Shown: piece by piece, positions 1-64,000 of the stretch | Position numbering within the stretch: the first letter of the stretch is position 1 | Layout of the letters: each line of letters opens with the position of its first letter | DNA from: Vibrio sp. YMD68 | Lineage (GTDB): Bacteria; Pseudomonadota; Gammaproteobacteria; Enterobacterales; Vibrionaceae | NCBI RefSeq assembly: GCF_029958905.1 | Contig: NZ_CP124613.1 | Coordinates: 310,001 to 374,000 of the forward strand | DNA length: 64,000 nt | Reading direction: 5' to 3' | The notes under the pieces: generated by a model | Told to the model about the DNA's origin: nothing | What the model saw: only the letters and a program-made list of their open reading frames with translations | The model's database searches: none | Position numbers and translations under genes: made by a program

Positions 1-834
1 CCAGAGCAAATTCATCAAAAGACGATGGCGGAGTATCGCGCTATGCTCTCTGGCTTGCGTTCAGAAGGGGTTCAAGTGATCGATTTTGATTATCAGCCCT
101 CTGAGACAGCCACTCCCGATGCCGTGTTCCCAAACAACTGGTTTAGCACGACTTCTTCTGGTGAGCTATATACCTTCCCTATGGCGTGTAAAAATCGACG
201 ACATGAAGTGCGTATTGAACAGTTGGTTGCCTCTCTAGAGGAAGCGGGTCGCCCTGTGAAGTACATTGACTCCCTACAAGAGTACACAGAGCACAATGCG
301 TATTTAGAAAGTACGGGTGTGATGGTGAAAGATCATACCAATCGAACAATATATGCCGCATTATCTCAACGCTGTGACAGAGAGGTTCTGGAAGAATATG
401 CGAAACGCATAGGTTACAATCGAGTGATTTCGTTTCAGACTGCTTTAGAATCAGGTCAGCCTGTTTACCATACTAATGTAATGATGGCGGTTGGGGAAAC
501 CTTCACGGTGATATGCGATGAAGTTATCCCTGAGTTTGAACGACGCTTTGTGATGAAGTCGTTGTCGAAATCGAAACAAGTGATTTCAATATCGATTGAA
601 CAGATGAATCAGTTTTGCGGCAATATTCTCCAGCTTGAAACCGTCAACGGTACTAAGGTGATTGCCATGTCTCAGTCTGCTTATGACGCTTTTTCACCGG
701 CTCAGATAGCCCAGCTTTCAACTCATGGGAAATTATTACCATTTGATGTTAAGACAATTGAATCGATTGGTGGAGGCAGTGTTCGCTGTATGCTAGGGGA
801 AGTGTTCTTGCCGACTAGGAAGAGGTTGCTTTAA
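1..834 (+). CDS. ctlX: Arginine-deiminase-related amidinohydrolase (CtlX-type), 5' partial
   Basis: The reading frame is open from base 1, so the N-terminus lies outside the window; the first internal ATG is at 25 but the eight codons before it read on smoothly. The visible part carries hallmarks of the amidinotransferase/arginine deiminase fold: DAVFPNNWFST near the start, a central HTNVMMAVG segment (likely the catalytic His region) and a C-terminal GGGSVRCML with the probable nucleophilic Cys, followed by VFLP. CtlX proteins of about 310 residues hydrolyse citrulline- or arginine-like guanidino/ureido substrates in the cytoplasm. Substrate is inferred from family only; dimethylarginine hydrolase is the main alternative. 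A strong hairpin follows the stop. Confidence 0.8.
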   Translation, partial: PEQIHQKTMAEYRAMLSGLRSEGVQVIDFDYQPSETATPDAVFPNNWFSTTSSGELYTFPMACKNRRHEVRIEQLVASLEEAGRPVKYIDSLQEYTEHNAYLESTGVMVKDHTNRTIYAALSQRCDREVLEEYAKRIGYNRVISFQTALESGQPVYHTNVMMAVGETFTVICDEVIPEFERRFVMKSLSKSKQVISISIEQMNQFCGNILQLETVNGTKVIAMSQSAYDAFSPAQIAQLSTHGKLLPFDVKTIESIGGGSVRCMLGEVFLPTRKRLL

Positions 835-869
835 AAGGTGTAAATCGAAAGGTATTCATTCGGAACTTA

Positions 870-906
870 AAATGGAGTTCGCATTACTTGTGAACTTCAT
901 TTTTTG
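870..906 (+). terminator. Rho-independent terminator after ctlX
   Basis: Imperfect stem of about 13 bp (AATGGAGTTC pairing with GAACTTCATT across a short loop) followed by six T residues. It lies 35 bp past the ctlX stop codon. Confidence 0.7.
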
Positions 907-953
907 GGTTTGTTTATGAGGTAAAACCTGCATGTAGACAATCAACAAGGCAC

Positions 954-978
954 AAAAAAGGCCGCCAATGGCGACCTT
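954..978 (-). terminator. Rho-independent terminator after the cold-shock gene
   Basis: Read on the minus strand, AAGGTCGCC and GGCGGCCTT form a 9-bp stem with a 3-nt loop, followed by a run of T. It sits about 35 bp downstream of the csp stop codon. Confidence 0.75.
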
Positions 979-1013
979 TATATATTCTATTAGCTAATGC
1001 TAGTAGAGCTAAA

Positions 1014-1226
1014 TTAGATAGCTACTACGTTGCTAGCTTGAAGGCCTTTTTGACCTTGCTCTACTTCGAAAGACACTTTTTGGCCTTCGTTAAGAGTTTT
1101 GAAACCTTCAGAAGCGATAGCACGGAAATGTACGAATACGTCTGCGCCGCCGTTATCTTGAGTAAGGAAACCGAAACCTTTAGTTTCGTTGAACCATTTT
1201 ACAGTACCAGTAATTGAGTTAGACAT
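1014..1226 (-). CDS. CspA-family cold-shock protein
   Basis: A complete 70-residue cold-shock domain. RNP1 (KGFGFL, residues 16-21) and RNP2 (VFVHF, about 30-34) are both present, so it should bind single-stranded RNA/DNA through the five-stranded beta barrel and act as an RNA chaperone. Length and sequence (starts [13 protein letters not shown], ends VVAI) are typical of Vibrio CspA paralogues. The start is supported by AAGGGA 6-8 nt upstream. Single gene with its own terminator and a long upstream spacer, as is usual for csp genes whose leader mRNA is temperature-responsive; I could not verify a cold-box. Confidence 0.93.
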
Positions 1227-1793
1227 GTTATGTCCCTTATTTATTTAATTTAAGAAAAAGTTCAACATCAGCCAAATGCCAATGAGTTGAATTATGTCAT
1301 GTTACGCTAAAATAAAAGGGAAACGCCTAGCTACAAAAACGTGGTTTTAATAGTGGATGTTTTACTTGTACTTGATGCTGCATTTAATAACTCTCTGAAC
1401 AACTGAGCGGTATAATACACGCTGTGTTTTTATTGTACAGTACTTTCTTCTTTTATTTAGGGTGTCGCGTCATGGAGCATTTAGAATAGACACTGTTTGA
1501 GTCATTTTTGCGTCATGAGCATGAAACAAATGTGAATAACAACCTAGTGTCACGCGCTATGCTCGTTCTGTCATCTTGTATTTTTTCTAACACGTGACTC
1601 TCGTTTTTTGCATCTTTGCTCGCTATTTTCAAGCACATTCCCACATTGATGGCGTAAAGAGGGTTAGGAATTATTGAGCAGTATGCTTGTCTTGCGCAGG
1701 AGTGTGCTAACATCCATTGCATCAGAAATGCAGACATTCAAACAATGTCATTTCGATTGAACTAACAATGATTAACCAAAGAGAATATGAGCA
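1227..1793. other. Intergenic region between csp and a small plus-strand gene
   Basis: No convincing gene. It must contain the promoter and leader of the minus-strand cold-shock gene and the promoter of the gene at 1794. A 74-codon open frame on the minus strand (1513-1737) has no recognisable motif and unusual composition, so I do not call it. Confidence 0.5.
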
Positions 1794-2060
1794 ATGAGCA
1801 AGTTAAATGCCGAAGAACGCAAAGCGCGTGATGATGAGCGTTTTTCACAACGGGTGAATGAACGCAGAGAAAAAGGCAAAGACGTAATAGCTTATGCTCT
1901 TACTAATAAAAAAGCGGTTAAATTCCTTACTAAATCAGAGCGTAAAGCGCTGAATGAAAGAAAATTAGCTCGCCAAGAAGAAATTAAGTTGAAAGAGCAA
2001 GAAGAGCTAGAGAGAATTTCTGCGGCATTCATGACTCCAGATCCAGACGAGCAAGTTTAG
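1794..2060 (+). CDS. Small highly charged hypothetical protein
   Basis: An 88-residue protein, Lys/Arg/Glu rich and probably all alpha-helical (long runs such as EERKARDDERFSQRVNERR and RKLARQEEIKLKEQEELER), with no Cys, signal peptide or membrane segment. The ATG follows AGAG-rich sequence (AAAGAGAATATGAGCA). A strong terminator lies 38 bp after the stop, indicating a monocistronic unit. I do not recognise a family. The charge pattern and helices would suit a nucleic-acid- or ribosome-associated protein, but that is only inference. Confidence 0.7.
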   Translation: MSKLNAEERKARDDERFSQRVNERREKGKDVIAYALTNKKAVKFLTKSERKALNERKLARQEEIKLKEQEELERISAAFMTPDPDEQV

Positions 2061-2097
2061 AATGTCATCTAGTGCTGTTTGGGCTGGAATATAAAAC

Positions 2098-2131
2098 AAA
2101 CCCCCAACGGTCTATTCGTTGGGGGTTTTTT
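2098..2131. terminator. Strong terminator, probably bidirectional
   Basis: AAACCCCCAACG pairs with CGTTGGGGGTTT over a 7-nt loop (12-bp stem), followed by TTTTTT on the plus strand; the minus strand also ends in a T-rich tract. It separates the plus-strand small gene from the end of the 12-gene minus-strand operon. Confidence 0.85.
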
Positions 2132-2198
2132 CTCGATGTAAATAGCTTCTCGATGTAAATAGTTTCTCGATGTAAATAGTTTCCCGCTACAAATCGTT
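2131..2198. repeat. 17-bp tandem repeat, three good copies plus one decayed
   Basis: Unit TCTCGATGTAAATAGYT occurs at 2131, 2148 and 2165 with at most one change, and a degenerate fourth copy (TCCCGCTACAAATCGTT) fills 2182-2198. It starts directly at the terminator T-tract. No coding role seen. Confidence 0.85.
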
Positions 2199-2239
2199 CC
2201 TAGCTGCTAAAATCAGCCCGAAAGACCATCAGACCCTAG

Positions 2240-2761
2240 TTATTGCTTTTCTATATACAGTATTATCTCACCGACATTAATGCCCCACTTCGACATATCG
2301 GTTTTGTTAAACAGTCGCTTTTCGTCTATTAGGAACATCCAATCGTCTAGGGTGATTTGATAAGTGGTCCCATCAACGGGAATCTCTAGGTCGTATTGCC
2401 AATACAAGGCAGCGCCTTCTGTTCTACCTGTTGCTGTGCCTACCACATCTTCAGCCGTCCCTTCATACTGGTTATTACCAATGTTTTTGAGCTGCCAATT
2501 GCGAGTCGACTTCTCACCGTCATCAAACTCAAACCATTCTTTTATCTCTCCAGTATCACCTTGCCAAGAGGCGATCAGTTTGACTTCAAATCGACGTAAC
2601 AAATTACCTGAACGATCCAAAACCATGCCGTAGGCGACAAGTTCACCATCAAAAAATTGCTCTAACTTGAGCTCAGGAAAGGTATCTTTATGCTTGTCTA
2701 ACGTTGCATTTCCGCATGCGCTTAACATTATGGTCAGCGCCAAAATGACGATTTTTTTCAT
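2240..2761 (-). CDS. DUF3833 family lipoprotein
   Basis: A 173-residue protein beginning with a lipoprotein signal (MKKIVILALTIMLSAC; lipobox LSAC with Cys16), so it is probably anchored in the envelope. The rest is beta-rich with alternating strands (FDGELVAYGMVLDRSGNLLRRF), matching DUF3833, which resembles a lipocalin-like barrel. Function unknown. Its ATG overlaps the stop of the preceding chalcone-isomerase-like gene by 4 nt, and it is the last gene of the ChrR operon. In this context a role in handling modified or oxidised lipids is plausible but unproven. Confidence 0.85.
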   Translation of the reverse strand: MKKIVILALTIMLSACGNATLDKHKDTFPELKLEQFFDGELVAYGMVLDRSGNLLRRFEVKLIASWQGDTGEIKEWFEFDDGEKSTRNWQLKNIGNNQYEGTAEDVVGTATGRTEGAALYWQYDLEIPVDGTTYQITLDDWMFLIDEKRLFNKTDMSKWGINVGEIILYIEKQ

Positions 2762-3261
2762 CTGTTTAATCCCAGTAATTGACGGCGAAGCTCTGGCTCA
2801 GAGGTTTTTTCCGACAGCCATATCGAGAGAAATGCAGTCCCAAAGCTTTCTGAGCCTATGGTGCCTATGAGCTCATTATTGAAGTAAAATTCGCTACGTC
2901 CATCTTCTTCAAGCAGCAGAGTCAAGGTGTTGCCTGGTTCAACGTTTGGCCAAAGGTTTTCTAACGATGCTGCCCATTGCTCAATGTCATTAGCGTCATA
3001 ATTTAAGTGCTGCCATTGCTCTATGGTGGCTTGAATAAGCGCTTTGCTTTCTATTGATTTCAGATATTCAATCTTGAGTGCTTGCCTATTTTTATCGGGC
3101 TCACCTGTACTAGTGTGCTGGCCCGAGTAGTATTCAGCTTCGTATATTGTCCAGAACAGGTAACTCATCTCTCCGGTTCCAACTTTGCTGAGATCTCTAA
3201 TAGGCGACGCTGAAACAGTACTGCTGATCAGCAGAAAACATAAACAAAACCATTTATACAT
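2758..3261 (-). CDS. Chalcone-isomerase-like exported protein
   Basis: 167 residues with a cleavable signal peptide (hydrophobic WFCLCFLLISSTVSA, cleavage near residue 18). The body has features of the bacterial chalcone isomerase-like domain, including YLFWTIYEAEYYSG near the N-terminus and the C-terminal NNELIGTIGSESFGTAFLSIWL segment. Bacterial members probably bind fatty acids or similar hydrophobic ligands rather than catalyse flavonoid cyclisation. It sits 3 nt after the DUF2878 gene and overlaps the DUF3833 lipoprotein, so three envelope-directed products are made together at the operon's end. Ligand unknown. Confidence 0.85.
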   Translation of the reverse strand: MYKWFCLCFLLISSTVSASPIRDLSKVGTGEMSYLFWTIYEAEYYSGQHTSTGEPDKNRQALKIEYLKSIESKALIQATIEQWQHLNYDANDIEQWAASLENLWPNVEPGNTLTLLLEEDGRSEFYFNNELIGTIGSESFGTAFLSIWLSEKTSEPELRRQLLGLNR

Positions 3262-3264
3262 AAA

Positions 3265-3774
3265 TCACCCCGTTACTGGTTCACATGTCGGTCGTTCTAT
3301 TTTCCTTCTTAGAATGACAAAGGTGGGCATCAATATTGCCCAGACCAACATTAACGACAATATGACTTGGTGCGTAGGCAGCAGTGGTTCAATCACGCCT
3401 GCTTTTACTCCTCCCCAGTAACTGGCGGTTCCACCTAGGGCGCCAATGACAGCAAGTGGCAGTGAGGAAAACCGATTCAACCAACTTAAGCTATGATTCA
3501 GGCTGATGATGAACATGATCCAAATCAGCAGAAGCCACATAGGGAAGAATTCGCTACCAACGGAAAAGACACCGAAATGCAATTGAAGTTTGTCTGCGGC
3601 TAATCCTATAGGGACCAGTAGCAATAAATTCAGGTCTTTCTTTTTGGTTGGCGAGAGTAAAAAATGGACCACCAACAGCCCGGCCATGAGGGGCCCTGCA
3701 TGTTGGTTTAAGAACGCTGCACAAAACCAACTGGCCTGGAAAATAACCAGATTAATAATCCAGAATCGCTGCAT
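3265..3774 (-). CDS. DUF2878 family inner-membrane protein
   Basis: 169 residues with about five hydrophobic helices (for example WIINLVIFQASWFCAAFL, MWLLLIWIMFIISL, VILSLMLVWAILMPTFVIL). This matches DUF2878 membrane proteins, which repeatedly lie beside cyclopropane-fatty-acid-synthase-like genes in photolyase/ChrR clusters. No catalytic motif is visible. Its start overlaps the 3' end of the upstream methyltransferase by 23 nt, strong evidence for translational coupling. Confidence 0.85.
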   Translation of the reverse strand: MQRFWIINLVIFQASWFCAAFLNQHAGPLMAGLLVVHFLLSPTKKKDLNLLLLVPIGLAADKLQLHFGVFSVGSEFFPMWLLLIWIMFIISLNHSLSWLNRFSSLPLAVIGALGGTASYWGGVKAGVIEPLLPTHQVILSLMLVWAILMPTFVILRRKIERPTCEPVTG

Positions 3775-5032
3775 CGCTGTGTCCTCTGTATCGTGGCTTT
3801 CTTGCTACGACATGGTGGGTACTGATCACTCGTTGTAAGAATGCGCCTTCGCAGTAGCACAAGTAAAAAGTCCACAACCGTTTGAACTCTTCGTTATAAC
3901 CAAGCTCAACCAATTGAGGCCAAGATTGTTCAAATCGCTGACGCCAATCATGGAGCGTGCGAGCGTAATGAAGGCCAATATCATGCAACTCATGGGTCAC
4001 TAAATCGGTACAGTTGGCCATCTGTTGCGTCATGATCGACACGGATGGTAAACAACCACCTGGGAATATGTATTTTTGAATGAAATCGACATTTTTGCGG
4101 TAACGATCGTAACGGCTGTCGGCTATCGTAATGGATTGAATTAACATCTTTCCATCGGGTTTTAGCAAGTCGGAACACTTTTTGAAAAATGTTGGCAAGT
4201 ACTCATGACCCACCGCTTCAATCATTTCGACAGACACTAATTTATCGTACTGACCGTTCAGCTTTCTGTAGTCGCTTTTGAGTAGAGTAATTTTGTCTTC
4301 TAAGCCGAGTTGTGAGATTTTCTGCTCTGCGTATTCATGCTGAGCATCGGAGATAGTGGTGGTGGTCACATGGCATCCGAAATGCTGTGCCATGTAGATC
4401 GCTAGACCACCCCAACCTGTGCCTATTTCTACTACGTGGTCGGTTTCTTTGAGTTCCAGTCTTTCACAGATTGTTTGCATTTTTAGTTGTTGCGCATCAT
4501 CTAAAGTCGTTGCGTTTGAACCATACACAGCACAAGAATACTGCATAGCAGGGTCTAAAAATCGAGTGTAGAGCTCGTTGCCAATATCATAGTGAGCGAG
4601 AATGTTTCGTTTGGATCCATCTTCAGAGTTGGCATTTTTAAAACGTAGGAACTGTTTCTTTATCTTGCTGACCCATTGGACTTTGTTTTCAATTTTGTCT
4701 AACTGGTCTTGGTTGATAGCCATCACTTGAATGAGGTTGGTTAGGTTCGGGCTCGTCCACTTTCCATCGATGTAGGCTTCTGCTGCACCAATGCCACCGT
4801 TTAGTACCATATTTTTGTAGAAAGAGGCGTCGTGTATCACAATGGTCGCATGCAGAGATGATGCTTGATCACCAAACCGTGTACGTTCATCCCCGTCAAC
4901 AATTTCTAGGCTCGCGTGGTTGATATGAGTCAGTAGAGAAAATATCAACGTTTTGTATTTATTGGTTGAACGACTTTCAACATTGTCGTTACTGTAAGCT
5001 AAGCCTTGAGCTTGTTTCGCAGATTGTTCCAT
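3752..5032 (-). CDS. Cyclopropane-fatty-acyl-phospholipid synthase-like SAM methyltransferase
   Basis: Transfers a methylene or methyl group from S-adenosylmethionine to unsaturated acyl chains of phospholipids at the inner membrane. The SAM-binding motif VVEIGTGWGGLAIYMA, the YDIGNELY segment, the catalytic-region Cys (MQYSCAVY) and the C-terminal YLCYCEGAF are all present, and about 426 residues fits the longer bacterial subgroup. I prefer the ATG at 5032 (GAGG 6 nt upstream) to the one at 5059, which lacks a good ribosome site. In Rhodobacter sphaeroides, CfaA and furan-fatty-acid enzymes belong to the RpoE/ChrR regulon; the exact product here, cyclopropane or methylated/furan acyl chain, is open. 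Confidence 0.92.
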   Translation of the reverse strand: MEQSAKQAQGLAYSNDNVESRSTNKYKTLIFSLLTHINHASLEIVDGDERTRFGDQASSLHATIVIHDASFYKNMVLNGGIGAAEAYIDGKWTSPNLTNLIQVMAINQDQLDKIENKVQWVSKIKKQFLRFKNANSEDGSKRNILAHYDIGNELYTRFLDPAMQYSCAVYGSNATTLDDAQQLKMQTICERLELKETDHVVEIGTGWGGLAIYMAQHFGCHVTTTTISDAQHEYAEQKISQLGLEDKITLLKSDYRKLNGQYDKLVSVEMIEAVGHEYLPTFFKKCSDLLKPDGKMLIQSITIADSRYDRYRKNVDFIQKYIFPGGCLPSVSIMTQQMANCTDLVTHELHDIGLHYARTLHDWRQRFEQSWPQLVELGYNEEFKRLWTFYLCYCEGAFLQRVISTHHVVARKPRYRGHSDAAILDY

Positions 5033-5100
5033 GTGAACCTCACTTGAGAAAACGGTCATTATTTTTGTCAGTTATATTTTGCTTGAAACGTTTATTGTTG

Positions 5101-5835
5101 CTATGTCTGAGTATCGGGATGCGGGACGAAAGGAACCCGCTTCAAAAACAACTTAAGAGCTTGCCAATAAATACCTGAGACGATTTTTAATGTCATCATA
5201 GGTATAGAACGAACCGTCTTTCCGATCTCTTTGGCACTGAATTCGTGTTTCTTTAGCGCTAAAGTCGCATCAAAAACTTTGTCTTTTTTGTGGTTTTCGA
5301 TATGAACTAATGTGTTCTTACTTGGTGGCGTAATTGTCCAGTGATAGTCCATATCCATGTCCATAAAAGGTGAAACGTGAAAGTCTTTTTTAACCTTCAT
5401 TTCTGACGACATCTTTATTAAGTAGTAGTGGCGTTTGTTCCATGGCGTGTTACTTACTTCAGCAAGTAAGTACTCGCACTCGCCAGAGTCTGCGTAGCAG
5501 AAGTAACAATTAATCGGGCTAAAATACAAACCGACACAGCGAGCTTGTGCAAGTAATACCACTCTATTTCCAGCAGACCAGCTTCCACCTAACTGCTCTA
5601 CTTTATTACTTATACGTTGCTTGAGTTCCCCTGGTTCATTTTTTAAGTAATCTTTTTCATTGAAACGAATGGGGTTATACCACCGCTCACCAAACAGCCA
5701 GCTCTTTTGGACTAAAGCGGGCAACTCATCAAGGTCGATACTTAGCATATACAGCTGGTAGTTGAATTCGTGCTTCACCGCCCCTAAGCGGCGATGACGC
5801 ACGTTTCCCCAATAGATGCCGCTGTTCTGTGTCAT
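5101..5835 (-). CDS. DUF1365 family protein
   Basis: 244 residues matching DUF1365: N-terminal [22 protein letters not shown], a central [15 protein letters not shown] and [10 protein letters not shown], then [15 protein letters not shown]. No enzyme activity is established for the family, but it is consistently encoded between an FAD oxidoreductase and a cyclopropane-synthase-like gene. It overlaps the preceding oxidoreductase by 4 nt, so the two are probably coupled. Likely cytoplasmic or membrane-peripheral; substrate presumed to be an acyl chain by context only. Confidence 0.88.
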
Positions 5836-7085
5836 AGTGTTTGGCCGAATCGTTGCGTAACATCTAGCGCGCTTTTTACGCCATCTTCATGAAAGCCGTT
5901 GTACCAGTATGCGCCAACAAAATGGAAACCATTCTGTCCGCAAATGGTTGATCGTAGGTTTTGTGCTTTAACGCTGGATGCATCTAATACTGGGTGATGA
6001 TAGACAAAACTTCGAATCACTTTCTCTGGATTTATGGCTTCAGTTTGATTGAGGGTGACACAGAAAGTGTCGTCACTTTGAATGCCTTGCAAGATATTCA
6101 TGTTGTAAGTGACGCATGATGGTCGAGATAAATCGCCATCAAGCATGTAATTCCAACTCGCCCAAGCCAGTTTTCTATCTGGAAGTAAGCGGGTATCGGT
6201 GTGGAGTACGACTTCATTGCGGCTATACGGAATACCAGAAAGTACCTTTGTTTCTTGTTCTGTGGGCTGTGCGAGTAGTTTTAACGCTTGGTCTGAGTGG
6301 CAAGCAAAGATGACGTCATCAAAGGCGTGCGACTCACCGGTCTCCATTGTCACAACCGCCTGCCCATCGATACGACTGACGTGTTTAATGTCCGCGTTAG
6401 TGATGATGGCCTTGCTTAATGTTGACTGAATCGCTTGAACGTACTCTCGTGAACCACCAGGTACCACATACCATTGAGGTCGGTCGACGATATTCAGTAG
6501 CCCGTGGTGATAAAAGAACTGAATAAAGAATTTGAGTTCAAATTTTTCCATCTCTTCAAGGCTGGTCGACCAAATGGCAGCGCCCATCGGTAGAATGTAG
6601 TGCTGGCTGAAAAATGAAGAGAATCCGTTGTCTTTTAAGAATTCACCTAACGAAGACTGGCTTTGTATATTATTCTCTCTAAACGCTTTCTTACACAGGT
6701 TGTTGAACTTAATAATCTCATAAATTAAACGCCAGAATTTGGGCTTAAGTATGTTGCTTCTTTGGGCAAACAGCGCGTTAATTCCGTGGCCGTTGTATTC
6801 AAACTTGGTTTGTCGGTTGTGAACACTGAAGCTCATTTCCGTCTTTTGCTGTTTTATCCCTAGTTGTGTTAATAGCTCAATGAAGTTTGGGTAGGTTCTG
6901 TTGTTGAAAACGATAAACCCGGTATCAACCGTGTATTCTTTCCCTTGATGCTCAATATCTACTGTGGCGGTGTGTCCACCGACATAATCATTTTTTTCGA
7001 ACACAGTGACATCGTTCTTTTTATCGAGTAAATAAGCACAGGTTAGGCCGGAAATTCCCGATCCAATAATCGCTATCCTTTTCAT
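5832..7085 (-). CDS. FAD-dependent oxidoreductase (amine-oxidase/desaturase fold)
   Basis: 417 residues. The N-terminal Rossmann motif [17 protein letters not shown] binds FAD, followed by [15 protein letters not shown] typical of the flavin-containing amine oxidase/protoporphyrinogen oxidase/phytoene desaturase superfamily; [14 protein letters not shown] near the C-terminus is the usual FAD-closing motif. Members linked to DUF1365 and cyclopropane synthase are thought to oxidise or desaturate an acyl chain, but the reaction is not proved. Only 2 nt separate it from the upstream SDR gene. Confidence 0.9.
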
Positions 7086-7087
7086 AA

Positions 7088-7804
7088 TTATCCCATTTTA
7101 GTCGCAATTCGGTTCCAAAGTGATGAAGGTAAAAAGCGTAAACATTTCATCATAAATATAAACAGGGTGGGGAAGCTGATGTCAGCTTTCCCTTTCTCTA
7201 TGCCATCAATAATTTTATGTGCAGCCTCTTGTGTTGAGACGATCATTGGCATAGGGAATGTGTTTTTGTCAGTGAGTGGAGTTTTGACAAAACCAGGATG
7301 AACAACAGTGACATTGATATCGTGTTGGGCCAGGTGCGCAGACAACGTTTTGCCTAAGTACGTCACGGCCGCTTTAGAGGATCCATACGCTTCAGCTCTC
7401 GGCAGTGGCAGAAGGCCCGCGCTTGAACTCACCAGCACCAGTCGACCTCCTGACTGAAGTGATTTGAGCCACGTTTGAAGCCCATAGCCAATAGAAACGA
7501 GATTGATATTGATGATCCGTTCGAATTTTTTTGCATCAAAGTTGAGTGGGTCATCAATATATTCACAGTCACCAGCATTAAAAATGAGCAGATCTAATGC
7601 TCCCCATACGCTCTGGTCACTTGGGTAGTTATTATAATCGGTTAAATCGAAGCAAAGCGGCTGTATGTTAGGGCGTTGTTGCTTGAGCGCATTGAGCTTC
7701 TCTTGGCTTCTGCCACAGGCGATCACGTCATGCCCTGCCTGAGCGTAGCTCAGTGCGAGCTCTTTGCCTATTCCTGAAGTCGCCCCCGTGATTAATATAC
7801 GCAT
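7088..7804 (-). CDS. Short-chain dehydrogenase/reductase
   Basis: 238 residues of classical SDR type. The NAD(P)-binding GATSGIGKEL lies at residues 6-15, NAG is in LLIFNAGD, catalytic Ser in LVLVSSSAG and catalytic YGSSK (YxxxK) around residue 140; VVHPGFVKTPL follows. The last roughly 30 residues are hydrophobic (FPTLFIFMMKCLRFL) and could touch the membrane. It reduces or oxidises an unknown carbonyl/alcohol. Its start overlaps the stop of the SnoaL-like gene by one base and it precedes the FAD oxidoreductase by 2 nt, so the three are co-translated. Confidence 0.9.
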   Translation of the reverse strand: MRILITGATSGIGKELALSYAQAGHDVIACGRSQEKLNALKQQRPNIQPLCFDLTDYNNYPSDQSVWGALDLLIFNAGDCEYIDDPLNFDAKKFERIININLVSIGYGLQTWLKSLQSGGRLVLVSSSAGLLPLPRAEAYGSSKAAVTYLGKTLSAHLAQHDINVTVVHPGFVKTPLTDKNTFPMPMIVSTQEAAHKIIDGIEKGKADISFPTLFIFMMKCLRFLPSSLWNRIATKMG

Positions 7805-8235
7805 TATTTTCCCGCCCTATGTTTTAACTTTTTCACTACCGGACCTAACAGGGGCACGTGTTCATAAATCATCGCACCAATGTCTAAGTAGTCTCGGTGG
7901 AAGGTCACTGCATCGTTCTCTGCTTTCAAGTGAGAGTGTCCCTGGACAGATATAGGCTCTTGTTTATTTAAGCTTTTGTGGCGAAATGTCATGGTCCAAT
8001 ATACGGCGGCTTCAGACTCTGATTCAAAGGCATGCTTTATGTGAAATTCACAACTTATGATGTTGGTGTAGCTTCGCTCGAAACTGGCTATCAGGTCTTG
8101 CACACCTTCAACTTTGTGTAGGGGGTCAATAAAAACCACGTTCGGGTGATAAATACTCGCAAGAGTCGAAAGGTTGTCTGTTCCTAACTCACGGTATACA
8201 TCGATGAATTTTTGTAACCATAATGAGCGCTGCAT
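7804..8235 (-). CDS. SnoaL-like / NTF2-fold protein
   Basis: 143 residues with the NTF2-like pattern: an N-terminal helix (FIDVYRELGTDNLSTLASIYHPNVVFIDPLH) and then beta-rich sequence with HIKHAFESESEAAVYWTMTF. Such proteins act as small isomerases/hydrolases or as carrier/assembly partners; this one is unassigned. It is encoded 43 nt after the photolyase and overlaps the SDR by 1 nt. Homologues commonly occupy the same position in cyclopropane-synthase gene sets. Confidence 0.85.
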   Translation of the reverse strand: MQRSLWLQKFIDVYRELGTDNLSTLASIYHPNVVFIDPLHKVEGVQDLIASFERSYTNIISCEFHIKHAFESESEAAVYWTMTFRHKSLNKQEPISVQGHSHLKAENDAVTFHRDYLDIGAMIYEHVPLLGPVVKKLKHRAGK

Positions 8236-8278
8236 ACTGTTCTGCCTTACTGTTGTTTGCCGCTAGGCATTGAAGAAC

Positions 8279-9703
8279 TTAACCTGTCAGCAAATGATGT
8301 TGTTTGAAAAAATCGAGTGCCCTTTGTCTCGCATCTTTGTGGTCAACTATCGGAGAGCAATACGTATCTCGAATACCATTTACCTCCAAATATTGGTGAG
8401 GGAAATGAATGTCTTTGTTAGGAATATTGTTCAATTCTGGTAGATACTTACGGATGAAATCGCCATTTGGATCAAACTTTTTACTCTGCGTGATGGGATT
8501 AAAAATTCTAAAGTAGGGTTGAGCATCGCAGCCTGTGCTCGCAGCCCATTGCCAGCCGCCGTTATTAGCGCTGAGGTCACCATCAATTAATTTAGAAATG
8601 AAATATTTTTCGCCCTGCCTCCAATCGATCAACAAGTGTTTGGTTAAAAAACTGGCCACGACCATTCTGAGACGATTGTGCATCCAGCCAGTGGTGTTTA
8701 ACTGCTTCATTGCCGCATCCACCAAAGGGTAGCCTGTTCTGCCTTCACACCAGGCTAAAAAGAGCGAGTGATTGGGTTGCCACACCATGCCCTTGTATTT
8801 GTCCTGGAAGCTTTCACCTTTTGCTAGGTTGGGAAAGTGAAATAAAAGATGTTTATAAAAATCACGCCAAATGAGTTCGTTGAGCCAACTGAAAGCGGGT
8901 AGGTTGGTGTCGTGAACAATATCCGGGTGATGTTGAATCAACTGAATGGCGAGCCATCGTGGGCTAATGGCCCCAATAGCGAGATAAGGAGACAGGCCAG
9001 AGGTCCCTTTTATTCCGGGGTAATCGCGGTTCTGTTCGTAATCGTTCAGCTTAGTCTCGAAAAATCGTGGTATCACAGACTGCATCACCGTATCACTCAG
9101 AGGCCAGCGGGATGAGTCGACCTTAGGGTAATCAAGAACAATACTATTACTTGTTTGGGTTGATGCGAATTCAGGATCCAACGGGTTAGTCGATGACAGA
9201 GGGATCTCACTGAAACCAATGCCGGTCAGTTGCACGCGCTTTAGCCATGCGTTCTTAAACGGGGTAAACACTTTGAACATGGTCTCTTGCTTATTGAGTA
9301 CCGTGCCTACAGGTAAAATGGTATCGCAATGGAAGATTTTTAATTCAATATGTGGGTGTTTGAAACTTTGGTCTCGTTCAAGTTCATTGATCTCTGGCTC
9401 ACTGTTTGCGCACACAACATCAATACCCTGTTCTTCACAATATGAAGTGAGGGCGTCAATTTGCGAACGGTAATCGGTAGAGGGTAGGTGGATCAAAGTT
9501 AACCCTAGCTTTGCTAAAGGCTCGGCTAGGGCGTTGAGGTGTCTTTCAATAAAGTCAGATTGTATCGGGGCCAAGTTATGCTGTTCCCACTGAAGTGGTG
9601 TCGAGATATAAACAGCGGTTTTGGCCCCCAGTTTTATTGCTTCGCAAAGAGCAGGATTATCATGAATACGTAGGTCTCTTCTGATCCAAAGTAATGCGCT
9701 CAA
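8279..9703 (-). CDS. phr: Deoxyribodipyrimidine photolyase (class I CPD)
   Basis: Repairs cyclobutane pyrimidine dimers using blue/near-UV light. The N-terminal antenna domain begins SALLWIRRDLRIHDNPAL. The C-terminal FAD/DNA-binding domain shows EGRTGYPLVDAAMKQL, TGWMHNRLRMVVASFLTK, DGDLSANNGGWQWAA and YFRIFNPITQ, all characteristic; 474 residues is full length. The start overlaps the stop of the RudS-like gene by 4 nt. Photolyase is also a core member of the ChrR regulon in Rhodobacter, so induction by singlet oxygen/light via the nearby sigma factor is expected. Confidence 0.96.
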   Translation of the reverse strand: MSALLWIRRDLRIHDNPALCEAIKLGAKTAVYISTPLQWEQHNLAPIQSDFIERHLNALAEPLAKLGLTLIHLPSTDYRSQIDALTSYCEEQGIDVVCANSEPEINELERDQSFKHPHIELKIFHCDTILPVGTVLNKQETMFKVFTPFKNAWLKRVQLTGIGFSEIPLSSTNPLDPEFASTQTSNSIVLDYPKVDSSRWPLSDTVMQSVIPRFFETKLNDYEQNRDYPGIKGTSGLSPYLAIGAISPRWLAIQLIQHHPDIVHDTNLPAFSWLNELIWRDFYKHLLFHFPNLAKGESFQDKYKGMVWQPNHSLFLAWCEGRTGYPLVDAAMKQLNTTGWMHNRLRMVVASFLTKHLLIDWRQGEKYFISKLIDGDLSANNGGWQWAASTGCDAQPYFRIFNPITQSKKFDPNGDFIRKYLPELNNIPNKDIHFPHQYLEVNGIRDTYCSPIVDHKDARQRALDFFKQHHLLTG

Positions 9704-10644
9704 TATCCATACCTCAAGCGAAGTTCTTTAGGGTGTGGATCCAAATACACTTGACTCGCCAGGTACTCATTCGGGTACTCGAGCAAATAGTGTTTTATCA
9801 AGGTGACAGGCACAAGCAGTGGTGTTAATCCCTGGCGATAAGCTTCAATTTCATCACTGAGTTCTTTGCGCTTTTCTTTATTCAATTGTTTCTTAAAGTA
9901 CCCTTGCAAGTGCTGCAACGTGTTGGTGTGGCTCTTGCGGGTTGCTTTAATGGTCAACGCTTCCATCAGCATTGCAATGTATTGGTCTGCAACCGTTTCG
10001 ATAGGGTCTTGCGGATCAGCCAGAAGGCGGCCGAGTGCTTTATAGCTTTCAATGTTATGACTCATCAGTAAGTATTTGTGGTTACTGTGGAAGGTGATGA
10101 GTTTGTGGAGCGTTATTTTGCTTTCTTTCAGATCTAACCATTTCTGATAGGTGAAAATGCGCGTAATAAAGTTTTCGCGAATCACAGGATCGTTCAAGCG
10201 CCCATTCTCTTCACAAGGCAATAATGGGTTATTTTTCATTATTTGCTTAGAAAATAGACCGACGCCTGTCATCTCTGAACCTTTGCCATCTTCTTGATAA
10301 ACCTTGACTCTTTCCATGCCACAGCTTGGACTTTTGGCACAAAAGATAAACCCGGATAAATCCTGAGACTGCTTCGCATGTGCGATACCAAATTCAGTTA
10401 ACGCTTCAGTGACATCACTTGTACCATCAGGTCTTGAAACGGTAATGACGTCGCCTTTAGAGATTTGTCTGATCGTTGGACGAGGAATGGGCAACCCTAC
10501 GGCAACTTCAGGGCAAACGGGCTTAAAATCTGCAAACTCACTGAGCTCTTCCATGCAAAAGTAAGAGCGTTTGTGGCTTTTGTCGTAACGAACTTCTTGT
10601 CCTGTTACGCAAGCACTAATGCCAATTTGTAATTTTTTCATCAT
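9700..10644 (-). CDS. rudS: DUF523-DUF1722 protein, RudS-type tRNA 4-thiouridine desulfidase
   Basis: 314 residues (or 313 from the second ATG, which is better spaced from AAGGA). The N-terminal DUF523/TudS-like domain (residues 6-155) has Cys12 (ISACVTG), Cys44 (PVCPEV) and Cys108 (SPSCGM), positions expected to hold a [4Fe-4S] cluster, plus Cys102. The C-terminal DUF1722 domain (about 185-305) starts near HKLITFHSNHKYLLMSHN. The two-domain architecture is that of RudS, reported to remove sulfur from 4-thiouridine in tRNA. 4-thiouridine is the near-UV chromophore of bacterial tRNA and a source of reactive oxygen, so linkage to photolyase and ChrR is coherent. Function is from family knowledge; the induction model is inference. 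Confidence 0.88.
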   Translation of the reverse strand: MMKKLQIGISACVTGQEVRYDKSHKRSYFCMEELSEFADFKPVCPEVAVGLPIPRPTIRQISKGDVITVSRPDGTSDVTEALTEFGIAHAKQSQDLSGFIFCAKSPSCGMERVKVYQEDGKGSEMTGVGLFSKQIMKNNPLLPCEENGRLNDPVIRENFITRIFTYQKWLDLKESKITLHKLITFHSNHKYLLMSHNIESYKALGRLLADPQDPIETVADQYIAMLMEALTIKATRKSHTNTLQHLQGYFKKQLNKEKRKELSDEIEAYRQGLTPLLVPVTLIKHYLLEYPNEYLASQVYLDPHPKELRLRYGY

Positions 10645-10686
10645 ACTGTCCTTGAAAAACGCCTTTGAGAAAAATGGGGGCGCTTA

Positions 10687-11457
10687 CTAGTAAATGAGCT
10701 TTCCTAGTGGGTTAAAGAGTTGGCTAACCCCTTGAGTGAAATGTAACGAATCACTCGATACAGTTAAGCACACGCAGCCATCTTGTGTTGCGGGTGTGTG
10801 AGTATTTTTTCCATCTAACCAGATGAAGTCCCCCGCATGGTAGGTATCCATTTCATCTTTAAAGCTGCCTTGAAGTAACAAGGTGATTTCAAAGCCTTTA
10901 TGGGTATGAGAAGGAACGTGTCCACCTTTATCGATATGCAGTAGGCTAGTACGTCGCTTGTCATCGTCAAGATTTAATCGAGCCCTTGATATCTTGCCAA
11001 GCCCTTGCCATTCATTCAAAGAAAGAGAGCGAATAGCGTTCGGTAATGAGACTCGAGTCCCAGACACGTCTATCTCAGTGACGGTTGTTGGCATTGACGT
11101 TTGTTGAGCCTGAGGGGTATCGGTGATGCCTTGAATTAAATCGATTACCGATGATTGTTGCTCAGGCAAGTATTCATCGTCGAACCCTTGGTGGTTACTT
11201 TCAAAGTTACCGCTTTTGAAAAGGTTATTTTCTGACGGTTCACCTTGTGACCATTCACCCTCTGACCATTCACTTTCTGACCATGGGTCACTCATGCCAA
11301 ATGCACTCATGGCCGCATTTTCAGTCAGTTTTGCGACTTTTTCTTGGCATTTTTGACACATTTCCACATGGCTAGAGACGATAACAGCAACAGAAGCCAC
11401 CATTTTTCCCGATACAAACTCTTCTAACAGAGCATCACTTGGGTGGTATTTAATCAT
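10687..11457 (-). CDS. chrR: ChrR-family zinc anti-sigma factor with expanded linker
   Basis: 256 residues. The N-terminal zinc anti-sigma domain has His5, His30, Cys34 and Cys37 (SHVEMCQKC), which hold Zn and sequester the sigma factor. The C-terminal cupin (about 140-256) keeps the metal ligands His184, His186, Glu190 and His220, and a CVC pair at 228-230, the part needed for singlet-oxygen sensing in R. sphaeroides ChrR. The linker (about 52-125) is unusually long and acidic, with a repeated WSE(S/G)E pattern, making the protein about 40 residues longer than the roughly 213-residue Rhodobacter protein. It overlaps the sigma gene by 8 nt, the standard arrangement for 1:1 production. Confidence 0.93.
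   Translation of the reverse strand: MIKYHPSDALLEEFVSGKMVASVAVIVSSHVEMCQKCQEKVAKLTENAAMSAFGMSDPWSESEWSEGEWSQGEPSENNLFKSGNFESNHQGFDDEYLPEQQSSVIDLIQGITDTPQAQQTSMPTTVTEIDVSGTRVSLPNAIRSLSLNEWQGLGKISRARLNLDDDKRRTSLLHIDKGGHVPSHTHKGFEITLLLQGSFKDEMDTYHAGDFIWLDGKNTHTPATQDGCVCLTVSSDSLHFTQGVSQLFNPLGKLIY
11231..11290 (-). repeat. 15-bp minisatellite inside the chrR linker
   Basis: Four tandem 15-bp units start at 11231, 11246, 11261 and 11276 (plus-strand core TCTGACCATTCAC). Being a multiple of three, the array encodes a repeating five-residue acidic/Trp motif and can change length without frameshift. The two middle units are nearly identical, and the flanking ones are diverged. Confidence 0.8.
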
Positions 11458-12085
11458 AATGTTGATCTCCCATCTTCTGTCTGATTTTCTCTAGCGCAAG
11501 TCGCAAACGTGACTTTATGGTGCCAATGGGTACCCCTAACTGCTGCGCTAATTGTTCTTGTGATAATTCTTGAAAGTAAACCGCTTTGAGCACGACTCTT
11601 TGAGCATCTGGCAATTCATCAACCAGTCTTTTAATTCGGTTGTCCATTAAGTGGTCAGAAAAAGGCGGTGATTCTACCTCTCTCTCGCTAGACTCTTGCT
11701 CCAATGGCCAGATATCATCGCCCAAATTTTGAGCCGCATTGTTTTTATTTTTTCTGAGCTGATCAAAGGAAGCGTTTCTCATGACGGTGTAAACCCAAGT
11801 TGTGGCAGCGCCTTTGGATTTATCGTATAGGTGTGCTTTTTTCCACACATTGGTCATGGTGTCTTGTACGAGTTCGTTGGCTTGTTGTTCATCTCTATAT
11901 TGCTTTATTCCAAAACGTTTTATTTTTGGCGCAAAGAATTCGAATAACTGAGTAAAAGCCTCTTTATCTTGATTTTGAGCGACCGAAGCTAGGTGCAATG
12001 ACAAATCTTCGTGGGCTGTTGAACTAGGCTTAGTAATTGGGTTTCCTCCCCGTTTATGTTCGGAACTCCCTTCAATACGATGCAT
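11450..12085 (-). CDS. ECF11-type (RpoE/ChrR-system) sigma factor
   Basis: 211 residues. Region 2 runs from about 40 to 115 (ELVQDTMTNVWKKAHLYD, then TTWVYTVMRNASFDQLRK for -10 recognition and melting) and region 4 from about 150 to 205 (ELPDAQRVVLKAVYFQELSQ, helix-turn-helix IGTIKSRLRLALEKIRQ). Adjacency to ChrR identifies the singlet-oxygen ECF11 class, not the envelope-stress RpoE that pairs with RseA. The N-terminal 30 residues are an extension relative to Rhodobacter RpoE (about 180 aa). AAGGG lies about 9 nt upstream of the ATG. A promoter it should recognise sits 36-61 bp upstream, consistent with autoregulation. Confidence 0.94.
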   Translation of the reverse strand: MHRIEGSSEHKRGGNPITKPSSTAHEDLSLHLASVAQNQDKEAFTQLFEFFAPKIKRFGIKQYRDEQQANELVQDTMTNVWKKAHLYDKSKGAATTWVYTVMRNASFDQLRKNKNNAAQNLGDDIWPLEQESSEREVESPPFSDHLMDNRIKRLVDELPDAQRVVLKAVYFQELSQEQLAQQLGVPIGTIKSRLRLALEKIRQKMGDQHYD

Positions 12086-12120
12086 TAGAAATCACCCTTA
12101 CTTAATTATTTACAACACAT

Positions 12121-12146
12121 TACGTTAGGATGAAGTGATAGGATCA
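12121..12146 (-). promoter_or_regulatory. ECF11-type promoter of the sigma-chrR operon
   Basis: Minus strand reads TGATCC, 18 bases, then TA, with CG immediately before the TA (CGTA). This is the element described for R. sphaeroides RpoE (TGATCC-N18-TA). The TGA of the -35-like element is also the stop codon of the LON-domain gene at 12144. The leader to the sigma ATG would be about 30 nt. Confidence 0.8.
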
Positions 12147-12782
12147 CTTTTCTTTTGATTTTCTTTCACACATTGAACTCAGGAGTTCCTTTAGTTGTGT
12201 GAAACTAAGATCGTGAATAAACATTTCTTTCTCTTCCAAAGAGAGAGGAATGATTTCAAGCAAACGAGCACACACCCATTTAGAGTAGCTTAAGTAACGG
12301 GTTTGATATAGAGCAGAGAACTCATTATGGGTGTCGAAGAGACTTTTTAATGTTTTGGACAGCCCAACGACACCGTCAGCCTCAATCGATGTTGTATCTT
12401 GCTCCGAAGACCAGTGCGCAAGTGGTTCAGATTGGGCGATCACAAGGCCATCTTTTTGTGTATCAATATTGACCAACTTCACCATACTTTCCGCTAAAAC
12501 ATCGATGGTTAAGACCCCGTCTTCTCCCATGTCAAAGTTAACGATTTTCACATGGGTTCCCCATCCAGCGACTGAAAATGGATTTTCTTTTTTAAATAGG
12601 CCAATAATAAAACCATCGTTCTGAGTGGCTTGGGACACCATCTTCAGATATTTGGGCTCGAAGATTCTTAGCCGTTGCATCCCACCACTGAGAAGAAAAA
12701 TAGGGAGCGGAAAAACCGGGAGCCAACGTGTCCTTGTTTGCTCTAATTTGGTGCCTTGTTGGGCTAAGCATGAATCGCTCAT
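12144..12782 (-). CDS. LON substrate-binding-domain (LON-N) protein
   Basis: 212 residues consisting of a stand-alone Lon N-terminal domain: WLPVFPLPIFLLSGGMQRLRIFEPKYLKM at the start, then FIIGLFKKENP and the beta-rich VKIVNFDMGEDGVLTIDVLAES. No ATPase or protease domain follows, so it is not Lon protease itself; members probably bind unfolded or modified proteins. It lies directly upstream of the sigma gene and has its own matching ECF11-like promoter, so it is likely an extra regulon member. Role in the light-stress response is inferred. Confidence 0.9.
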   Translation of the reverse strand: MSDSCLAQQGTKLEQTRTRWLPVFPLPIFLLSGGMQRLRIFEPKYLKMVSQATQNDGFIIGLFKKENPFSVAGWGTHVKIVNFDMGEDGVLTIDVLAESMVKLVNIDTQKDGLVIAQSEPLAHWSSEQDTTSIEADGVVGLSKTLKSLFDTHNEFSALYQTRYLSYSKWVCARLLEIIPLSLEEKEMFIHDLSFTQLKELLSSMCERKSKEK

Positions 12783-12829
12783 TAGGGTTCTCCGCGTCCG
12801 TTATTAGTCATTTTTACTTATGCTGATAC

Positions 12830-12855
12830 TACGTCGCTGAGGCGGTGATCGATCA
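12830..12855 (-). promoter_or_regulatory. Second ECF11-type promoter, upstream of the LON-domain gene
   Basis: Minus strand reads TGATCG, 18 bases, then TA, again with CG directly before TA, the same spacing and CGTA end as the element at 12121-12146. It lies 48 bp upstream of the LON-domain ATG. The TGATCGATCA core is itself palindromic. Confidence 0.72.
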
Positions 12856-13030
12856 TATTTGTTTCTAGATATTACCTATTTACCGCCACTCGAATGGTGT
12901 GAGCCTTTAGGCTGCTGGATGAATATTTCTGGATGAATTTGGCATGGTAAATATCGCTTGGTAAATATTTACAGGCTCAGTTAAGCGCTCTGTTTCGTGC
13001 CATCTTTTCTAGTCACCGTTCCTTGCCATA

Positions 13031-13082
13031 TTCAGTGCAATCGTTCTGTGCAATTGTTCCGTGTAATTGTTCAGTGCAATAA
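13031..13082. repeat. 13-bp tandem repeat, four copies
   Basis: Units TTCWGTGCAATYG begin at 13031, 13044, 13057 and 13070, with one to three changes each. The array lies 56 bp upstream of the lysE start, in its leader or promoter. Confidence 0.85.
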
Positions 13083-13138
13083 CGTTCAATACTCTTGTCG
13101 GTTTACGGGTTATTTTCTCAGTCAAAAGGAGAGTAATC

Positions 13139-13732
13139 ATGAACAGTGTATTTTTTGCCATGGTGGTTTTTGCATTCGTCGGCTCTGTGACTCCAGGTCC
13201 TGTCAACTTACTGGCAACGAGCACCGCCATAAATCGGGGGATACAAGATGCGTTCAAACATGTGGCGGGGGCTTCCATCGCCTATGCGTTCGTTGTTTTT
13301 GTGTCTGGTAGTGTGATGCAATCCATTGTGATTCTATTGCCTCAACTCGAAGTGATGATGAAGCTATCTGGTAGCATATTTTTAGTCTATTTGGCGGTGA
13401 AGATTTATGCGACACCAACAGAAACTATGGAGATTAAATCCCCTAGTTTGATGATCTGGTGGTCGGGAGCGTTGACCCAAATACTAAACCCTAAGGCGTG
13501 GTTGGTTGCGATGTCAGGGGTGAGTTTGTATGTGATTGGTCAAGACAATGCGCAACTTTCTTTGTTTCTGTTTACCAGCGTTTCCTTGTTTGCCTGTTTT
13601 ATTGGCGTGGGTGTCTGGGCAGTTATTGGACGAGTTTTAGCCAAAAAACTTGAAAATCCTACCAAACAACGTCAGTTTAATAGGGTAATGGCTGTCTTGC
13701 TGGGCGTTTCCGTCGGTATGATCTGGTTATAG
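13139..13732 (+). CDS. LysE family amino-acid exporter
   Basis: 197 residues, about six transmembrane helices. VTPGPVNLLATSTAINRG near the N-terminus is the LysE/RhtB signature and LNPKAWLVAMSG the central one. It exports amino acids or similar compounds through the inner membrane; substrate unknown. An open frame extends upstream to 13067, but AAAAGGAGAG precedes the ATG at 13139, and the protein then starts directly with the first membrane helix. The AraC regulator 78 bp downstream on the same strand is the probable local regulator. Confidence 0.93.
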   Translation: MNSVFFAMVVFAFVGSVTPGPVNLLATSTAINRGIQDAFKHVAGASIAYAFVVFVSGSVMQSIVILLPQLEVMMKLSGSIFLVYLAVKIYATPTETMEIKSPSLMIWWSGALTQILNPKAWLVAMSGVSLYVIGQDNAQLSLFLFTSVSLFACFIGVGVWAVIGRVLAKKLENPTKQRQFNRVMAVLLGVSVGMIWL

Positions 13733-13810
13733 TGTTTTGCTGTCAGAGGCAAACTTGAGAGTTAAAACAGTCTAGAGAAACAGTCTAAATAGGGTAGATA
13801 GGGATTCATC

Positions 13811-14650
13811 ATGAAAATAGACAACAGCGCTCACTTTAAGCAAAGTACGACGCTGCCATGGATTGAACTGCGCATCGCTGATAGAAGTACAGCCTGTTAT
13901 CAAGCACATTCACATGACGAATTCTCATTTGGCCTTATACAACAGGGCCATGCCACCTATCAAAATCGAGGTCACACGTATCAAATCGGTCGTGGAGACA
14001 TTGTTACGATAAACCCTGCGGATGTTCATTCGTGCAACCCTGAAGCGGGAACATGGTCATACTGTATGCTGTTTGTTGATGCGTTTAAAATGGGTGAGTT
14101 TCAACAAGATATTCAGGGTAATGACAATAATGCTCATCTTAATGACTATGTGCCGTTTTTGCATGACCTAGAGCGCAGTGAGTATGTTCAGAACCAGTTG
14201 CAAAGGTTGTTTAGCGCGTTACAATCAGAATCAAGTCCATTGACTATTCAAACGTATTTGTATGATTTTCTGGCGTCGAGCTTAAGTAAAACTCCCCTTC
14301 AATCTAAACGCGCGCCACTGACTCCAAGCCTTGGTCGGGTTCGCGAAAAGCTGCTTGATGAAGTGAAGCATAGTATCCAATTAGAAGAACTCGCTAATGA
14401 AGTTGGGTTAAGCCGCTATCAGTTATTGCGAGCATTCAAAGGTCAGTATGGTCTACCGCCACATGCTTATTTAATGGATGAAAAAATTAAGCGTTCAAAA
14501 CGTATGCTCAAATCGGGTCTTAATATTTCTGAAGTGGCGTATCAGCTAGGGTTTTCCGACCAGGCGCATTTCCAGCGTCATTTTAAAAAGAAACTGGCGG
14601 TAACGCCTAAGTTCTATCAGTCTCACTTTATCAATGAGCCCGCATCTTAA
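13811..14650 (+). CDS. AraC family transcriptional regulator
   Basis: 279 residues. N-terminal cupin-like sensor (HSHDEFSFGLIQQGHATY, GDIVTINPADVHSCNP) and C-terminal double helix-turn-helix (about 185-275; LEELANEVGLSRYQLLRAFK and ISEVAYQLGFSDQAHFQRHFKK). This architecture is typical of AraC proteins located next to LysE exporters, which they activate in response to a small ligand. It follows lysE in the same direction without a clear terminator. Ligand unknown. Confidence 0.93.
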   Translation: MKIDNSAHFKQSTTLPWIELRIADRSTACYQAHSHDEFSFGLIQQGHATYQNRGHTYQIGRGDIVTINPADVHSCNPEAGTWSYCMLFVDAFKMGEFQQDIQGNDNNAHLNDYVPFLHDLERSEYVQNQLQRLFSALQSESSPLTIQTYLYDFLASSLSKTPLQSKRAPLTPSLGRVREKLLDEVKHSIQLEELANEVGLSRYQLLRAFKGQYGLPPHAYLMDEKIKRSKRMLKSGLNISEVAYQLGFSDQAHFQRHFKKKLAVTPKFYQSHFINEPAS

Positions 14651-14754
14651 GAGCGTTTGTTGAGAGGCGAGATAGCTGTGGGCTTGACCTCCGATTTCAA
14701 GATCAAACCCATGACAAGCATGCTTTTAAGTATCGATATGCAGTCGTCGTATGA

Positions 14755-15126
14755 TTAAATTTCTTTCATGGCAGAAACGACAGAAGGGTCATTGATCAAG
14801 TTAAACAACAGGCTTTTTGCTGAAGATCTTTGGGCGTCGGATAAGACCTTTTTCGGATTTTCTCTCGATTGTGTCAGGATGTTCTTAACGAACTTACTGT
14901 TGGTGCCTGAAAGCTCATAGACAAATCTTAGTGTGTCGAGTAATTCGTCTTGCGCCAAGCTGTAAACCGCCATTTCACAACTTAGTTTATCCATAGATAG
15001 GAAGTTGTTGACCACTAACTTACGCTCAGCTTTAAATTTCTCACTGGCTTCATATGAATCAATTAAAGCCTGAACTCTATCAGCGATAGCGATAGGCACT
15101 TCCATGGTTTTTGTTTTGTTTGTCAT
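14755..15126 (-). CDS. Hypothetical protein, alpha-helical
   Basis: 123 residues, no signal or membrane segment. Begins MTNKTKTMEVPIAIADRVQALIDSYE, a pattern resembling the N-terminal region of small proteins that follow IADRV-type DNA-binding segments, then predicted helices to the end (SDAQRSSAKSLLFNLIND). I do not recognise a family. GAGAAT precedes the ATG. It stands alone, convergent with the AraC gene and followed upstream by a 750-bp gene-free stretch. Confidence 0.6.
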   Translation of the reverse strand: MTNKTKTMEVPIAIADRVQALIDSYEASEKFKAERKLVVNNFLSMDKLSCEMAVYSLAQDELLDTLRFVYELSGTNSKFVKNILTQSRENPKKVLSDAQRSSAKSLLFNLINDPSVVSAMKEI

Positions 15127-15879
15127 TACTGATTCTCTTGATCTAGCTTGAATTTAATCACGAATCCAGTTTACGCGGTCGTTCATGTTTTGGCATCTAA
15201 TTTGGTACAAATATAGAGAATAGTTAAGCATAGTGTGATTTTAATTATGCAGAATGTATTCAGTTTTGACTATTTGAGCCCCATACCTGCTGTGATTGCA
15301 CAGCTAAGTTGCCCTCAAGAAAGAACGGCACTTTGTAATAAGAGTGTTGAGATACCGTTCGATAGGGTCAGAAATAGACCAGGCGAATGCAAATGCGAAC
15401 GAAAGAGGATAGAGGATAGAGGATAGAGGATAGAGGATAGAGGATAGAGGATAGATGATAGGTAAGAGCTGAGTGTGTTAAACATCCATTTCGGGCGTAA
15501 CAATAAAAACGCCGCAAACTGTTCAATCGGCGCCTGCTTTAAAGTGAACCATACCAGCGCTGTATAACCTTTCCGCGCCAGCCGCTTCAACGTACGTACA
15601 TGATTTATCAATGGTGGTCAGTGGTGTGGTATTGACTGGATTCACAGTAACTTCGGTTCATCAGTGTGCACATCTAAATCATGCCTAAACTAAGTACGTT
15701 TCAAGCACTAGATGAAAATAGATTAGAGTTCTAATTAAAATAATCCGCAACAATAGGGTTGATGTAGATCCTTGTCACATAATTGACCTATTTAAGACCA
15801 TTTATTTGATTTATATCTCTCAGTCAGGATGATGGTCACTGAAGTAATCATTTAGAGTTCAAAGGAGTTGCAACTGCGT
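15127..15879. other. Gene-poor spacer with heptamer repeat
   Basis: No gene I can support. Contains a 7-bp tandem array (annotated separately). A minus-strand open frame (15315-15611, TTG start) has a protein-like first half (LKRLARKGYTALVWF) but its second half is just the translated heptamer array, so it may be a fragment running into a repeat. The last 50 bp hold the ectA ribosome site. Confidence 0.5.
15404..15459. repeat. 7-bp tandem repeat AGAGGAT, seven perfect copies
   Basis: AGAGGAT repeats without error from 15404 to 15452, followed by one changed copy (AGATGAT). Such a perfect heptamer array is prone to slippage. Confidence 0.92.
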
Positions 15880-16434
15880 ATGATCGCATCAGCATTATGG
15901 GCGGCGTATCCCGAAATAAAGAAAAACACGAGCAAAAAATGGTCGTTTTCTGAACCTTCAGTAGAAGATGGCAGTGATGTTTCTCACCTGATTGCTGCTT
16001 GTCCACCTCTCGACGTTAACTCATCTTATTGCCATTTTCTTCAATCCATGCATTTTAGCCAAACATGTGTTCTCGCGCGGTACGATGGTGATATCGCAGG
16101 GTTTGTGTCGGCGTATAGAAAACCCGATGAGCCCAGTACATTATTTGTTTGGCAAGTGGCGGTTGCACCAAGGTTTCGAGGTAAAGGACTGGCATCGAGC
16201 ATGCTTGATGAATTGCTAAGTCGAGATCATCTTAGCAGCATTAATTCGGTTGAAACGACGATCACTGAGAAAAATGACGCTTCGTGGGCCGTGTTTCAAA
16301 AGCTGGATAAAAGCAATGGAGAGCGTGGAGAAGTCAGCACGTTCCTTGAAAAAAAGACACATTTTAAGGGAAAGCAGGATACTGAGTATCTGTACCAAAT
16401 TCCGCTCATTGAACTGCAACCTAAAGGCAGATAG
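15880..16434 (+). CDS. ectA: L-2,4-diaminobutyrate acetyltransferase EctA, orphan
   Basis: 184 residues. EctA acetylates diaminobutyrate at the gamma amine, the second step of ectoine synthesis. Conserved stretches include SEPSVEDGSDV, CPPLDVNSSYCHFLQS, the GNAT acetyl-CoA loop VAVAPRFRGKGLASSML, GERGEVSTFL and HFKGKQDTEYLY. I chose the ATG at 15880 (IASALWAAYPEIKK matches the family N-terminus) over a TTG at 15868 that abuts the AAAGGAG. The protein looks intact, but neither ectB nor ectC follows: the next gene is selO on the opposite strand. It therefore depends on genes elsewhere or makes N-acetyl-diaminobutyrate alone. Confidence 0.92.
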   Translation: MIASALWAAYPEIKKNTSKKWSFSEPSVEDGSDVSHLIAACPPLDVNSSYCHFLQSMHFSQTCVLARYDGDIAGFVSAYRKPDEPSTLFVWQVAVAPRFRGKGLASSMLDELLSRDHLSSINSVETTITEKNDASWAVFQKLDKSNGERGEVSTFLEKKTHFKGKQDTEYLYQIPLIELQPKGR

Positions 16435-16634
16435 CCGTAGACTTATTACGGTAGAGCCCCTAGGAACGCACATCAAAGCAAAGAACACTCTTATTTGATT
16501 GGAGACGGATAGAGGGTGTGACGGAATTGGCCAGTGATCATGGCGTATTTTCAGTTAATTTGGTGATTTACTCATTAACTAAAAATACGCATTTGGATGC
16601 CTTTACCGATCGTTTAAGCACCGCACCAATCGTT

Positions 16635-18170
16635 CTAAGTACCGCAAAACGTTCGATACGGACCAAAGCTACTCGGTGCTGGAAGTTCAAATTCTTCACA
16701 ATTCGGTTGTACTTCAAAAGGATTCATCAGAACTGACAGTAACCGTTCAAAAGGCTGGAAGTCGTTATGTTGCTCTGCCGCTGATAGTGCTTCCTCTACC
16801 TTGTGGTTTCTAGGAATATAAACTGGATTGTGGGCATTCATCAAAGTGACACTTTCTCCTTCCGTTATTGCCTCTCTTTCCATTCTCGCAAGCCATTTTG
16901 TTTTCCATTCTTCCCATCGTTCTGCGTCAGCAAAGAGTGCGAGGGCGCTGCTGTCATTTGATAGTAGGGCAGACGATAATGATCGGAAAAACAGAGTAAA
17001 GTCGATGTGCTGCTGATGAAGCATGGTCAGCGTGTCTTGCACAAATTTAAGATCACCATCTTCTTGATTGGTAAGACCTAACTTGGAGCGCATGCCATCT
17101 AGCCATAGTTGGTTATACAAATTCATAAACTCATGCAGTGTATTGGTGGCTATTTCCACCGCTTCCTCTTCATTTTCTGCAAGCAGTGGTAAGAGTGTTT
17201 CTGCAAATCGAGCTAAATTCCATTGCGCTATTTGAGGCTGATTGCTGTATGCGTATCGACCATTCGCATCGATAGAGCTAAATAATGTATTTGGGTCGTA
17301 GTGGTCCATAAAGGCACACGGGCCATAATCAATCGTTTCCCCTGATACGGTGGTGTTGTCTGTGTTCATCACCCCATGAATGAAGCCAACGAGCTGCCAC
17401 TTGGACACTAAAAGAGCTTGTCGCGTACAGACAGACTTAAGCAGCTCAAGATAGCGTGAATCGGAATTATTTACTTCTGGATAATGACGCTCAATCGTGT
17501 AGTCAGCCAATCGCTTTACGTCGTTGGGATCACCTTGAGCGGCAAAGAACTGAAAAGTACCCACTCGAATATGGCTGGCAGCGACACGGGTTAGCGTTGC
17601 CCCATCTACCATGTGATCACGCCAGATTTGTTCGCCAGTCGTCACCGCTGCGAGTGCGCGTGTTGTTGGAATGTGAAGTGCGTGCATCGCTTCTGCGACC
17701 AAGTATTCACGGATCACGGGGCCGATGGCTGCTTTACCATCGCCTGATCGCGAGTAAGGGGTTCGCCCTGAGCCTTTGAGTTGAATGTCTTTTCGCTGCC
17801 CTGTTACATCAATAACTTCTCCGAGCAGCAACGCGCGTCCATCCCCAAGCTGTGGGTTGTAATGTCCGAATTGATGACCGGCATACGCTTGAGCGATTGG
17901 GTTGGCACCCGGTAACGATGTTTGCCCCGAAAAAATGTGAGCGAGTTCCTCATCACTGGCGCTATTGATTTCAATCTTCAACGATTGTGCGAGAGAGTGA
18001 TTGAACTTGATCAGCTTAGGTGAAGGGGCGTTTTCGGCATTTTGGTGCTGATAGAATCCTTCTAAATCTCGGACATAGCTGTTGTCAAAATGAACACAAA
18101 GAGATTCTTCACTGTGTTGTTCGTGTTCTGAATGTAGTGCGGAATCTGAATTTTTCGGCTGCTCTTGCAT
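16635..18170 (-). CDS. selO: Protein adenylyltransferase SelO (YdiU)
   Basis: 511 residues of the SelO pseudokinase-fold family, which transfers AMP from ATP to Ser/Thr/Tyr of target proteins and responds to redox stress. YAGHQFGHYNPQLGDGRA, the QLKGSGRTPYSRSGDGKA loop, REYLVAEAMHALHIPTTRA, HGVMNTDNTTVSGETIDYGPCAF (metal/nucleotide-binding) are all intact. It ends in CGT, so the penultimate region keeps the Cys seen in bacterial homologues. Monocistronic, divergent from the VOC gene, with AT-rich promoter sequence between. Confidence 0.95.
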   Translation of the reverse strand: MQEQPKNSDSALHSEHEQHSEESLCVHFDNSYVRDLEGFYQHQNAENAPSPKLIKFNHSLAQSLKIEINSASDEELAHIFSGQTSLPGANPIAQAYAGHQFGHYNPQLGDGRALLLGEVIDVTGQRKDIQLKGSGRTPYSRSGDGKAAIGPVIREYLVAEAMHALHIPTTRALAAVTTGEQIWRDHMVDGATLTRVAASHIRVGTFQFFAAQGDPNDVKRLADYTIERHYPEVNNSDSRYLELLKSVCTRQALLVSKWQLVGFIHGVMNTDNTTVSGETIDYGPCAFMDHYDPNTLFSSIDANGRYAYSNQPQIAQWNLARFAETLLPLLAENEEEAVEIATNTLHEFMNLYNQLWLDGMRSKLGLTNQEDGDLKFVQDTLTMLHQQHIDFTLFFRSLSSALLSNDSSALALFADAERWEEWKTKWLARMEREAITEGESVTLMNAHNPVYIPRNHKVEEALSAAEQHNDFQPFERLLSVLMNPFEVQPNCEEFELPAPSSFGPYRTFCGT

Positions 18171-18299
18171 TGTAACATTCCTGTTAACATGAATAGTGCC
18201 ACCTTACTTGTACTGAGAGATAAGAGCAATAAGTGCCATTATTGTGTGACCAATTTTTATCAATAGAGACTTACAGTATCAAGGCGGTTTTTAATAAAA

Positions 18300-18318
18300 T
18301 ATAATTATCATTTATATA
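18300..18318. promoter_or_regulatory. Possible Fur box between selO and the VOC gene
   Basis: TATAATTATCATTTATATA matches about 12 of 19 positions of the Fur consensus, and a second similar stretch (ATGATAATTTTTGTTAAT) lies 10 bp on. The region is very AT-rich, so chance matches are likely. Confidence 0.3.
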
Positions 18319-18410
18319 ATTTATGATAATTTTTGTTAATCTGGTTCTTTGCTTATACTCTCTTCATCGAAACAAGGTATGACACAAATTCTTAGAGATT
18401 GGAGCAAATT

Positions 18411-18896
18411 ATGAAAATGAATCACGTAGGTATTATGGTTGGCGATATGGACAAAGCGGTTGAGTTTTACACCAAAGCGCTGGGTCTAAAAATAGTGATG
18501 AATAACACCAAAGTTATCGAAGAGCGCGAAACAGCGATTGGCCGTATGTGTATTGCTGTTTTCGGTGAAGGCTTTAAAGGTTTTAACATCGCACACCTGG
18601 TTACCTCTGATGGTATTGGTGTCGAAATGTTTGAGATGAAAGAGCGCCAAGAGCGTCACGAAGTGGATTTCTCTCGCCTCGGAATCTTCCATTTTTGTCT
18701 ACAAACTGATGACTTTGAAGGTGTGATTGAGCGCACTGAACAATATGGCGGTAAGGTTCGCATGGATATTATGCGCTACCACCCAGAAGATGACAGCAAG
18801 CCTGCACAAATGGTTTACCTAGAAGACCCGTTTGGTAATTTGTTTGAGCTCTACTCGCACACCTACGAAGAGACTTATGCGTCAGATTACGAGTAA
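18411..18896 (+). CDS. VOC family (glyoxalase-like) protein
   Basis: 161 residues with the vicinal-oxygen-chelate fold: KMNHVGIMVGDMDKAVEFYTKALGL (first beta-alpha-beta-beta unit with metal His) and LGIFHFCLQTDDFEGVIER, then YLEDPFGNLFELYSH with the metal Glu. Metal-dependent dioxygenase, isomerase or lyase on a small molecule; substrate unknown. Start chosen at ATG 18411, 6 nt after GGAG; an upstream TTG frame start is not needed. Followed 27 bp later by a perfect terminator. Confidence 0.92.
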   Translation: MKMNHVGIMVGDMDKAVEFYTKALGLKIVMNNTKVIEERETAIGRMCIAVFGEGFKGFNIAHLVTSDGIGVEMFEMKERQERHEVDFSRLGIFHFCLQTDDFEGVIERTEQYGGKVRMDIMRYHPEDDSKPAQMVYLEDPFGNLFELYSHTYEETYASDYE

Positions 18897-18923
18897 TTTT
18901 TTGAAAACAAAGAATTGATGAAG

Positions 18924-18952
18924 AAGGACTGGCCACTAGCCAGTCCTTTTTG
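18924..18952 (+). terminator. Rho-independent terminator after the VOC gene
   Basis: Perfect 10-bp stem AAGGACTGGC / GCCAGTCCTT with a 5-nt loop and T-tract. Confidence 0.9.
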
Positions 18953-19028
18953 TTGTTTAGTCGCCAGAATCGAGAGTTTGTATTTGCCAGCTTTTAATAG
19001 GACATAAGTTGGCATCAATAGGAATATA

Positions 19029-19086
19029 CTCATTTCTCATTTCTCATTTCTCATTTCTCAGCGGGATAGAGGGATAGAGGGATAGA
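19029..19086. repeat. Adjacent heptamer and octamer tandem arrays
   Basis: CTCATTT is repeated 4.6 times (19029-19060) and, two bases later, GGGATAGA three times (19063-19086). The second unit resembles the AGAGGAT array at 15404. Both lie upstream of the alkC-like gene. Confidence 0.9.
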
Positions 19087-19191
19087 CGACGATACAGGAG
19101 AGACTTATGTTAGCGATGTCCTCAAACGGTGGAAGCGTTTTTTCCTTAGAAAATCATGTGACTCATATTCAACAACTAGGATCTCACTCAT

Positions 19192-20331
19192 ATGCCTGAA
19201 GCCTTTAAAAATATTTTTAATCCTCAACTGGTAGAAAACCTTGCTTGTCAGCTAAAACAAGTTGATAGCCAGTTCGATGACACTGCGTTCGTTGCAGCGG
19301 TTAACAGCCAACTGGAAAGTCTGGAGCTAAAACAGCGTAGTGACCTGATATGTCATCAGCTAAGCCATTATTTACCTAAGGACTTTGAGCGCAGCAGTGA
19401 AATACTACATGGTGTACTGGGTGAGCGAATTGATGCTCAGGCACCTGATGCCACGATTTCGAAGCCAAGTACGCAAAGTGGTGTTAATGGTTGGGCGATC
19501 ATGCCACTGGCAGACTATGTTTCACGTCATGGTATGCAGCATTTCGACTTGTCAATGAAGTTACTGAAAGAGATGACTAAACGCTCAAGTTCAGAGTTTG
19601 CCATTCGACCATTTTTGGATGAACAGCCGGATCAAACAATGCTGGTGGTGCATCAATGGGCCTTGGATGAAGACGAGCATGTTCGTCGTCTGGCTAGTGA
19701 AGGCTCAAGGCCACGCTTGCCTTGGGGAATGCGCCTTAACAAGTTTGTTAAAGACCCTCAGGCGTTGTTACCGTTGCTGGAAAAACTCAAAGATGATCCA
19801 AGCGAATACGTTCGTCGATCAGTGGCTAACAACCTGAATGATATCAGTAAAGATCACCCTGATTTAGTGGCTCAGGTTGCTGGAGATTGGTTGATTGGTG
19901 CCAGTCAAGAGCGGAAAAAATTGATTAAGCATGCTTGTCGTAGCTTGATAAAATCAGGACACCCGGACACGTTAAAAGCATTGGGATATGGTGATGTAGA
20001 GTTGGATGAGTGTTTACTTGATATTTCCGCGCCAAAGCTCATGTATGGTGGCTCAATCCAACTGAGTGCAACGATTAAATCGGTAATGAAACATGTTCAA
20101 CCGTTGATGATCGACTACATTGTTCATCATCAGAAAGCGAACGGCACTACGTCACCGAAGGTATTTAAATGGCGTACTGTCGATATAGCACCTGGCGACA
20201 GCCTGACAATAAAGAAAAAGCATACGATAAAACCAATCACTACACGGGTCTATTACCCAGGAATACATAAGGTCGAATTGCAGGTGAACGGTAAGATTGT
20301 AGCGCAGAATGAATTTGAATTAATGATGTAA
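19192..20331 (+). CDS. AlkC-like DNA alkylpurine glycosylase
   Basis: 379 residues. The N-terminal and central part is HEAT-like helical repeat (about 1-270; VRRLASEGSRPRLPWGMRLNKF and YVRRSVANNLNDISKDHP), the DNA-cradling fold of AlkC/AlkD glycosylases. A beta-rich C-terminal domain of about 100 residues (LDISAPKLMYGGSIQLSATI to the end) fits the Ig-like domain that distinguishes AlkC from AlkD. It should remove 3-methyladenine-type lesions from DNA. ATG at 19192 is downstream of AGGATC. Single gene. Confidence 0.88.
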   Translation: MPEAFKNIFNPQLVENLACQLKQVDSQFDDTAFVAAVNSQLESLELKQRSDLICHQLSHYLPKDFERSSEILHGVLGERIDAQAPDATISKPSTQSGVNGWAIMPLADYVSRHGMQHFDLSMKLLKEMTKRSSSEFAIRPFLDEQPDQTMLVVHQWALDEDEHVRRLASEGSRPRLPWGMRLNKFVKDPQALLPLLEKLKDDPSEYVRRSVANNLNDISKDHPDLVAQVAGDWLIGASQERKKLIKHACRSLIKSGHPDTLKALGYGDVELDECLLDISAPKLMYGGSIQLSATIKSVMKHVQPLMIDYIVHHQKANGTTSPKVFKWRTVDIAPGDSLTIKKKHTIKPITTRVYYPGIHKVELQVNGKIVAQNEFELMM

Positions 20332-20692
20332 AGCTGTGGTGCGATTTGTATTTTTACTACTACCGTTGCTATTCAGAAGCTTACACTCAGATTGAACATA
20401 TTTTATGACAGCTTCAATGTCTCTTTGGGTGTTCGCTTTTATCATTGAATGACGCCCTCCACGAAGACTGAAAATTTAGGCTATTTTCTCAGGCCTAGGT
20501 AAGCAATTCAATGTGCTCTTATCTGAGGAAGACAAGCACGGCTTAAAGGGTTAGATATTTAAACGGATTAGAGACAGGAGAACCTATTCTTGTTCTTAAT
20601 TGGTTAGAACCATCACAGTATGTAGGCATAGTACCTCGATATATTCTCCCAGTGTATTAATGGCAAGTGTATTAATGGAGAGTGTATAAAAA
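20332..20692. other. Intergenic region with repeat-containing leader
   Basis: No gene seen. The end holds a 15-bp tandem repeat that runs up to the next start codon. Confidence 0.5.
20651..20691 (+). repeat. 15-bp tandem repeat overlapping the leader of the kinase-like gene
   Basis: AGTGTATTAATGG(CA/AG) occurs twice in full and a third partial copy (AGTGTATAAAA) ends at the start codon. The GGAG in the second copy is the only ribosome-site candidate, so copy number could change spacing or translation. Confidence 0.8.
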
Positions 20693-21787
20693 ATGAACCT
20701 TGAGCAGCAACGCCAAGCCACACAACTAGAGTTTGTGAACAGCAAGCAAGACCTCGAATTTGGTGATCTTAATCCTATCTCTCTCACTTTAGACCAACTG
20801 AAAAAAACAACCTCTCGAAGCCCTTACGTTGTAGAAACATTCAAGTCAGGGTTAACCGCCATTGTTTATCACATAAGAATTGAGGGTAAAGATTGGACGC
20901 TAAAGACTAAGCGGTCGGAAAGTTTAGTACAAAATATCGATGGGCAAACCTCATTCCTAAATGAAGTTCAAAGAAGAATTGACCTTTCAGCCTTGAAGCA
21001 ATCAAAACCTGAAGATTTCCAACACATAGTGGAAACGCAATACGCTTCATTTCAAGACGGCATCATTCTTTCGCCATGGATTGACGGCACACCATTACAG
21101 CGCCTCGATAAATCAGTGTTCGACCAAATCTTTAACACGGTTATTCATTTAGAACTCAGTGGCCTTTTTGAGTGGGATTTCTGCCCAGGTAATATTTTGC
21201 AATCAGGCAGCGGTAGAATTAAGTTGTTTGATTTCGGGTACATGTACCGATTTGACCCAAAAATTCATGTCAATAGCAATGGGATATATACGCCAATCTT
21301 TCATGGTGTAGAACGATTTGAAACTCGCTTTTTCTTTGACTATTTATTAAAAAACCCACTTCAATTGCCTGAAAATGAAAAGTTTGATTTATATAAGTTA
21401 GAAAAGCACTGTGCTCTTTTGGCCTATCAAAACAAACTTAAGCAACTGAAGGCGATCGATGCTGACGATCACGTTATTCAGCACCTAACGGCGATCACCG
21501 ATAGATGGGAAGCGGCACTAAAGAGTGCAGAAGCACTTCAAAGTCTTTTCATGCAGGAAAGCTTTCGATCAAATCTTCTGGATCTTCTCGATGATATCCA
21601 TGGAAAATCGTGCTCTGCCTACACAATCCAAAAATCTGATTTAGTACTTGATATGCTCACTAACCGTTTTGAATCACTCAAGAGTAACGATTGTTTCTTC
21701 TTTGGTGATGAACATCTTGATAAACAACAATTGTTAGCGAAATACCAAGAGTTAAAGCAAAAAGCGTTAGATTATCAATTAACTTGA
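20693..21787 (+). CDS. Protein-kinase-fold protein of unknown function
   Basis: 364 residues, not recognised as a named family, but the kinase core is visible: Lys71/Lys73 in WTLKTK (ATP lysine candidate), Glu91 in FLNEVQRR (helix C), hinge-like IILSPWIDGTPL, catalytic loop WDFCPGN (Asp162, Asn167) and Asp180-Phe-Gly (KLFDFG). The C-terminal 150 residues are helical and charged. It could phosphorylate a protein, sugar or lipid component; WDFCPGN recalls small-molecule/LPS-type kinases more than eukaryotic-like Ser/Thr kinases. No membrane segment. Monocistronic, before a secreted serine hydrolase but 247 bp apart. Confidence 0.8.
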   Translation: MNLEQQRQATQLEFVNSKQDLEFGDLNPISLTLDQLKKTTSRSPYVVETFKSGLTAIVYHIRIEGKDWTLKTKRSESLVQNIDGQTSFLNEVQRRIDLSALKQSKPEDFQHIVETQYASFQDGIILSPWIDGTPLQRLDKSVFDQIFNTVIHLELSGLFEWDFCPGNILQSGSGRIKLFDFGYMYRFDPKIHVNSNGIYTPIFHGVERFETRFFFDYLLKNPLQLPENEKFDLYKLEKHCALLAYQNKLKQLKAIDADDHVIQHLTAITDRWEAALKSAEALQSLFMQESFRSNLLDLLDDIHGKSCSAYTIQKSDLVLDMLTNRFESLKSNDCFFFGDEHLDKQQLLAKYQELKQKALDYQLT

Positions 21788-22034
21788 AGTGCTATTGAGT
21801 GGCTTGAATTTCCCTGCCCCAAAAGCCCATAGACTTTAATCCCTGTGGGTAAATCAGAGTCACATTTCTGCCTGAAAACGCATCTGAAAACCGATACGTG
21901 ACGGACGTAATCCATCGCTAGCGATGAGGAGCTATCGAATTTTCCTAGTATTGTATTTGCATCACGAAGGCAATGAGCGCGCAGATTTAGTGCAAGTCGT
22001 TCATATCGCATTTTACTATTAATAGGAAACTACT

Positions 22035-23318
22035 ATGAAAAGCTTAATCGCTATGTCAATCATAACGGCTCTCTCAGCGGGCTCTGTATTCGCCAAGGAA
22101 ATCGTCAATGAATCCTCTACCAATAAAGATGTGTACACTACTCATGACTTCTTCTTACAAGAAGGTAACCGTGTAAAACTGCAGTTTCCGATCGAGCAAT
22201 CCAAATTCGCTTGGCAGAATCTAAGCCGTTTTTATCCTACCGCCCAAGTCGAGCGTGATGGTCCTGTTTACCAATTCCCTTACAAAATTGATCAAAACAT
22301 AGGTGAGATATCAGCGACTGTACACGGAGAAAGTAAGACGCTAAATGAACACCTAGATTCTTATCCTGTTGACGCTTTTCTCGTGGTTAAAGGCGGAGAG
22401 ATAGTCTTTGAGCGTTACAACACGATGCGAAAAACAGATAAACACAACTGGTTTTCAAACTCAAAAATCACAGCAGGGATTGAGTTGGCTAAGTTGGTGA
22501 ATGAAGGGAAAATTAACCCTAACGATCCTGTTTCTAAATACATTCCAGAACTACAAGGATCAGATTGGGATACGGTATCAGTGTCTGATACCGCGAATAT
22601 GGCGACGGGCTTAAATGCAACCGAACATGATGAACCGGAGGCTGATTCACGTATCAACCCAGAACAACCTTGGTTTAAATGGGCGGTATCTATTGGTGTA
22701 TTTGAAGGTGAAGGTAACCAAACACCACTTGAAGTTCTTGCTGAAATGAAGCGAAGAGCGCCAGGCGGAAAGACGTTCGAATACAATTCAATCAATACGT
22801 TTGTTCTTTCTCGAATCATTGAGAATGTCCGTAGTTTACCGATGAATGAGATAGTCAGTCGCGATATGTGGCAGAAGATGGGCGCAAACAATGATGCTTA
22901 TACGGTCGTTTCTCCACAAGGGGGATACCCTTTGATGTTTTTCTCAATGAACACCACAATTGAAGATATGACCAAATTTGGCATGTTGCTTACGCCATCT
23001 GCTACAAAGCTAGGCAATGGTGGGGTAAGTAAAGATGTGATTCAATTGATTCAAGATTCTGGTAACCCAGAGGCCTACGGTGGTGGTTATGTTGGTAAAA
23101 TGATGGAAAACTCTTTTTACAACGACACAAACATTAAAAATGGTTATCAATTTGATGCAATCTTTGAAGATGGCGATTTGTTTAAAGCAGGTGTTGGTGG
23201 GCAAGGCGTGTATATTTCGCCAGATAAAGACTTAGTCATCTCTTTCTTTTCAACAAGCACCGGCAAAAATCAAGAAGAAACGTATGCTCGTGAGATAGCA
23301 AAATATTTCAGTAAATAA
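22035..23318 (+). CDS. Exported beta-lactamase-like serine hydrolase
   Basis: 427 residues with a signal peptide (MKSLIAMSIITALSAGSVFA). The class C beta-lactamase / 6-aminohexanoate-dimer-hydrolase fold is indicated by Ser141-x-x-Lys144 (FSNSK), a Tyr region FEYNSINT and VGGQGVYISP near the end. It probably hydrolyses an amide or ester in the periplasm; a true beta-lactamase is less likely since motif two is YNS and the usual KTG is missing. AGGAAACTACT precedes the ATG. Followed by a clear terminator about 165 bp on. Confidence 0.9.
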   Translation: MKSLIAMSIITALSAGSVFAKEIVNESSTNKDVYTTHDFFLQEGNRVKLQFPIEQSKFAWQNLSRFYPTAQVERDGPVYQFPYKIDQNIGEISATVHGESKTLNEHLDSYPVDAFLVVKGGEIVFERYNTMRKTDKHNWFSNSKITAGIELAKLVNEGKINPNDPVSKYIPELQGSDWDTVSVSDTANMATGLNATEHDEPEADSRINPEQPWFKWAVSIGVFEGEGNQTPLEVLAEMKRRAPGGKTFEYNSINTFVLSRIIENVRSLPMNEIVSRDMWQKMGANNDAYTVVSPQGGYPLMFFSMNTTIEDMTKFGMLLTPSATKLGNGGVSKDVIQLIQDSGNPEAYGGGYVGKMMENSFYNDTNIKNGYQFDAIFEDGDLFKAGVGGQGVYISPDKDLVISFFSTSTGKNQEETYAREIAKYFSK

Positions 23319-24360
23319 TCTGAAAAGACAATAATGGCAGGCTCTTATTGGCCCCGATTATACTGAGAATCATAGCTTACTTAGAACCATAACTTACTTA
23401 GAATCATAACTAGCTGAGCACCTAAGCTTGATAGGAACGATCGCTAAGTGATGCCATTATTGAACAAGATTTGCACTTCTGTAACGCCAGTCACCTGACT
23501 GGCGTTTTTTATTTGTCGAATTAGGGACTTTATTGACGAGCGGTTCAGACACCGACTAAGCATATTTACTTTCTATCTCAAGCCCGCTTCACGTGGTGTT
23601 ACATCCTACTTCTTGCGATGAAGCGCTTTCTAAATTACTTACCGATACTGGACGTATACATCTTTATTTCCCCCTTTGTTACCCCCCTTAATTTCACTTC
23701 TCCTTTGAAGCATGTCGTGCCGTTTTCATGCGTCATGAGCAATGGGTTGGTCTATATTGCGGGTCAGTAATGAATGCGACTCAACGCCTCTTTTAGTAAG
23801 TCTAGACTTTGCGATCAACGCTTATTTTTGCCTGTCCGGCTTATTTCTGTATGGCTCGTATACCTTACTGGATTTATTCTTACGGTAAGTTCAGCAGCCT
23901 AATCAGAACCATCGCCACTGATGCGTGAAAGCATCAGAACCCCGATACTGAAACGCTTTCTTAGCGGCTTGTTCCCGCCGTTGGTGACTGTTTTACAAGC
24001 TGAATAACGATAGGTGAGACAGTGTTATGGATAAGTTTAAATACATTGAGGAACGTATTTAACTTCATTCCTATTAACTTCATTCTTATTAACCTTAAGC
24101 CCATTAACCTTATGCCCATGACTCTAAACAGACGAATGGGCTTCCTTTGATATTGTTCTGCGCCTGAAATGATTGAAGTAGGTGTTGATTGGAATGAGTG
24201 ATCAACAGAAGAAAGTAAGCCACATGGGATGGGGTTATGGACATTATCGCTAATACATTAACCCAGCATTAAGAACGCGGGTAACTCAAACCTTCGTTCA
24301 TTGCTTGAGTCTGTGTTCTTAGTTAGAAAGCTCAAGTTGAAGTTCATAGCCTGAAATAGA
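23319..24360. other. One kilobase without a supported gene
   Basis: Contains a terminator (23483-23510), imperfect repeats of ACTTAGAAYCATAACT (23375-23411), a hairpin CTGATGC/GCATCAG (23918-23938) and degenerate 14-15-bp repeats built on ATTAACCTTATGCCC (24062-24119). A 19-codon frame (24194-24253, MSDQQKKVSHMGWGYGHYR) has GATTGGA before its ATG. The base composition and broken frames suggest decayed DNA or a non-coding element. Confidence 0.5.
23483..23510 (+). terminator. Rho-independent terminator downstream of serine hydrolase
   Basis: AACGCCAGTCA pairs perfectly with TGACTGGCGTT, followed by TTTTT. Confidence 0.85.
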
Positions 24361-24388
24361 AAAAGGTGAATCGAGAGATTCACCTTTT
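24361..24388 (-). terminator. Rho-independent terminator after the outer-membrane protein gene
   Basis: AAAAGGTGAATC and GATTCACCTTTT form a perfect 12-bp stem with a GAGA/TCTC loop; the minus strand ends in CCTTTTTCT. Confidence 0.85.
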
Positions 24389-24417
24389 AAACGAATTAGA
24401 AGCTTTGTTTTATGGTT

Positions 24418-25176
24418 TTAGAAGAACACTTTGTATTGGACCCAAGCAACAGTATCGTCAATATCTAGACTTTGGTTGGTTGATTTCATGCTTCCATATG
24501 TGTTTTCCACTTTTATTTGTCCCCAACGTGTTTTGTCCGCAGAGAATGGAGTGGCTGCAAGCAGCGTTGTTTTCACCGTGCTTGTTTCAATATCGCCGTT
24601 CATGTAAGTAAATTCTGGATAAGCAGCAAAATAGGTGCCATCTGCTCCTGGCTTCCATACGGCATAAGCGGCTGCCATTCCGCCGACAATACTATTATCT
24701 GTTACACCAAACGCTGCTGTAGTGTCGTCTGAGTATTCACCCCCCATCACTGCTGCACGGCCAAAAAAGGTGAGAGAATCAATTGGGGTTCTAAAAATAG
24801 CTATTCCACCCACCGCCGCGGTCGTGAAGCTTGTATTGTCTATAATATCTAATGATGCTGCGACACGAGGTGTGGTGGCATTCTTCAAATTAAATACATG
24901 GAAGTATTGAGCTCGGCTGTCTTTATATCGACCTTCATTGTTCATAGACCCTTCTAAAGTAACCATGGACATTTGACCGTTGTCGTAAGTGTACGATAAT
25001 GCGCCCGATAGTTTGACGTCACCCTTATTATTGAGTGCCACATACATATTAGAGCTGGCACGAGTCATATCAGATGGGTCAACTTCGCCCTTAGCGGCAT
25101 CATCGCCAGCAAATGCTGACATTGAAAGGGTAGCCAATAGAGCGGTGGATAAAACGGTCATTTTTACTGTTTTCAT
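24418..25176 (-). CDS. Predicted outer-membrane beta-barrel protein
   Basis: 252 residues with a signal peptide (MKTVKMTVLSTALLATLSMSAFA). The mature part alternates polar and hydrophobic residues with many Gly/Thr/Tyr (KLSGALSYTYDNGQMSMVTLEGSM) and ends in Phe (VQYKVFF), the usual C-terminal signature of barrel proteins. I moved the start to the ATG at 25176, which directly precedes the signal and has AGGAA upstream; an extra 25-residue extension lacks both. Specific function unknown, porin-like or adhesin-like. Divergent from a LysR gene that may control it. Confidence 0.78.
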   Translation of the reverse strand: MKTVKMTVLSTALLATLSMSAFAGDDAAKGEVDPSDMTRASSNMYVALNNKGDVKLSGALSYTYDNGQMSMVTLEGSMNNEGRYKDSRAQYFHVFNLKNATTPRVAASLDIIDNTSFTTAAVGGIAIFRTPIDSLTFFGRAAVMGGEYSDDTTAAFGVTDNSIVGGMAAAYAVWKPGADGTYFAAYPEFTYMNGDIETSTVKTTLLAATPFSADKTRWGQIKVENTYGSMKSTNQSLDIDDTVAWVQYKVFF

Positions 25177-25462
25177 GGTATTGATTCCTGAGTGAATTAA
25201 GTCGGTTTGCCGTAGCAATGACGTAACTTTACCTAGGAAATTGCTATCCACTAACTCTCTAGCGATGGTCTCGATCCATCATTAATCCAATGCATGTTCG
25301 AAATGAGGTGACGGTTTTCGTATAACAAACAAATGCTCCTTTGTCTGGGCATTATTGTGGGCTTCAGTTGCTTTTCAGATCATGAGAGAGGCGCTGTATT
25401 GGCTAAAATGGGTCCCAGTGTTAGTATTTTATGAACATTGATGAGAACCCGTTGGGTATGAC

Positions 25463-26374
25463 ATGAACTTTAGCTTAGAGCAGTTAAATACGTTCGTTGC
25501 TGTATTTGAGCAGCAAGCTTTCAGTAAAGCCGCCATAAAATTGAATAAGCATCGCACGACGGTTGCACAAGTAATCACCAATTTAGAGGATCAGTTGGCG
25601 ATCACTTTATTTGAGAGATTAAGCCGCACCGTCGAACCAACAGAAGATGCGATCCTCCTTTATCATTATGCTAAGCAAATATTGGAGCAAGCTAAAACCT
25701 TTGATAGTTTTGCATTGAGTCTTTCCTATGGAGGGCTAGAGTCGGTGACGATAGCCTATGCGAGCTTTTTGCCCCATCACGTTGTGACGAGTATTCGTCG
25801 ACAGTTAGATGAAGATTTCCCGTCTATGCGAGTGAACTTTCTTGTTAGAACAAAGCCGGAAATAAAAGCAGGGATTGAGGATGGAAGCATACATTTTGGG
25901 ATCGTGAATATATATGAAAGCAAAGTCATCAATAGTATTGATTTCACGTTTTTAGGAAATATGCCCTTTGTACCTTTTGCCCATGTTGGAAGTAAGTTAT
26001 CAAGCGTAGAATCGGCCCAAACACTCTCATTGATGAAATCTTCGAGGCAGTTGATTCTAAAATCTTTGGTTGACGACAAAATGACGGAAAAGGTCCTTCT
26101 TTCTTCTAAGCATGAGTATGTCGAACAGTTGGCTGTCATTATTAAGCTTGTTCAAGAAGGCTTTGGGTGGGCTCTATTACCAAAATCGATTACCGCATCG
26201 GAGTATGTGACTGAGAACCTAGTCCCCATTCAATGTGACGAACTCAAGCAAGAGATAATGGTGCCCATCGCACTTTGGTGCCCACACTCAAAACAGATTG
26301 CACAGGTTAAAAAATCCATCGTCAAAGTCGCGGATTATTACATTCAGCGATCTATTTCCGAACTATCCAAATAA
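25463..26374 (+). CDS. LysR family transcriptional regulator
   Basis: 303 residues. N-terminal winged helix-turn-helix (residues 1-60; LEQLNTFVAVFEQQAFSKAAIKL, FERLSRTVEPTE) and C-terminal periplasmic-binding-like effector domain with the usual closing GFGWALLPKSI. Divergently encoded from the outer-membrane protein, 286 bp apart, with an inverted repeat GATGG-N7-CCATC at about 25263-25279 in between. Target and ligand unknown. Confidence 0.93.
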   Translation: MNFSLEQLNTFVAVFEQQAFSKAAIKLNKHRTTVAQVITNLEDQLAITLFERLSRTVEPTEDAILLYHYAKQILEQAKTFDSFALSLSYGGLESVTIAYASFLPHHVVTSIRRQLDEDFPSMRVNFLVRTKPEIKAGIEDGSIHFGIVNIYESKVINSIDFTFLGNMPFVPFAHVGSKLSSVESAQTLSLMKSSRQLILKSLVDDKMTEKVLLSSKHEYVEQLAVIIKLVQEGFGWALLPKSITASEYVTENLVPIQCDELKQEIMVPIALWCPHSKQIAQVKKSIVKVADYYIQRSISELSK

Positions 26375-26398
26375 AATACAGATCACGATAGAACGCAG

Positions 26399-26426
26399 AA
26401 AGGGCTCGTTTGAGCTCTTTTTCGTT
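26399..26426 (+). terminator. Terminator after the LysR gene
   Basis: AGGGCTC pairs with GAGCTCT (one G-T pair) over GTTT, followed by TTTTC and TTTT. Confidence 0.65.
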
Positions 26427-26684
26427 TTATCGTCATTTTTACCGGTTAAAATCCCCACTAAACCACGCAATGATATTGAATAAGTATAAATGCGTGGTGG
26501 TATATTCTGGTTTTGTTTGCATTTCTGGAGGTTAGTTTTGATTATTGCGTATCGTGGGTTTTAATTCTGGAATATATGTGCGTATTTGGTTTTATGTATT
26601 GATAATATATTAATAGGCGAGATAATAAGCTTGTTGTTAATTTATTGTTAACCATTTTGAGCGCAAGCCAAATAAGGACAAGTC

Positions 26685-27323
26685 ATGGAAATGGAAAATA
26701 AAATTCTAATCGATGCTTTTCAAACTCCGGATCATATTGCACCGAAACTGTCGTCTTATTTCGATGATTTACCTGCTGATCAGTATGTTGACAGTGATCA
26801 TCGCTATCGTTCCTATGCACGATTTCAAGTTAGTGATAAAGGGGCTGAGCGGCTCCCTCACAGTACATTTAATCAATCATCAGCGTTTAATCGTGTTGTG
26901 GGAGACATAGAGAGAGACTTTGCTGAAATGGATAATGAGATGGTGCAAACGCCGTATTTCCAACATTTACTTCAATCGTTTATACAACGAACAGGAACGG
27001 ATAAAGATAACTCTGTCGTTGATGTTCACCAAATTCGAGTCACCTGTGATTCTGATGCAACGAGTGCGCCTGCGCCAGAAGGTATTCACCAAGATGGTTA
27101 CCGATTTGTGGGGATTTTTTGTGTCCAGCGAAAGAACATTTCAGGCGGGTTCACCCAAATTTATATGTCCCCAGTCGAACAGCATCCGCATTTAAATACC
27201 GTCTTGGAAGAAAACCAATTTGTTATTGTGAATGATTCTAGATTTTTCCACCATATTTCCGAAACTCTGTCGAGTAAAGCGGGCAAAAAAGGGGTTCGTG
27301 ATGTCTTCGTATTCACCGCTTAA
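26685..27323 (+). CDS. 2OG-Fe(II) dioxygenase family protein
   Basis: 212 residues resembling the 2OG-Fe dioxygenase family that includes isoleucine/amino-acid hydroxylases. The iron-binding facial triad is probably His135-Gln-Asp137 (EGIHQDGYRF) and His189 or 190 (DSRFFHHIS), with Arg205 as the 2-oxoglutarate anchor (KGVRDVFVFT). It would hydroxylate or sulfoxidise a free amino acid or related small molecule. AAGGACAAGTC precedes the ATG. Its last 23 bases overlap the next gene, so the two are translationally coupled. Confidence 0.9.
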   Translation: MEMENKILIDAFQTPDHIAPKLSSYFDDLPADQYVDSDHRYRSYARFQVSDKGAERLPHSTFNQSSAFNRVVGDIERDFAEMDNEMVQTPYFQHLLQSFIQRTGTDKDNSVVDVHQIRVTCDSDATSAPAPEGIHQDGYRFVGIFCVQRKNISGGFTQIYMSPVEQHPHLNTVLEENQFVIVNDSRFFHHISETLSSKAGKKGVRDVFVFTA

Positions 27324-28545
27324 TTCAAACAATGTAAACCGTTTACGTGAGCAATTCCCTGCGTTAGGGGCTCTGAACAATGGTTTGTCTCCTGTGTATT
27401 TTGATGGCCCTGGTGGAACGCAGTTACCCACTTCTGTCATCGAAGGGTTTGGCGCTTACCTCCTGCGCGGTAATTCAAACCTGGGTGGGCGATTCTCTGT
27501 GAGTGAAAATACGGTCAGCTTAGTGGACGTTTGTAGGCAGAAAGCAGCGGCGCTATTTGGCGCAAGTTCAAAAGATGAAATCGTATTTGGTGCAAACATG
27601 ACGACAATGGCGTTCCATTTCAGTCGTGCAATCAGTCAGGATTGGCAGGCAGGGGACGAAATCATTCTTAGCGATGCTGATCACGGGGCAAATCGATCTT
27701 CATGGGCGATGGCGGCCGAAGACAAAGGTGTAAAAGTACATTATGTTCCCATTAAAGATGCGAGCTGTAATCTTGATTTAGAGGTTTTTCAGTCACTGCT
27801 TAATGAAAAAACACGCCTTGTTGCGATGACCGCAGCCAGCAATTTGTCTGGGACTCTCGTTGATGTAAAGAAGGTCACAGATCTTGCCAAAGCGAATGGC
27901 AGTGTGGTTTTTATTGATGCTGTCCATCTTTTGCCTCATCAAATTCTCAATGTCCAAGAGTTAGGTGCTGATTTTGTTGCTGGCTCTGCGTACAAGTTTT
28001 TTGGCCCTCACTTAGGGGTGCTCTTTGGTCGTCAAGCGTTGTTGAAGAAATACCGACCTTACAAGGTTGAACCTGCTCCAACGTATGCCCCCAACTGTTG
28101 GGAGACTGGAACACTTAACTTTGAAGCACTCTCGGCGTTCTCTGGTGCAATTGATTACCTGGCTTCGTTAGGTGAAGGGGGCGATTTAAGAACCAAGTTG
28201 GCGTCGGCGTATGGCAATATTCATCAGTATGAAACGTCACTGTCGATCTATTTTTTAGAGCGCCTACATGAATTTCCTACCATTGAACTTCTGGGTGAAC
28301 CTGGTGCGGACAATCGAACGGCGACCTTTGCCCTTCGTTTTGGTGAGATTGACCCTGCAAAGGTGGCGACACACTTAGGTGAGCATGAAATATATACCTG
28401 GAGTGGTCACTTATACGCGGACCGCCTCACCGATGCACTGGGTGTGACCCACAAAGGAGGCATTCTTCGTGTCGGCTTGATGCACTACAACACCAAAGAA
28501 GAGATCGACCGATTCTTTCAGGTATTGAGCGACATGTTTGTTTAG
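27301..28545 (+). CDS. Cysteine desulfurase-like class V aminotransferase (VC1184 subfamily)
   Basis: 414 residues, PLP-dependent. VYFDGPGGTQLP at the N-terminus, FGANMTTMAFHFSR, the FIDAVHLLPHQ segment (Asp206 and His209) and Lys232 in AGSAYKFFGPHLG as the Schiff-base lysine are diagnostic for the cysteine-desulfurase-like subfamily typified by V. cholerae VC1184. I chose the ATG at 27301 (AAGGGG upstream) inside the previous gene; an in-frame extension to 27232 lacks a ribosome site. The substrate is presumably an amino acid; co-translation with the 2OG dioxygenase suggests it processes a hydroxylated amino acid, an inference. Confidence 0.92.
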   Translation: MSSYSPLNSNNVNRLREQFPALGALNNGLSPVYFDGPGGTQLPTSVIEGFGAYLLRGNSNLGGRFSVSENTVSLVDVCRQKAAALFGASSKDEIVFGANMTTMAFHFSRAISQDWQAGDEIILSDADHGANRSSWAMAAEDKGVKVHYVPIKDASCNLDLEVFQSLLNEKTRLVAMTAASNLSGTLVDVKKVTDLAKANGSVVFIDAVHLLPHQILNVQELGADFVAGSAYKFFGPHLGVLFGRQALLKKYRPYKVEPAPTYAPNCWETGTLNFEALSAFSGAIDYLASLGEGGDLRTKLASAYGNIHQYETSLSIYFLERLHEFPTIELLGEPGADNRTATFALRFGEIDPAKVATHLGEHEIYTWSGHLYADRLTDALGVTHKGGILRVGLMHYNTKEEIDRFFQVLSDMFV

Positions 28546-28581
28546 TACGCTTCTGTTAATTGCCTGTTCTTCTTATCATGG

Positions 28582-28610
28582 TCAAAGAGCCACAAACCGA
28601 GGCTCTTTGA
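28582..28610. terminator. Hairpin between convergent genes, possible bidirectional terminator
   Basis: TCAAAGAGCC and GGCTCTTTGA form a perfect 10-bp stem; the T-tracts on both sides are weak. Confidence 0.5.
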
Positions 28611-28623
28611 TTGTCTGCCATCG

Positions 28624-29253
28624 TTATTTGCTATCATTATCTATCGACTTTTTCATGACAATCGTAAAGTCGCGCTGGTCATACCCATCAATAAGTTCCA
28701 CGTTGGCGCACAGGGTTTTACAATAGCGAACGATTCCTTGTTTGTTGTACCCCGTTAAAAAAGGCTGCTTGGGAAAGGTGCTTGAATCGAGCAAGTTAAA
28801 GATGATGGCTTCATTCGCCATTAAATACATATGCGAGATGATACGTGTCAGATAGTCAGGCTCTCGGCTGTGGTAGTTCAATGAGCCGCTCGCTATGACA
28901 ATATCGGCATTGTCAGCGGTGAATTTGCTGATATCACCATGAACAAATTCACAGACGTCCCGCTGCTTAGCCAATCGCTTTTTTGCTTGAGCGAGAAACT
29001 GTGGCTGCTGATCAACCCCAGTGTAGCGGCCCAAGGTATGGTGTTGAGTGAGGTAATCAAACAGTTCCCCATAACCACACCCCAGGTCAACAATGTATTT
29101 GTTATGAAATTCGCAGGCCTGTTGAATGATTTTAAATCGGTTGTGCTGCGATTCAATACTCGTCCAGCCCTGTATTTTTGAATTATCTCCGGCCCAGTTT
29201 TTTATTCTATTGCGATGATAAAAGTAGATTCTGAGTCGATCAAGAAAGTGCAT
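28624..29253 (-). CDS. Class I SAM-dependent methyltransferase
   Basis: 209 residues with SAM motif I IVDLGCGYGELFDYL, motif II acidic residue in YTGVDQQPQFL, and DIVIASGSLNY. Typical small-molecule methyltransferase of methylase type 12/25; substrate unknown. It starts on the last base of the upstream 93-residue gene (1-nt overlap), so they form a pair. Confidence 0.9.
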   Translation of the reverse strand: MHFLDRLRIYFYHRNRIKNWAGDNSKIQGWTSIESQHNRFKIIQQACEFHNKYIVDLGCGYGELFDYLTQHHTLGRYTGVDQQPQFLAQAKKRLAKQRDVCEFVHGDISKFTADNADIVIASGSLNYHSREPDYLTRIISHMYLMANEAIIFNLLDSSTFPKQPFLTGYNKQGIVRYCKTLCANVELIDGYDQRDFTIVMKKSIDNDSK

Positions 29254-29534
29254 TATAGAAGAGAGACCTCTTCAACTTCGATAACCGAATGAGCATTGGC
29301 TCTTTCGATGATTTTCAGTAGAACCGTTTGGATAACTTCGCTTTCCCGAGCGTCTGTATCACTGTTGAAACGCTCTTCCTGTACTTCGCCACTTTCCTCT
29401 TGTAAAAACTGGACAGCCACCTCAGTCGCGCAATCTTTACTGGTTCCGAAGTATGTTATGGTGATTTGTGGGTAGCCTTTAAAGCCTTTTTTTACCTGTT
29501 TCGCGATTCGTTTTTTCGCTTTATCTAGATTCAT
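29253..29534 (-). CDS. Small conserved-looking hypothetical protein
   Basis: 93 residues, not recognised. N-terminus is basic (NLDKAKKRIAKQVKKGFKGYP), followed by a beta-rich ITITYFGTSKDCATEVAVQFLQEE and an acidic C-terminus. Its stop overlaps the start of the methyltransferase, so it is probably a partner of that enzyme. AAGGATT precedes the ATG. Confidence 0.75.
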   Translation of the reverse strand: MNLDKAKKRIAKQVKKGFKGYPQITITYFGTSKDCATEVAVQFLQEESGEVQEERFNSDTDARESEVIQTVLLKIIERANAHSVIEVEEVSLL

Positions 29535-29655
29535 TTTTAATCCTTGCCAACATGGAAACCGAGAGAAGAGGTTACTTATTTACATTGTAAACTGCGGATG
29601 TGTTATTGCAGACTACCATCATCACTCGCAAGAATCATTGTTCATTCGTCTGTTG

Positions 29656-29958
29656 TTAATAAAGCCGTTGCTGGTGGCGAAGAGTCAGATGAGAAATCAA
29701 TTTTTGCCATTTTTCGGCTAGATGAAACTGTTGCTCTTGAAGCAGTTGGTACTGCACGCTTTCAATCATGTTAAGCGGCATGCTTTGATAGAGGTATTCA
29801 AAGGTATTCTTATCAAGCTCAGAAACATCGTTTGCCCAGTTTAACTCGACAGATAACCCAGAAGCATAGATGCGTGCGGCCTGCGTTTCGGGTGAGGACA
29901 CTTCGGTTTCCATCAATTGCTTGATGAGTATCTTGAGTCGCTTAAATGACATTTTCAC
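29656..29958 (-). CDS. Small hypothetical protein
   Basis: 100 residues, predicted alpha-helical (FKRLKILIKQLMETE, ESVQYQLLQEQQFHLAEKWQKLI), no signal peptide. AAGGAGAAATCG precedes the ATG, a good ribosome site. Not recognised; upstream of the 93-residue gene on the same strand, 121 bp apart. Confidence 0.65.
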   Translation of the reverse strand: MKMSFKRLKILIKQLMETEVSSPETQAARIYASGLSVELNWANDVSELDKNTFEYLYQSMPLNMIESVQYQLLQEQQFHLAEKWQKLISHLTLRHQQRLY

Positions 29959-30042
29959 AACGATTTCTCCTTAAGGCGGTATAAAGATGAATAGACTCAC
30001 TTCGTTATGCCTGACTTTTTTGAAGATAGTATTGTTATAGCT

Positions 30043-30071
30043 CAAAAAAAACCAGTAATGTGCATTACTGG
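30043..30071 (-). terminator. Rho-independent terminator after the sulfatase operon
   Basis: CCAGTAATG and CATTACTGG form a perfect 9-bp stem around CA; on the minus strand it is followed by eight T. Confidence 0.88.
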
Positions 30072-30139
30072 ATTTTGCTTGGATGTCTGTTCACGATTTG
30101 AATGCCAGTTAAACAATGGCTCGCTGTCTAGAGCAACAG

Positions 30140-30610
30140 TCAGCTAGAGAACTGAACAATGCCTAAATCAATGGCACGTTGAAGGTCGAGGTCGTCTTCA
30201 ATGAGCGCATTCAACGCAGCTTCACTTAATAGCATCACCGATAATGACGCTTGTGAGGTTGGGGAAGAATGAATATCAAGTTGGTTTCCTTGCGTCACTT
30301 TAGACCACAGGTGGCTGTCGACAAGGTAAATATACGACACGGATTCGAGTGCGCTTGAGTGCTGCTTAGCCATCAGTTTTAACCACCAACTCACTCGCCT
30401 TAGCCCTCGCTTTCCATCTAAAGCGTCTACCTGTTTTACATGGTTTTCTTCTAGGGCGCTTTGTGTCGCAATCGCAATATCCAGCGACCCTGGGAAGCTT
30501 TCTGTAAATGGGTTATTAAACTGTCCATCATAGGAACAAGCCTGCACGGGCAAACTTGTTCCCAATGACATCATCATACTCAATACAACCCATGAGCGTA
30601 TTGGCTTCAT
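30140..30610 (-). CDS. Exported protein with SCP2-like C-terminus
   Basis: 156 residues with a signal peptide (MKPIRSWVVLSMMMSLGTSLPVQA). The last 50 residues (SLSVMLLSEAALNALIEDDLDLQRAIDLGIVQ) resemble the closing part of SCP2-like sterol/lipid-binding domains, the same kind of domain that ends the neighbouring alkylsulfatase. It lies 9 nt after that gene, so it is probably a periplasmic accessory for the sulfatase, perhaps binding long-chain alcohol or sulfate ester. Function inferred. Confidence 0.75.
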   Translation of the reverse strand: MKPIRSWVVLSMMMSLGTSLPVQACSYDGQFNNPFTESFPGSLDIAIATQSALEENHVKQVDALDGKRGLRRVSWWLKLMAKQHSSALESVSYIYLVDSHLWSKVTQGNQLDIHSSPTSQASLSVMLLSEAALNALIEDDLDLQRAIDLGIVQFSS

Positions 30611-30619
30611 ATCACCTTC

Positions 30620-32575
30620 CTATGGCGTTGAGATATTGAACCAGAAATTGAACGTATCCAGCATACCAACGAAGTCTTTAAATACTTTTGTGTCACCTTT
30701 TAACTTGATATCCCCATTTGAAATGGCTTTCTCAAGCGTCGTAATACCAAGTTGAACATCATCAAGTGTTGCTTTGGTTAATACTAACGATACATCTGGG
30801 TCGTCATTGAGCATTCTTGTGTGGTTAAGCACCGAGTTTTCAATGTATAAGGTGTATTGTTCATCAAGGTCAGTAAAGTCGAGGTTGATCGCGTATTCTT
30901 TTCCTGCGGCTTTCTCTGGTAGCAGTCTTACCGCTAAGTAATCGAACAGCATTTCCGGTGGCATGTTTTTAATAATATCCGGCGAAGCGGTATTGGTTCC
31001 GCCAGCAGAAGGGGTGCCATTTCTCAGCTCATAGGCCCCTTGTAGGTACACGGAACGCCAAGGGCCAGACTCCGATTGGTAACCAAGCTGTTCGTAGGTA
31101 TCGGCAAGTAACGCTTTGCCTTTTCTACTTTGTGGGTTAGCAAATACAACATGCTTAAGTACTTCGGCTACCCAACGATAATTACCTTTGTCGAAGTCTT
31201 GTTTGGCTTTTTCAATGACTGCTCGTTCACCCCCCATATATTCGATGTATTTCACGGCAGCATTGGTAGGTGGAAGGTTGTTCAAGTCGGAAGGGTTGCC
31301 GCTGTACCAACCCATGTAACGTTGATAGACCGCACGGCTATTATGACGAAGCGTGCCGTAGTATCCGCGGGTGCTCCAGTTGTTTTCTATTTCGTCAGGG
31401 AACTGAATAATTTCTGAAATTTCAGACCCAATGTAGCCTTGGTTCATTAAGCGTACGGTTTGGTCGTGCGTGTATTTATACATATCACGTTGTAGCTTAA
31501 AGTAGTCAACGATCTCTTCTTGGCCCCACATTGGCCAGTGGTGGCTTTGAAATTTAACGTCGACGTCATCGCCCCACATTTCAATGGTTTCATTTAAATA
31601 TGATGCCCATTTCAATGCATCACGAACTTGAGCCCCACGCAGCGTCAAAATATTGTGCATGGTATTGGTGCTGTTCTCCGCCATCCAGAGCGCTTTTTTC
31701 TCGGGGATCCATGTGTTTATTTCAGTCGGGGCTTCTGAACCAGGGGTGTACTGGAACACCATTTTGACGCCATCAATGACATGCTCTTCACCGGTTTTTT
31801 CGATAACCAGCGTAGGGCTGATCAGCGTGGCGAGGCCCGTGGATGTTGTTTGTCCTAAACCTCCGTTAACGCCACCTTGTGCGTTTCGTGGAAGCAGCGC
31901 ACCGTACATGTAAATTGCGCGTCGACCCATTGCATTACCCGCAATAACGTTTTCAGAAACTGCATGCTCGGTAAAACCGTGTGAAGCTATGATTTGTACT
32001 TTACCTGCGTTGACATCTTCTTCATCAACAATGCCACGTACACCACCAAAGTGATCAATATGACTGTGGCTGTATATCACCGCCGTTACGGGGCGCTCTC
32101 CTAATTCCGCATTAATGAATTCGAGGGCCGCTTTTGCCGTTTCTTGAGAGATAAGAGGGTCAAACACAATCCAGCCAGTCTCACCTTCAACAAAGGTAAT
32201 GTTCGATAAGTCGTAGCCGCGAATTTGGTAAATACCATCTGTTACCTTAAAAAGGCCATTGATCACGTTTAATTGCGCATTACGCCACAGACTTGGGTTT
32301 ACGCTGTCGGGTGCTTTAGCCTCGAGCGTAATGAACTTTTTGTATTCTTCTAAGTCCCAAACAACGTCACCATTGTCATTGGTGATTGTGACGACATCTT
32401 GCTGAGCAATAAAGCCTTTTTGTGCACGTTCAAAGTCTTTAGTGTCTTTAAATGGAAGAGTGTTATACAGGGCGTTATTCGTGTCTATTGTTGCTTGAGT
32501 TGCGGGTTTAGATTCCGCAGCAATACTCCCTGTCGAGATGACCATCGCCAATAGCGAGATGGTGAAACACTTCAT
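30620..32575 (-). CDS. Exported metallo-beta-lactamase-fold alkylsulfatase (SdsA-type)
   Basis: 651 residues. Signal peptide MKCFTISLLAMVISTGSIAA. The di-zinc motif SHSHIDHFGG (HxHxDH) is present, with WMAENSTNTMHNILTLRG and SHHWPMWGQEE as further metal and substrate residues. After the catalytic domain come a dimerisation region (about 400-520) and a C-terminal SCP2-like domain (about 530-651; VLTKATLDDVQLGITTLEK). It hydrolyses primary alkyl sulfates such as dodecyl sulfate to alcohol and sulfate in the periplasm. An AraC regulator lies upstream on the same strand, but it is likely tied to yqhD. Confidence 0.95.
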   Translation of the reverse strand: MKCFTISLLAMVISTGSIAAESKPATQATIDTNNALYNTLPFKDTKDFERAQKGFIAQQDVVTITNDNGDVVWDLEEYKKFITLEAKAPDSVNPSLWRNAQLNVINGLFKVTDGIYQIRGYDLSNITFVEGETGWIVFDPLISQETAKAALEFINAELGERPVTAVIYSHSHIDHFGGVRGIVDEEDVNAGKVQIIASHGFTEHAVSENVIAGNAMGRRAIYMYGALLPRNAQGGVNGGLGQTTSTGLATLISPTLVIEKTGEEHVIDGVKMVFQYTPGSEAPTEINTWIPEKKALWMAENSTNTMHNILTLRGAQVRDALKWASYLNETIEMWGDDVDVKFQSHHWPMWGQEEIVDYFKLQRDMYKYTHDQTVRLMNQGYIGSEISEIIQFPDEIENNWSTRGYYGTLRHNSRAVYQRYMGWYSGNPSDLNNLPPTNAAVKYIEYMGGERAVIEKAKQDFDKGNYRWVAEVLKHVVFANPQSRKGKALLADTYEQLGYQSESGPWRSVYLQGAYELRNGTPSAGGTNTASPDIIKNMPPEMLFDYLAVRLLPEKAAGKEYAINLDFTDLDEQYTLYIENSVLNHTRMLNDDPDVSLVLTKATLDDVQLGITTLEKAISNGDIKLKGDTKVFKDFVGMLDTFNFWFNISTP

Positions 32576-32672
32576 AGTCAGTTCCTTCTTTATGAATGAT
32601 ATTGCGTAGATAAAGAGTAGAAGCTAACGTTATAATTCGCCAAGAAAAATTCATCTATTTCACCGAATTAAC

Positions 32673-33551
32673 CTAGGTCATTTGAGACGGCGATAATTGA
32701 AAGTGGCGTTTAAACTCCCTAAAGAACTGGGATTGGCTGCTGTAACCCACAAGGTTTGCTGCTTCGCTGGCTCGCTTACCTTCAATGGTAATCAGTTCTT
32801 TTGCCTTATCGAGTCTCACTTTCTTGATATATTGCATGGGTGAATCACAGGTCACTTCTTTGAAAGCGCGATGAAAGGCCGAGACACTCATGTTGGCTTC
32901 TTGTGCTAATTCGTCAACATTAATTGGTGAAGAAAAGTTGCCGTGCAATTTGCTGAGTACTTTTGCAATGCGGGCATAGTGGCTGTCTTGTTGAACCAGT
33001 CCCATTAGCGTATTACCTTGCGGTCCGGTCAGCACACGGTAAACAATTTCTTTCACCAGGTCTTTGCCAAATATGGCCATTTCTGTTTTATCTTCAAGGC
33101 ATTTTAGTAACCGAATACAGGCGTCTTCTAAGTCGGCAGTGACCTGGGCTTTTTGTAACCCTCGCGCTGATTTTCCTGGGTTTGGAATGGAAGTGTTGAG
33201 CTTTTCGACCAGGGTATTAAGTAAGGGTAAATCCACATCGATACATAAGCTCAATAATGGCTCATTACTGCTGCTAAATGCTTCACATTCGAGGGGGAGA
33301 GGAACGCCAATAACAAGATAATCACCAACACCATAACTGACGGATTCGTCGGCTAGATGAATGCGCTTATGCCCCTGTCCCATGATGATGATGCCTGATT
33401 GATAAAGAAGCGGGCGACGAGGGGTTGATGTACTTGAATAATAAAAGTTGACGCCTTGTAGACCGGTCTTTATGACTTGTTCAGTGCACTCTAAAGAGTG
33501 TGTGTTCGCGTAAGCTTGCATCGCAGTCGTCAGTGTATTCATTGTCTTCAT
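32673..33551 (-). CDS. AraC family regulator, YqhC-like
   Basis: 292 residues. N-terminal AraC_N-type domain (PLLYQSGIIIMGQGHKRIHLAD, VGDYLVIGVPLPLECEA) and C-terminal helix-turn-helix pair (VDELAQEANMSVSAFHRAFKEV and ASEAANLVGYSSQSQFFREFKRHF). Divergent from the yqhD-like dehydrogenase, the same arrangement as E. coli yqhC-yqhD, where the regulator responds to electrophilic aldehydes. The same role is likely here; assignment rests on fold and position. Confidence 0.9.
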   Translation of the reverse strand: MKTMNTLTTAMQAYANTHSLECTEQVIKTGLQGVNFYYSSTSTPRRPLLYQSGIIIMGQGHKRIHLADESVSYGVGDYLVIGVPLPLECEAFSSSNEPLLSLCIDVDLPLLNTLVEKLNTSIPNPGKSARGLQKAQVTADLEDACIRLLKCLEDKTEMAIFGKDLVKEIVYRVLTGPQGNTLMGLVQQDSHYARIAKVLSKLHGNFSSPINVDELAQEANMSVSAFHRAFKEVTCDSPMQYIKKVRLDKAKELITIEGKRASEAANLVGYSSQSQFFREFKRHFQLSPSQMT

Positions 33552-33695
33552 CTATGGCGTGTCTTGGCGTTGAATGTACATAGAAAAGCAGAAATAGGCA
33601 ATAAAACACGACTAATATACCTTTTTAATATTCATATTGAGAGTAATATGCACTTGTGGCAATGATGAAGACCTATAATTATTAAGGAACAACAG

Positions 33696-34844
33696 ATGAA
33701 ATTCAATTACGTGAATCCAACGCATATACTTTTTGGACAAAACCAAATCGCGGCGATCAGCACGCAAATCGCGCCAGAAAGTAAGGTACTGGTTATCTAT
33801 GGTGGCGGTTCTATTAAAGCCAATGGCGTTTATGATCAAGTGACCGAAGCGCTAAAAAATCATAACTGGATTGAATTTTCTGGTGTGGAACCTAACCCAA
33901 CAAGAGAGACGTTAGACAAAGCGGTGGCAATGGTACGCAGTGAAAATGTCGACTACATATTGGCAGTAGGCGGCGGGAGCGTGATTGACGGCTCTAAGTA
34001 TGTTGCGGCTTCCGCAATGTATGATGGCGATGGATGGGACATCCCTACAGGTAGACATCAAGTCACTCAGGCTGTGCCATTAGGTGCAATTTTAACATTG
34101 CCAGCAACGGGCTCTGAGTCAAACGGTGGCGCGGTGATTACTAATGGTGAAACTAAAGAAAAACTTGCGTTTATGTCGCAAACCGTTCAGCCACGATTTG
34201 CAGTGATGGATCCTGATGTGATGAAAACATTGCCTGACCGTCAGTTAGTCAACGGCGTTGTGGATGCATGGGTTCATGTGTGTGAGCAATACATTACGAC
34301 GGTTGATGGTGCCTATGTACAAGACGGTTATGCGGAAGCACTATTGCGTAGTTTATTAAAACTAGGTCGTGATTTTGAACAGCGTGACAATGACGCATGG
34401 CGTGCAAACCTGATGTGGTCAGCAAATCAAGCTTTAAATGGTTTGATCGGTGTTGGCGTTCGTCAAGACTGGGCAACCCATATGATTGGGCACGAGTTGA
34501 CAGCAGCATACGGTGTTGATCATGCTCGTTCACTGGCGATTGTGCAGCCTTCATTACTTCGTAATCAACTGGCGCATAAACGTGCGAAGTTAGAGCAAAT
34601 GGGTATTAACGTGTTTGGTTTAGAGCAAAGTGATGACTTGGCAGAACGCACTATTAATGAAATTGAAAGCTTCTACCAAAGTTTAGGTGTTGCGACTCAA
34701 TTGGCGGAGCATGGTTCAACGGCAGAGCAAGCGGTTGATCACATCGTCACTCAGATTGAAGCGCATGGCTTAGTGGCATTGGGCGAACACCAAGCGATCA
34801 CACTGACTGAAAGTCGACAAATTTTACAAGCTGCTATTGTTTAG
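33696..34844 (+). CDS. yqhD: YqhD-like iron/zinc-dependent alcohol dehydrogenase
   Basis: 382 residues of the NADPH-dependent aldehyde reductase family. N-terminal FNYVNPTHILFGQNQI, GGGS motifs (YGGGSIKANGV and AVGGGSVIDGSKYVA), TLPATGSESNGGAVI, DAWVHVCEQY, GVRQDWATHMIGHELTA and DHARSLAIV include the expected metal ligands. It should reduce toxic aldehydes (methylglyoxal, glyoxal, lipid-derived) to alcohols. AAGGAACAAC precedes the ATG. Divergent from a YqhC-like regulator; followed by a 14-bp-stem terminator. Confidence 0.93.
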   Translation: MKFNYVNPTHILFGQNQIAAISTQIAPESKVLVIYGGGSIKANGVYDQVTEALKNHNWIEFSGVEPNPTRETLDKAVAMVRSENVDYILAVGGGSVIDGSKYVAASAMYDGDGWDIPTGRHQVTQAVPLGAILTLPATGSESNGGAVITNGETKEKLAFMSQTVQPRFAVMDPDVMKTLPDRQLVNGVVDAWVHVCEQYITTVDGAYVQDGYAEALLRSLLKLGRDFEQRDNDAWRANLMWSANQALNGLIGVGVRQDWATHMIGHELTAAYGVDHARSLAIVQPSLLRNQLAHKRAKLEQMGINVFGLEQSDDLAERTINEIESFYQSLGVATQLAEHGSTAEQAVDHIVTQIEAHGLVALGEHQAITLTESRQILQAAIV

Positions 34845-34935
34845 CTAGCGTTTAGTTATCGCCGAGTCATCGTTTAGCCACTGATATCTAACACTGATAT
34901 TTAACAGCGATATCTAACATTAAAAGATAAAGTAG

Positions 34936-34979
34936 AACGCCACGAGTCAATCTGTATAGAATGACTCGTGGCGTTTTTT
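34936..34979 (+). terminator. Rho-independent terminator after yqhD
   Basis: AACGCCACGAGTCA pairs perfectly with TGACTCGTGGCGTT, followed by T residues. Confidence 0.9.
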
Positions 34980-35073
34980 ATGATTTTGCCTAAGACTCAA
35001 AGTAAGTGGAAGGTCGTTACCATGGCCCTTTCTAGTTTTAATTGACTATTTTATATGGAACAAGGGTTTATTG

Positions 35074-35589
35074 ATGAAAAAAATCTTATTGCTGGTAATG
35101 ATGGTTGTTTTGCAAGGGTGTTTAGGTATGCCAGATACTGTCAAACCCGTTTCTGACTTTGAACTTAATCAATATTTAGGAAAATGGTACGAAGTGGCTC
35201 GTTTGGATCATTCCTTCGAACGCGGACTTACTCAGGTTACTGCGGAGTATAGTCTTAAGGGTGACGGTGGTGTGACAGTGCTTAACCGAGGTTATTCAGT
35301 CGAAGAATCGGAATGGAGTGAGGCGGAAGGCAAAGCGTACTTTGTTGAAGGTGAAAATGACGGGTACTTAAAGGTGTCATTCTTCGGGCCTTTCTATGGG
35401 TCTTATGTGGTGTTTGAATTGGATCACCAGAATTATCAATATGCCTTTGTTTCAGGGCCAAATACGGACTACTTGTGGCTTTTATCGAGAACGAGTTCCG
35501 TTCCTCAAGAAGTAAAGAACAAATTTGTTCGCATGGCCAAAGAGCGAGGCTTCAACATCGACGAACTCATATACGTACAACATGATTAG
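35074..35589 (+). CDS. blc: Bacterial lipocalin lipoprotein Blc
   Basis: 171 residues. Lipoprotein signal ending LQGC (acylated Cys), then the lipocalin first signature DFELNQYLGKWYEVARLDHSFERG and FFGPFYGSYVVFELD plus YLWLLSRT. Outer-membrane-anchored lipocalin binding fatty acids/lysophospholipids. Start chosen at ATG 35074, directly after a TTG that is not needed. The TAG stop is completed by the first base of the MITE-like element that follows. Confidence 0.93.
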   Translation: MKKILLLVMMVVLQGCLGMPDTVKPVSDFELNQYLGKWYEVARLDHSFERGLTQVTAEYSLKGDGGVTVLNRGYSVEESEWSEAEGKAYFVEGENDGYLKVSFFGPFYGSYVVFELDHQNYQYAFVSGPNTDYLWLLSRTSSVPQEVKNKFVRMAKERGFNIDELIYVQHD

Positions 35590-35851
35590 GGCGTGTTGAT
35601 CTTTCGAGCTGATTTTTGCAGCTACTTGTTGGGTATTTAGACAAGGCAGAGGCTTAGATAGGTTATTCTACTTGAGAAGCCGCTAATGCAGTATCAATAC
35701 CCAACAAGTGCTGCCCGAAGGGTTCGGCTAAAATCGTTTTATGCTTTGTTTAGAAGTATTTGCTTAGAATAACTAGGCGTCATACTTCTCGCCGCGCCTA
35801 AAACGATTTTATCTCGAACAAAATTTAACCGCGAAAGATCAACACGCCCTA
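35587..35851. mobile_element. MITE-like element, 261 bp, with 18-bp terminal inverted repeats and TA duplication
   Basis: GGGCGTGTTGATCTTTCG at 35589-35606 is perfectly repeated inverted at 35832-35849, flanked by TA on each side (35587-35588, 35850-35851). Nested inverted repeats inside: ACTTGTTGGGTATT (35624-35637) against AATACCCAACAAGT (35696-35709), and TAAAATCGTTTTA (35729-35741) against TAAAACGATTTTA (35799-35811). No coding capacity. TA target and TIRs suggest mobilisation by an IS630/Tc1-type or similar transposase acting in trans, which is inference. Confidence 0.85.
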
Positions 35852-37321
35852 GTCAGTGAGTGCTGATGCTCTCTGCACGTATGACTTCTCTTCTCGTTGG
35901 CAGTGTTGATCGATTAGGCGAGCAAGTCGTTCGACCCCTTGTTTTTCGCTGGTTGTTCCTTCTAAGTTTGCGTAGGTTAAGCGCAAGCAGTGACCAAACT
36001 TGTTATTGGTGCCGAAGGCGACACCCGGGTAAATCCCGATTTTCTCTTTTTTACACTCAAGATAAAGTTGGTGGCTATCAATATGTTCTGGCAGGGTTAG
36101 CCACGTGATAAATGAACCTGATGCCTTGGTTAGGTGGTATCGCCCTTGCAATGATGGGTACTGATTCAAGGCTTCAGTTAACCACTGATGTAGCTTTTTA
36201 CCGTTGGACAAGTATACGCGCTTCATTTTATTGATATGAGAGCGATACTTGCCGGTGGTGAGGAACTCCGCGACGGCAGATTGCATCAAATTAAGGCTGC
36301 CCATGTTGTCGCTGATAAGAAGCCGTTCAATTTGTTTCTGGTATCGCCCCGATAGAATCCACCCAATTCGTAAGCGAGAATCGAGTGTTTTGGAAAGAGA
36401 GTTGATGTAGATAACGCGATCTTGCGTATCTAAAGACTTCAAGCTTGGTAGGCTTTCATCCGAACTTAACGCGCCAAACACATCATCTTCAATGATGGGA
36501 ATACTTTTAGAAACGGCCAGTAAGCGTTGGCGCTTTTCTAGGGTCATTCGTGATCCGGTTGGATTGGAAAAATTGGGCGTAACAATAATGGCTTTAATAT
36601 CCCACTGACTTATGGCTTTGTCTAATGCTTCTGGGTTGATCCCTGTAGCCAGGCAGCTAGGAATTTCAACCACTTCTAACCCAAGAGATTCCATAAGTAA
36701 CAAGTTGCCAAAAAAGCAAGGTGACTCTACCGCTACGATGTCCCCTTTGTTGGTTAAGGCTCGAAGCGCCAGACTAATTCCTTGCTGAGCACCGTGAGTG
36801 ACGGCAATGTCACCATAATGGGCAGTAATGCCAAGGTCATGACTTATTTTAAGAAGTTGTTTTATCAGCAGGTGGTTGCCTGGTGGAATTTGGTATTGGC
36901 TGGGTAATTGGCTTTGTATTCGACTGTGTCGACCTATTTCTGCGTACAGGCTTTTAATCGCAGGGAATTTGATATTGGGATGGGCTGATCCGGCGGGAAG
37001 CCGTTCTTTCTCGCTAGAGTAGGTAAGAATGGATTTACAGATGGATAAGAGATCAACCTTACTGGGTGGGTGGTTTGAGGCGTTTAATTTGCTATCTGGC
37101 CGAGAGATCGCTTTGACTCGGTAGCCAGACTTGGCAACCGAATAAATAAGACCTACCGCTTCAAGCTCTTGATAAGCGCGAATCACCGTATTTTTGCTGA
37201 CGTTTTTGTCGGTACTCAGTTGTCTAATCGAAGGCAGTTTGTCTTCTGGTTGATAGACTCCTGCGGTAATGGCCTGCCGCAAATACCGCTCAATTCGATC
37301 ATATTTGTTCATTGTGTCCAT
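35849..37321 (-). CDS. MocR-type regulator (GntR helix-turn-helix fused to aminotransferase)
   Basis: 490 residues. N-terminal winged HTH of GntR type (residues 1-75; LPSIRQLSTDKNVSKNTVIRAYQEL) and an aminotransferase-class-I domain (about 110-480) with TPNFSNPTGSRMT and the PLP lysine in NSLSKTLDSRLRIGW. It senses PLP or an amino-acid-derived ligand. Divergent from an EamA-type exporter, the typical partner of MocR proteins, so it is the probable regulator of that gene. Its TAG stop is provided by the TA target plus the element end. Confidence 0.92.
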   Translation of the reverse strand: MDTMNKYDRIERYLRQAITAGVYQPEDKLPSIRQLSTDKNVSKNTVIRAYQELEAVGLIYSVAKSGYRVKAISRPDSKLNASNHPPSKVDLLSICKSILTYSSEKERLPAGSAHPNIKFPAIKSLYAEIGRHSRIQSQLPSQYQIPPGNHLLIKQLLKISHDLGITAHYGDIAVTHGAQQGISLALRALTNKGDIVAVESPCFFGNLLLMESLGLEVVEIPSCLATGINPEALDKAISQWDIKAIIVTPNFSNPTGSRMTLEKRQRLLAVSKSIPIIEDDVFGALSSDESLPSLKSLDTQDRVIYINSLSKTLDSRLRIGWILSGRYQKQIERLLISDNMGSLNLMQSAVAEFLTTGKYRSHINKMKRVYLSNGKKLHQWLTEALNQYPSLQGRYHLTKASGSFITWLTLPEHIDSHQLYLECKKEKIGIYPGVAFGTNNKFGHCLRLTYANLEGTTSEKQGVERLARLIDQHCQREEKSYVQRASALTD

Positions 37322-37418
37322 TCTGTACCCATAAAAACCGTCCTGTTTGTGCCTTTTTTACATTGCTGTACCTAATTAAAGTAACAGCATTGTTAACACT
37401 TTGGCTAGTGGGTTTTTT

Positions 37419-38321
37419 ATGTTGATACGGATGATACCTTTTGTTTTTGTAATGTTATGGGCGTCGGGTTTTGTTGGTGCCCGTTTTGGGTTGCAATACG
37501 CCGAGCCTGCGACCTTGCTTTCTATCCGTATGGTTGCCAATGTGGCCTTGTTTTTGTTGTTGATCTGGGTGCTTAAACGTTCGATTCCTAAAGGACGAGC
37601 CTTGCTCCACTGCTTAGTCGTCGGTATTTTGATCCATGGTTTCTATCTTGGTGGCGTTTTTATGGCTATTTCCTTAGGCATGCCAGCGGCGCTAAGTTCT
37701 CTGCTTGTTGGGATTCAGCCCATTCTCACCGCTGTACTGTTGCTGACGTGGGGGAGTGAAAAGTTTAAATTGTCTCAATGGTTAGGGTTGGGGCTTGGTT
37801 TCATCGGGATAAGCTTAGTTCTCGGTGGCAATATAGAATGGCAGTCAAAGCAGTATCAATGGCTAGCTATCTCGATTACCTTATGTTCACTGTTTGGTAT
37901 GACATTAGGTACCTTGTATCAAAAGAAATTCTGCCAAAAAGTAGATATGGTTGGCGCGGCTATGCTCCAGTATGTGGCTGCCGCTGGACTGTTTATTCCT
38001 TACGCGTTTATGTTTGAAACTAGGCAAGTAGAATGGACTTCAGAGTTTATTCTTACCTTATTATGGTTAGTGGTGGTGTTGTCGTGTTTCGCGGTGCTGT
38101 TATTACTGTATATGGTTAAGAATGGCGCGGCTTCTAGTGTTGCCTCGGTGTTTTATTTGGTGCCACCGACCACAGCATTACAAGCGTGGCTGATGTTTGG
38201 AGAATCCTTTGATTGGCTTGGCGGGGTGGGTTTTGTTTTTGCCAGTGTTGCAGTGTATCTTGTGGTGAAAAAACCGACGTTAGCATTGCGCCGTTCAAAG
38301 AGAGTGGTTGTCTCAACGTAA
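37419..38321 (+). CDS. DMT superfamily (EamA) transporter
   Basis: 300 residues with ten predicted membrane helices in two EamA repeats (VMLWASGFVGARFGLQYAEPAT near the start; LYMVKNGAASSVASVFYLVPP in the second). Probable metabolite or amino-acid exporter. I chose ATG 37419 rather than the upstream TTG at 37401. Divergent from the MocR regulator. Confidence 0.92.
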   Translation: MLIRMIPFVFVMLWASGFVGARFGLQYAEPATLLSIRMVANVALFLLLIWVLKRSIPKGRALLHCLVVGILIHGFYLGGVFMAISLGMPAALSSLLVGIQPILTAVLLLTWGSEKFKLSQWLGLGLGFIGISLVLGGNIEWQSKQYQWLAISITLCSLFGMTLGTLYQKKFCQKVDMVGAAMLQYVAAAGLFIPYAFMFETRQVEWTSEFILTLLWLVVVLSCFAVLLLLYMVKNGAASSVASVFYLVPPTTALQAWLMFGESFDWLGGVGFVFASVAVYLVVKKPTLALRRSKRVVVST

Positions 38322-38450
38322 GCATGAGCAGTCCTTGGTATGAACGTTCAGACTTGAGACTGTCATCGGAACAGAAGCCGCAGTGAACCCGTGGAGTCTC
38401 TTTAAAACTCGAAGAACTCCACGTCAAATTAATCGGTTTGATTGTTCGAT

Positions 38451-39281
38451 CTAAGCGGCTGTTAATTGAGTCGCTAACTCTCGGCCATTACCCCTAAAAT
38501 TATCGATGGTTGCCGAGAATTCTGAAGAAATATGGAGCAGCCTAGCGTCAGGGTGTTCTGCAATGTAGAGCAGTTTTTGCTGTTCATCAGCCAACGCATC
38601 CCAATCGTCATTAATTGCGTGAGCAAAGTGCAACAAGACGGCCAGCTTTGGTGACAATTCCGCCTCTCTTGGCTCATGGTAGTGCTCAATGGCATCAACC
38701 ATATGATCAGGGAACTTCCATGTTTTTGCGAGCTTGGCACCAAGCGACGGCGCTGAGATATCCAGCACCTGTTCCTGAGCAGCAATAGGATTCATGCCGG
38801 ACTCTATTAATGCTTGAATTTCTAACGCCTCTTCTGGGGCTAAAGTATGAATCATCAGCTCACCAATGTTATGTAAAATCCCTGCTGTGAAAACCTCGTT
38901 GCTATCCATTCCTGTTTCTTTAGCGAGTTTGCTTGAAATGACAGAGATCTCAAAGGTATTGGTCCAGTATGTATCCATATCCAAGGTCTTAATGCTCGGA
39001 AATGCACTGGATAGAACCGAGGCCACGACTAAGGTTCGTACTGCGCCGGTTCCGACTCTTAGTAATGCTTCATTAACCGAAGACACGGTTTTGCTGCCGC
39101 CAAAGTGGGCGGAATTGGCCATGCGGAGTAGCCTTGCGCTGAGTATTTGATCGACCGATATTTTTCTCGACAGCTCGCCAAAATCAACATCGTCTTGGTT
39201 AACCATATCGAGAAGCTCTTGCAGTACCGCCTGTATTCTAGGCAGCTCATTTAATCTTGAAATTAGTGCCGACTGATTCAT
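38451..39281 (-). CDS. HDOD-domain signalling protein
   Basis: 276 residues. HDOD domain at about 12-215: LPRIQAVLQELLDMVNQ, ILSARLLRMANSAHFGG, SVNEALLRVGTGAVRTLVVAS, HNIGELMIHT and IEHYHEP. HDOD proteins resemble HD phosphohydrolases but usually lack full metal ligands; they take part in stress or c-di-GMP/chemotaxis signalling. No other domain is visible. AGGAGATC precedes the ATG. Stand-alone. Confidence 0.93.
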   Translation of the reverse strand: MNQSALISRLNELPRIQAVLQELLDMVNQDDVDFGELSRKISVDQILSARLLRMANSAHFGGSKTVSSVNEALLRVGTGAVRTLVVASVLSSAFPSIKTLDMDTYWTNTFEISVISSKLAKETGMDSNEVFTAGILHNIGELMIHTLAPEEALEIQALIESGMNPIAAQEQVLDISAPSLGAKLAKTWKFPDHMVDAIEHYHEPREAELSPKLAVLLHFAHAINDDWDALADEQQKLLYIAEHPDARLLHISSEFSATIDNFRGNGRELATQLTAA

Positions 39282-39448
39282 GAAGATCTCCTTTCTTGTG
39301 AGTACAATGACTATAGTTCAGTAATCTAATTTGTGGCAAAGTTGTCTGAGCAGATGAGAGTGTTTAGCAAAGATTAATGGGAGTGAAAGAGATTATTCGC
39401 CCGCTTAGTTTCTTGTTATGATGTTGTTTTTATTGCTAGGAAGCTTTC

Positions 39449-40270
39449 ATGTCTGTTCATTCTTCGCGTTCAATCACTCCGATTGTGTTGACTATTGCTG
39501 GCTCAGATAGTGGCGGTGGTGCTGGGATTCAAGCCGATATTAAGTCAATTTCAGCGACAGGGGGTTATGCCTGCTCTGTGATCACCGCTATTACGGCTCA
39601 GAATACCTGCGGCGTGTCGGCCATTTTCCCTATCCCTTTAGAGCACGTAGAGAAGCAGTTAGACGCTGTGTTTAGCGATCTTAAAATCGTGGCGGTGAAA
39701 ATAGGAATGTTGGCTGATGCTGAAATCATTGCATTGGTGGCGAAAAAGCTTCGTCAATACAAGCCTCAATTTGTGGTGCTTGATCCTGTTATGGTTGCAA
39801 CCAGCGGCGATCTGCTGCTTGAACATGCTGCCATTGGCACCCTTAAAACGGAATTGTTGCCTTTAGCGGATATCGTTACGCCCAATCTTCCTGAAGGTGC
39901 GGCACTGACAGGATCATCGATACCGAAAGATCAGGCAGAAATGACATTATTGGTAAAACAGCTGATGTCACTTGGTGCCCAAAGTATGTTGTTAAAAGGT
40001 GGGCATCTTGATCAAGATGCACAAAGTAATGATTTACTGATCATCGATGATGAACTTCAAGTGTTCACAACCCAGCGAGTCGTGACCAATAATACTCATG
40101 GTACGGGTTGTACGCTCTCTTCGGCCATCGCTTCTTACTTGGCCCAAGGCTATTCATTAGCAGAAGCGGTGGGTCAGGCCAAACAATATATTTCCGAGGC
40201 CATTGCTCATGCGGATAAGTTAGATATTGGTGCTGGACATGGGCCAGTGCATCACTTTTATGCCATTTAG
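39449..40270 (+). CDS. thiD: Hydroxymethylpyrimidine/phosphomethylpyrimidine kinase ThiD
   Basis: 273 residues. Phosphorylates HMP and HMP-P in thiamine synthesis and salvage. IAGSDSGGGAGIQADIKS, DPVMVATSGDLLL, GGHLDQDAQSNDLL and NTHGTGCTLSSAIA (anion hole and catalytic Cys region) are intact. No TPP riboswitch motif is evident in the 168-bp upstream spacer. Isolated from other thi genes. Confidence 0.95.
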   Translation: MSVHSSRSITPIVLTIAGSDSGGGAGIQADIKSISATGGYACSVITAITAQNTCGVSAIFPIPLEHVEKQLDAVFSDLKIVAVKIGMLADAEIIALVAKKLRQYKPQFVVLDPVMVATSGDLLLEHAAIGTLKTELLPLADIVTPNLPEGAALTGSSIPKDQAEMTLLVKQLMSLGAQSMLLKGGHLDQDAQSNDLLIIDDELQVFTTQRVVTNNTHGTGCTLSSAIASYLAQGYSLAEAVGQAKQYISEAIAHADKLDIGAGHGPVHHFYAI

Positions 40271-40419
40271 TTTCGCTTAAAGGGGTTCTTTTGTTTCTTG
40301 ATATTAACAAGCTATCGATAGCGGGTGATTTTTCATCAATCTGACATTCAGCTGATACTTTCTAAACACGTTATCCGTTAAGATTGCGCTACTTTTGAGA
40401 CTGCCGTTAAGAAAATACA

Positions 40420-41169
40420 TTGAAGAGCCTATTTAATAGTAAAATCAGGGGTTTGCTCCTTCTGGGGCTTATGCTGATGGCGTTAGTTCCTATCTCACTG
40501 TTGACCTACAATATCGACTTAACGTCATCGGTTTCACCAGGTTTTGGTGGTTTTATTGCGTTAGCCACGGATTCTGCTGGAAGTCGAGGGTTTGTGATTA
40601 CTTTGGCTGTTTTCTGCTTCGCAGTATTGATGCTGAAATTGCCCAAGAAAACAGTTATTGCACATATGATGGTGCTCACTGTTCTTCTTATGATTGGTTT
40701 TGTGAGTAAGACCAGCCTAAAGCTGATGACGGAAAGCCCTCGCCCTTATACTGAGTTACTTGCAAAAGAGTTATTGATTCCAAAGCCTTCTCATTTCTAC
40801 AGGTTGGATTCTGAGAAGCAGATGCAACTGATCGATAATGTTTCTGAGAAAGTTAGCCCTTGGCGTGTATACCACTGGCAAGGTGAAACAGACTATTCAT
40901 TCCCATCTGGGCATACGATTTTTGCTGCTATCTGTGTTGCTTTTTTTGGTGGGCTATTCTGGAAACACAAACGATACTCTTGGGCGATTGGAGTGTTAGC
41001 TTGGGCTTCAGCGGTCGCCTATAGCCGTTTGTGGCTAGGCATGCATCGGCCTATTGATCTCGTTGGGTCTACGTTGTTTATTGCTGTGATTTATGCGGTT
41101 ATGCCGAGTTTCGATACAATAGCTAACCAGCTTTATTTGCGGTTGCCTAAATATATTCAAAATCTGTAA
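40420..41169 (+). CDS. pgpB: PAP2 family phosphatase (PgpB-type)
   Basis: 249 residues with about six membrane helices. PAP2 motifs are all visible: KLMTESPRPYTE (K-x6-RP), SFPSGHT (PSGH) and SRLWLGMHRPIDLVGS (SR-x5-H-x3-D). PgpB dephosphorylates phosphatidylglycerophosphate and undecaprenyl pyrophosphate at the inner membrane. The start is a TTG with only a weak ribosome site, but the next ATG would cut into the first helix, so I keep it. Followed by a bidirectional-looking terminator. Confidence 0.92.
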   Translation: MKSLFNSKIRGLLLLGLMLMALVPISLLTYNIDLTSSVSPGFGGFIALATDSAGSRGFVITLAVFCFAVLMLKLPKKTVIAHMMVLTVLLMIGFVSKTSLKLMTESPRPYTELLAKELLIPKPSHFYRLDSEKQMQLIDNVSEKVSPWRVYHWQGETDYSFPSGHTIFAAICVAFFGGLFWKHKRYSWAIGVLAWASAVAYSRLWLGMHRPIDLVGSTLFIAVIYAVMPSFDTIANQLYLRLPKYIQNL

Positions 41170-41171
41170 AT

Positions 41172-41200
41172 AAAAACACCAGCCAAGCGCTGGTGTTTTT
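41172..41200. terminator. Terminator between convergent pgpB and chemoreceptor genes
   Basis: AAAAACACCAGC pairs perfectly with GCTGGTGTTTTT over a 5-nt loop, with A/T tracts in both directions. Confidence 0.88.
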
Positions 41201-41237
41201 ATTTATGTAACGTATGAGAGGGAGGGGGACAGCCAGA

Positions 41238-42899
41238 CTAAACCGTAAAGCGCCCAACCAGATCATACAGCTCTTTCGCCCGCCCATTCAGCTGTTGGCT
41301 ACCGGAACGATTTTGATTCGCCAGCTCAGCCGATTGGCTACTTTGATCTGAAATAACCACAATGCGTTGTGATATTTCTTGTCCAACAATGCTTTGCTCT
41401 TCTGTAGCGGTCGCGATGAGTGAATTCATATCCATTATCGTCACAATAGACTCTTGAATTTTCACTAAGGCTTGCGCAGCTTCATTGGCTTCTTTGACGG
41501 TACTATCGCCACGGGCTTGGCTCGAATCCATTGCTTTAACCGCATCGTCGGAAGCGGATTTCAATTGCTCTATCATGGAGTGAATCTCGCCGGTACTCTC
41601 TTGTGTTCGACTGGCGAGTTTACGGACTTCATCCGCCACGACAGCAAAGCCTCGGCCTTGTTCACCTGCGCGAGCCGCTTCGATCGCTGCGTTAAGCGCT
41701 AATAAGTTCGTTTGCTCTGCGATATCTTGGATAACTTCGAGAGAAGAAGAGATATTCTTAACATCACTTTCTAGTCGCGAGATAACATCACTGGCTTGTG
41801 ACACTTCGAGCGCCAGCTCTCTTACCGAATTTGCCGCAGAGTTAACAATTTGTTGAGCGTCTTTGGCGTGGTTTTCCGCTTCGTTTGCGGATTCAGCGGC
41901 ATGGCTAGCGTTGTTTGAAATCTCGCCAGCGGTCGTTGTCATCTCTGTCATTGCCGTTGCCACCTGTTCGGTCTCTTCACGCTGCCCTGAGGCGAGTTCA
42001 TCAACTTGTGCTGCTCGGCTGGACATATCATCGGTTTCACTCACAACCTGCTGCCCAACATCGCTCACATTGCGAATGATATTTTGTAAGCTCTCAACAA
42101 AGCGATTGAAATTAGCACTGAGATCGGCGAATTCAGGTATTTTGAAGGTTTCCATTCGGGCGGTCAGATCCGCATTACCACTGGCAAAGGATTTGATAGA
42201 TTTATCTAAAACATCAATAGGATGCAAAATACTGCGGGTGACGAATATGGCAAACACAGCAACAAGGGCGGCGATCACAACACAGAAAAAGACGATCGCT
42301 TCAAGGGTTTCATTGAGTGCATGCTGAGCGGACTCTTGCATTTCAACAATCACCGCATCGATATCATCGGTATAAAAACCAGTCCCGATGACTAAGTCCC
42401 ACTCTGCAATGAACATTGAATAGCTGAGTTTTGGCAGTGCCACGGTTCCACCTGGTTTCGGGAAGTAGTAGGTGGTGAACTCTCCGGTTTTTGAGTTTTT
42501 AATCAGGTCTTGAATTAGGTAATTACCCTGCTGATCTTGCAAGTTAAAGAAGTTATCACCAATGCCCTTGGTTCCTTTACCCACAACGATTCGTACCCCT
42601 TTAGAGTCGTAACCAAAGACATAACCAGATTCGCCATATTCTAGCGATTGAAGTGTTGGCAAGGCTTCTTCTAAGGTTGCGCCGCGTTTCAAAAATGGAT
42701 CGATAGAGGATTTAGCCAGTTCTAGATAGCTGTGTAATTCGGCTTGTTTCATGTTCATCATATTCGAACGAGTCAGTTCGATTTGCTGCTGATTGAACCC
42801 CGTGGTTTTTAAATAGGTAAACCACATCATACCAATGGCGATGATCAGCAATGGCACAATGGATAAGATATAGAGTCGATTGCGAATGGATAAATTCAT
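41238..42899 (-). CDS. Methyl-accepting chemotaxis protein with single Cache domain
   Basis: 553 residues: first membrane helix (about 9-27), periplasmic sCache_2 sensor (about 35-185; [35 protein letters not shown]), second helix (about 195-220), HAMP (about 220-275) and cytoplasmic signalling hairpin whose tip is [20 protein letters not shown]. Detects a small molecule, often a carboxylate, and modulates CheA. The gene is alone. Ligand not predictable. Confidence 0.95.
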
Positions 42900-43096
42900 A
42901 GTTACTTCCTTGGACGTACGCTGAGGTTTGCTCCCCAGTCGAAATAATTGTTAATTGTTGTCTTTAAGATTAGACAAAGTTGACGCCGTTGGGCAAAAAT
43001 CGATCGGTTATTGGTCTCTGTATCACAGAGAAGTTTCTTTCTTGCTCTCATTACATAGAAAAGTGAGCAATTTCAGTCAGTCACGGCTTTTGAATA

Positions 43097-43867
43097 TTAT
43101 CTATCCTGACCGAGATAGTAGTGCCAGTTTTGGGAAAGATTTTGATATTCAAACTCGCAAAACTCTTGCCGCTCGGATAGGTAATCCGGTTCAACTTCGT
43201 CAAGTAAATTCTGATGGGTTTTAGGGTCACTGCCGTAGACTAAGCATAAGGTGGAAAAATAGCGCTGAAGGTCAAAGCTATGTTCATCAATGTATTCACC
43301 AAAATCGTAGTAGTCGGGCCGATCGTCAGATTCAAATGCGAACATATCGGCGGCGCTAATAGCAATATCTGCCCCGTTATCAATGTATTCAATCAACATA
43401 ATCGTGGCAAAGTTATCGACCGCATCTTCTTCTTTGCCCAATATTGGAATGTTCTGGTCATGGATATAAGCATGCCCAGCTTCATGAAGTAGAGTATGAA
43501 ATAAGGTATCAATCGCGCCCTGTTGGGCAGGTTTGTTAAAACGTTTCTGGTAGTCATTTTTGGTAAAGTATTGCAGGGATTGTTGATAAAACGGGTAAGG
43601 GATGGATACCTGATGAAGCTCTGGGTCGTAAAGTGGGCCATCGTCACTTCCGTATTGAATAACTAGGGTTTTATTGAAAGAGAAATGAGAGTTTGCAAGC
43701 TCAGAGACGAGTTCGTTGATTCCGCTTTCTTTGATGGCTTGCCGTGCGTATTTGTCTTGATCTGTGGCGGGGGTTAGATAGTCGATGGTGATGGAATCTT
43801 TTGCGGCTAATGGGGTGGATACCATTAACAGTGCGGTTGCTAATACTGAGAGAATTCGGTCATGCAT
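43097..43867 (-). CDS. DUF4344 family exported metallopeptidase
   Basis: 256 residues, signal peptide (ILSVLATALLMVSTPLAA). Zinc motif HEAGH (LLHEAGHAYIHD) with a downstream Glu-rich EEDAVDNFATIMLIE that supplies the third ligand, matching the putative metallopeptidase family DUF4344. Probably periplasmic; substrate unknown. GGATGG precedes the ATG. Divergent from yibL. Confidence 0.9.
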   Translation of the reverse strand: MHDRILSVLATALLMVSTPLAAKDSITIDYLTPATDQDKYARQAIKESGINELVSELANSHFSFNKTLVIQYGSDDGPLYDPELHQVSIPYPFYQQSLQYFTKNDYQKRFNKPAQQGAIDTLFHTLLHEAGHAYIHDQNIPILGKEEDAVDNFATIMLIEYIDNGADIAISAADMFAFESDDRPDYYDFGEYIDEHSFDLQRYFSTLCLVYGSDPKTHQNLLDEVEPDYLSERQEFCEFEYQNLSQNWHYYLGQDR

Positions 43868-44125
43868 GCTCTACCATCCTTGTTATGAATGCGGTCTAGT
43901 CAGTTTAGTGGATTCTGCGTAATTAATTCAGCTCATTTATTCTGTTTAGGGTTGGGGGAGTGTTTGTTTCAACCTTTCTATCTATGTCTGTATGCGTTGA
44001 TTGTTGGAAATTTACCGTCAAGAAGAAAGAGAATAGTGATGGAAAAACCATAGAATAACGATCTATGGGTTGGTAGTAGAATGTGATATACTCCGCGCCC
44101 AAAGTTCATCCAAGAGTCATGAGTC

Positions 44126-44482
44126 ATGAGTTCAAAAAAAGAAGTACAGCAATTAAATCACCGCCTAGATAAGTGTAAGTTTAAGTTAGATGCGGCGAAA
44201 TCTCGTGGCGATCAGGCTATGATCTCAAAATTTACGGATGAAATTGAGAAAATTAACAAAAAGATCGCCCAACTTAAACACAAGCAAGATTACGATCTTA
44301 ACAAAGAGCGTAAAGACCTATCCGATATGCCGTTCTCTCGTGAAATTACCAAAGCTGAACAGGCGGATATGGGCAAGTTGAAAAAATCCGTAAAAGGGTT
44401 AGTGGTTGTTCACCCAATGACGAAACTGGGTAAGGCATTACGTTGTGATGTGATGACAGGGTTTGCACCTAAGAAATTCTAG
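44126..44482 (+). CDS. yibL: YibL family ribosome-associated protein
   Basis: 118 residues. The C-terminal half (SDMPFSREITKAEQADMGKLKK, VKGLVVVHPMTKLG, MTGFAPKKF) is nearly superimposable on E. coli YibL. The N-terminal half is a coiled-coil-like charged helix (LNHRLDKCKFKLDAAKSRGDQAM). Family members copurify with ribosomes; precise role unknown. A 15-bp-stem terminator follows. Confidence 0.93.
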   Translation: MSSKKEVQQLNHRLDKCKFKLDAAKSRGDQAMISKFTDEIEKINKKIAQLKHKQDYDLNKERKDLSDMPFSREITKAEQADMGKLKKSVKGLVVVHPMTKLGKALRCDVMTGFAPKKF

Positions 44483-44525
44483 TCTCATTTGATGTGATGT
44501 TTATTGTTTAAAAAGATCGATGCAG

Positions 44526-44568
44526 AAACGCCCAAACAAGAGATAACTTGTTTGGGCGTTTTTTTTGG
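44526..44568. terminator. Terminator between yibL and malT
   Basis: AAACGCCCAAACAAG pairs perfectly with CTTGTTTGGGCGTTT over AGATAA, then eight T. It lies between convergent genes and may serve both. Confidence 0.92.
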
Positions 44569-44610
44569 GTGGATCTACAATTGGGTGTGTCTACAAGCAG
44601 AAGGGTGAGT

Positions 44611-47319
44611 TTAAAACCCCATCAGTTGCAGTAAATGTTCGGCGGTTCTTATTGCTTCTTTACGATTAGCAATATTGAGCTTTTGATACAAATTTCGAAT
44701 GTGGGTTTTAATGGTGGTTCCTGCCACATCCAGTTCTTGGGCTATTTGCTCATTACTAAACCCTGAATAGATCAGTCCTAAGACTTGCCATTCACGCTGG
44801 GTGAGAGGGCTAGTCCTAACCAGTTCGGGAATGTTGGGATGATTCACTAACTTCTCGACAAACTCTTCATCAAAGTGAACCGATCGGCTGCGTTGAGTTG
44901 TTGAAATATCTTTGGTGAGTTGTTGCGCACGGTGGCGTTCAAGATCGCCCAGTTCAGATTTCGTGCTGAGTTTTTCAAGTAGGTGGCCAATCTTTCCACC
45001 GTCGATAAGAAAGTTACCCAAAATCCCAGTTTGATTCGTTAACTCTAGAGCTTGCTTCAACTTATCTTTGGCTTGATCTTCATCCCCTTGTTTTACCGAG
45101 AGAACACCTTCCACAATGAGATTTCTATTTCTGTCAGTGAGGAGGTGCGCTTTTTGGGCTTGTTCTTGAATGAAATCGAGCGTTTTTTGCGCGTTGTCTG
45201 TTTCCCCTAGGTTGATATAAGCCCGTGCGATATTACGCCATTGAAGTTGTGTAAAGTGATTGCACGCTTCTTCGGGCCTTACTGCGGTATCGAGCCACTG
45301 ACGAATCGCGTCTTTATCGCCACGCGCTTGCCAAAATAAGATCAATGAAAGCGATGCGTTCGCTGTCCAATCAACGTGGTAGGTTGATTGCTTTAACAGA
45401 TGAACGATTTGGTCGATAAATTTGGCGGCTTTATCCAGTTCACCTCGTCCAATAGTGATACGTGCCAGCATGGAGTAGCTGTGCAGATGCTTACTTGGAT
45501 CGTGTTTACCTAACACATGTAGCCCTTTATAAGCACACTCTTCGGCCTCATCTAGTCGATTCCAACACCAAAAGACTTGAGCGCGTAAACGCAGCAAAAA
45601 CTCGTGCATCGGCACTTGCTGAAGTTGCTGCTCTTCAACCAATTTAAACGCGTTGTCTTGTACTTCAAAAGCCGCCTGAACATAGCCTTGAGCGATTAAG
45701 ATTTCACTTTGCTGCAGCATGGCCCATAGTGCTTGGTGGTAAACCTGATATTGACGGGCCAGCTTTTCTGTTTGCTGCATCATGGGTAACGCTCGGCTCA
45801 AGTGGCCGGTCACGTGATTGACTTCCCCAACGACAGAGGTCGCGACAATTCGGCTGCGGTAGACCGTATGATCAAGTTGGCTCAAGGCCAGTTCCGCCAG
45901 TTCCAGTGCTTTTTGTGGCTCATTTCGGTTAATCGCGACTTGCGCTCGCAATGCGTTAAACTCGCCTTGTTCTTTGGTTGTCGGGGTCACGTTGTACAGT
46001 GGCATCTGCTCATCAGCTTTGGCGAGCAAATCACCTACATCATTATATCGGTGCTGACTTTGTGCTAACCAGGCTTCCAACATACACAGCTTTGGTTCGG
46101 TATAGAGTTGAGTAGGCTCAAGTGTTTTAATCGCTCGTTCAAGTGTTTGTAACTCTCCTTGGTTGAACATTTTCCAACCATAGCTGGTTAAAATGGTTGC
46201 CACGAGCTCGCTGTCTTTGGCTTTTTGCGCATGTTGCAATGCTTGGTGTGGTGACTCTAGTTTCAACCAGGCTTGTGCGGCGGTTTTATGCAAATGTTGC
46301 TCTTGCTGAGGAATGCGAGCCATGCGTTCATGGGCGAGAAACTCGGCGAATAAATTGTGGAATCGGTACCAGTTTTTCTCGTCTTCAAGCGGGTAAATAA
46401 ATAACCCATAGCGATTTAAAGACTCGATCATGCTGAGTGCATCGTCTCGCTGAGTCAGTGCACAGACGAGCTGATCGTTGAAATGATCCAGTACCGAACA
46501 TTGTAATAAGAACTGCCTTGTTTCCTGGTCAAGCAAGTCGAACACTTCTTCTACCAAATAATCCCATAAATGAGCGTGATTAAACTGCGATACAGACTCT
46601 GCTGATTGGGCCAATGTTCGTTTTTGATGCTGAGCTTGGAGCGCAATTAATTGCAGGGCGGATGGCCAACCTTCAACGTAGGTTTGCAGGTTCTTTGCCG
46701 TGTCCGTATCAATACCATCGGTGACTCGCTGGTTAAAGAATCGTGTGGTTTCTTCCGTATCAAAAGCCAGTAACTCATTGCCAATTTCAATCATCAGATC
46801 GCGCACACGTAGGTTAGCGGTTCCTAATGGCGGCGCTGCTCGGCTCGTCACTACAAGGGTTAGATTTTCAGGCATATGCTTGAGGAAAAACCGCATCGCT
46901 TCATGGATCTCATCATCCGAGATCAGATGGTAATCATCGAGTACGACGTAACATTCCTGGTGAAAATTTGAAAGTTCGGCAAAGACTTCGCTAAAGAGAG
47001 AGTGAAGAGAAGAAAACTGGCGTTTCTCTGCCAAGGTTTGCGCATTTGGGCAAGCGTTATTGGTGCTTTTGTTGAGTGCTTGTAAAAGATAGTTGATGAA
47101 GCGAAACGGATCGTTATCACTTTCATCAATGCTGTACCAACCAACATGAGACTTGTCGGAAAGCCATTGAGAAGCCATGGTGGTTTTTCCGTAGCCAGCA
47201 GGCGAACGAAAAAGAACCAGCTTATAGCAAGGCGCTTGTTGTAATAGATCCAGGACTCTAGGTCGAACAATCGCATTATGAAGTCGACCAGGTCGAGTTA
47301 ATTTCGATGGAATCCACAT
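44611..47319 (-). CDS. malT: Maltose regulon activator MalT
   Basis: 902 residues, full length. N-terminal STAND ATPase with Walker A GYGKTT (residues 42-47), Walker B-like YVVLDDYH, central superhelical repeats binding maltotriose (about 440-800) and a LuxR-type C-terminal HTH ([35 protein letters not shown]). ATP- and maltotriose-dependent activator of malPQ and other mal genes. Divergent from malP; two CRP-site candidates and MalT-box candidates lie in the 506-bp spacer. Confidence 0.97.
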
Positions 47320-47451
47320 ATTTCTAATCCGTTGTCATGATGGTTATGGAGCCGATAGGTTGGATACTAACGGAACTCATCAATGACCGTTATTGATCCC
47401 ACCCCGTTTTTTTAAGGGGATCGCTTCAAATTTACTACTACGCCCCATAAA

Positions 47452-47467
47452 TGTGACGATAGTCACT
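47452..47467. promoter_or_regulatory. CRP-site candidate near malT
   Basis: TGTGA-CGATAG-TCACT, matching TGTGA-N6-TCACA in nine of ten conserved positions. About 133 bp upstream of the malT ATG. Confidence 0.7.
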
Positions 47468-47633
47468 TATTGTTCGTTTGTGATGTGTAATGAAAATGTA
47501 ATTTGTACGAAAAATCATGAAACTTGCATCATTCGAGGAGAAACTATGAGAACTATTTCTCATTTTGTATCAATAGTGAAACTCGGGTTGATACTTTTTT
47601 AATGAATACAGAGTAGGGTAAACAGCTAGAGTG

Positions 47634-47649
47634 TGTGAGGTGAATCACG
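47634..47649. promoter_or_regulatory. CRP-site candidate between malT and malP
   Basis: TGTGA-GGTGAA-TCACG, matching nine of ten conserved positions. About 177 bp upstream of the malP ATG, so it could serve malP. Confidence 0.65.
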
Positions 47650-47725
47650 ACTGATTTGTCATGCACAGCGATTATTGAGATTTAGATCACCGCTCATAGT
47701 GGGGTACGCCCTCTACGCCCTAACT

Positions 47726-47759
47726 TCTCCTCCTCTTCATCATAATAACTAGGAGGATG
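47726..47759. promoter_or_regulatory. Possible MalT boxes upstream of malP
   Basis: Two GGAGG-type elements: AAGAGGAGGAGA on the minus strand (47726-47737) and AGGAGGATG on the plus strand (47751-47759). They resemble the MalT box GGGGA(T/G)GAGG imperfectly and lie 70-100 bp before malP. Confidence 0.45.
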
Positions 47760-47825
47760 TTTAGAATACTGTGTAGATGCACGATATGTCTCAGATGGAT
47801 TTAACCAATAAGTGAGATTTCTCTA

Positions 47826-50279
47826 ATGAAACCTACTCAACAAAAGAATTTCGATAAAAACGCATTTCAAGAAAGCGTTAAGAAACATTTATCTGCAACC
47901 TACGCAACAACCGTTGAAACAGCAGACAGTCGCGCATGGTACCTGGCAATGGGTCGTGCTCTTGCAGAGCTAACGACTTTTGACCTGTTAGAAACTGAAA
48001 ATGACGAAAAAATTAAGAACGCAAAAAGTGTTAACTACCTTTCACTCGAGTTTTTGATTGGCCGCCTTACAGGTAACAACCTGATCAGCATGGGTCTATA
48101 CGAGAAAATTACTCACGCGATGGAAGAGCTAGGTCAAAACCTAACTGACCTTTTAGAAGAAGAGCGCGACCCATCACTAGGTAATGGTGGTCTTGGTCGT
48201 CTTGCTGCTTGTTTCATGGATTCTTGTGCCGCTCAAGAATACCCAACAGTCGGTTACGGTCTTCACTACGAATACGGTCTATTCAAACAGTCTTTCCAAG
48301 ACGGCCGTCAACAAGAAGCACCAGACGCATGGCGTGGTGTTGAAGGTTACCCGTGGGAAGTCGCTCGTCCAGAACTTGCACAACACATTGGTTTCTACGG
48401 CCACGTTGATGTTGAATACATCGACGGAAAAGAAGTGCGTACTTGGGTTCCAGGTATGGAAGTAAAAGCAATGCCTTGGGATCTGCCTATCGTAGGTTAC
48501 GAGTCAAATACGGTTTACCCGCTGCGTCTATGGGAATGTCAGGCAATCGCTCCTTTCTCACTCGCAAGCTTTAACAACGGTGATTACTTCGAAGCGCAAC
48601 ACTCGCTAATCGATGCAGGTAACATCACTAAAGTACTTTATCCGAACGACAACCACGAGAAAGGCAAAACTCTGCGTCTAATGCAGCAGTACTTCCACTC
48701 AGCAGCGTCGGTTCGCGATATTCTACGTCGTCACGAAGCGGCTGGTTTCTCTCTAGAAGATCTGCCTAAGCAAGAAACGATTCAGCTGAATGATACGCAC
48801 CCAACGATTGCGATTCCTGAACTCATGCGCATCTTGATTGACGAGAAAGGTTTATCTTGGGACCAAGCTTGGGAAATCAGTGCACATACGTTTGCATACA
48901 CGAACCACACGCTGCTTCCAGAAGCACTAGAAACTTGGTCTGAATCTCTGATCAACCGCCTTCTTCCACGTCACATGGAAATCATTTTTGAAATCAACCA
49001 CCGCTTCATGCAAGAAGTTCGCAAGATGTGGCCTGGTGACGGTGAGAAGCAAGCGAAGCTTTCTATCATCCAAGAAGGTTTCCACCGCATGGTACGCATG
49101 GCAAACCTATGTGTGATCGGCTCTTACAAAGTCAACGGTGTCGCCGCGCTTCACTCTCAACTGGTTAAGAAAGACTTGTTCCCTGAGTTCAACGAAATCT
49201 TCCCTGGCAAACTGACTAACGTAACAAACGGTATCACGCCACGTCGTTGGTTGAAGTTCTGTAACCCAGGTCTATCTAAGCTAATTACTGACAAAATCGG
49301 TACTGAATGGCCAGCGAAACTTGAGCAGCTAGAAGGCATTGCTAAGTTTGCAACCGATGCAAAATTCCAAAAAGAATTCATGGCGGTTAAGAAAGAAAAC
49401 AAACAGCGTCTTGCGGATTGGGTTCAAGAGAACATGGGTATCGAGCTCGATACTAACGCTATCTTCGATGTTCAAATCAAGCGTCTGCACGAGTACAAGC
49501 GTCAGCACCTAGATTTGCTACACATTCTCTCTCTGTACCACCGTATTCTTAACGAACCTGGTTTCGAGTGCGAGCCACGCGTATGTTTCTTCGCAGCGAA
49601 AGCCGCACCGGGTTATCACCTAGCGAAAGAGATCATCTTCGCGGTGAACAAGATTGCTGAGAAGATCAACAACGATCCTCGCATCGGCAACAAGTTGAAA
49701 GTGGTCTTCATCCCTGACTACCGAGTTAGCATGGCTGAAATCATCATCCCTGCAGCAGACGTTTCTCAGCAAATCTCGCTAGCGGGTAAAGAAGCATCGG
49801 GTACGGGCAACATGAAGATGGCACTTAACGGCGCTCTAACTATCGGTACGATGGATGGTGCAAACGTTGAGATTCGTGAAGAAGTTGGCGATGAAAACAT
49901 CTATATCTTCGGCCTAGAAGTGGATGGCGTTGTGGCACTGAAAGCTCAGGGTTACAACCCATACGATTACTACAATGCAGATCCTTTGCTGAAAGCATCT
50001 CTGGATCTATTGACTGGCGATGAGTTCACTCCAGGTCAACCGGGCCTTCTACGTGCAACGTTTGATAGCCTGCTAGACGGCGGTGACCCGTATTTATGTC
50101 TTGCTGATTTCGCATCTTACGTGCAAGCACATGAAGACATGGGCAAACAGTACAAAGACCAAGCGGGCTGGGCTAAGAAAGCGATTCTTAACACTGCACT
50201 GGTTGGTAAGTTCACCTCAGACCGCTCAATCCGCGACTACGTGAACAACATTTGGAAATTGGAAGCGGTTAAGCGCTAA
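47826..50279 (+). CDS. malP: Maltodextrin/glycogen phosphorylase MalP
   Basis: 817 residues. Releases glucose-1-phosphate from alpha-1,4-glucans by PLP-dependent phosphorolysis. RDPSLGNGGLGRLAACFMDS, NDTHPTIAIPELMR and the PLP-lysine motif EASGTGNMKMALNGALTIGT are intact. GC- and codon-biased towards a highly expressed gene compared with neighbours (many GGT/CGT/AAC codons). Divergent from malT, upstream of malQ by 138 bp that contain a 9-bp inverted repeat, consistent with MalT activation. Confidence 0.97.
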   Translation: MKPTQQKNFDKNAFQESVKKHLSATYATTVETADSRAWYLAMGRALAELTTFDLLETENDEKIKNAKSVNYLSLEFLIGRLTGNNLISMGLYEKITHAMEELGQNLTDLLEEERDPSLGNGGLGRLAACFMDSCAAQEYPTVGYGLHYEYGLFKQSFQDGRQQEAPDAWRGVEGYPWEVARPELAQHIGFYGHVDVEYIDGKEVRTWVPGMEVKAMPWDLPIVGYESNTVYPLRLWECQAIAPFSLASFNNGDYFEAQHSLIDAGNITKVLYPNDNHEKGKTLRLMQQYFHSAASVRDILRRHEAAGFSLEDLPKQETIQLNDTHPTIAIPELMRILIDEKGLSWDQAWEISAHTFAYTNHTLLPEALETWSESLINRLLPRHMEIIFEINHRFMQEVRKMWPGDGEKQAKLSIIQEGFHRMVRMANLCVIGSYKVNGVAALHSQLVKKDLFPEFNEIFPGKLTNVTNGITPRRWLKFCNPGLSKLITDKIGTEWPAKLEQLEGIAKFATDAKFQKEFMAVKKENKQRLADWVQENMGIELDTNAIFDVQIKRLHEYKRQHLDLLHILSLYHRILNEPGFECEPRVCFFAAKAAPGYHLAKEIIFAVNKIAEKINNDPRIGNKLKVVFIPDYRVSMAEIIIPAADVSQQISLAGKEASGTGNMKMALNGALTIGTMDGANVEIREEVGDENIYIFGLEVDGVVALKAQGYNPYDYYNADPLLKASLDLLTGDEFTPGQPGLLRATFDSLLDGGDPYLCLADFASYVQAHEDMGKQYKDQAGWAKKAILNTALVGKFTSDRSIRDYVNNIWKLEAVKR

Positions 50280-50294
50280 TACGTCCAAATAATA

Positions 50295-50333
50295 GCCAAG
50301 GCGTACCTTATTTTAGGTCTCGATCGCCTTGGC
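50295..50333 (+). other. Intergenic hairpin between malP and malQ
   Basis: GCCAAGGCG (50295-50303) pairs with CGCCTTGGC (50325-50333), enclosing a smaller inverted repeat ACCT/AGGT. No T-tract follows, so it looks like an mRNA-stabilising or processing structure rather than a terminator. Confidence 0.6.
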
Positions 50334-50417
50334 TTCATTCGTATTAGGCAATGCGTTATCTATTACAATCAATAAAACCCGACGTTGTGAAGGTAATAAT
50401 AACCTTCGGAGAGAGCG

Positions 50418-52595
50418 ATGACAGATCAAACAGCATTACAACAAGTCGCCGAAATGGCTCGACTCGCTGATAGCTATATCAGTGCTTGGGGAGAAGAAGC
50501 AAAAGTAGAAGATGACACTCTTTTACATTTATTAGGCTCGCTAGGGTACGACACACGCAGTGATGCAGCATTACTAAGTTCTGCAGAGAAAAAGCACAAG
50601 AAATCGGTACTTGAACCCGTCATGGTTATTCGTGACGGCGAAGCGATTGAAGTGGAACTTAATCTGGGTGTGAGCGCCAGAGAGAGCGAATTCAGTTGGC
50701 GTTTGGAAACAGAGCAAGGCCAGGTACTTGAAGGCTATCTTCAATCTCAGATTGTTAGAGATGAGCGAAAAGAGGGTGGCCCTTTAGTATTTACTCTACC
50801 TAACGATCTTGAGTGGGGTTACCACACTCTTATTGTTTCGCGAAAACGTCGTAAAACACCGTATGCGATGTCGTTGATACTGACTCCTCAGTCGTGTTTC
50901 AAACAGCCAAAAATGAATGATGGCAAGAAAATGTGGGGACCAAGTATTCAGCTATACACTTTGCGTACTTCTCACAACTGGGGCATTGGTGATTTTGGTG
51001 ATCTAAAACAGCTTGTTGCAGATATCGCTTCTCGCGGCGGTGACTTTGTCGGTCTCAACCCGATTCATTCGCTTTTTCCAGCGAACCCAGAAGGGGCGAG
51101 CCCATACAGCCCATCCTCTCGTCGTTGGCTTAACATTTTATACATTGATGTGAGTTCAGTACCTGAGTTTGCGCTCAGCGCTAAAGCGCAGCAAACGGTT
51201 GGAAGTGCGGAGTTTCAGCAGCGTTTGCAGCAAGCTCGTGATTCACATTGGGTAAATTACACTGAGGTTGCCGAGCTAAAAAATCGCGTATTGCCAATGC
51301 TTTATGCCGAATTTAAATCTCGCCACCTCGACAAAAACAGCGAACGTGCGCAAGCATTCTTGGCGTTTGTGGAACAAGGTGGAGACAGCCTCGTTCATCA
51401 GGCGGCGTTTGATGCTCTGCATATTGAGTTGCATAAACAAGATTCTAATGTTTGGGGATGGCCTGTTTTCCCTGAAGAGTTCCGCAAGTTTGATAGCCCT
51501 GCGGTACAAAAATACATCAAAGACAACCAAGACAGTGTGCACCTTTATATGTACCTGCAGTGGATTGCTGATACGCAAATCAATGAAGCACAGACACTGG
51601 CAGAAGAAAAAGGGATGGCGGTTGGCCTGTACCGAGACCTTGCTGTCGGTGTGGCAGATTCAGGCTCAGAAACTTGGGCCGATGACGGCAGCCTAGTACT
51701 GGATGCCAGCATAGGCGCACCGCCTGATGTGTTAGGCCCACTTGGTCAAAATTGGGGATTGCCGCCGCTGAACCCTCAAGTACTAAAAGAGACCGGGTAT
51801 CGAGCGTACATCAACTTGCTGCGTGCCAATATGAAACATTGTGGCTCACTGCGCATTGATCACGTATTAGGATTGCTGCGTTTATGGTGGATTCCGAAAG
51901 GTCAAGATGCGACAAAAGGCGCTTACATCTATTATCCTGTTCAAGACATGCTAGCGATACTGGCTCTTGAATCGCACCGTCAGCAATGCAGCGTGATAGG
52001 TGAAGACTTGGGTACGGTACCCGATGAGATAGTTGATATTTTGCGTGATGCGGGTGTGAACTCTTACAAGGTCTTTTTCTTTGAGACATCAAAGGAAGAC
52101 GGTGGTTTTATTTCACCGGCCCATTACGCTGAACAATCCATGTCAGCGTTATGTACGCACGATATGCCGACACTCCGTGGCTTCTGGCACTGTGATGATC
52201 TAAAAATGGGCCATGACATCGGTTTGTACCCAGACGAGCAGCAACTCGAAAGCCTGTATCAAGATCGATTGGTATGCAAACAGGGTATTTTAGATTCAGT
52301 GGCATGGCATGGATATCTACCAGAAGGCGTGGGTCGTGATGCGTCTCAAGTGCCGATGGATTCGTACTTAAGCGAAGCGCTTCATTTGCACGTTGCAGCG
52401 GGCTCATCTTCTTTGCTGAGTGTGCAACTTGAAGATTGGTTAGAAATGGATCAGCCAGTGAACATACCAGGCACGGTCAATGAATACCCTAACTGGCGTC
52501 GTAAGTTGTCAATGAATCTGGATGAAATATTTGCTCGCGAAAGTGTTAACCGTATTACTAAGCGTTTGACTGAAGTTCGTTCTAAAGCAGGGTAA
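50418..52595 (+). CDS. malQ: 4-alpha-glucanotransferase MalQ
   Basis: 725 residues, GH77. Transfers maltodextrin chains and releases glucose. WGIGDFGDLKQLVADIASRGGDFVGLNPIHSLFP, PYSPSSRRWLNILYIDV, LRIDHVLGLLRLWWIP (nucleophile Asp region) and IGEDLGTVPDEI (acid/base) are all present. CGGAGAGAGCG precedes the ATG. With malP it degrades imported maltodextrin in the cytoplasm. Confidence 0.97.
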   Translation: MTDQTALQQVAEMARLADSYISAWGEEAKVEDDTLLHLLGSLGYDTRSDAALLSSAEKKHKKSVLEPVMVIRDGEAIEVELNLGVSARESEFSWRLETEQGQVLEGYLQSQIVRDERKEGGPLVFTLPNDLEWGYHTLIVSRKRRKTPYAMSLILTPQSCFKQPKMNDGKKMWGPSIQLYTLRTSHNWGIGDFGDLKQLVADIASRGGDFVGLNPIHSLFPANPEGASPYSPSSRRWLNILYIDVSSVPEFALSAKAQQTVGSAEFQQRLQQARDSHWVNYTEVAELKNRVLPMLYAEFKSRHLDKNSERAQAFLAFVEQGGDSLVHQAAFDALHIELHKQDSNVWGWPVFPEEFRKFDSPAVQKYIKDNQDSVHLYMYLQWIADTQINEAQTLAEEKGMAVGLYRDLAVGVADSGSETWADDGSLVLDASIGAPPDVLGPLGQNWGLPPLNPQVLKETGYRAYINLLRANMKHCGSLRIDHVLGLLRLWWIPKGQDATKGAYIYYPVQDMLAILALESHRQQCSVIGEDLGTVPDEIVDILRDAGVNSYKVFFFETSKEDGGFISPAHYAEQSMSALCTHDMPTLRGFWHCDDLKMGHDIGLYPDEQQLESLYQDRLVCKQGILDSVAWHGYLPEGVGRDASQVPMDSYLSEALHLHVAAGSSSLLSVQLEDWLEMDQPVNIPGTVNEYPNWRRKLSMNLDEIFARESVNRITKRLTEVRSKAG

Positions 52596-52706
52596 AGCGA
52601 TCAATAGAACCGATAAAGCGGCCATTGATACCAGTCGCATAGAAAAGTATAAACTTGGTCACTCTAAAAGAGGCGTAAGTTCGGTAAACTACATCCACTA
52701 ATTATT

Positions 52707-52735
52707 AAGCCTGCTGACTAGTAGGCTTTTTTAGT
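52707..52735 (+). terminator. Terminator between malQ and glgB
   Basis: AAGCCTGCT pairs with AGTAGGCTT (one G-T pair) over GACT, then TTTTT. It separates glgB transcriptionally from malPQ. Confidence 0.75.
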
Positions 52736-52843
52736 TAACAAGTTGCTAATTTATATAAAAATTTATTATATAGAAACGATCATTAAGCAGCGGGTACTTA
52801 TATAAGAAATCGATTGTCGAAAGTTAGGTTAGGAGAACTTACA

Positions 52844-55024
52844 TTGAAACAAACAGGGCTTAATAAAATAACACAAGTGTACACCCAACTTTCACAAGCT
52901 GCGTTTGCCGACCCCTTCTCATTTATTGGGCCGTATTTGCCCGAAAAACAAGGTGCATTGCGCGTATGGATGCCCGATGCCGATGGTGTTGAGTTAGTGA
53001 TTGAAGGCGAAGAGAGAGTTCCACTGACTCGCGAAGACTCTTCTGGCTTTGTGCTAAAACAGTCACGTGACCTTCGTTTTACCCACTACAAACTGGCGGT
53101 GAATTGGTCGGGTACCGAGCAGCTAATTGACGACCCCTATCAATACCACGCTTTATACGCTGGCTACGATGAATTGCACAACCCGAAAGAAATGTATCAC
53201 CAAATGGGTGCCCAGTTTGTCACTATAGAACGAGATGGAAAGTCCATTTCGGGTACGCGTTTTCTTGTTTACGCACCTCATGCTTCTGCTTGTAGCCTGG
53301 TTGGTAACTTCAACTCATGGGACGGACGTCGTCACCCTATGCAGCGCTTAGATTACGGCATATGGGGAATATTCATACCTGGTCTGGAAGAAGGTGCCCA
53401 GTACAAATTTGAAATGAAAGGCCCAGAAGGGGAAGGCTTACCGCATAAGGCCGATCCTTGGGGCTTTTATAGCGAGCAACATCCATCGTTTTCGTCGGTC
53501 ACTTATAATCATGATCGCTACGACTGGCAAGATACAAAATGGCAGAGTAGACCTGTCACTGAGAAGCGCCGTGAAGCGCTCTCTTTTTACGAGCTTCATG
53601 CGGGCTCTTGGAAAAGAGATCAGCATGGCAACTTCCTAAACTATCGCGATCTTGCCGCTGAGCTTGTTCCCTATTTGGTTGACCTTGGTTACACCCACAT
53701 AGAACTCATGCCTGTTTCTGAGCATCCATTTTATGGTTCTTGGGGCTACCAACCGATCGGTTTATTTGCGCCAACGAGCCGCTTTGGCACGCCTGATGAT
53801 TTCAAATATTTTGTTGATCAGTGTCACCAAGCCGGTTTAGGTGTCGTCCTCGATTGGGTGCCTGCGCACTTTCCGTCCGATGACCATGGTTTAGCTAACT
53901 TCGATGGTACGCCGCTGTTCCACGATCCGGATCCTCGACGTGGCTGGCACCAAGATTGGAGCTCGTACATCTATGACTTAGGGCGTGAACATGTTCGTCG
54001 CTTCTTAGTCTCAAATGCACTGTATTGGTTTGAACAGTTCCATATTGATGGTATCCGAGTCGATGCTGTGGCTTCGATGCTTTACCTCGATTATTCGCGC
54101 AGTCATGACCAATGGGTGCCGAATGTCGATGGTGGGAATGAAAACTACGATGCCATAGCCACGTTAAAGTGGATGAATGAAGAAGTGTATAAGCACTTTC
54201 CGAATGCGATGACGATTGCGGAAGAATCGACCGCTTTTCCTGGCGTCTCAGCACCGACCTTCATGGGCGGTTTAGGCTTTGGCTTTAAGTGGAACATGGG
54301 GTGGATGCACGATAGCCTCGCGTATATCAAAGAAGATCCCATTCACCGTCAATATCACCACGATACCATCACGTTTCCATTAGTGTATGCGCACAGTGAA
54401 AACTACGTATTGTCACTTTCTCATGATGAAGTGGTGTACGGCAAAGGATCGATACACGATAAAATGCCAGGTGATGAGTGGCAAAAAACCGCAAACCTTC
54501 GCGCTTACATGGGCTACATGTATGGTCAACCGGGTAAAAAGTTGAACTTTATGGGGGCTGAAATTGGTCAAACTGCCGAATGGAATCATGACGATCAATT
54601 GCAATGGTTCTTACTAGAATTTGACCGTCATAAAGGGGTTCAAAACTTAACGCGTGATCTCAATAAGATGTACCGAAACGAACTCGCGCTGCATGAGTTA
54701 GACAGTGACCCTCGTGGATTCGAATGGCGTTTGCAAGATGCGTCAGACGTGAGTATTTTGGCTCATGAGCGAATCAGCGAGCAAGGTGAACGTGTTCTCG
54801 TCGTCACTAACTTTACACCGGTCCCACAAAATGAGTTCACTTTGGGTATGCCTGTGGAAGGCAAGTACGAGTTGCTACTGAATACTGATAACGCCCACTA
54901 TAATGGCAGCGATTATCATGTGTATGAAACGGCGGAAACTCAAAAAATTGAAAGCCAAGGTTTAGCACAATCTCTTTCATTGCGCATTCCACCCCTTGCG
55001 ACGGTTTTTTATAAGTTGAAGTGA
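52844..55024 (+). CDS. glgB: 1,4-alpha-glucan branching enzyme GlgB
   Basis: 726 residues from a TTG start that has AGGAGA 7 nt upstream; an in-frame TTG at 52814 lacks one. N-terminal CBM48-type domains (about 1-230; [22 protein letters not shown]) and GH13 barrel with [33 protein letters not shown] (nucleophile Asp), [10 protein letters not shown] (acid/base Glu) and [12 protein letters not shown]. Introduces alpha-1,6 branches into glycogen. No glgC, glgA or glgX is in the window, so synthesis genes lie elsewhere. Followed by a terminator. Confidence 0.96.
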
Positions 55025-55105
55025 TATAAAAACGAACGAATAAAGGCAGGTCATAGAGTGCGATTTACACTGTGAATCGGGCTTTAAATCTGCAAATTGA
55101 TAGCA

Positions 55106-55143
55106 AAGCCGAAGGTTGAATAGCATTCACCTTCGGTTTTTTT
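55106..55143 (+). terminator. Terminator after glgB
   Basis: CCGAAGG pairs with CCTTCGG around an 14-nt arm and loop that also pairs partly, then seven T. Confidence 0.8.
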
Positions 55144-55379
55144 ATCGACTTTCTCTGGCAAGACTTTCAAGAAAACAAATAGCGATGACACGGTTAGTCA
55201 TCGGCGAGGATTGCCGATCTCTTGATGTAGTCCGTACATTAAAGCCTGAAACTAGATAACAAAAATTAAAGCTAAGAGAATAAGATTGAAACTTATTGGG
55301 AATGTTCAATGTCAGAACCTCTATTTCTAACGAGGTTGTGTCCATTTATTATTTAGAGAATCATGCCTACCTTGCTATG

Positions 55380-55672
55380 TTAGCTTAAACTCGACTTACT
55401 TTTGTTATGTGGCACCAAAGCTGGTTCAAGGTTGAATAGCTCGTTGTTATTTCTAGCATGTATCCGTGCTTGATTTCGCATCTGCCAGTTCAACTCGGGC
55501 ATCATCAGAGTCAGCAGACTCTCAGATCCTAGGTGAACCTGATCATTAGTTTCGCTGTCGTCTAAGCAGATGATATCGACATTATTAAGCACAGTGGACT
55601 GATCATAACCATGTAAATGGTCTCATACTAAGTGACGGACAAAACTTGCGGCGATATAGTATTAGGGGCCTT
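55380..55672 (-). pseudogene. Decayed nucleotidyltransferase-like gene (DUF925/PF06042 type)
   Basis: On the minus strand the family signature reads YYIAASFVRHLV-stop-DHLHGY, then LNNVDIICLDD and NWQMRNQARIHARNN, matching VWDHLHG, NDVDVIYFD and WSVKNQARMHLRN of intact proteins. The Trp codon before DHLHG has become TGA, and a further TAA lies just upstream. Both the N-terminus and the C-terminal third are missing. A clear relic. Confidence 0.78.
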
Positions 55673-55857
55673 TGAGAATAAACACAATCGAGCGCTTTCC
55701 CCCTCATTTCATCACGTTCGGCAAGTTGAACAACCGCTATCAGATTCAATGCCATACAGATCCAAATTTAAGATAAAAAAACCAAATAAAACAATATGGT
55801 GTCTATAATTATTGTCATACGAAGCAGAGACTTCGAGTCAAATGAATAAGGACATTC

Positions 55858-58122
55858 ATGAGCACCTCACTGGCTAAGACTATATCTATTTTAACGCTGT
55901 GTGTATTCGCAGCTATCCTTACCTCTGCCCACGCAAATCAATTTGTAGGGAGTGATGCTTGTGTCGACTGTCACGAGGAGGCTTACCAAGCCTGGCAAGG
56001 CTCTCACCATCAACAGGCAATGCAGCACGCGACTCCTGATACTGTGCTAGGTGACTTCAGCGATTTTAAGTTTGAGTTTGACGGTAACATCAACCGATTC
56101 TTTACACTTAACAATCAGTTCTTGGTCAATATACAAGGGCCAGATGGGCAATGGCATGACTACCAAATCAAATACACTTTTGGGGTCGCCCCACTTCAAC
56201 AATATATGGTTGAGTTCGACGATGGCAGAGTCCAACTGATTCCTTTTGCATGGGATTCACGGCCTAAAAATCAAGGAGGACAGCGTTGGTTTCACCTCTA
56301 CCCGAATATGACTCCCAAAGATGAGTTTTATTGGACCAACACTGGTCAAAACTGGAACTTCATGTGTGCAGATTGCCACTCGACCAACCTTGAAAAAAAC
56401 TATAATGCTGGCACAAACACTTATAAAACAACATGGTCTGAAATCAGTGTGGGCTGTGAAGCGTGTCATGGTGCGGGGCAAGCTCACCTTGAGTGGGCCA
56501 ACTCAAATCAACCATCAGCAGCACACTTTGGCTTCGACCGAGATCTATCCAAAGCGGTAAAAGAGTGGGTTTTTAAAGAAGGAGGCTCAACCGCACAGCC
56601 TCTTGCCATTGAGGACACTGACCAATTGGCAGTGTGCGCGCAATGCCATAGCCGAAGAGTTCAACTCAACGAAATCAACGATCATGTCTCTGGTCATTTT
56701 CTAGACCGCTACTTGCTGAGCACAATTACCCCAGAGTTGTATCATCATGATGGTCAAATATATGATGAGGACTACGTCTACGGCTCGTTTCTACAATCAA
56801 AAATGGCTGAAAAAGGAGTAAGTTGTACCAATTGCCACGACCCGCACAATGCGAAATTAAAAATACCAGAGGAAACGGTCTGCGCTCAATGTCATTCTCC
56901 GCGAGAGTACAGCTCAGATAACCACACGTTCCACTTACCCAATAGCGAGGCGTCAAAGTGTACAACGTGTCATATGCCTGAAACGACTTATATGCAAGTT
57001 GACCCCCGACGCGATCATAGTTGGCAAATCCCAAGGCCAGATCTTTCTATGAATATCGGTACCCCCAATGTGTGTGTGAGTTGCCACGAGGACAAAACCA
57101 ATCAATGGGCCAACAGTGCTTTAGAGAGATGGTTTCCAAACTCAAAATATCGAAGTTCACAACACTTTTCGATCGCCTTTTATGCCTCAGCCATCAATCA
57201 TAATAGTGCTGAAAATGCACTGTCATATATTGCCCAGAATTCGGGGGAGAGTGCAATAATTCGAGCATCAGCATTGCAGCGAATAGCGAATCACCCGGGG
57301 AAAAATAGCTTGGTGGCATTAGCTCGAACCATGAAACATCAAAACGAACTCATTCGCTTAGGTGCGGTTCAAGGAGCCATTAATTATCCTTTCGAGCAGA
57401 AATGGCAGCTATTGGCTCCTTTACTAGAAGATTCTGTTTATGCTATTCGAACAGAAGCTGCGGGATCATTAGCCAGACATTGGCAGTCCATGACGCCTGA
57501 TCAGAAAAAGCGTATTGAGCCTGCACTTACAGAGTATTTAGACATTCAGAGTTATAATAGCGATAGAGGCTTTGGAAGAACCAATCTTGGCAACGTCTAT
57601 CGAGCGCAAGGAAAGATCGATAAAGCCATCTCATCCTACACCTCTGCCATAGAAATTGAACCGTACTACCCTAACAGCTATATAAACTTGGCCGATTTAT
57701 ACAAGTTAACAGGACAAGAAAAGTCAGCGTTAAATGTACTCAAGCAAGGACTCGATGCTCAACCTTCCTCTGGAGTCTTTATGTATTCCATCGGATTGTC
57801 TTTGATACGACAAAAAAACAAGAATGAAGCCGTCAGCTACTTTAAGCAGGCCACGCACGTTGAACCAGAAAATGCACAATATTGGCTCATTTATGGACTT
57901 TCATTAGAGCAATCTAGCCTGACACAAGCCGATTCAGCACTAGCCAAAGCTTACAGTCTGAGCCGAGATCCAAATCATTTGTATGCACGCTGTGATCTAC
58001 AAGTTAGGCACAAATTTAAAACCGCACAAAACTGTATCAATAAGCTTGCGCCTTTCGCCCCTGATAATGTGATTTCTCAGTTGAAGACTAAGTTACATTC
58101 GACTTCAAATACGACCAAGTGA
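55858..58122 (+). CDS. Octaheme cytochrome c with C-terminal TPR domain
   Basis: 754 residues. Signal peptide (ILTLCVFAAILTSAHA), then eight CXXCH haem sites: CVDCH (35-39), CADCH, CEACH, CAQCH, CTNCH, CAQCH, CTTCH and CVSCH, consistent with a cytochrome c554-like multihaem module of about 400 residues. This is followed by HEAT/armadillo-like repeats (about 430-560) and TPRs (YRAQGKIDKAISSYTSAIEIEPYYPNSY and later copies). Periplasmic electron-transfer protein with a protein-binding scaffold; substrate unknown. ATAAGGAC precedes the ATG. It flanks a decayed TetR gene. Confidence 0.93.
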   Translation: MSTSLAKTISILTLCVFAAILTSAHANQFVGSDACVDCHEEAYQAWQGSHHQQAMQHATPDTVLGDFSDFKFEFDGNINRFFTLNNQFLVNIQGPDGQWHDYQIKYTFGVAPLQQYMVEFDDGRVQLIPFAWDSRPKNQGGQRWFHLYPNMTPKDEFYWTNTGQNWNFMCADCHSTNLEKNYNAGTNTYKTTWSEISVGCEACHGAGQAHLEWANSNQPSAAHFGFDRDLSKAVKEWVFKEGGSTAQPLAIEDTDQLAVCAQCHSRRVQLNEINDHVSGHFLDRYLLSTITPELYHHDGQIYDEDYVYGSFLQSKMAEKGVSCTNCHDPHNAKLKIPEETVCAQCHSPREYSSDNHTFHLPNSEASKCTTCHMPETTYMQVDPRRDHSWQIPRPDLSMNIGTPNVCVSCHEDKTNQWANSALERWFPNSKYRSSQHFSIAFYASAINHNSAENALSYIAQNSGESAIIRASALQRIANHPGKNSLVALARTMKHQNELIRLGAVQGAINYPFEQKWQLLAPLLEDSVYAIRTEAAGSLARHWQSMTPDQKKRIEPALTEYLDIQSYNSDRGFGRTNLGNVYRAQGKIDKAISSYTSAIEIEPYYPNSYINLADLYKLTGQEKSALNVLKQGLDAQPSSGVFMYSIGLSLIRQKNKNEAVSYFKQATHVEPENAQYWLIYGLSLEQSSLTQADSALAKAYSLSRDPNHLYARCDLQVRHKFKTAQNCINKLAPFAPDNVISQLKTKLHSTSNTTK

Positions 58123-58200
58123 ATTTTTTATCGCGACTAGACTAATCGGTTGGTATGCTATCTGGACTTTTTAGGTATAGAGCAATAAGCAACGAAGTCT

Positions 58201-58672
58201 ATGCGTCAGTCCATATTGGATGAGAGCTTCAAGCTGATTAATGAACACAGGGTTGTTGGTGTTGGACTTATGAAGATCACCAACGCGGCAGAAGGCACCA
58301 AAGATTCTTTTTACCACTACTTTAAGTCAAAGAACATTTTGGCGAAACCCTACTTGGTCATTACTTTGATAACCACGTATCGATATTAGATGGTTATATG
58401 AGTGATGCGGCAACGACTCGCCATTAAAGAGAGATGGAGTACTTTACGTTCTGGAGTGGCTCTAAACTGACGGGTGAAATATCAGGTACTTCCAACCAGA
58501 TGCAATCCACAATGTCGGAAGGTGCCGATTTAACATCGCCGATCCTCAGTCACTGCCTCGCACACTTTATGGGTTATGGCTTGGCTCAACACGCATGGTC
58601 TCAATGTCAATAAATCGAGCGATTCTCGATACCGCCATGCAAGAAATGGGTTTCTCAATCAGCCAGATTTAA
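58201..58672 (+). pseudogene. TetR family regulator, frameshifted
   Basis: Starts as an intact TetR DNA-binding domain (MRQSILDESFKLINEHRVVGV, ITNAAEGTKDSFYHYFKSKN), then continues in the +1 frame (HFGETLLGHYFDNHVSILDGYM), meets an in-frame TAA after SDAATTRH, and a typical TetR C-terminus (WLGSTRMVSMSINRAILDTAMQ) is in yet another frame up to the stop at 58672. At least two frameshifts and one internal stop. Once complete, it probably regulated the neighbouring cytochrome or sulfatase genes. Confidence 0.85.
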
Positions 58673-58684
58673 CTCAAATATCAC

Positions 58685-58710
58685 AAAGGGCCCGCTGTGA
58701 GGGCCCTTTC
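58685..58710 (+). terminator. Hairpin after the tetR relic
   Basis: AAAGGGCCC and GGGCCCTTT form a perfect 9-bp stem with a 7-nt loop, followed by TTTCATTT. Between convergent genes. Confidence 0.7.
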
Positions 58711-58731
58711 ATTTGGCGCTTTAGATTAAGA

Positions 58732-60234
58732 TTAGTTACCCACACCACCATTATTTGTGGCTGGTATTTCGGGTGTAAGAGGCGGCCACTCTTTGAAAGT
58801 CGCTAAATGCTGTTGCACTGCCGCTTGTACTGGGCCAAATGCCCACATTTTTTGCCCCATCCATTTTAGATACATTCCAGACTCTTCCGCAGCTCTTTCA
58901 TAAGGGTCTCGACGAAGGTTAAAGAGTAATGGTGCATTTAACTCCTCTTTAGCGCCACCCCAACCATGATTCTGCACTACAAAATGGGCTTTCCAATCAC
59001 CAAAACGTACAGCCTGAAGTTTATCACGCTCATAATAGAAGATTTCATTACGATTCGATTGGCTATCCTTCGTGAGCATATCTAACTGATTATAGCCATC
59101 GAGATGAGCTTTGAAGCCATCATGACCTTTCAGTAGTTTCTCCTTCAGATCGCTAGGACCACCGGCCGCAGCCACCAATGTTGGTAACCAGTCCATACCA
59201 TCAAATATGCCGTTATTCACTGAGCCTGCTGGTATTTTATTTGGCCAACTGACCAACGCAGGAGCTCTGACTCCTCCCTCCCAAGTCGTTCCTTTTTCAC
59301 CGCGGTATGGCGTCATGCCGCCATCTGGCCAGGTCATAATTTCAGGGCCATTGTCCGCAGTGAATATCACGATGGTATTGTCTGCTACACCTAGCTCTTC
59401 TAGCTTTGCAAACATTTCACCAACATGGTCATCTAAATCCTTCATGACCACTTCTTGGAGCCCCCAACCATTTTTTCCAAGCATTGCTTCATATTCTGGC
59501 GACAAATGCGTCCAAACATGGCCTCTTGAAGGACAATACCAAGTGAAAAAAGGTTTATCGGCTTTCACTGCTCTTTCAATGAAGTCAATGGCATGCTTAT
59601 TCACTTCATCATCAAGGGTTCTCATTCGTTCAATCGTGAGTGGGCCATCGTCTTTAATGGTTTGCTTTCCTTTACCGTCGGATTGCGCGTGAATGACATT
59701 ACGAGGAGCAAATTTCTGGAATGCAGGATCCTCAGGCCAATCGGGATCTTCGGTGTATTCCATTGCATTTAAGTGATACAACCACCCCCAGTACTCATCA
59801 AATCCATGCATAGTAGGGAGAAACTCGTCGCGATCTCCAAGATGATTCTTACCAAACTGGCCAGTCACATAGCCCATCGTTTTCAAGATTTCAGGTAACG
59901 TTGGCGTATCCGCATGAAGTCCTACAGGTTCTCCCGGTAGTCCGACTGTATGCATGCCTGTTCGCACCGGTAGTTGTCCAGTTAGAAAAGCAGAACGCCC
60001 AGCGGTACAGGAAGGCTGGGCGTAATAATCGGTTAGCATCACGCCATTTTCTGCGATACTATCTATATTCGGTGTTTCACTAGACATAACTCCGTTGTGA
60101 TAAGCGCTGACATTCGAGATACCGATATCATCAGTAAAGATAACGAAGATATTTGGCTGTTCTTGCGAGGCTAACCCTAATGCAGACCAACTCGCCAATA
60201 TACCCAAGATAATGAGATGTAATATCCTTTTCAT
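58732..60234 (-). CDS. Exported arylsulfatase (type I, formylglycine)
   Basis: 500 residues with a signal peptide (ILHLIILGILASWSALGLA). Sulfatase fold: metal ligands Asp35-Asp36 (VIFTDDIG), active-site Cys76 in CTAGR (C-x-A-x-R variant of CxPxR that is modified to formylglycine), FGKNHLGD, ADNGPE and GMTPYRGEKGTTWEGGVR. Hydrolyses sulfate esters in the periplasm. No formylglycine-generating enzyme or anSME is in the window, so maturation must come from elsewhere. It lies 9 nt after the DUF4345 gene: one operon. Confidence 0.95.
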   Translation of the reverse strand: MKRILHLIILGILASWSALGLASQEQPNIFVIFTDDIGISNVSAYHNGVMSSETPNIDSIAENGVMLTDYYAQPSCTAGRSAFLTGQLPVRTGMHTVGLPGEPVGLHADTPTLPEILKTMGYVTGQFGKNHLGDRDEFLPTMHGFDEYWGWLYHLNAMEYTEDPDWPEDPAFQKFAPRNVIHAQSDGKGKQTIKDDGPLTIERMRTLDDEVNKHAIDFIERAVKADKPFFTWYCPSRGHVWTHLSPEYEAMLGKNGWGLQEVVMKDLDDHVGEMFAKLEELGVADNTIVIFTADNGPEIMTWPDGGMTPYRGEKGTTWEGGVRAPALVSWPNKIPAGSVNNGIFDGMDWLPTLVAAAGGPSDLKEKLLKGHDGFKAHLDGYNQLDMLTKDSQSNRNEIFYYERDKLQAVRFGDWKAHFVVQNHGWGGAKEELNAPLLFNLRRDPYERAAEESGMYLKWMGQKMWAFGPVQAAVQQHLATFKEWPPLTPEIPATNNGGVGN

Positions 60235-60243
60235 ATGACGTCC

Positions 60244-60633
60244 TTATTCAGTTTCAATCTCTTCTTTTTGAATCATCTTCATACCAACGATTCCAAACCC
60301 CAGTTCCAGTAATAAATAAGCGGATAAGAGCCAATGAGGCATACCATCCGAAACGAGGCTAATCACGCGTCCAATAGCCAAACCGAACATAAAAATGACT
60401 AAACTATAGAGGGCGTGTAACCTCATATTGTTGCGAAGTGCTCCCATTACCCAAAAGGCAGCCAAGGCGAGATATAGCCCCATCACCGCTCGGAAGATAT
60501 GAGTGACATTAATCGGAGTTGCATCAATGTTGAACAAAATGTCCAAAGATTCGGCAGGTGAAAAACCATATGACAGAGCAATCGGCGTCAAGCCAAACGC
60601 AGCAACGATCAAGAAAACACTTTGAATTTTCAT
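60244..60633 (-). CDS. DUF4345 family membrane protein
   Basis: 129 residues with four hydrophobic helices (VFLIVAAFGLTPIALSYGF, AVMGLYLALAAFWVMGAL, YSLVIFMFGLAIGRVISL, LLLELGFGIVGM). Matches DUF4345, small inner-membrane proteins of unknown role. I place the start at ATG 60633; the 23 residues upstream in frame have no ribosome site or hydrophobic character. Nine bases before the arylsulfatase, so it is probably co-transcribed with it. Confidence 0.85.
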   Translation of the reverse strand: MKIQSVFLIVAAFGLTPIALSYGFSPAESLDILFNIDATPINVTHIFRAVMGLYLALAAFWVMGALRNNMRLHALYSLVIFMFGLAIGRVISLVSDGMPHWLLSAYLLLELGFGIVGMKMIQKEEIETE

Positions 60634-60990
60634 ATAATTACACCTACTCTCCCTGTTCCATTCAAATCTTAGTAGACGAGAGAAAATAAACAAGTTGCAC
60701 ACTTATATTTATTATTAATTTATTTGTGCTATACGATTGGCCTTAAGCCGCACATGAATGCTCGGCTCGACATGCTTGGAGAAGTTAAGCCAACCAAGGC
60801 ATAAGGAATTAAAGGGTCATATATGACCCTATATGTGTTCTTAAGGAAGAAGGTGAACAGGTCACTATTTAATTTCCCTGGACGGTAGCAAAACGCAAGA
60901 CCTATACGTATTTTCCATATATAGAGCATAGCTTTATGTAATTGTTCATCAAATCCAATAGTCTGTGATTAACGAAGAGTCCCTAAATGA
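60634..60990. other. Spacer between the sulfatase operon and rsgA
   Basis: No gene. Carries an 18-bp perfect palindrome (annotated separately) and the promoter of the DUF4345-sulfatase operon. A 66-codon minus-strand frame here ends in a Cys-rich, repeat-like sequence and is not credible. Confidence 0.5.
60813..60830. promoter_or_regulatory. 18-bp perfect palindrome, possible operator
   Basis: AGGGTCATATATGACCCT is its own reverse complement. It lies 180 bp upstream of the DUF4345-sulfatase operon, and could be a dimeric-regulator operator. A TetR-type regulator for this region now exists only as a pseudogene. Confidence 0.45.
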
Positions 60991-62028
60991 TTATCGAAAC
61001 TTTTTTGCCGACCGAGATTCTCCCTGAACTGAGTTTACCATCTTAGTAAATGCACGATCTTTCGCTCTTCTCTCTGCTAACGTCGCACTATTGTGTGCTT
61101 CTTCCCGCAAAAGTTTTTTGTAATTGTTTAAACGCCTAGAAGACAACTCACCGTTTTCTACCGCTTGTCTAACCGCACATTTAGGTTCATCCTCATGCAG
61201 GCAGTCACTAAAACGGCATTGAGAAGCGAGTGACTTAATGTCGGCAAAAGTGAGTTGGATCCCTTCTTTAACATCGCTAAGTTGCAACTCTCGCATGCCC
61301 GGCGTATCCATCAATAAACCACCGCTAGGTAACCACTTTATCGCACGATAGGTCGTTGTATGGCGACCTTTACTGTCTTGCTCACGAATACGCCCTGTTT
61401 CCATTTCATGGTGTGCAAGTAAGCTGTTAACCAATGTCGACTTTCCTACGCCAGAGGAGCCAAGAAAGGCAATAGTCTTACCTTTCTGACAGTAGGTTTC
61501 CAATACAGACACGTCCTGGGTATCTAATGCGTTCACACAGTGAACACTTAATAATGCATCAAGTTTTTGAACTTGATGTCGAATCTCATCTGCATCACGA
61601 CATAAGTCGGCTTTAGTTAGAATAATGATAGGTTCAACGCTCGCTTCATTTGCCAACGCTAAATAACGCTCAATTCGATTTAAACTGAAATCGTCATTTA
61701 ATGAACTTACGATAAAAACACTATCAATGTTGGCGGCAATTAGCTGACGCTTGAGAGCGCTGCCAGCGGCCTTACGTTGGAACAATGATTGTCTTTCGAG
61801 TACACGTATTATTCGTTCTGGAGTAAATACCACCCAGTCTCCCACGCAAATGGAATCGAGTTTAGGTGGGAGATTAAACCGCAAAGTCTCTTTGTCACTC
61901 ATCAGTACAACGTCTGATTTATGATGTTCGACAATTCGGCCAAGCAAGCAGCTCTCTAGTTCTTCCAGAGAAAGCTGCTGTTGGAAAAATGGTCGCATAC
62001 CTAAGTCAAGTAATGCTGGAATGCTCAT
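60991..62028 (-). CDS. rsgA: Ribosome small-subunit-dependent GTPase RsgA
   Basis: 345 residues, circularly permuted GTPase. N-terminal OB-like domain (VVLMSDKETLRFNLPPKLD...GDWVVF), then G4 LTKAD, G1 GSSGVGKST, G3 DTPGM and a C-terminal zinc motif CRFSDCLHEDEPKC. Matures the 30S subunit. I use ATG 62028 (GGTAGGTGT upstream) rather than the GTG three codons earlier. It sits with a GNAT and a MerR-methyltransferase gene, not beside psd/orn, so it may be a second copy. Confidence 0.92.
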   Translation of the reverse strand: MSIPALLDLGMRPFFQQQLSLEELESCLLGRIVEHHKSDVVLMSDKETLRFNLPPKLDSICVGDWVVFTPERIIRVLERQSLFQRKAAGSALKRQLIAANIDSVFIVSSLNDDFSLNRIERYLALANEASVEPIIILTKADLCRDADEIRHQVQKLDALLSVHCVNALDTQDVSVLETYCQKGKTIAFLGSSGVGKSTLVNSLLAHHEMETGRIREQDSKGRHTTTYRAIKWLPSGGLLMDTPGMRELQLSDVKEGIQLTFADIKSLASQCRFSDCLHEDEPKCAVRQAVENGELSSRRLNNYKKLLREEAHNSATLAERRAKDRAFTKMVNSVQGESRSAKKFR

Positions 62029-62037
62029 GTTATACAC

Positions 62038-62580
62038 CTACCAATAAATTGGGTTATCAATTGCTTTTAAGCATGCGGGTTTGCCCGCTACTTTAGGGAT
62101 GGTTTCGCCGACTAAAGATCGCGCGAGCCAACCGTCGGGATATGACAAGTCTCGCGGAGATTGAATCAAATCCTGGCTGATTGGGGCAAATCCTGTTTTC
62201 GAGTAAAAGTTAATATCGCCATAAGTGATCACAACGGTGACGCCTTTTTCTTTTAACGTCTCTAGCCCGAACTGGATTAACCCTTGGCCAACACCCTGCC
62301 CGTGACAATCGGTAGCAACCGCGACAGGTGCTAATAGAAAAATGTTTTCACCATTCGGAAAGGTCAGTCTTGAGAAGAAGATGCTGCCGACAATGCGTTC
62401 ATTTTCATCTTGAGCGACAAAAGTGTATAGGTCTTCTTTGTTAGCGGGCAAAGTGAAAAAGTCTTCAGCTAGTTTCGCGATTAACGCACCTTCTTCTTTA
62501 CCTTCTGAATCAGAAAATGTGTGATTGAATAGTGTACTAATTTCTTGAGTTTGTTCTGGTTTGTATAAAGCGTAGTTCAT
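62038..62580 (-). CDS. GNAT family N-acetyltransferase
   Basis: 180 residues. Acetyl-CoA loop VATDCHGQGVGQGLIQFGLE, followed by VVITYGDINFYSKTGFAPI (the usual beta-bulge and FYxKxGF element). Acetylates an unknown amine, protein or antibiotic. Stop and rsgA start are separated by only 9 nt and it begins 11 nt after the MerR-methyltransferase gene, so all three form one operon. Confidence 0.92.
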   Translation of the reverse strand: MNYALYKPEQTQEISTLFNHTFSDSEGKEEGALIAKLAEDFFTLPANKEDLYTFVAQDENERIVGSIFFSRLTFPNGENIFLLAPVAVATDCHGQGVGQGLIQFGLETLKEKGVTVVITYGDINFYSKTGFAPISQDLIQSPRDLSYPDGWLARSLVGETIPKVAGKPACLKAIDNPIYW

Positions 62581-62590
62581 TTTTGTTTCT

Positions 62591-63769
62591 CTAGTTTGAA
62601 CGTTTTAAAACAAAGTACTGATAGGTAAAGTCTTTTGCAGCCGTTCGTTCGTAAATTGAGATCTCTTTTTCAATATCTACTAACGCCTGGGACTCAGGCA
62701 TAACTGGCTTTAATTCCTGAACTCTTTTTTTCAACGGAAACCAGTAGTTCTGCCATGCATCGACTTGTAATGAAAAGTGTTCTACTACGTCATAGCCTAG
62801 CTTTTTGAATAAGGCCAGCCGCTTAGGTATTGATTGAATATCTGGGTAGTCTGCCTGCCAAAATTGTTTTGTCTCTTCATCAGGAAAGTCTGTGAGCCAG
62901 ACTAAGTCACTTACCATGAGCACGCCATGCTCTTTTAACAGAGGCTTCCATTGTTTTAATGCGTTCTCCATCCCCATAATGTATACGCACCCTTCAGCCC
63001 AAATGGCATCAAAGCTCTTCGCCTGAAATGGGAGTTCTGTCATTGAGGCGAAAACAGGAGAAATTCGGTGGTTAAACTGTGCGTTTTGGATTTTTTCATT
63101 GAGCTGTTCGATAGCGATAGGCTCATTGTCCACTGCTGTAATATGTGCTGCACTGTTCTCTGCGAGTAATAATGTTGAGGTGCCAGTGCCACAACCAATT
63201 TCTAAAATATCGGTCATTGTCTCGGCCGCTATCAAAGACATTGCTTTTAAAGAGTCCTTCTGACTGCCGGGTCCCCAACGTTCTAACGTTTCAAAGACCG
63301 TCATAAAGTCTTTCATGTAGCTATCGTGCTCGTTCATGTCTTTTGACAACCACTTTAATCTGAGCGCTTCTTTGTCACTGTAGCCCTGGTTGTTTAACCA
63401 ATTGAGGTAAACGCTTGGCGCATTTTTATTCAACGAATTATGCAGTTCTCTTTGTGAGCGCTCGCCAAGTAACCCCAGTAGCAACTCACGAGCCTGTTCT
63501 TTTTTCTCGATGTCATCGTTCAGTTGAATTAACCGTTCTCGCAAGATGCGCTTGTCTAACTTTGCTTCTATACAGCATTGGCACTCTTTGAGCGTTAATC
63601 CTGCGCTTTGGAGTTGTTGAATAAGAAACAATTGCTGCATGTCACTTTCGTTGTAATAGCGATAGCCATTCTCTAGGCGGTGCCCATTAATCAACCCGAG
63701 TTTTTCGTAATAAAGCAATGTCGTGCGCGAGAGGCCCGCCTTCGTCGCTAATTCTGAAATTAAGTACAT
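62591..63769 (-). CDS. MerR regulator fused to SAM-dependent methyltransferase
   Basis: 392 residues. Residues 1-70 are a MerR winged helix (LISELATKAGLSRTTLLYYEKLGLI, NGYRYYNESDMQQL); 75-125 is the dimerising coiled coil, Cys-containing (ECQCC); from about 185 a class I methyltransferase with ILEIGCGTGTSTLLLAE, VDNEPIAI and FDAIWAEGCVYI, and a C-terminal substrate region. Such fusions sense a small compound and may methylate it. First gene of the GNAT-RsgA unit. Its upstream 231 bp reach the window end. Confidence 0.92.
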   Translation of the reverse strand: MYLISELATKAGLSRTTLLYYEKLGLINGHRLENGYRYYNESDMQQLFLIQQLQSAGLTLKECQCCIEAKLDKRILRERLIQLNDDIEKKEQARELLLGLLGERSQRELHNSLNKNAPSVYLNWLNNQGYSDKEALRLKWLSKDMNEHDSYMKDFMTVFETLERWGPGSQKDSLKAMSLIAAETMTDILEIGCGTGTSTLLLAENSAAHITAVDNEPIAIEQLNEKIQNAQFNHRISPVFASMTELPFQAKSFDAIWAEGCVYIMGMENALKQWKPLLKEHGVLMVSDLVWLTDFPDEETKQFWQADYPDIQSIPKRLALFKKLGYDVVEHFSLQVDAWQNYWFPLKKRVQELKPVMPESQALVDIEKEISIYERTAAKDFTYQYFVLKRSN

Positions 63770-64000
63770 GCCAAAGTTGACCTATATGTTGTTAATAGGC
63801 AGTCAGTATGAACTGTAGAGTAGTAGACAGGTCAAGTAGATGGGTGAGATTTTTTGCACGAATGTGAGGAGATGTAGATAGAGTGGCCAATAACCGAAGA
63901 GGTCGTTGTTTTTTTGTGAACCAACATGTTAAAGAAAAAGCGCTATGATAAACCGGCTTGGTGTGTTTGGAACGCTGTTACTGCCCATGGATCTTTGCTT

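Follow-up and report, generated by a model that had tools for sequence, protein, structure and literature searches.

Our analysis of the window, a 64,000-nucleotide stretch of the Vibrio sp. YMD68 genome, suggests that it carries a self-contained unit against photo-oxidative stress, of the ECF11 (sigma-E/ChrR) type, served by three promoter motifs (P1, P2 and P3) and subject to feedback from its own lipid product, a reading that we consider likely. Two observations are new here: a layout in which sigma/ChrR and cargo are fused in one locus, which within the family goes with the absence of a LitR-like MerR gene, and a third ECF11-type promoter motif, located within the coding region for photolyase and upstream of the lipid genes. 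The first-pass annotation described twelve consecutive minus-strand genes at 2240-12085, and Pfam and NCBIfam searches find all of them with the families it gave; it was also right to see a sigma-ChrR-headed unit joining photorepair, tRNA 4-thiouridine desulfuration and lipid modification. It put the gaps at about 70 bp or less, and the row is indeed tight but tighter still, with intergenic distances from -23 to +43 bp. It overlooked a thirteenth gene, encoding a LON substrate-binding-domain protein, which heads the row 58 bp upstream of the twelve, as well as the three motifs on the minus strand (12855-12829, 12146-12120 and 8474-8448). From upstream to downstream the features are as follows (papers are cited here and below by PMC identifier, for the excerpts available).

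12829..12855, minus: P1, ECF11-type promoter motif TGATC-N17-CGTA, 46 nt before the LON-domain gene
12144..12782, minus: LON substrate-binding-domain protein, 212 aa (PF02190, no other Pfam domain)
12120..12146, minus: P2, ECF11-type promoter motif TGATC-N17-CGTA, 34 nt before rpoE, overlapping the LON stop codon
11450..12085, minus: rpoE, ECF sigma factor (NF009178 over cut-off; ECF11 type by ChrR partner and promoter motif)
10687..11457, minus: ChrR anti-sigma factor (HxxxCxxC, ChrR cupin; TIGR02451 over cut-off; 2z2s, 2q1z)
9700..10644, minus: RudS, TudS desulfidase plus DUF1722 (PF04463, PF08349)
8279..9703, minus: Phr, class I photolyase (PF03441)
8448..8474, minus: P3, ECF11-type promoter motif TGATC-N17-CGTA, within photolyase codons FDPNGDFIRK, 212 nt before the SnoaL start
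7804..8235, minus: SnoaL-like protein (Pfam/NCBIfam)
7088..7804, minus: short-chain dehydrogenase, SDR (Pfam/NCBIfam)
5832..7085, minus: UfaD-like FAD oxidoreductase/fatty-acyl desaturase (family search; role from PMC7380195)
5101..5835, minus: UfaO-like DUF1365 protein (family search; role from PMC7380195)
3752..5059, minus: UfaM-like SAM methyltransferase, CMAS family (Gln308 at the Cfa His266 site)
3265..3774, minus: DUF2878 protein, hydrophobic and probably in the membrane, from reading the sequence
2758..3261, minus: Chalcone_3 protein, signal-peptide-like N-terminus, from reading the sequence
2240..2761, minus: DUF3833 protein, lipobox-like N-terminus with invariant Cys16, predicted calycin/FABP-like ten-strand barrel
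2098..2128, minus: terminator-like hairpin closing the unit (12-pair stem, T tract)

The order of the twelve genes recurs in 28 loci, those of the window, Vibrio genomosp. F10, another Vibrio, Pseudoalteromonas phenolica and 24 further genomes, and is thus not due to chance, with individual genes absent from several of these loci. Phr is the sole PF03441 gene found in the window's genome. As to the earlier proposal that the three envelope proteins at the end of the row handle the modified lipid, the lipobox and the predicted barrel lend it modest support, for DUF3833 only.

In such a unit the sigma factor would be held by ChrR until singlet oxygen or peroxides inactivate the latter, and the freed sigma factor would then transcribe the LON gene from P1 and rpoE-chrR-rudS-phr onward from P2, while P3 would add output of snoaL-sdr-ufaD-ufaO-ufaM and the three envelope genes. 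RudS would take the near-UV-sensitive 4-thiouridine out of tRNA, Phr would repair dimers, and UfaM-UfaD-UfaO would make furan fatty acids, which act as singlet-oxygen scavengers. These lipids may in turn promote ChrR turnover, as described for Rhodobacter (PMC3818230, PMC6852236), which would place a positive loop within one locus.

In the regulatory pair, rpoE and chrR overlap by 8 bp, and the window's ChrR combines an HxxxCxxC zinc anti-sigma domain with a ChrR cupin (PF12973) and aligns to 2z2s. P2 (12120-12146) matches the autoregulatory TGATC-N16-18-CGTA expected before rpoE, the consensus printed for V. cholerae (PMC5241685), and a motif of this type stands upstream of rpoE in all 28 fused loci. 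The LON gene, missing from six of these 28, has such a motif no more than 250 nt upstream in 53 of the 58 loci that possess it (0.15 expected in shuffles). UfaD accompanies ChrR in every ChrR genome of the family (116/116, from 150 genomes), and homologues of RSP1090/1091 are reported to lie mostly near rpoE-chrR (PMC3818230). DegS and RseP homologues have been implicated in ChrR breakdown (PMC3818230), and the proteases for ChrR degradation are listed as still needed (PMC6852236). With a sigma motif of its own, the LON-domain protein is a candidate adaptor for ChrR breakdown, and its gene offers a concrete candidate for the question of how ChrR is degraded.

P3 is a consensus match in coding sequence, a putative promoter with conserved bases. 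It is present in 27/27 fused photolyases and in 42 of the 50 photolyases from split ChrR genomes in which snoaL follows, and in none of the 23 that have no snoaL or lipid genes next (20 with ChrR, 3 without). In a tree of 68 photolyases from ChrR-bearing genomes, each followed by lipid genes, a count confined to rows that carry the motif, the four bases of P3 left free by the code show no changes, compared with 11-17 at the free wobble bases interspersed within it; its Arg codon likewise shows none, where nine other invariant Arg columns have 24-30 changes, and the residue that follows is K, T, R or I, always with an A-initial codon. An order-wide scan of 295 genomes for the pattern hit 68, and of 30 loci opened, recorded by motif position and next gene only, 29 had the motif in a photolyase, 28 of these with snoaL next.

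That the unit is one long polycistron from P1 and P2 only, with P3 a by-product of the FDPxGxFIR peptide and codon bias, is a reading to which we give little credence. The photolyase peptide is indeed conserved, the genes overlap or almost touch, and the homologous Pseudomonas cluster is a likely polycistron (PMC9758184). However, the genes' own codon usage predicts 1.5 P3 matches for the 18 fused genes that the regular expression picked up, where 18 are seen, and the five fused genes that it missed carry the motif as well. CGT stands at the P3 Arg in 100% of 24 fused genes and at other conserved Arg columns in at most 38%; moreover, the specified wobbles are fixed where unspecified ones change many times, and the motif is lost where no lipid genes lie downstream. 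The unit is probably not one simple transcript, given the putative promoter inside the photolyase gene. The first-pass annotation had named internal promoters that split the regulation as evidence against a single unit; one internal promoter motif was found, but because it fits the same sigma factor it would reinforce regulation rather than split it.

Conservation of P3 does not follow ChrR perfectly. Nine ChrR-bearing genomes with snoaL next, eight from one genus and one from another, have neither P3 nor a relaxed motif within 450 nt, and P3 is kept in 5 of 18 rows without ChrR. The latter could mean that the constraint is real and serves another purpose, for example recognition by a different sigma factor, binding at the DNA or RNA level, or a role in translating the next gene, which we judge improbable. 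Four of the five ChrR-less keepers match the ChrR model below its cut-off, in the cupin part only, so an unrecognised ChrR relative is possible. Against another purpose, the fixed bases coincide with the V. cholerae consensus TGATC-N16-18-CGTA (PMC5241685), the 17-nt spacing is common to P1, P2 and P3, and the unspecified bases are free. In the ChrR-negative set the Phe wobble is T in 17/17 and the Asp wobble T in 16/17; since these are nearly fixed there too, it is the Arg wobble and the base after it that carry the contrast. An independent-pairs test yielded only four pairs, none against the association, and is not significant.

The lipid module was assigned to cyclopropane fatty acids made by a Cfa-type enzyme, both in the first-pass annotation and by automatic annotation, an assignment that we now regard as very unlikely. 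UfaM belongs to the CMAS family, its best solved match is E. coli Cfa, and its homologues are named cyclopropane synthase in the sources, yet it scores below the Cfa equivalog cut-offs of NCBIfam (299.5 bits against 400 for NF008686; 297.9 against 600 for NF053839). At the site of E. coli Cfa His266, which we take to be the bicarbonate-site residue, Gln stands in 166 of 166 aligned rows, a set that leaves out the R. sphaeroides and R. palustris UfaM sequences; we propose it here as a marker. Outside the family, all 19 loci with a copy adjacent to ufaD-ufaO have Gln in it, whereas all eight additional copies have His. The genes for the FAD oxidoreductase, the DUF1365 protein and the CMAS-type methylase are adjacent in the order ufaD-ufaO-ufaM, with ufaM some 16-17 kb away in two genomes, and by locus numbers this order matches RPA2571-2569 of R. 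palustris, genes whose role was established by expression (PMC7380195). In favour of cyclopropane, cyclic acids were also reported when ufaM was overexpressed in an E. coli strain (PMC12089945). Taken with these two reports, the gene order and the invariant Gln (Q308 in the window) suggest that "cyclopropane" is probably wrong and that the module is probably the UfaM-UfaD-UfaO pathway for furan fatty acids.

Sigma/ChrR and cargo share one co-directional locus in 39 of the 150 genomes sampled from the family. The LitR-like MerR gene is absent from 38 of these 39 and present in 91 of the 96 other UfaD genomes; two queries (E<=1e-20 and 1e-8) found no match to it in the window's genome, and no TGTACA-N12-TRTACA operator occurs in the stretch that starts 400 nt upstream of rpoE and extends to ufaD. 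The 28 fully opened fused loci, one Pseudoalteromonas included, group together in the sigma and UfaD trees, with the fused group supported at 82 by the former and at 61 by a wider version of the latter. It is possible, if rather doubtful, that fusion of sigma/ChrR and cargo happened repeatedly, or that it is ancient and parts of the family have lost it, instead of one unit having spread between genera: some inner branches are weak, three unfused loci from other families stand beside the fused group in the wider UfaD tree, and rpoE-chrR also occurs divergent to the cargo (L122, L123, L173, L183). What argues against it is that in both the UfaD and RpoE trees the fused rows occupy one side of a branch, with the window's genus on both sides.

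We put at about even the chances of a broader proposal, in which the photolyase gene doubles as regulatory DNA. Where furan-lipid genes come next, most genomes of the family that have ChrR, and photolyases from at least five other families, would retain the ECF11 promoter in the conserved FDPxGxFIRx codons, its strict retention fixing synonymous codons and limiting the residues after the Arg; the ChrR-headed three-promoter operon, lacking a LitR-like regulator, would have spread between genera as an autonomous unit, its lipid product feeding back on ChrR and the LON-domain protein a candidate adaptor. If so, the lipid branch of the singlet-oxygen response would receive a boost of its own, independent of DNA repair, in keeping with the part it is reported to play in ChrR turnover. 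LitR-like and ECF11/ChrR regulators acting on the same cargo would also offer a natural comparison between control that "sees the light" and control that "feels the damage".

The unit was earlier put forward as an under-described system, but similar cargo is reported under LitR in Pseudomonas (PMC9758184) and under RpoE2 in Shewanella (PMC4336711). In Pseudomonas mendocina the light-inducible polycistron PME6650-6610 unites phrB, an SDR, an FAD oxidoreductase, UfaM and a LitR homologue; LitR represses there at TGTACA-N12-TGTACA, the promoter is of the sigma-70 type, and the excerpt mentions no sigma-E/ChrR (PMC9758184). The TudS-DUF1722 fusion RudS is likewise known from light-responsive operons with photolyases, in an excerpt that mentions LitR and not ChrR (PMC11417400). 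The ChrR/MerR blue-light response of V. cholerae shares the window's consensus, and its CFA-like gene VC1122 and cry1 are induced by blue light with both ChrR and MerR needed, but regulator, photolyase and lipid genes lie, by locus numbers, at separate loci (PMC5241685, PMC11976125). Shewanella oneidensis has the same sigma/ChrR pair, a LON-domain gene numbered next to the pair, and an RpoE2-controlled cargo operon, SO_3386-SO_3374, holding ybgA, phrB and cfa. There rpoE2, the LON gene and this operon each have a TGATC...CGTA promoter, and RT-PCR showed RpoE2-induced transcripts of chrR, SO_1987 and SO_3386. Unlike in the window, rpoE2-chrR stands at a separate locus, and the excerpt mentions no phr-internal promoter (PMC4336711). 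In Rhodobacter sphaeroides, RSP1091-1087 adjoins rpoE-chrR, and UfaD and UfaO are ECF11 targets; there the genes form two operons, each with its own promoter, and ufaM lies elsewhere (PMC7380195, PMC3818230, PMC6852236). RSP1090/1091 are needed for singlet-oxygen-induced turnover of ChrR, closing a positive loop (PMC3818230, PMC6852236).

The row of closely spaced minus-strand genes described in the first-pass annotation stands: twelve open reading frames occupy 2240-12085, all on the minus strand, with gaps of -23 to 43 bp (from the sigma gene downwards -8, 42, -4, 43, -1, 2, -4, 41, -23, 3 and -4 bp). Pfam and NCBIfam matches give the following layout.

12144-12782: thirteenth gene, 58 bp ahead of the sigma gene, with a LON substrate-binding domain as its sole domain
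2240-12085, minus strand, first six genes: ECF sigma factor, ChrR, RudS (2-thiouracil desulfurase plus DUF1722), class I photolyase, SnoaL_2 protein, SDR
2240-12085, minus strand, last six genes: flavin amine-oxidase-type protein (UfaD-like), DUF1365 (UfaO-like), CMAS (UfaM-like), DUF2878, Chalcone_3, DUF3833
2128-2098: terminator-like hairpin, 3' of the twelve-gene row

The genome holds a single ChrR match, a single PF03441 photolyase and one full-length CMAS protein, with a partial CMAS match of 32.6 bits elsewhere. Residues about 55-125 of ChrR (10687-11457) form a repetitive acidic linker with Trp that joins the two ChrR domains, and many ChrR family matches align from about residue 100 onward only. 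An Rfam cspA thermoregulator match (102.9 bits, 952-1331, minus strand) lies just 3' of the unit.

The consensus TGATC-N16-18-CGTAW reported for V. cholerae (PMC5241685) has two matches in the window, a count that alone is weak evidence since 14 of 100 shuffles also reach two. With the last base free, three operon-strand sites, all N17, are found in the first 16 kb: before the LON gene, before rpoE and inside the photolyase gene. We examined 64 ChrR loci (60 fetched from the 116 ChrR genomes, three named loci and the window), of which 28 are fused, that is, have regulator and cargo in one co-directional locus. The motif lies within 250 nt 5' of the rpoE start in 51/64, including 28/28 fused loci (shuffle expectation 0.00 loci). 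The LON gene precedes rpoE-chrR in 58/64, and in 53 of these 58 the motif lies within 250 nt 5' of its start (shuffle expectation 0.15 loci); we regard the LON-domain protein as a candidate partner in ChrR breakdown. Where the lipid genes of split loci lie apart from phr (n=6), the motif precedes snoaL in five, the sixth being ChrR-negative. Such promoters are reported for Shewanella SO_1987 and SO_1986 (PMC4336711). Elsewhere in the genome, a perfect ECF11-type motif stands 33 nt before a ferrochelatase-like gene (L008, contig C2 near 849734), an arrangement also reported for the Shewanella hemH2 operon. Two loci on two contigs of this genome (L006, L009) share an identical 26-base motif match and an ORF of equal length and place, probably a duplicated element.

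The site within the photolyase gene covers the codons FDPxGxFIRx, 212 nt ahead of snoaL. It is present in 27/27 fused genes, in 42/50 split ChrR genomes with snoaL next and in 5/18 genomes with snoaL next that lack ChrR (one row, L193, without an aligned segment). When snoaL is not next it occurs in 0/21 ChrR genomes, a count that includes L111, actually a snoaL-next ChrR genome and hence a ninth motif-lacking case of that class, and in 0/3 genomes without ChrR. Loci from which no phr was obtained (L053, L060, L061, L064, L066-L068, L202, L245) are uncounted. Of the five ChrR-negative genomes with the motif, four (G007, G052, G064, G076) match the ChrR model weakly and in its cupin part only.

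Codon usage was followed on a photolyase tree of 117 rows, rows below 400 aa and L193 having been dropped. Among the 68 rows with ChrR and snoaL next (27 fused, 41 split), four bases never change: the wobble before Asp, the Asp and Arg wobbles, and the base that opens the codon following Arg. Each free third position among or behind these bases changes 11-17 times. The Arg codon CGT shows 0 changes, compared with 24-30 in nine further columns where Arg is invariant; the Asp codon GAT also shows 0, compared with 5-17 in eight further invariant-Asp columns. This count is biased by the exclusion of motif-lacking rows (L224 and a clade of eight rows from a single genus), and the fused set alone, which needed no exclusion, gives 0 changes versus 4-7. 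In the 20 rows without snoaL next, these four bases change 2-7 times. In the 17 ChrR-negative rows with snoaL next they change 0, 1, 6 and 2 times, which leaves the Arg wobble and the following base as the sole positions that separate these rows from the ChrR rows. An independent-pairs test had too few pairs for significance. When 295 genomes of the order were scanned blind for the pattern, 68 contained the 28-mer; the reversed pattern gave none among the matches listed. Of 30 motif-bearing loci opened, 29 have it in photolyase, and 28 of those, spread over five families outside the window's own, have snoaL next.

Among 150 Vibrionaceae genomes, ChrR occurs in 116 and UfaD in 137; all 116 ChrR genomes have UfaD, and the 13 genomes without UfaD all lack ChrR (hypergeometric 5e-10, kinship ignored). 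ChrR and UfaD share a contig and strand, no more than 12 kb apart, in 39/150, and are close but on opposite strands in two more (G022, G131). The 28 fused loci share the window's gene order; rudS-phr, the LON gene or genes of the tail are missing from some. The row is interrupted after ufaO in both G124 and G142, with ufaM some 16-17 kb further along (about 17 kb in G142); in G142 unrelated genes follow ufaO, namely a LysR gene, a family-less ORF, a kinase and an ABC ATPase (L052, 10699-14445). Outside the family, 20 of 54 further UfaD-bearing genomes were opened: L165 is the sole co-directional fused locus, rpoE-chrR is divergent to the cargo in L173 and L183, and L176 has a divergent sigma-like match without ChrR.

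The fused layout goes with the absence of another regulator. In a comparison set of 20 split UfaD loci, rudS and phr stand ahead of snoaL in 14. A MerR gene precedes phr in 8 of nine such loci inspected (Pfam MerR_1 confirmed for two); in the exception, L122, a divergent rpoE-chrR adjoins instead. We call this gene LitR-like because of its position, its MerR domain and nearby TGTACA-type boxes, TGTACA-N12-TRTACA being the reported LitR operator type (PMC9758184). Such boxes lie 5' of the first gene in 7/20 split loci, and the looser TTGTACAA in 14/20; the 28 fused loci have neither in the stretch from 400 nt 5' of rpoE through ufaD. A query with one of these MerR proteins (E<=1e-20) matched 95/150 genomes: 1/39 fused versus 91/96 other UfaD-bearing genomes (Fisher 7e-27, kinship ignored), setting aside G022 and G131, where it found none. 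The one positive fused genome, G008, carries its rudS-MerR-phr module elsewhere. A second query from the window's genus (E<=1e-8; 49 genomes including all 39 fused) matched only three positive controls and G008.

Fused rows fall on one side of a branch in the 48-row UfaD tree of family loci and three named ones (SH-aLRT 99), and in the 66-row sigma tree (support 82). With outside rows added to the UfaD tree (67 rows), the fused group still requires one change (support 61), and the unfused L166, L167 and L175 from other families lie beside it (joint support 94). The window's genus has genomes on both sides of the branch, and the fused group includes Pseudoalteromonas phenolica and a genome from another family of the order. 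From these trees, which are quick and have long branches, we infer that the whole unit spread between genera; an old duplication followed by loss is a possible alternative.

The window's methylase scores under the Cfa cut-offs and has Gln aligned to the site of E. coli Cfa that we take to be His266. Gln occupies this site in 166/166 aligned methylase rows and, outside the family, in the ufaD-ufaO-adjacent methylase of all 19 loci having one (L171 read from a broken frame). Additional CMAS copies at eight outside ufa loci (L169, L170, L172, L173, L176, L178-L180) have His there in 8/8, and such a copy is possibly a further lipid methylase.

UfaM, UfaD and UfaO are reported to convert cis-vaccenate to the 9M5-furan fatty acid, and R. 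palustris ufaD-ufaO-ufaM, judged by locus numbers, has the window's order (PMC7380195). Marine Shewanella and Marinomonas have been reported to contain furan fatty acids (PMC3528120). In Rhodobacter, singlet-oxygen-induced ChrR turnover is reported to need RSP1090 and RSP1091 (PMC3818230, PMC6852236), with which the family-wide dependence of ChrR on UfaD agrees. Both the cargo and its control by ECF11 are already known; what is new is that the layout is fused and LitR-free and, most of all, that a promoter motif is conserved within the photolyase gene.
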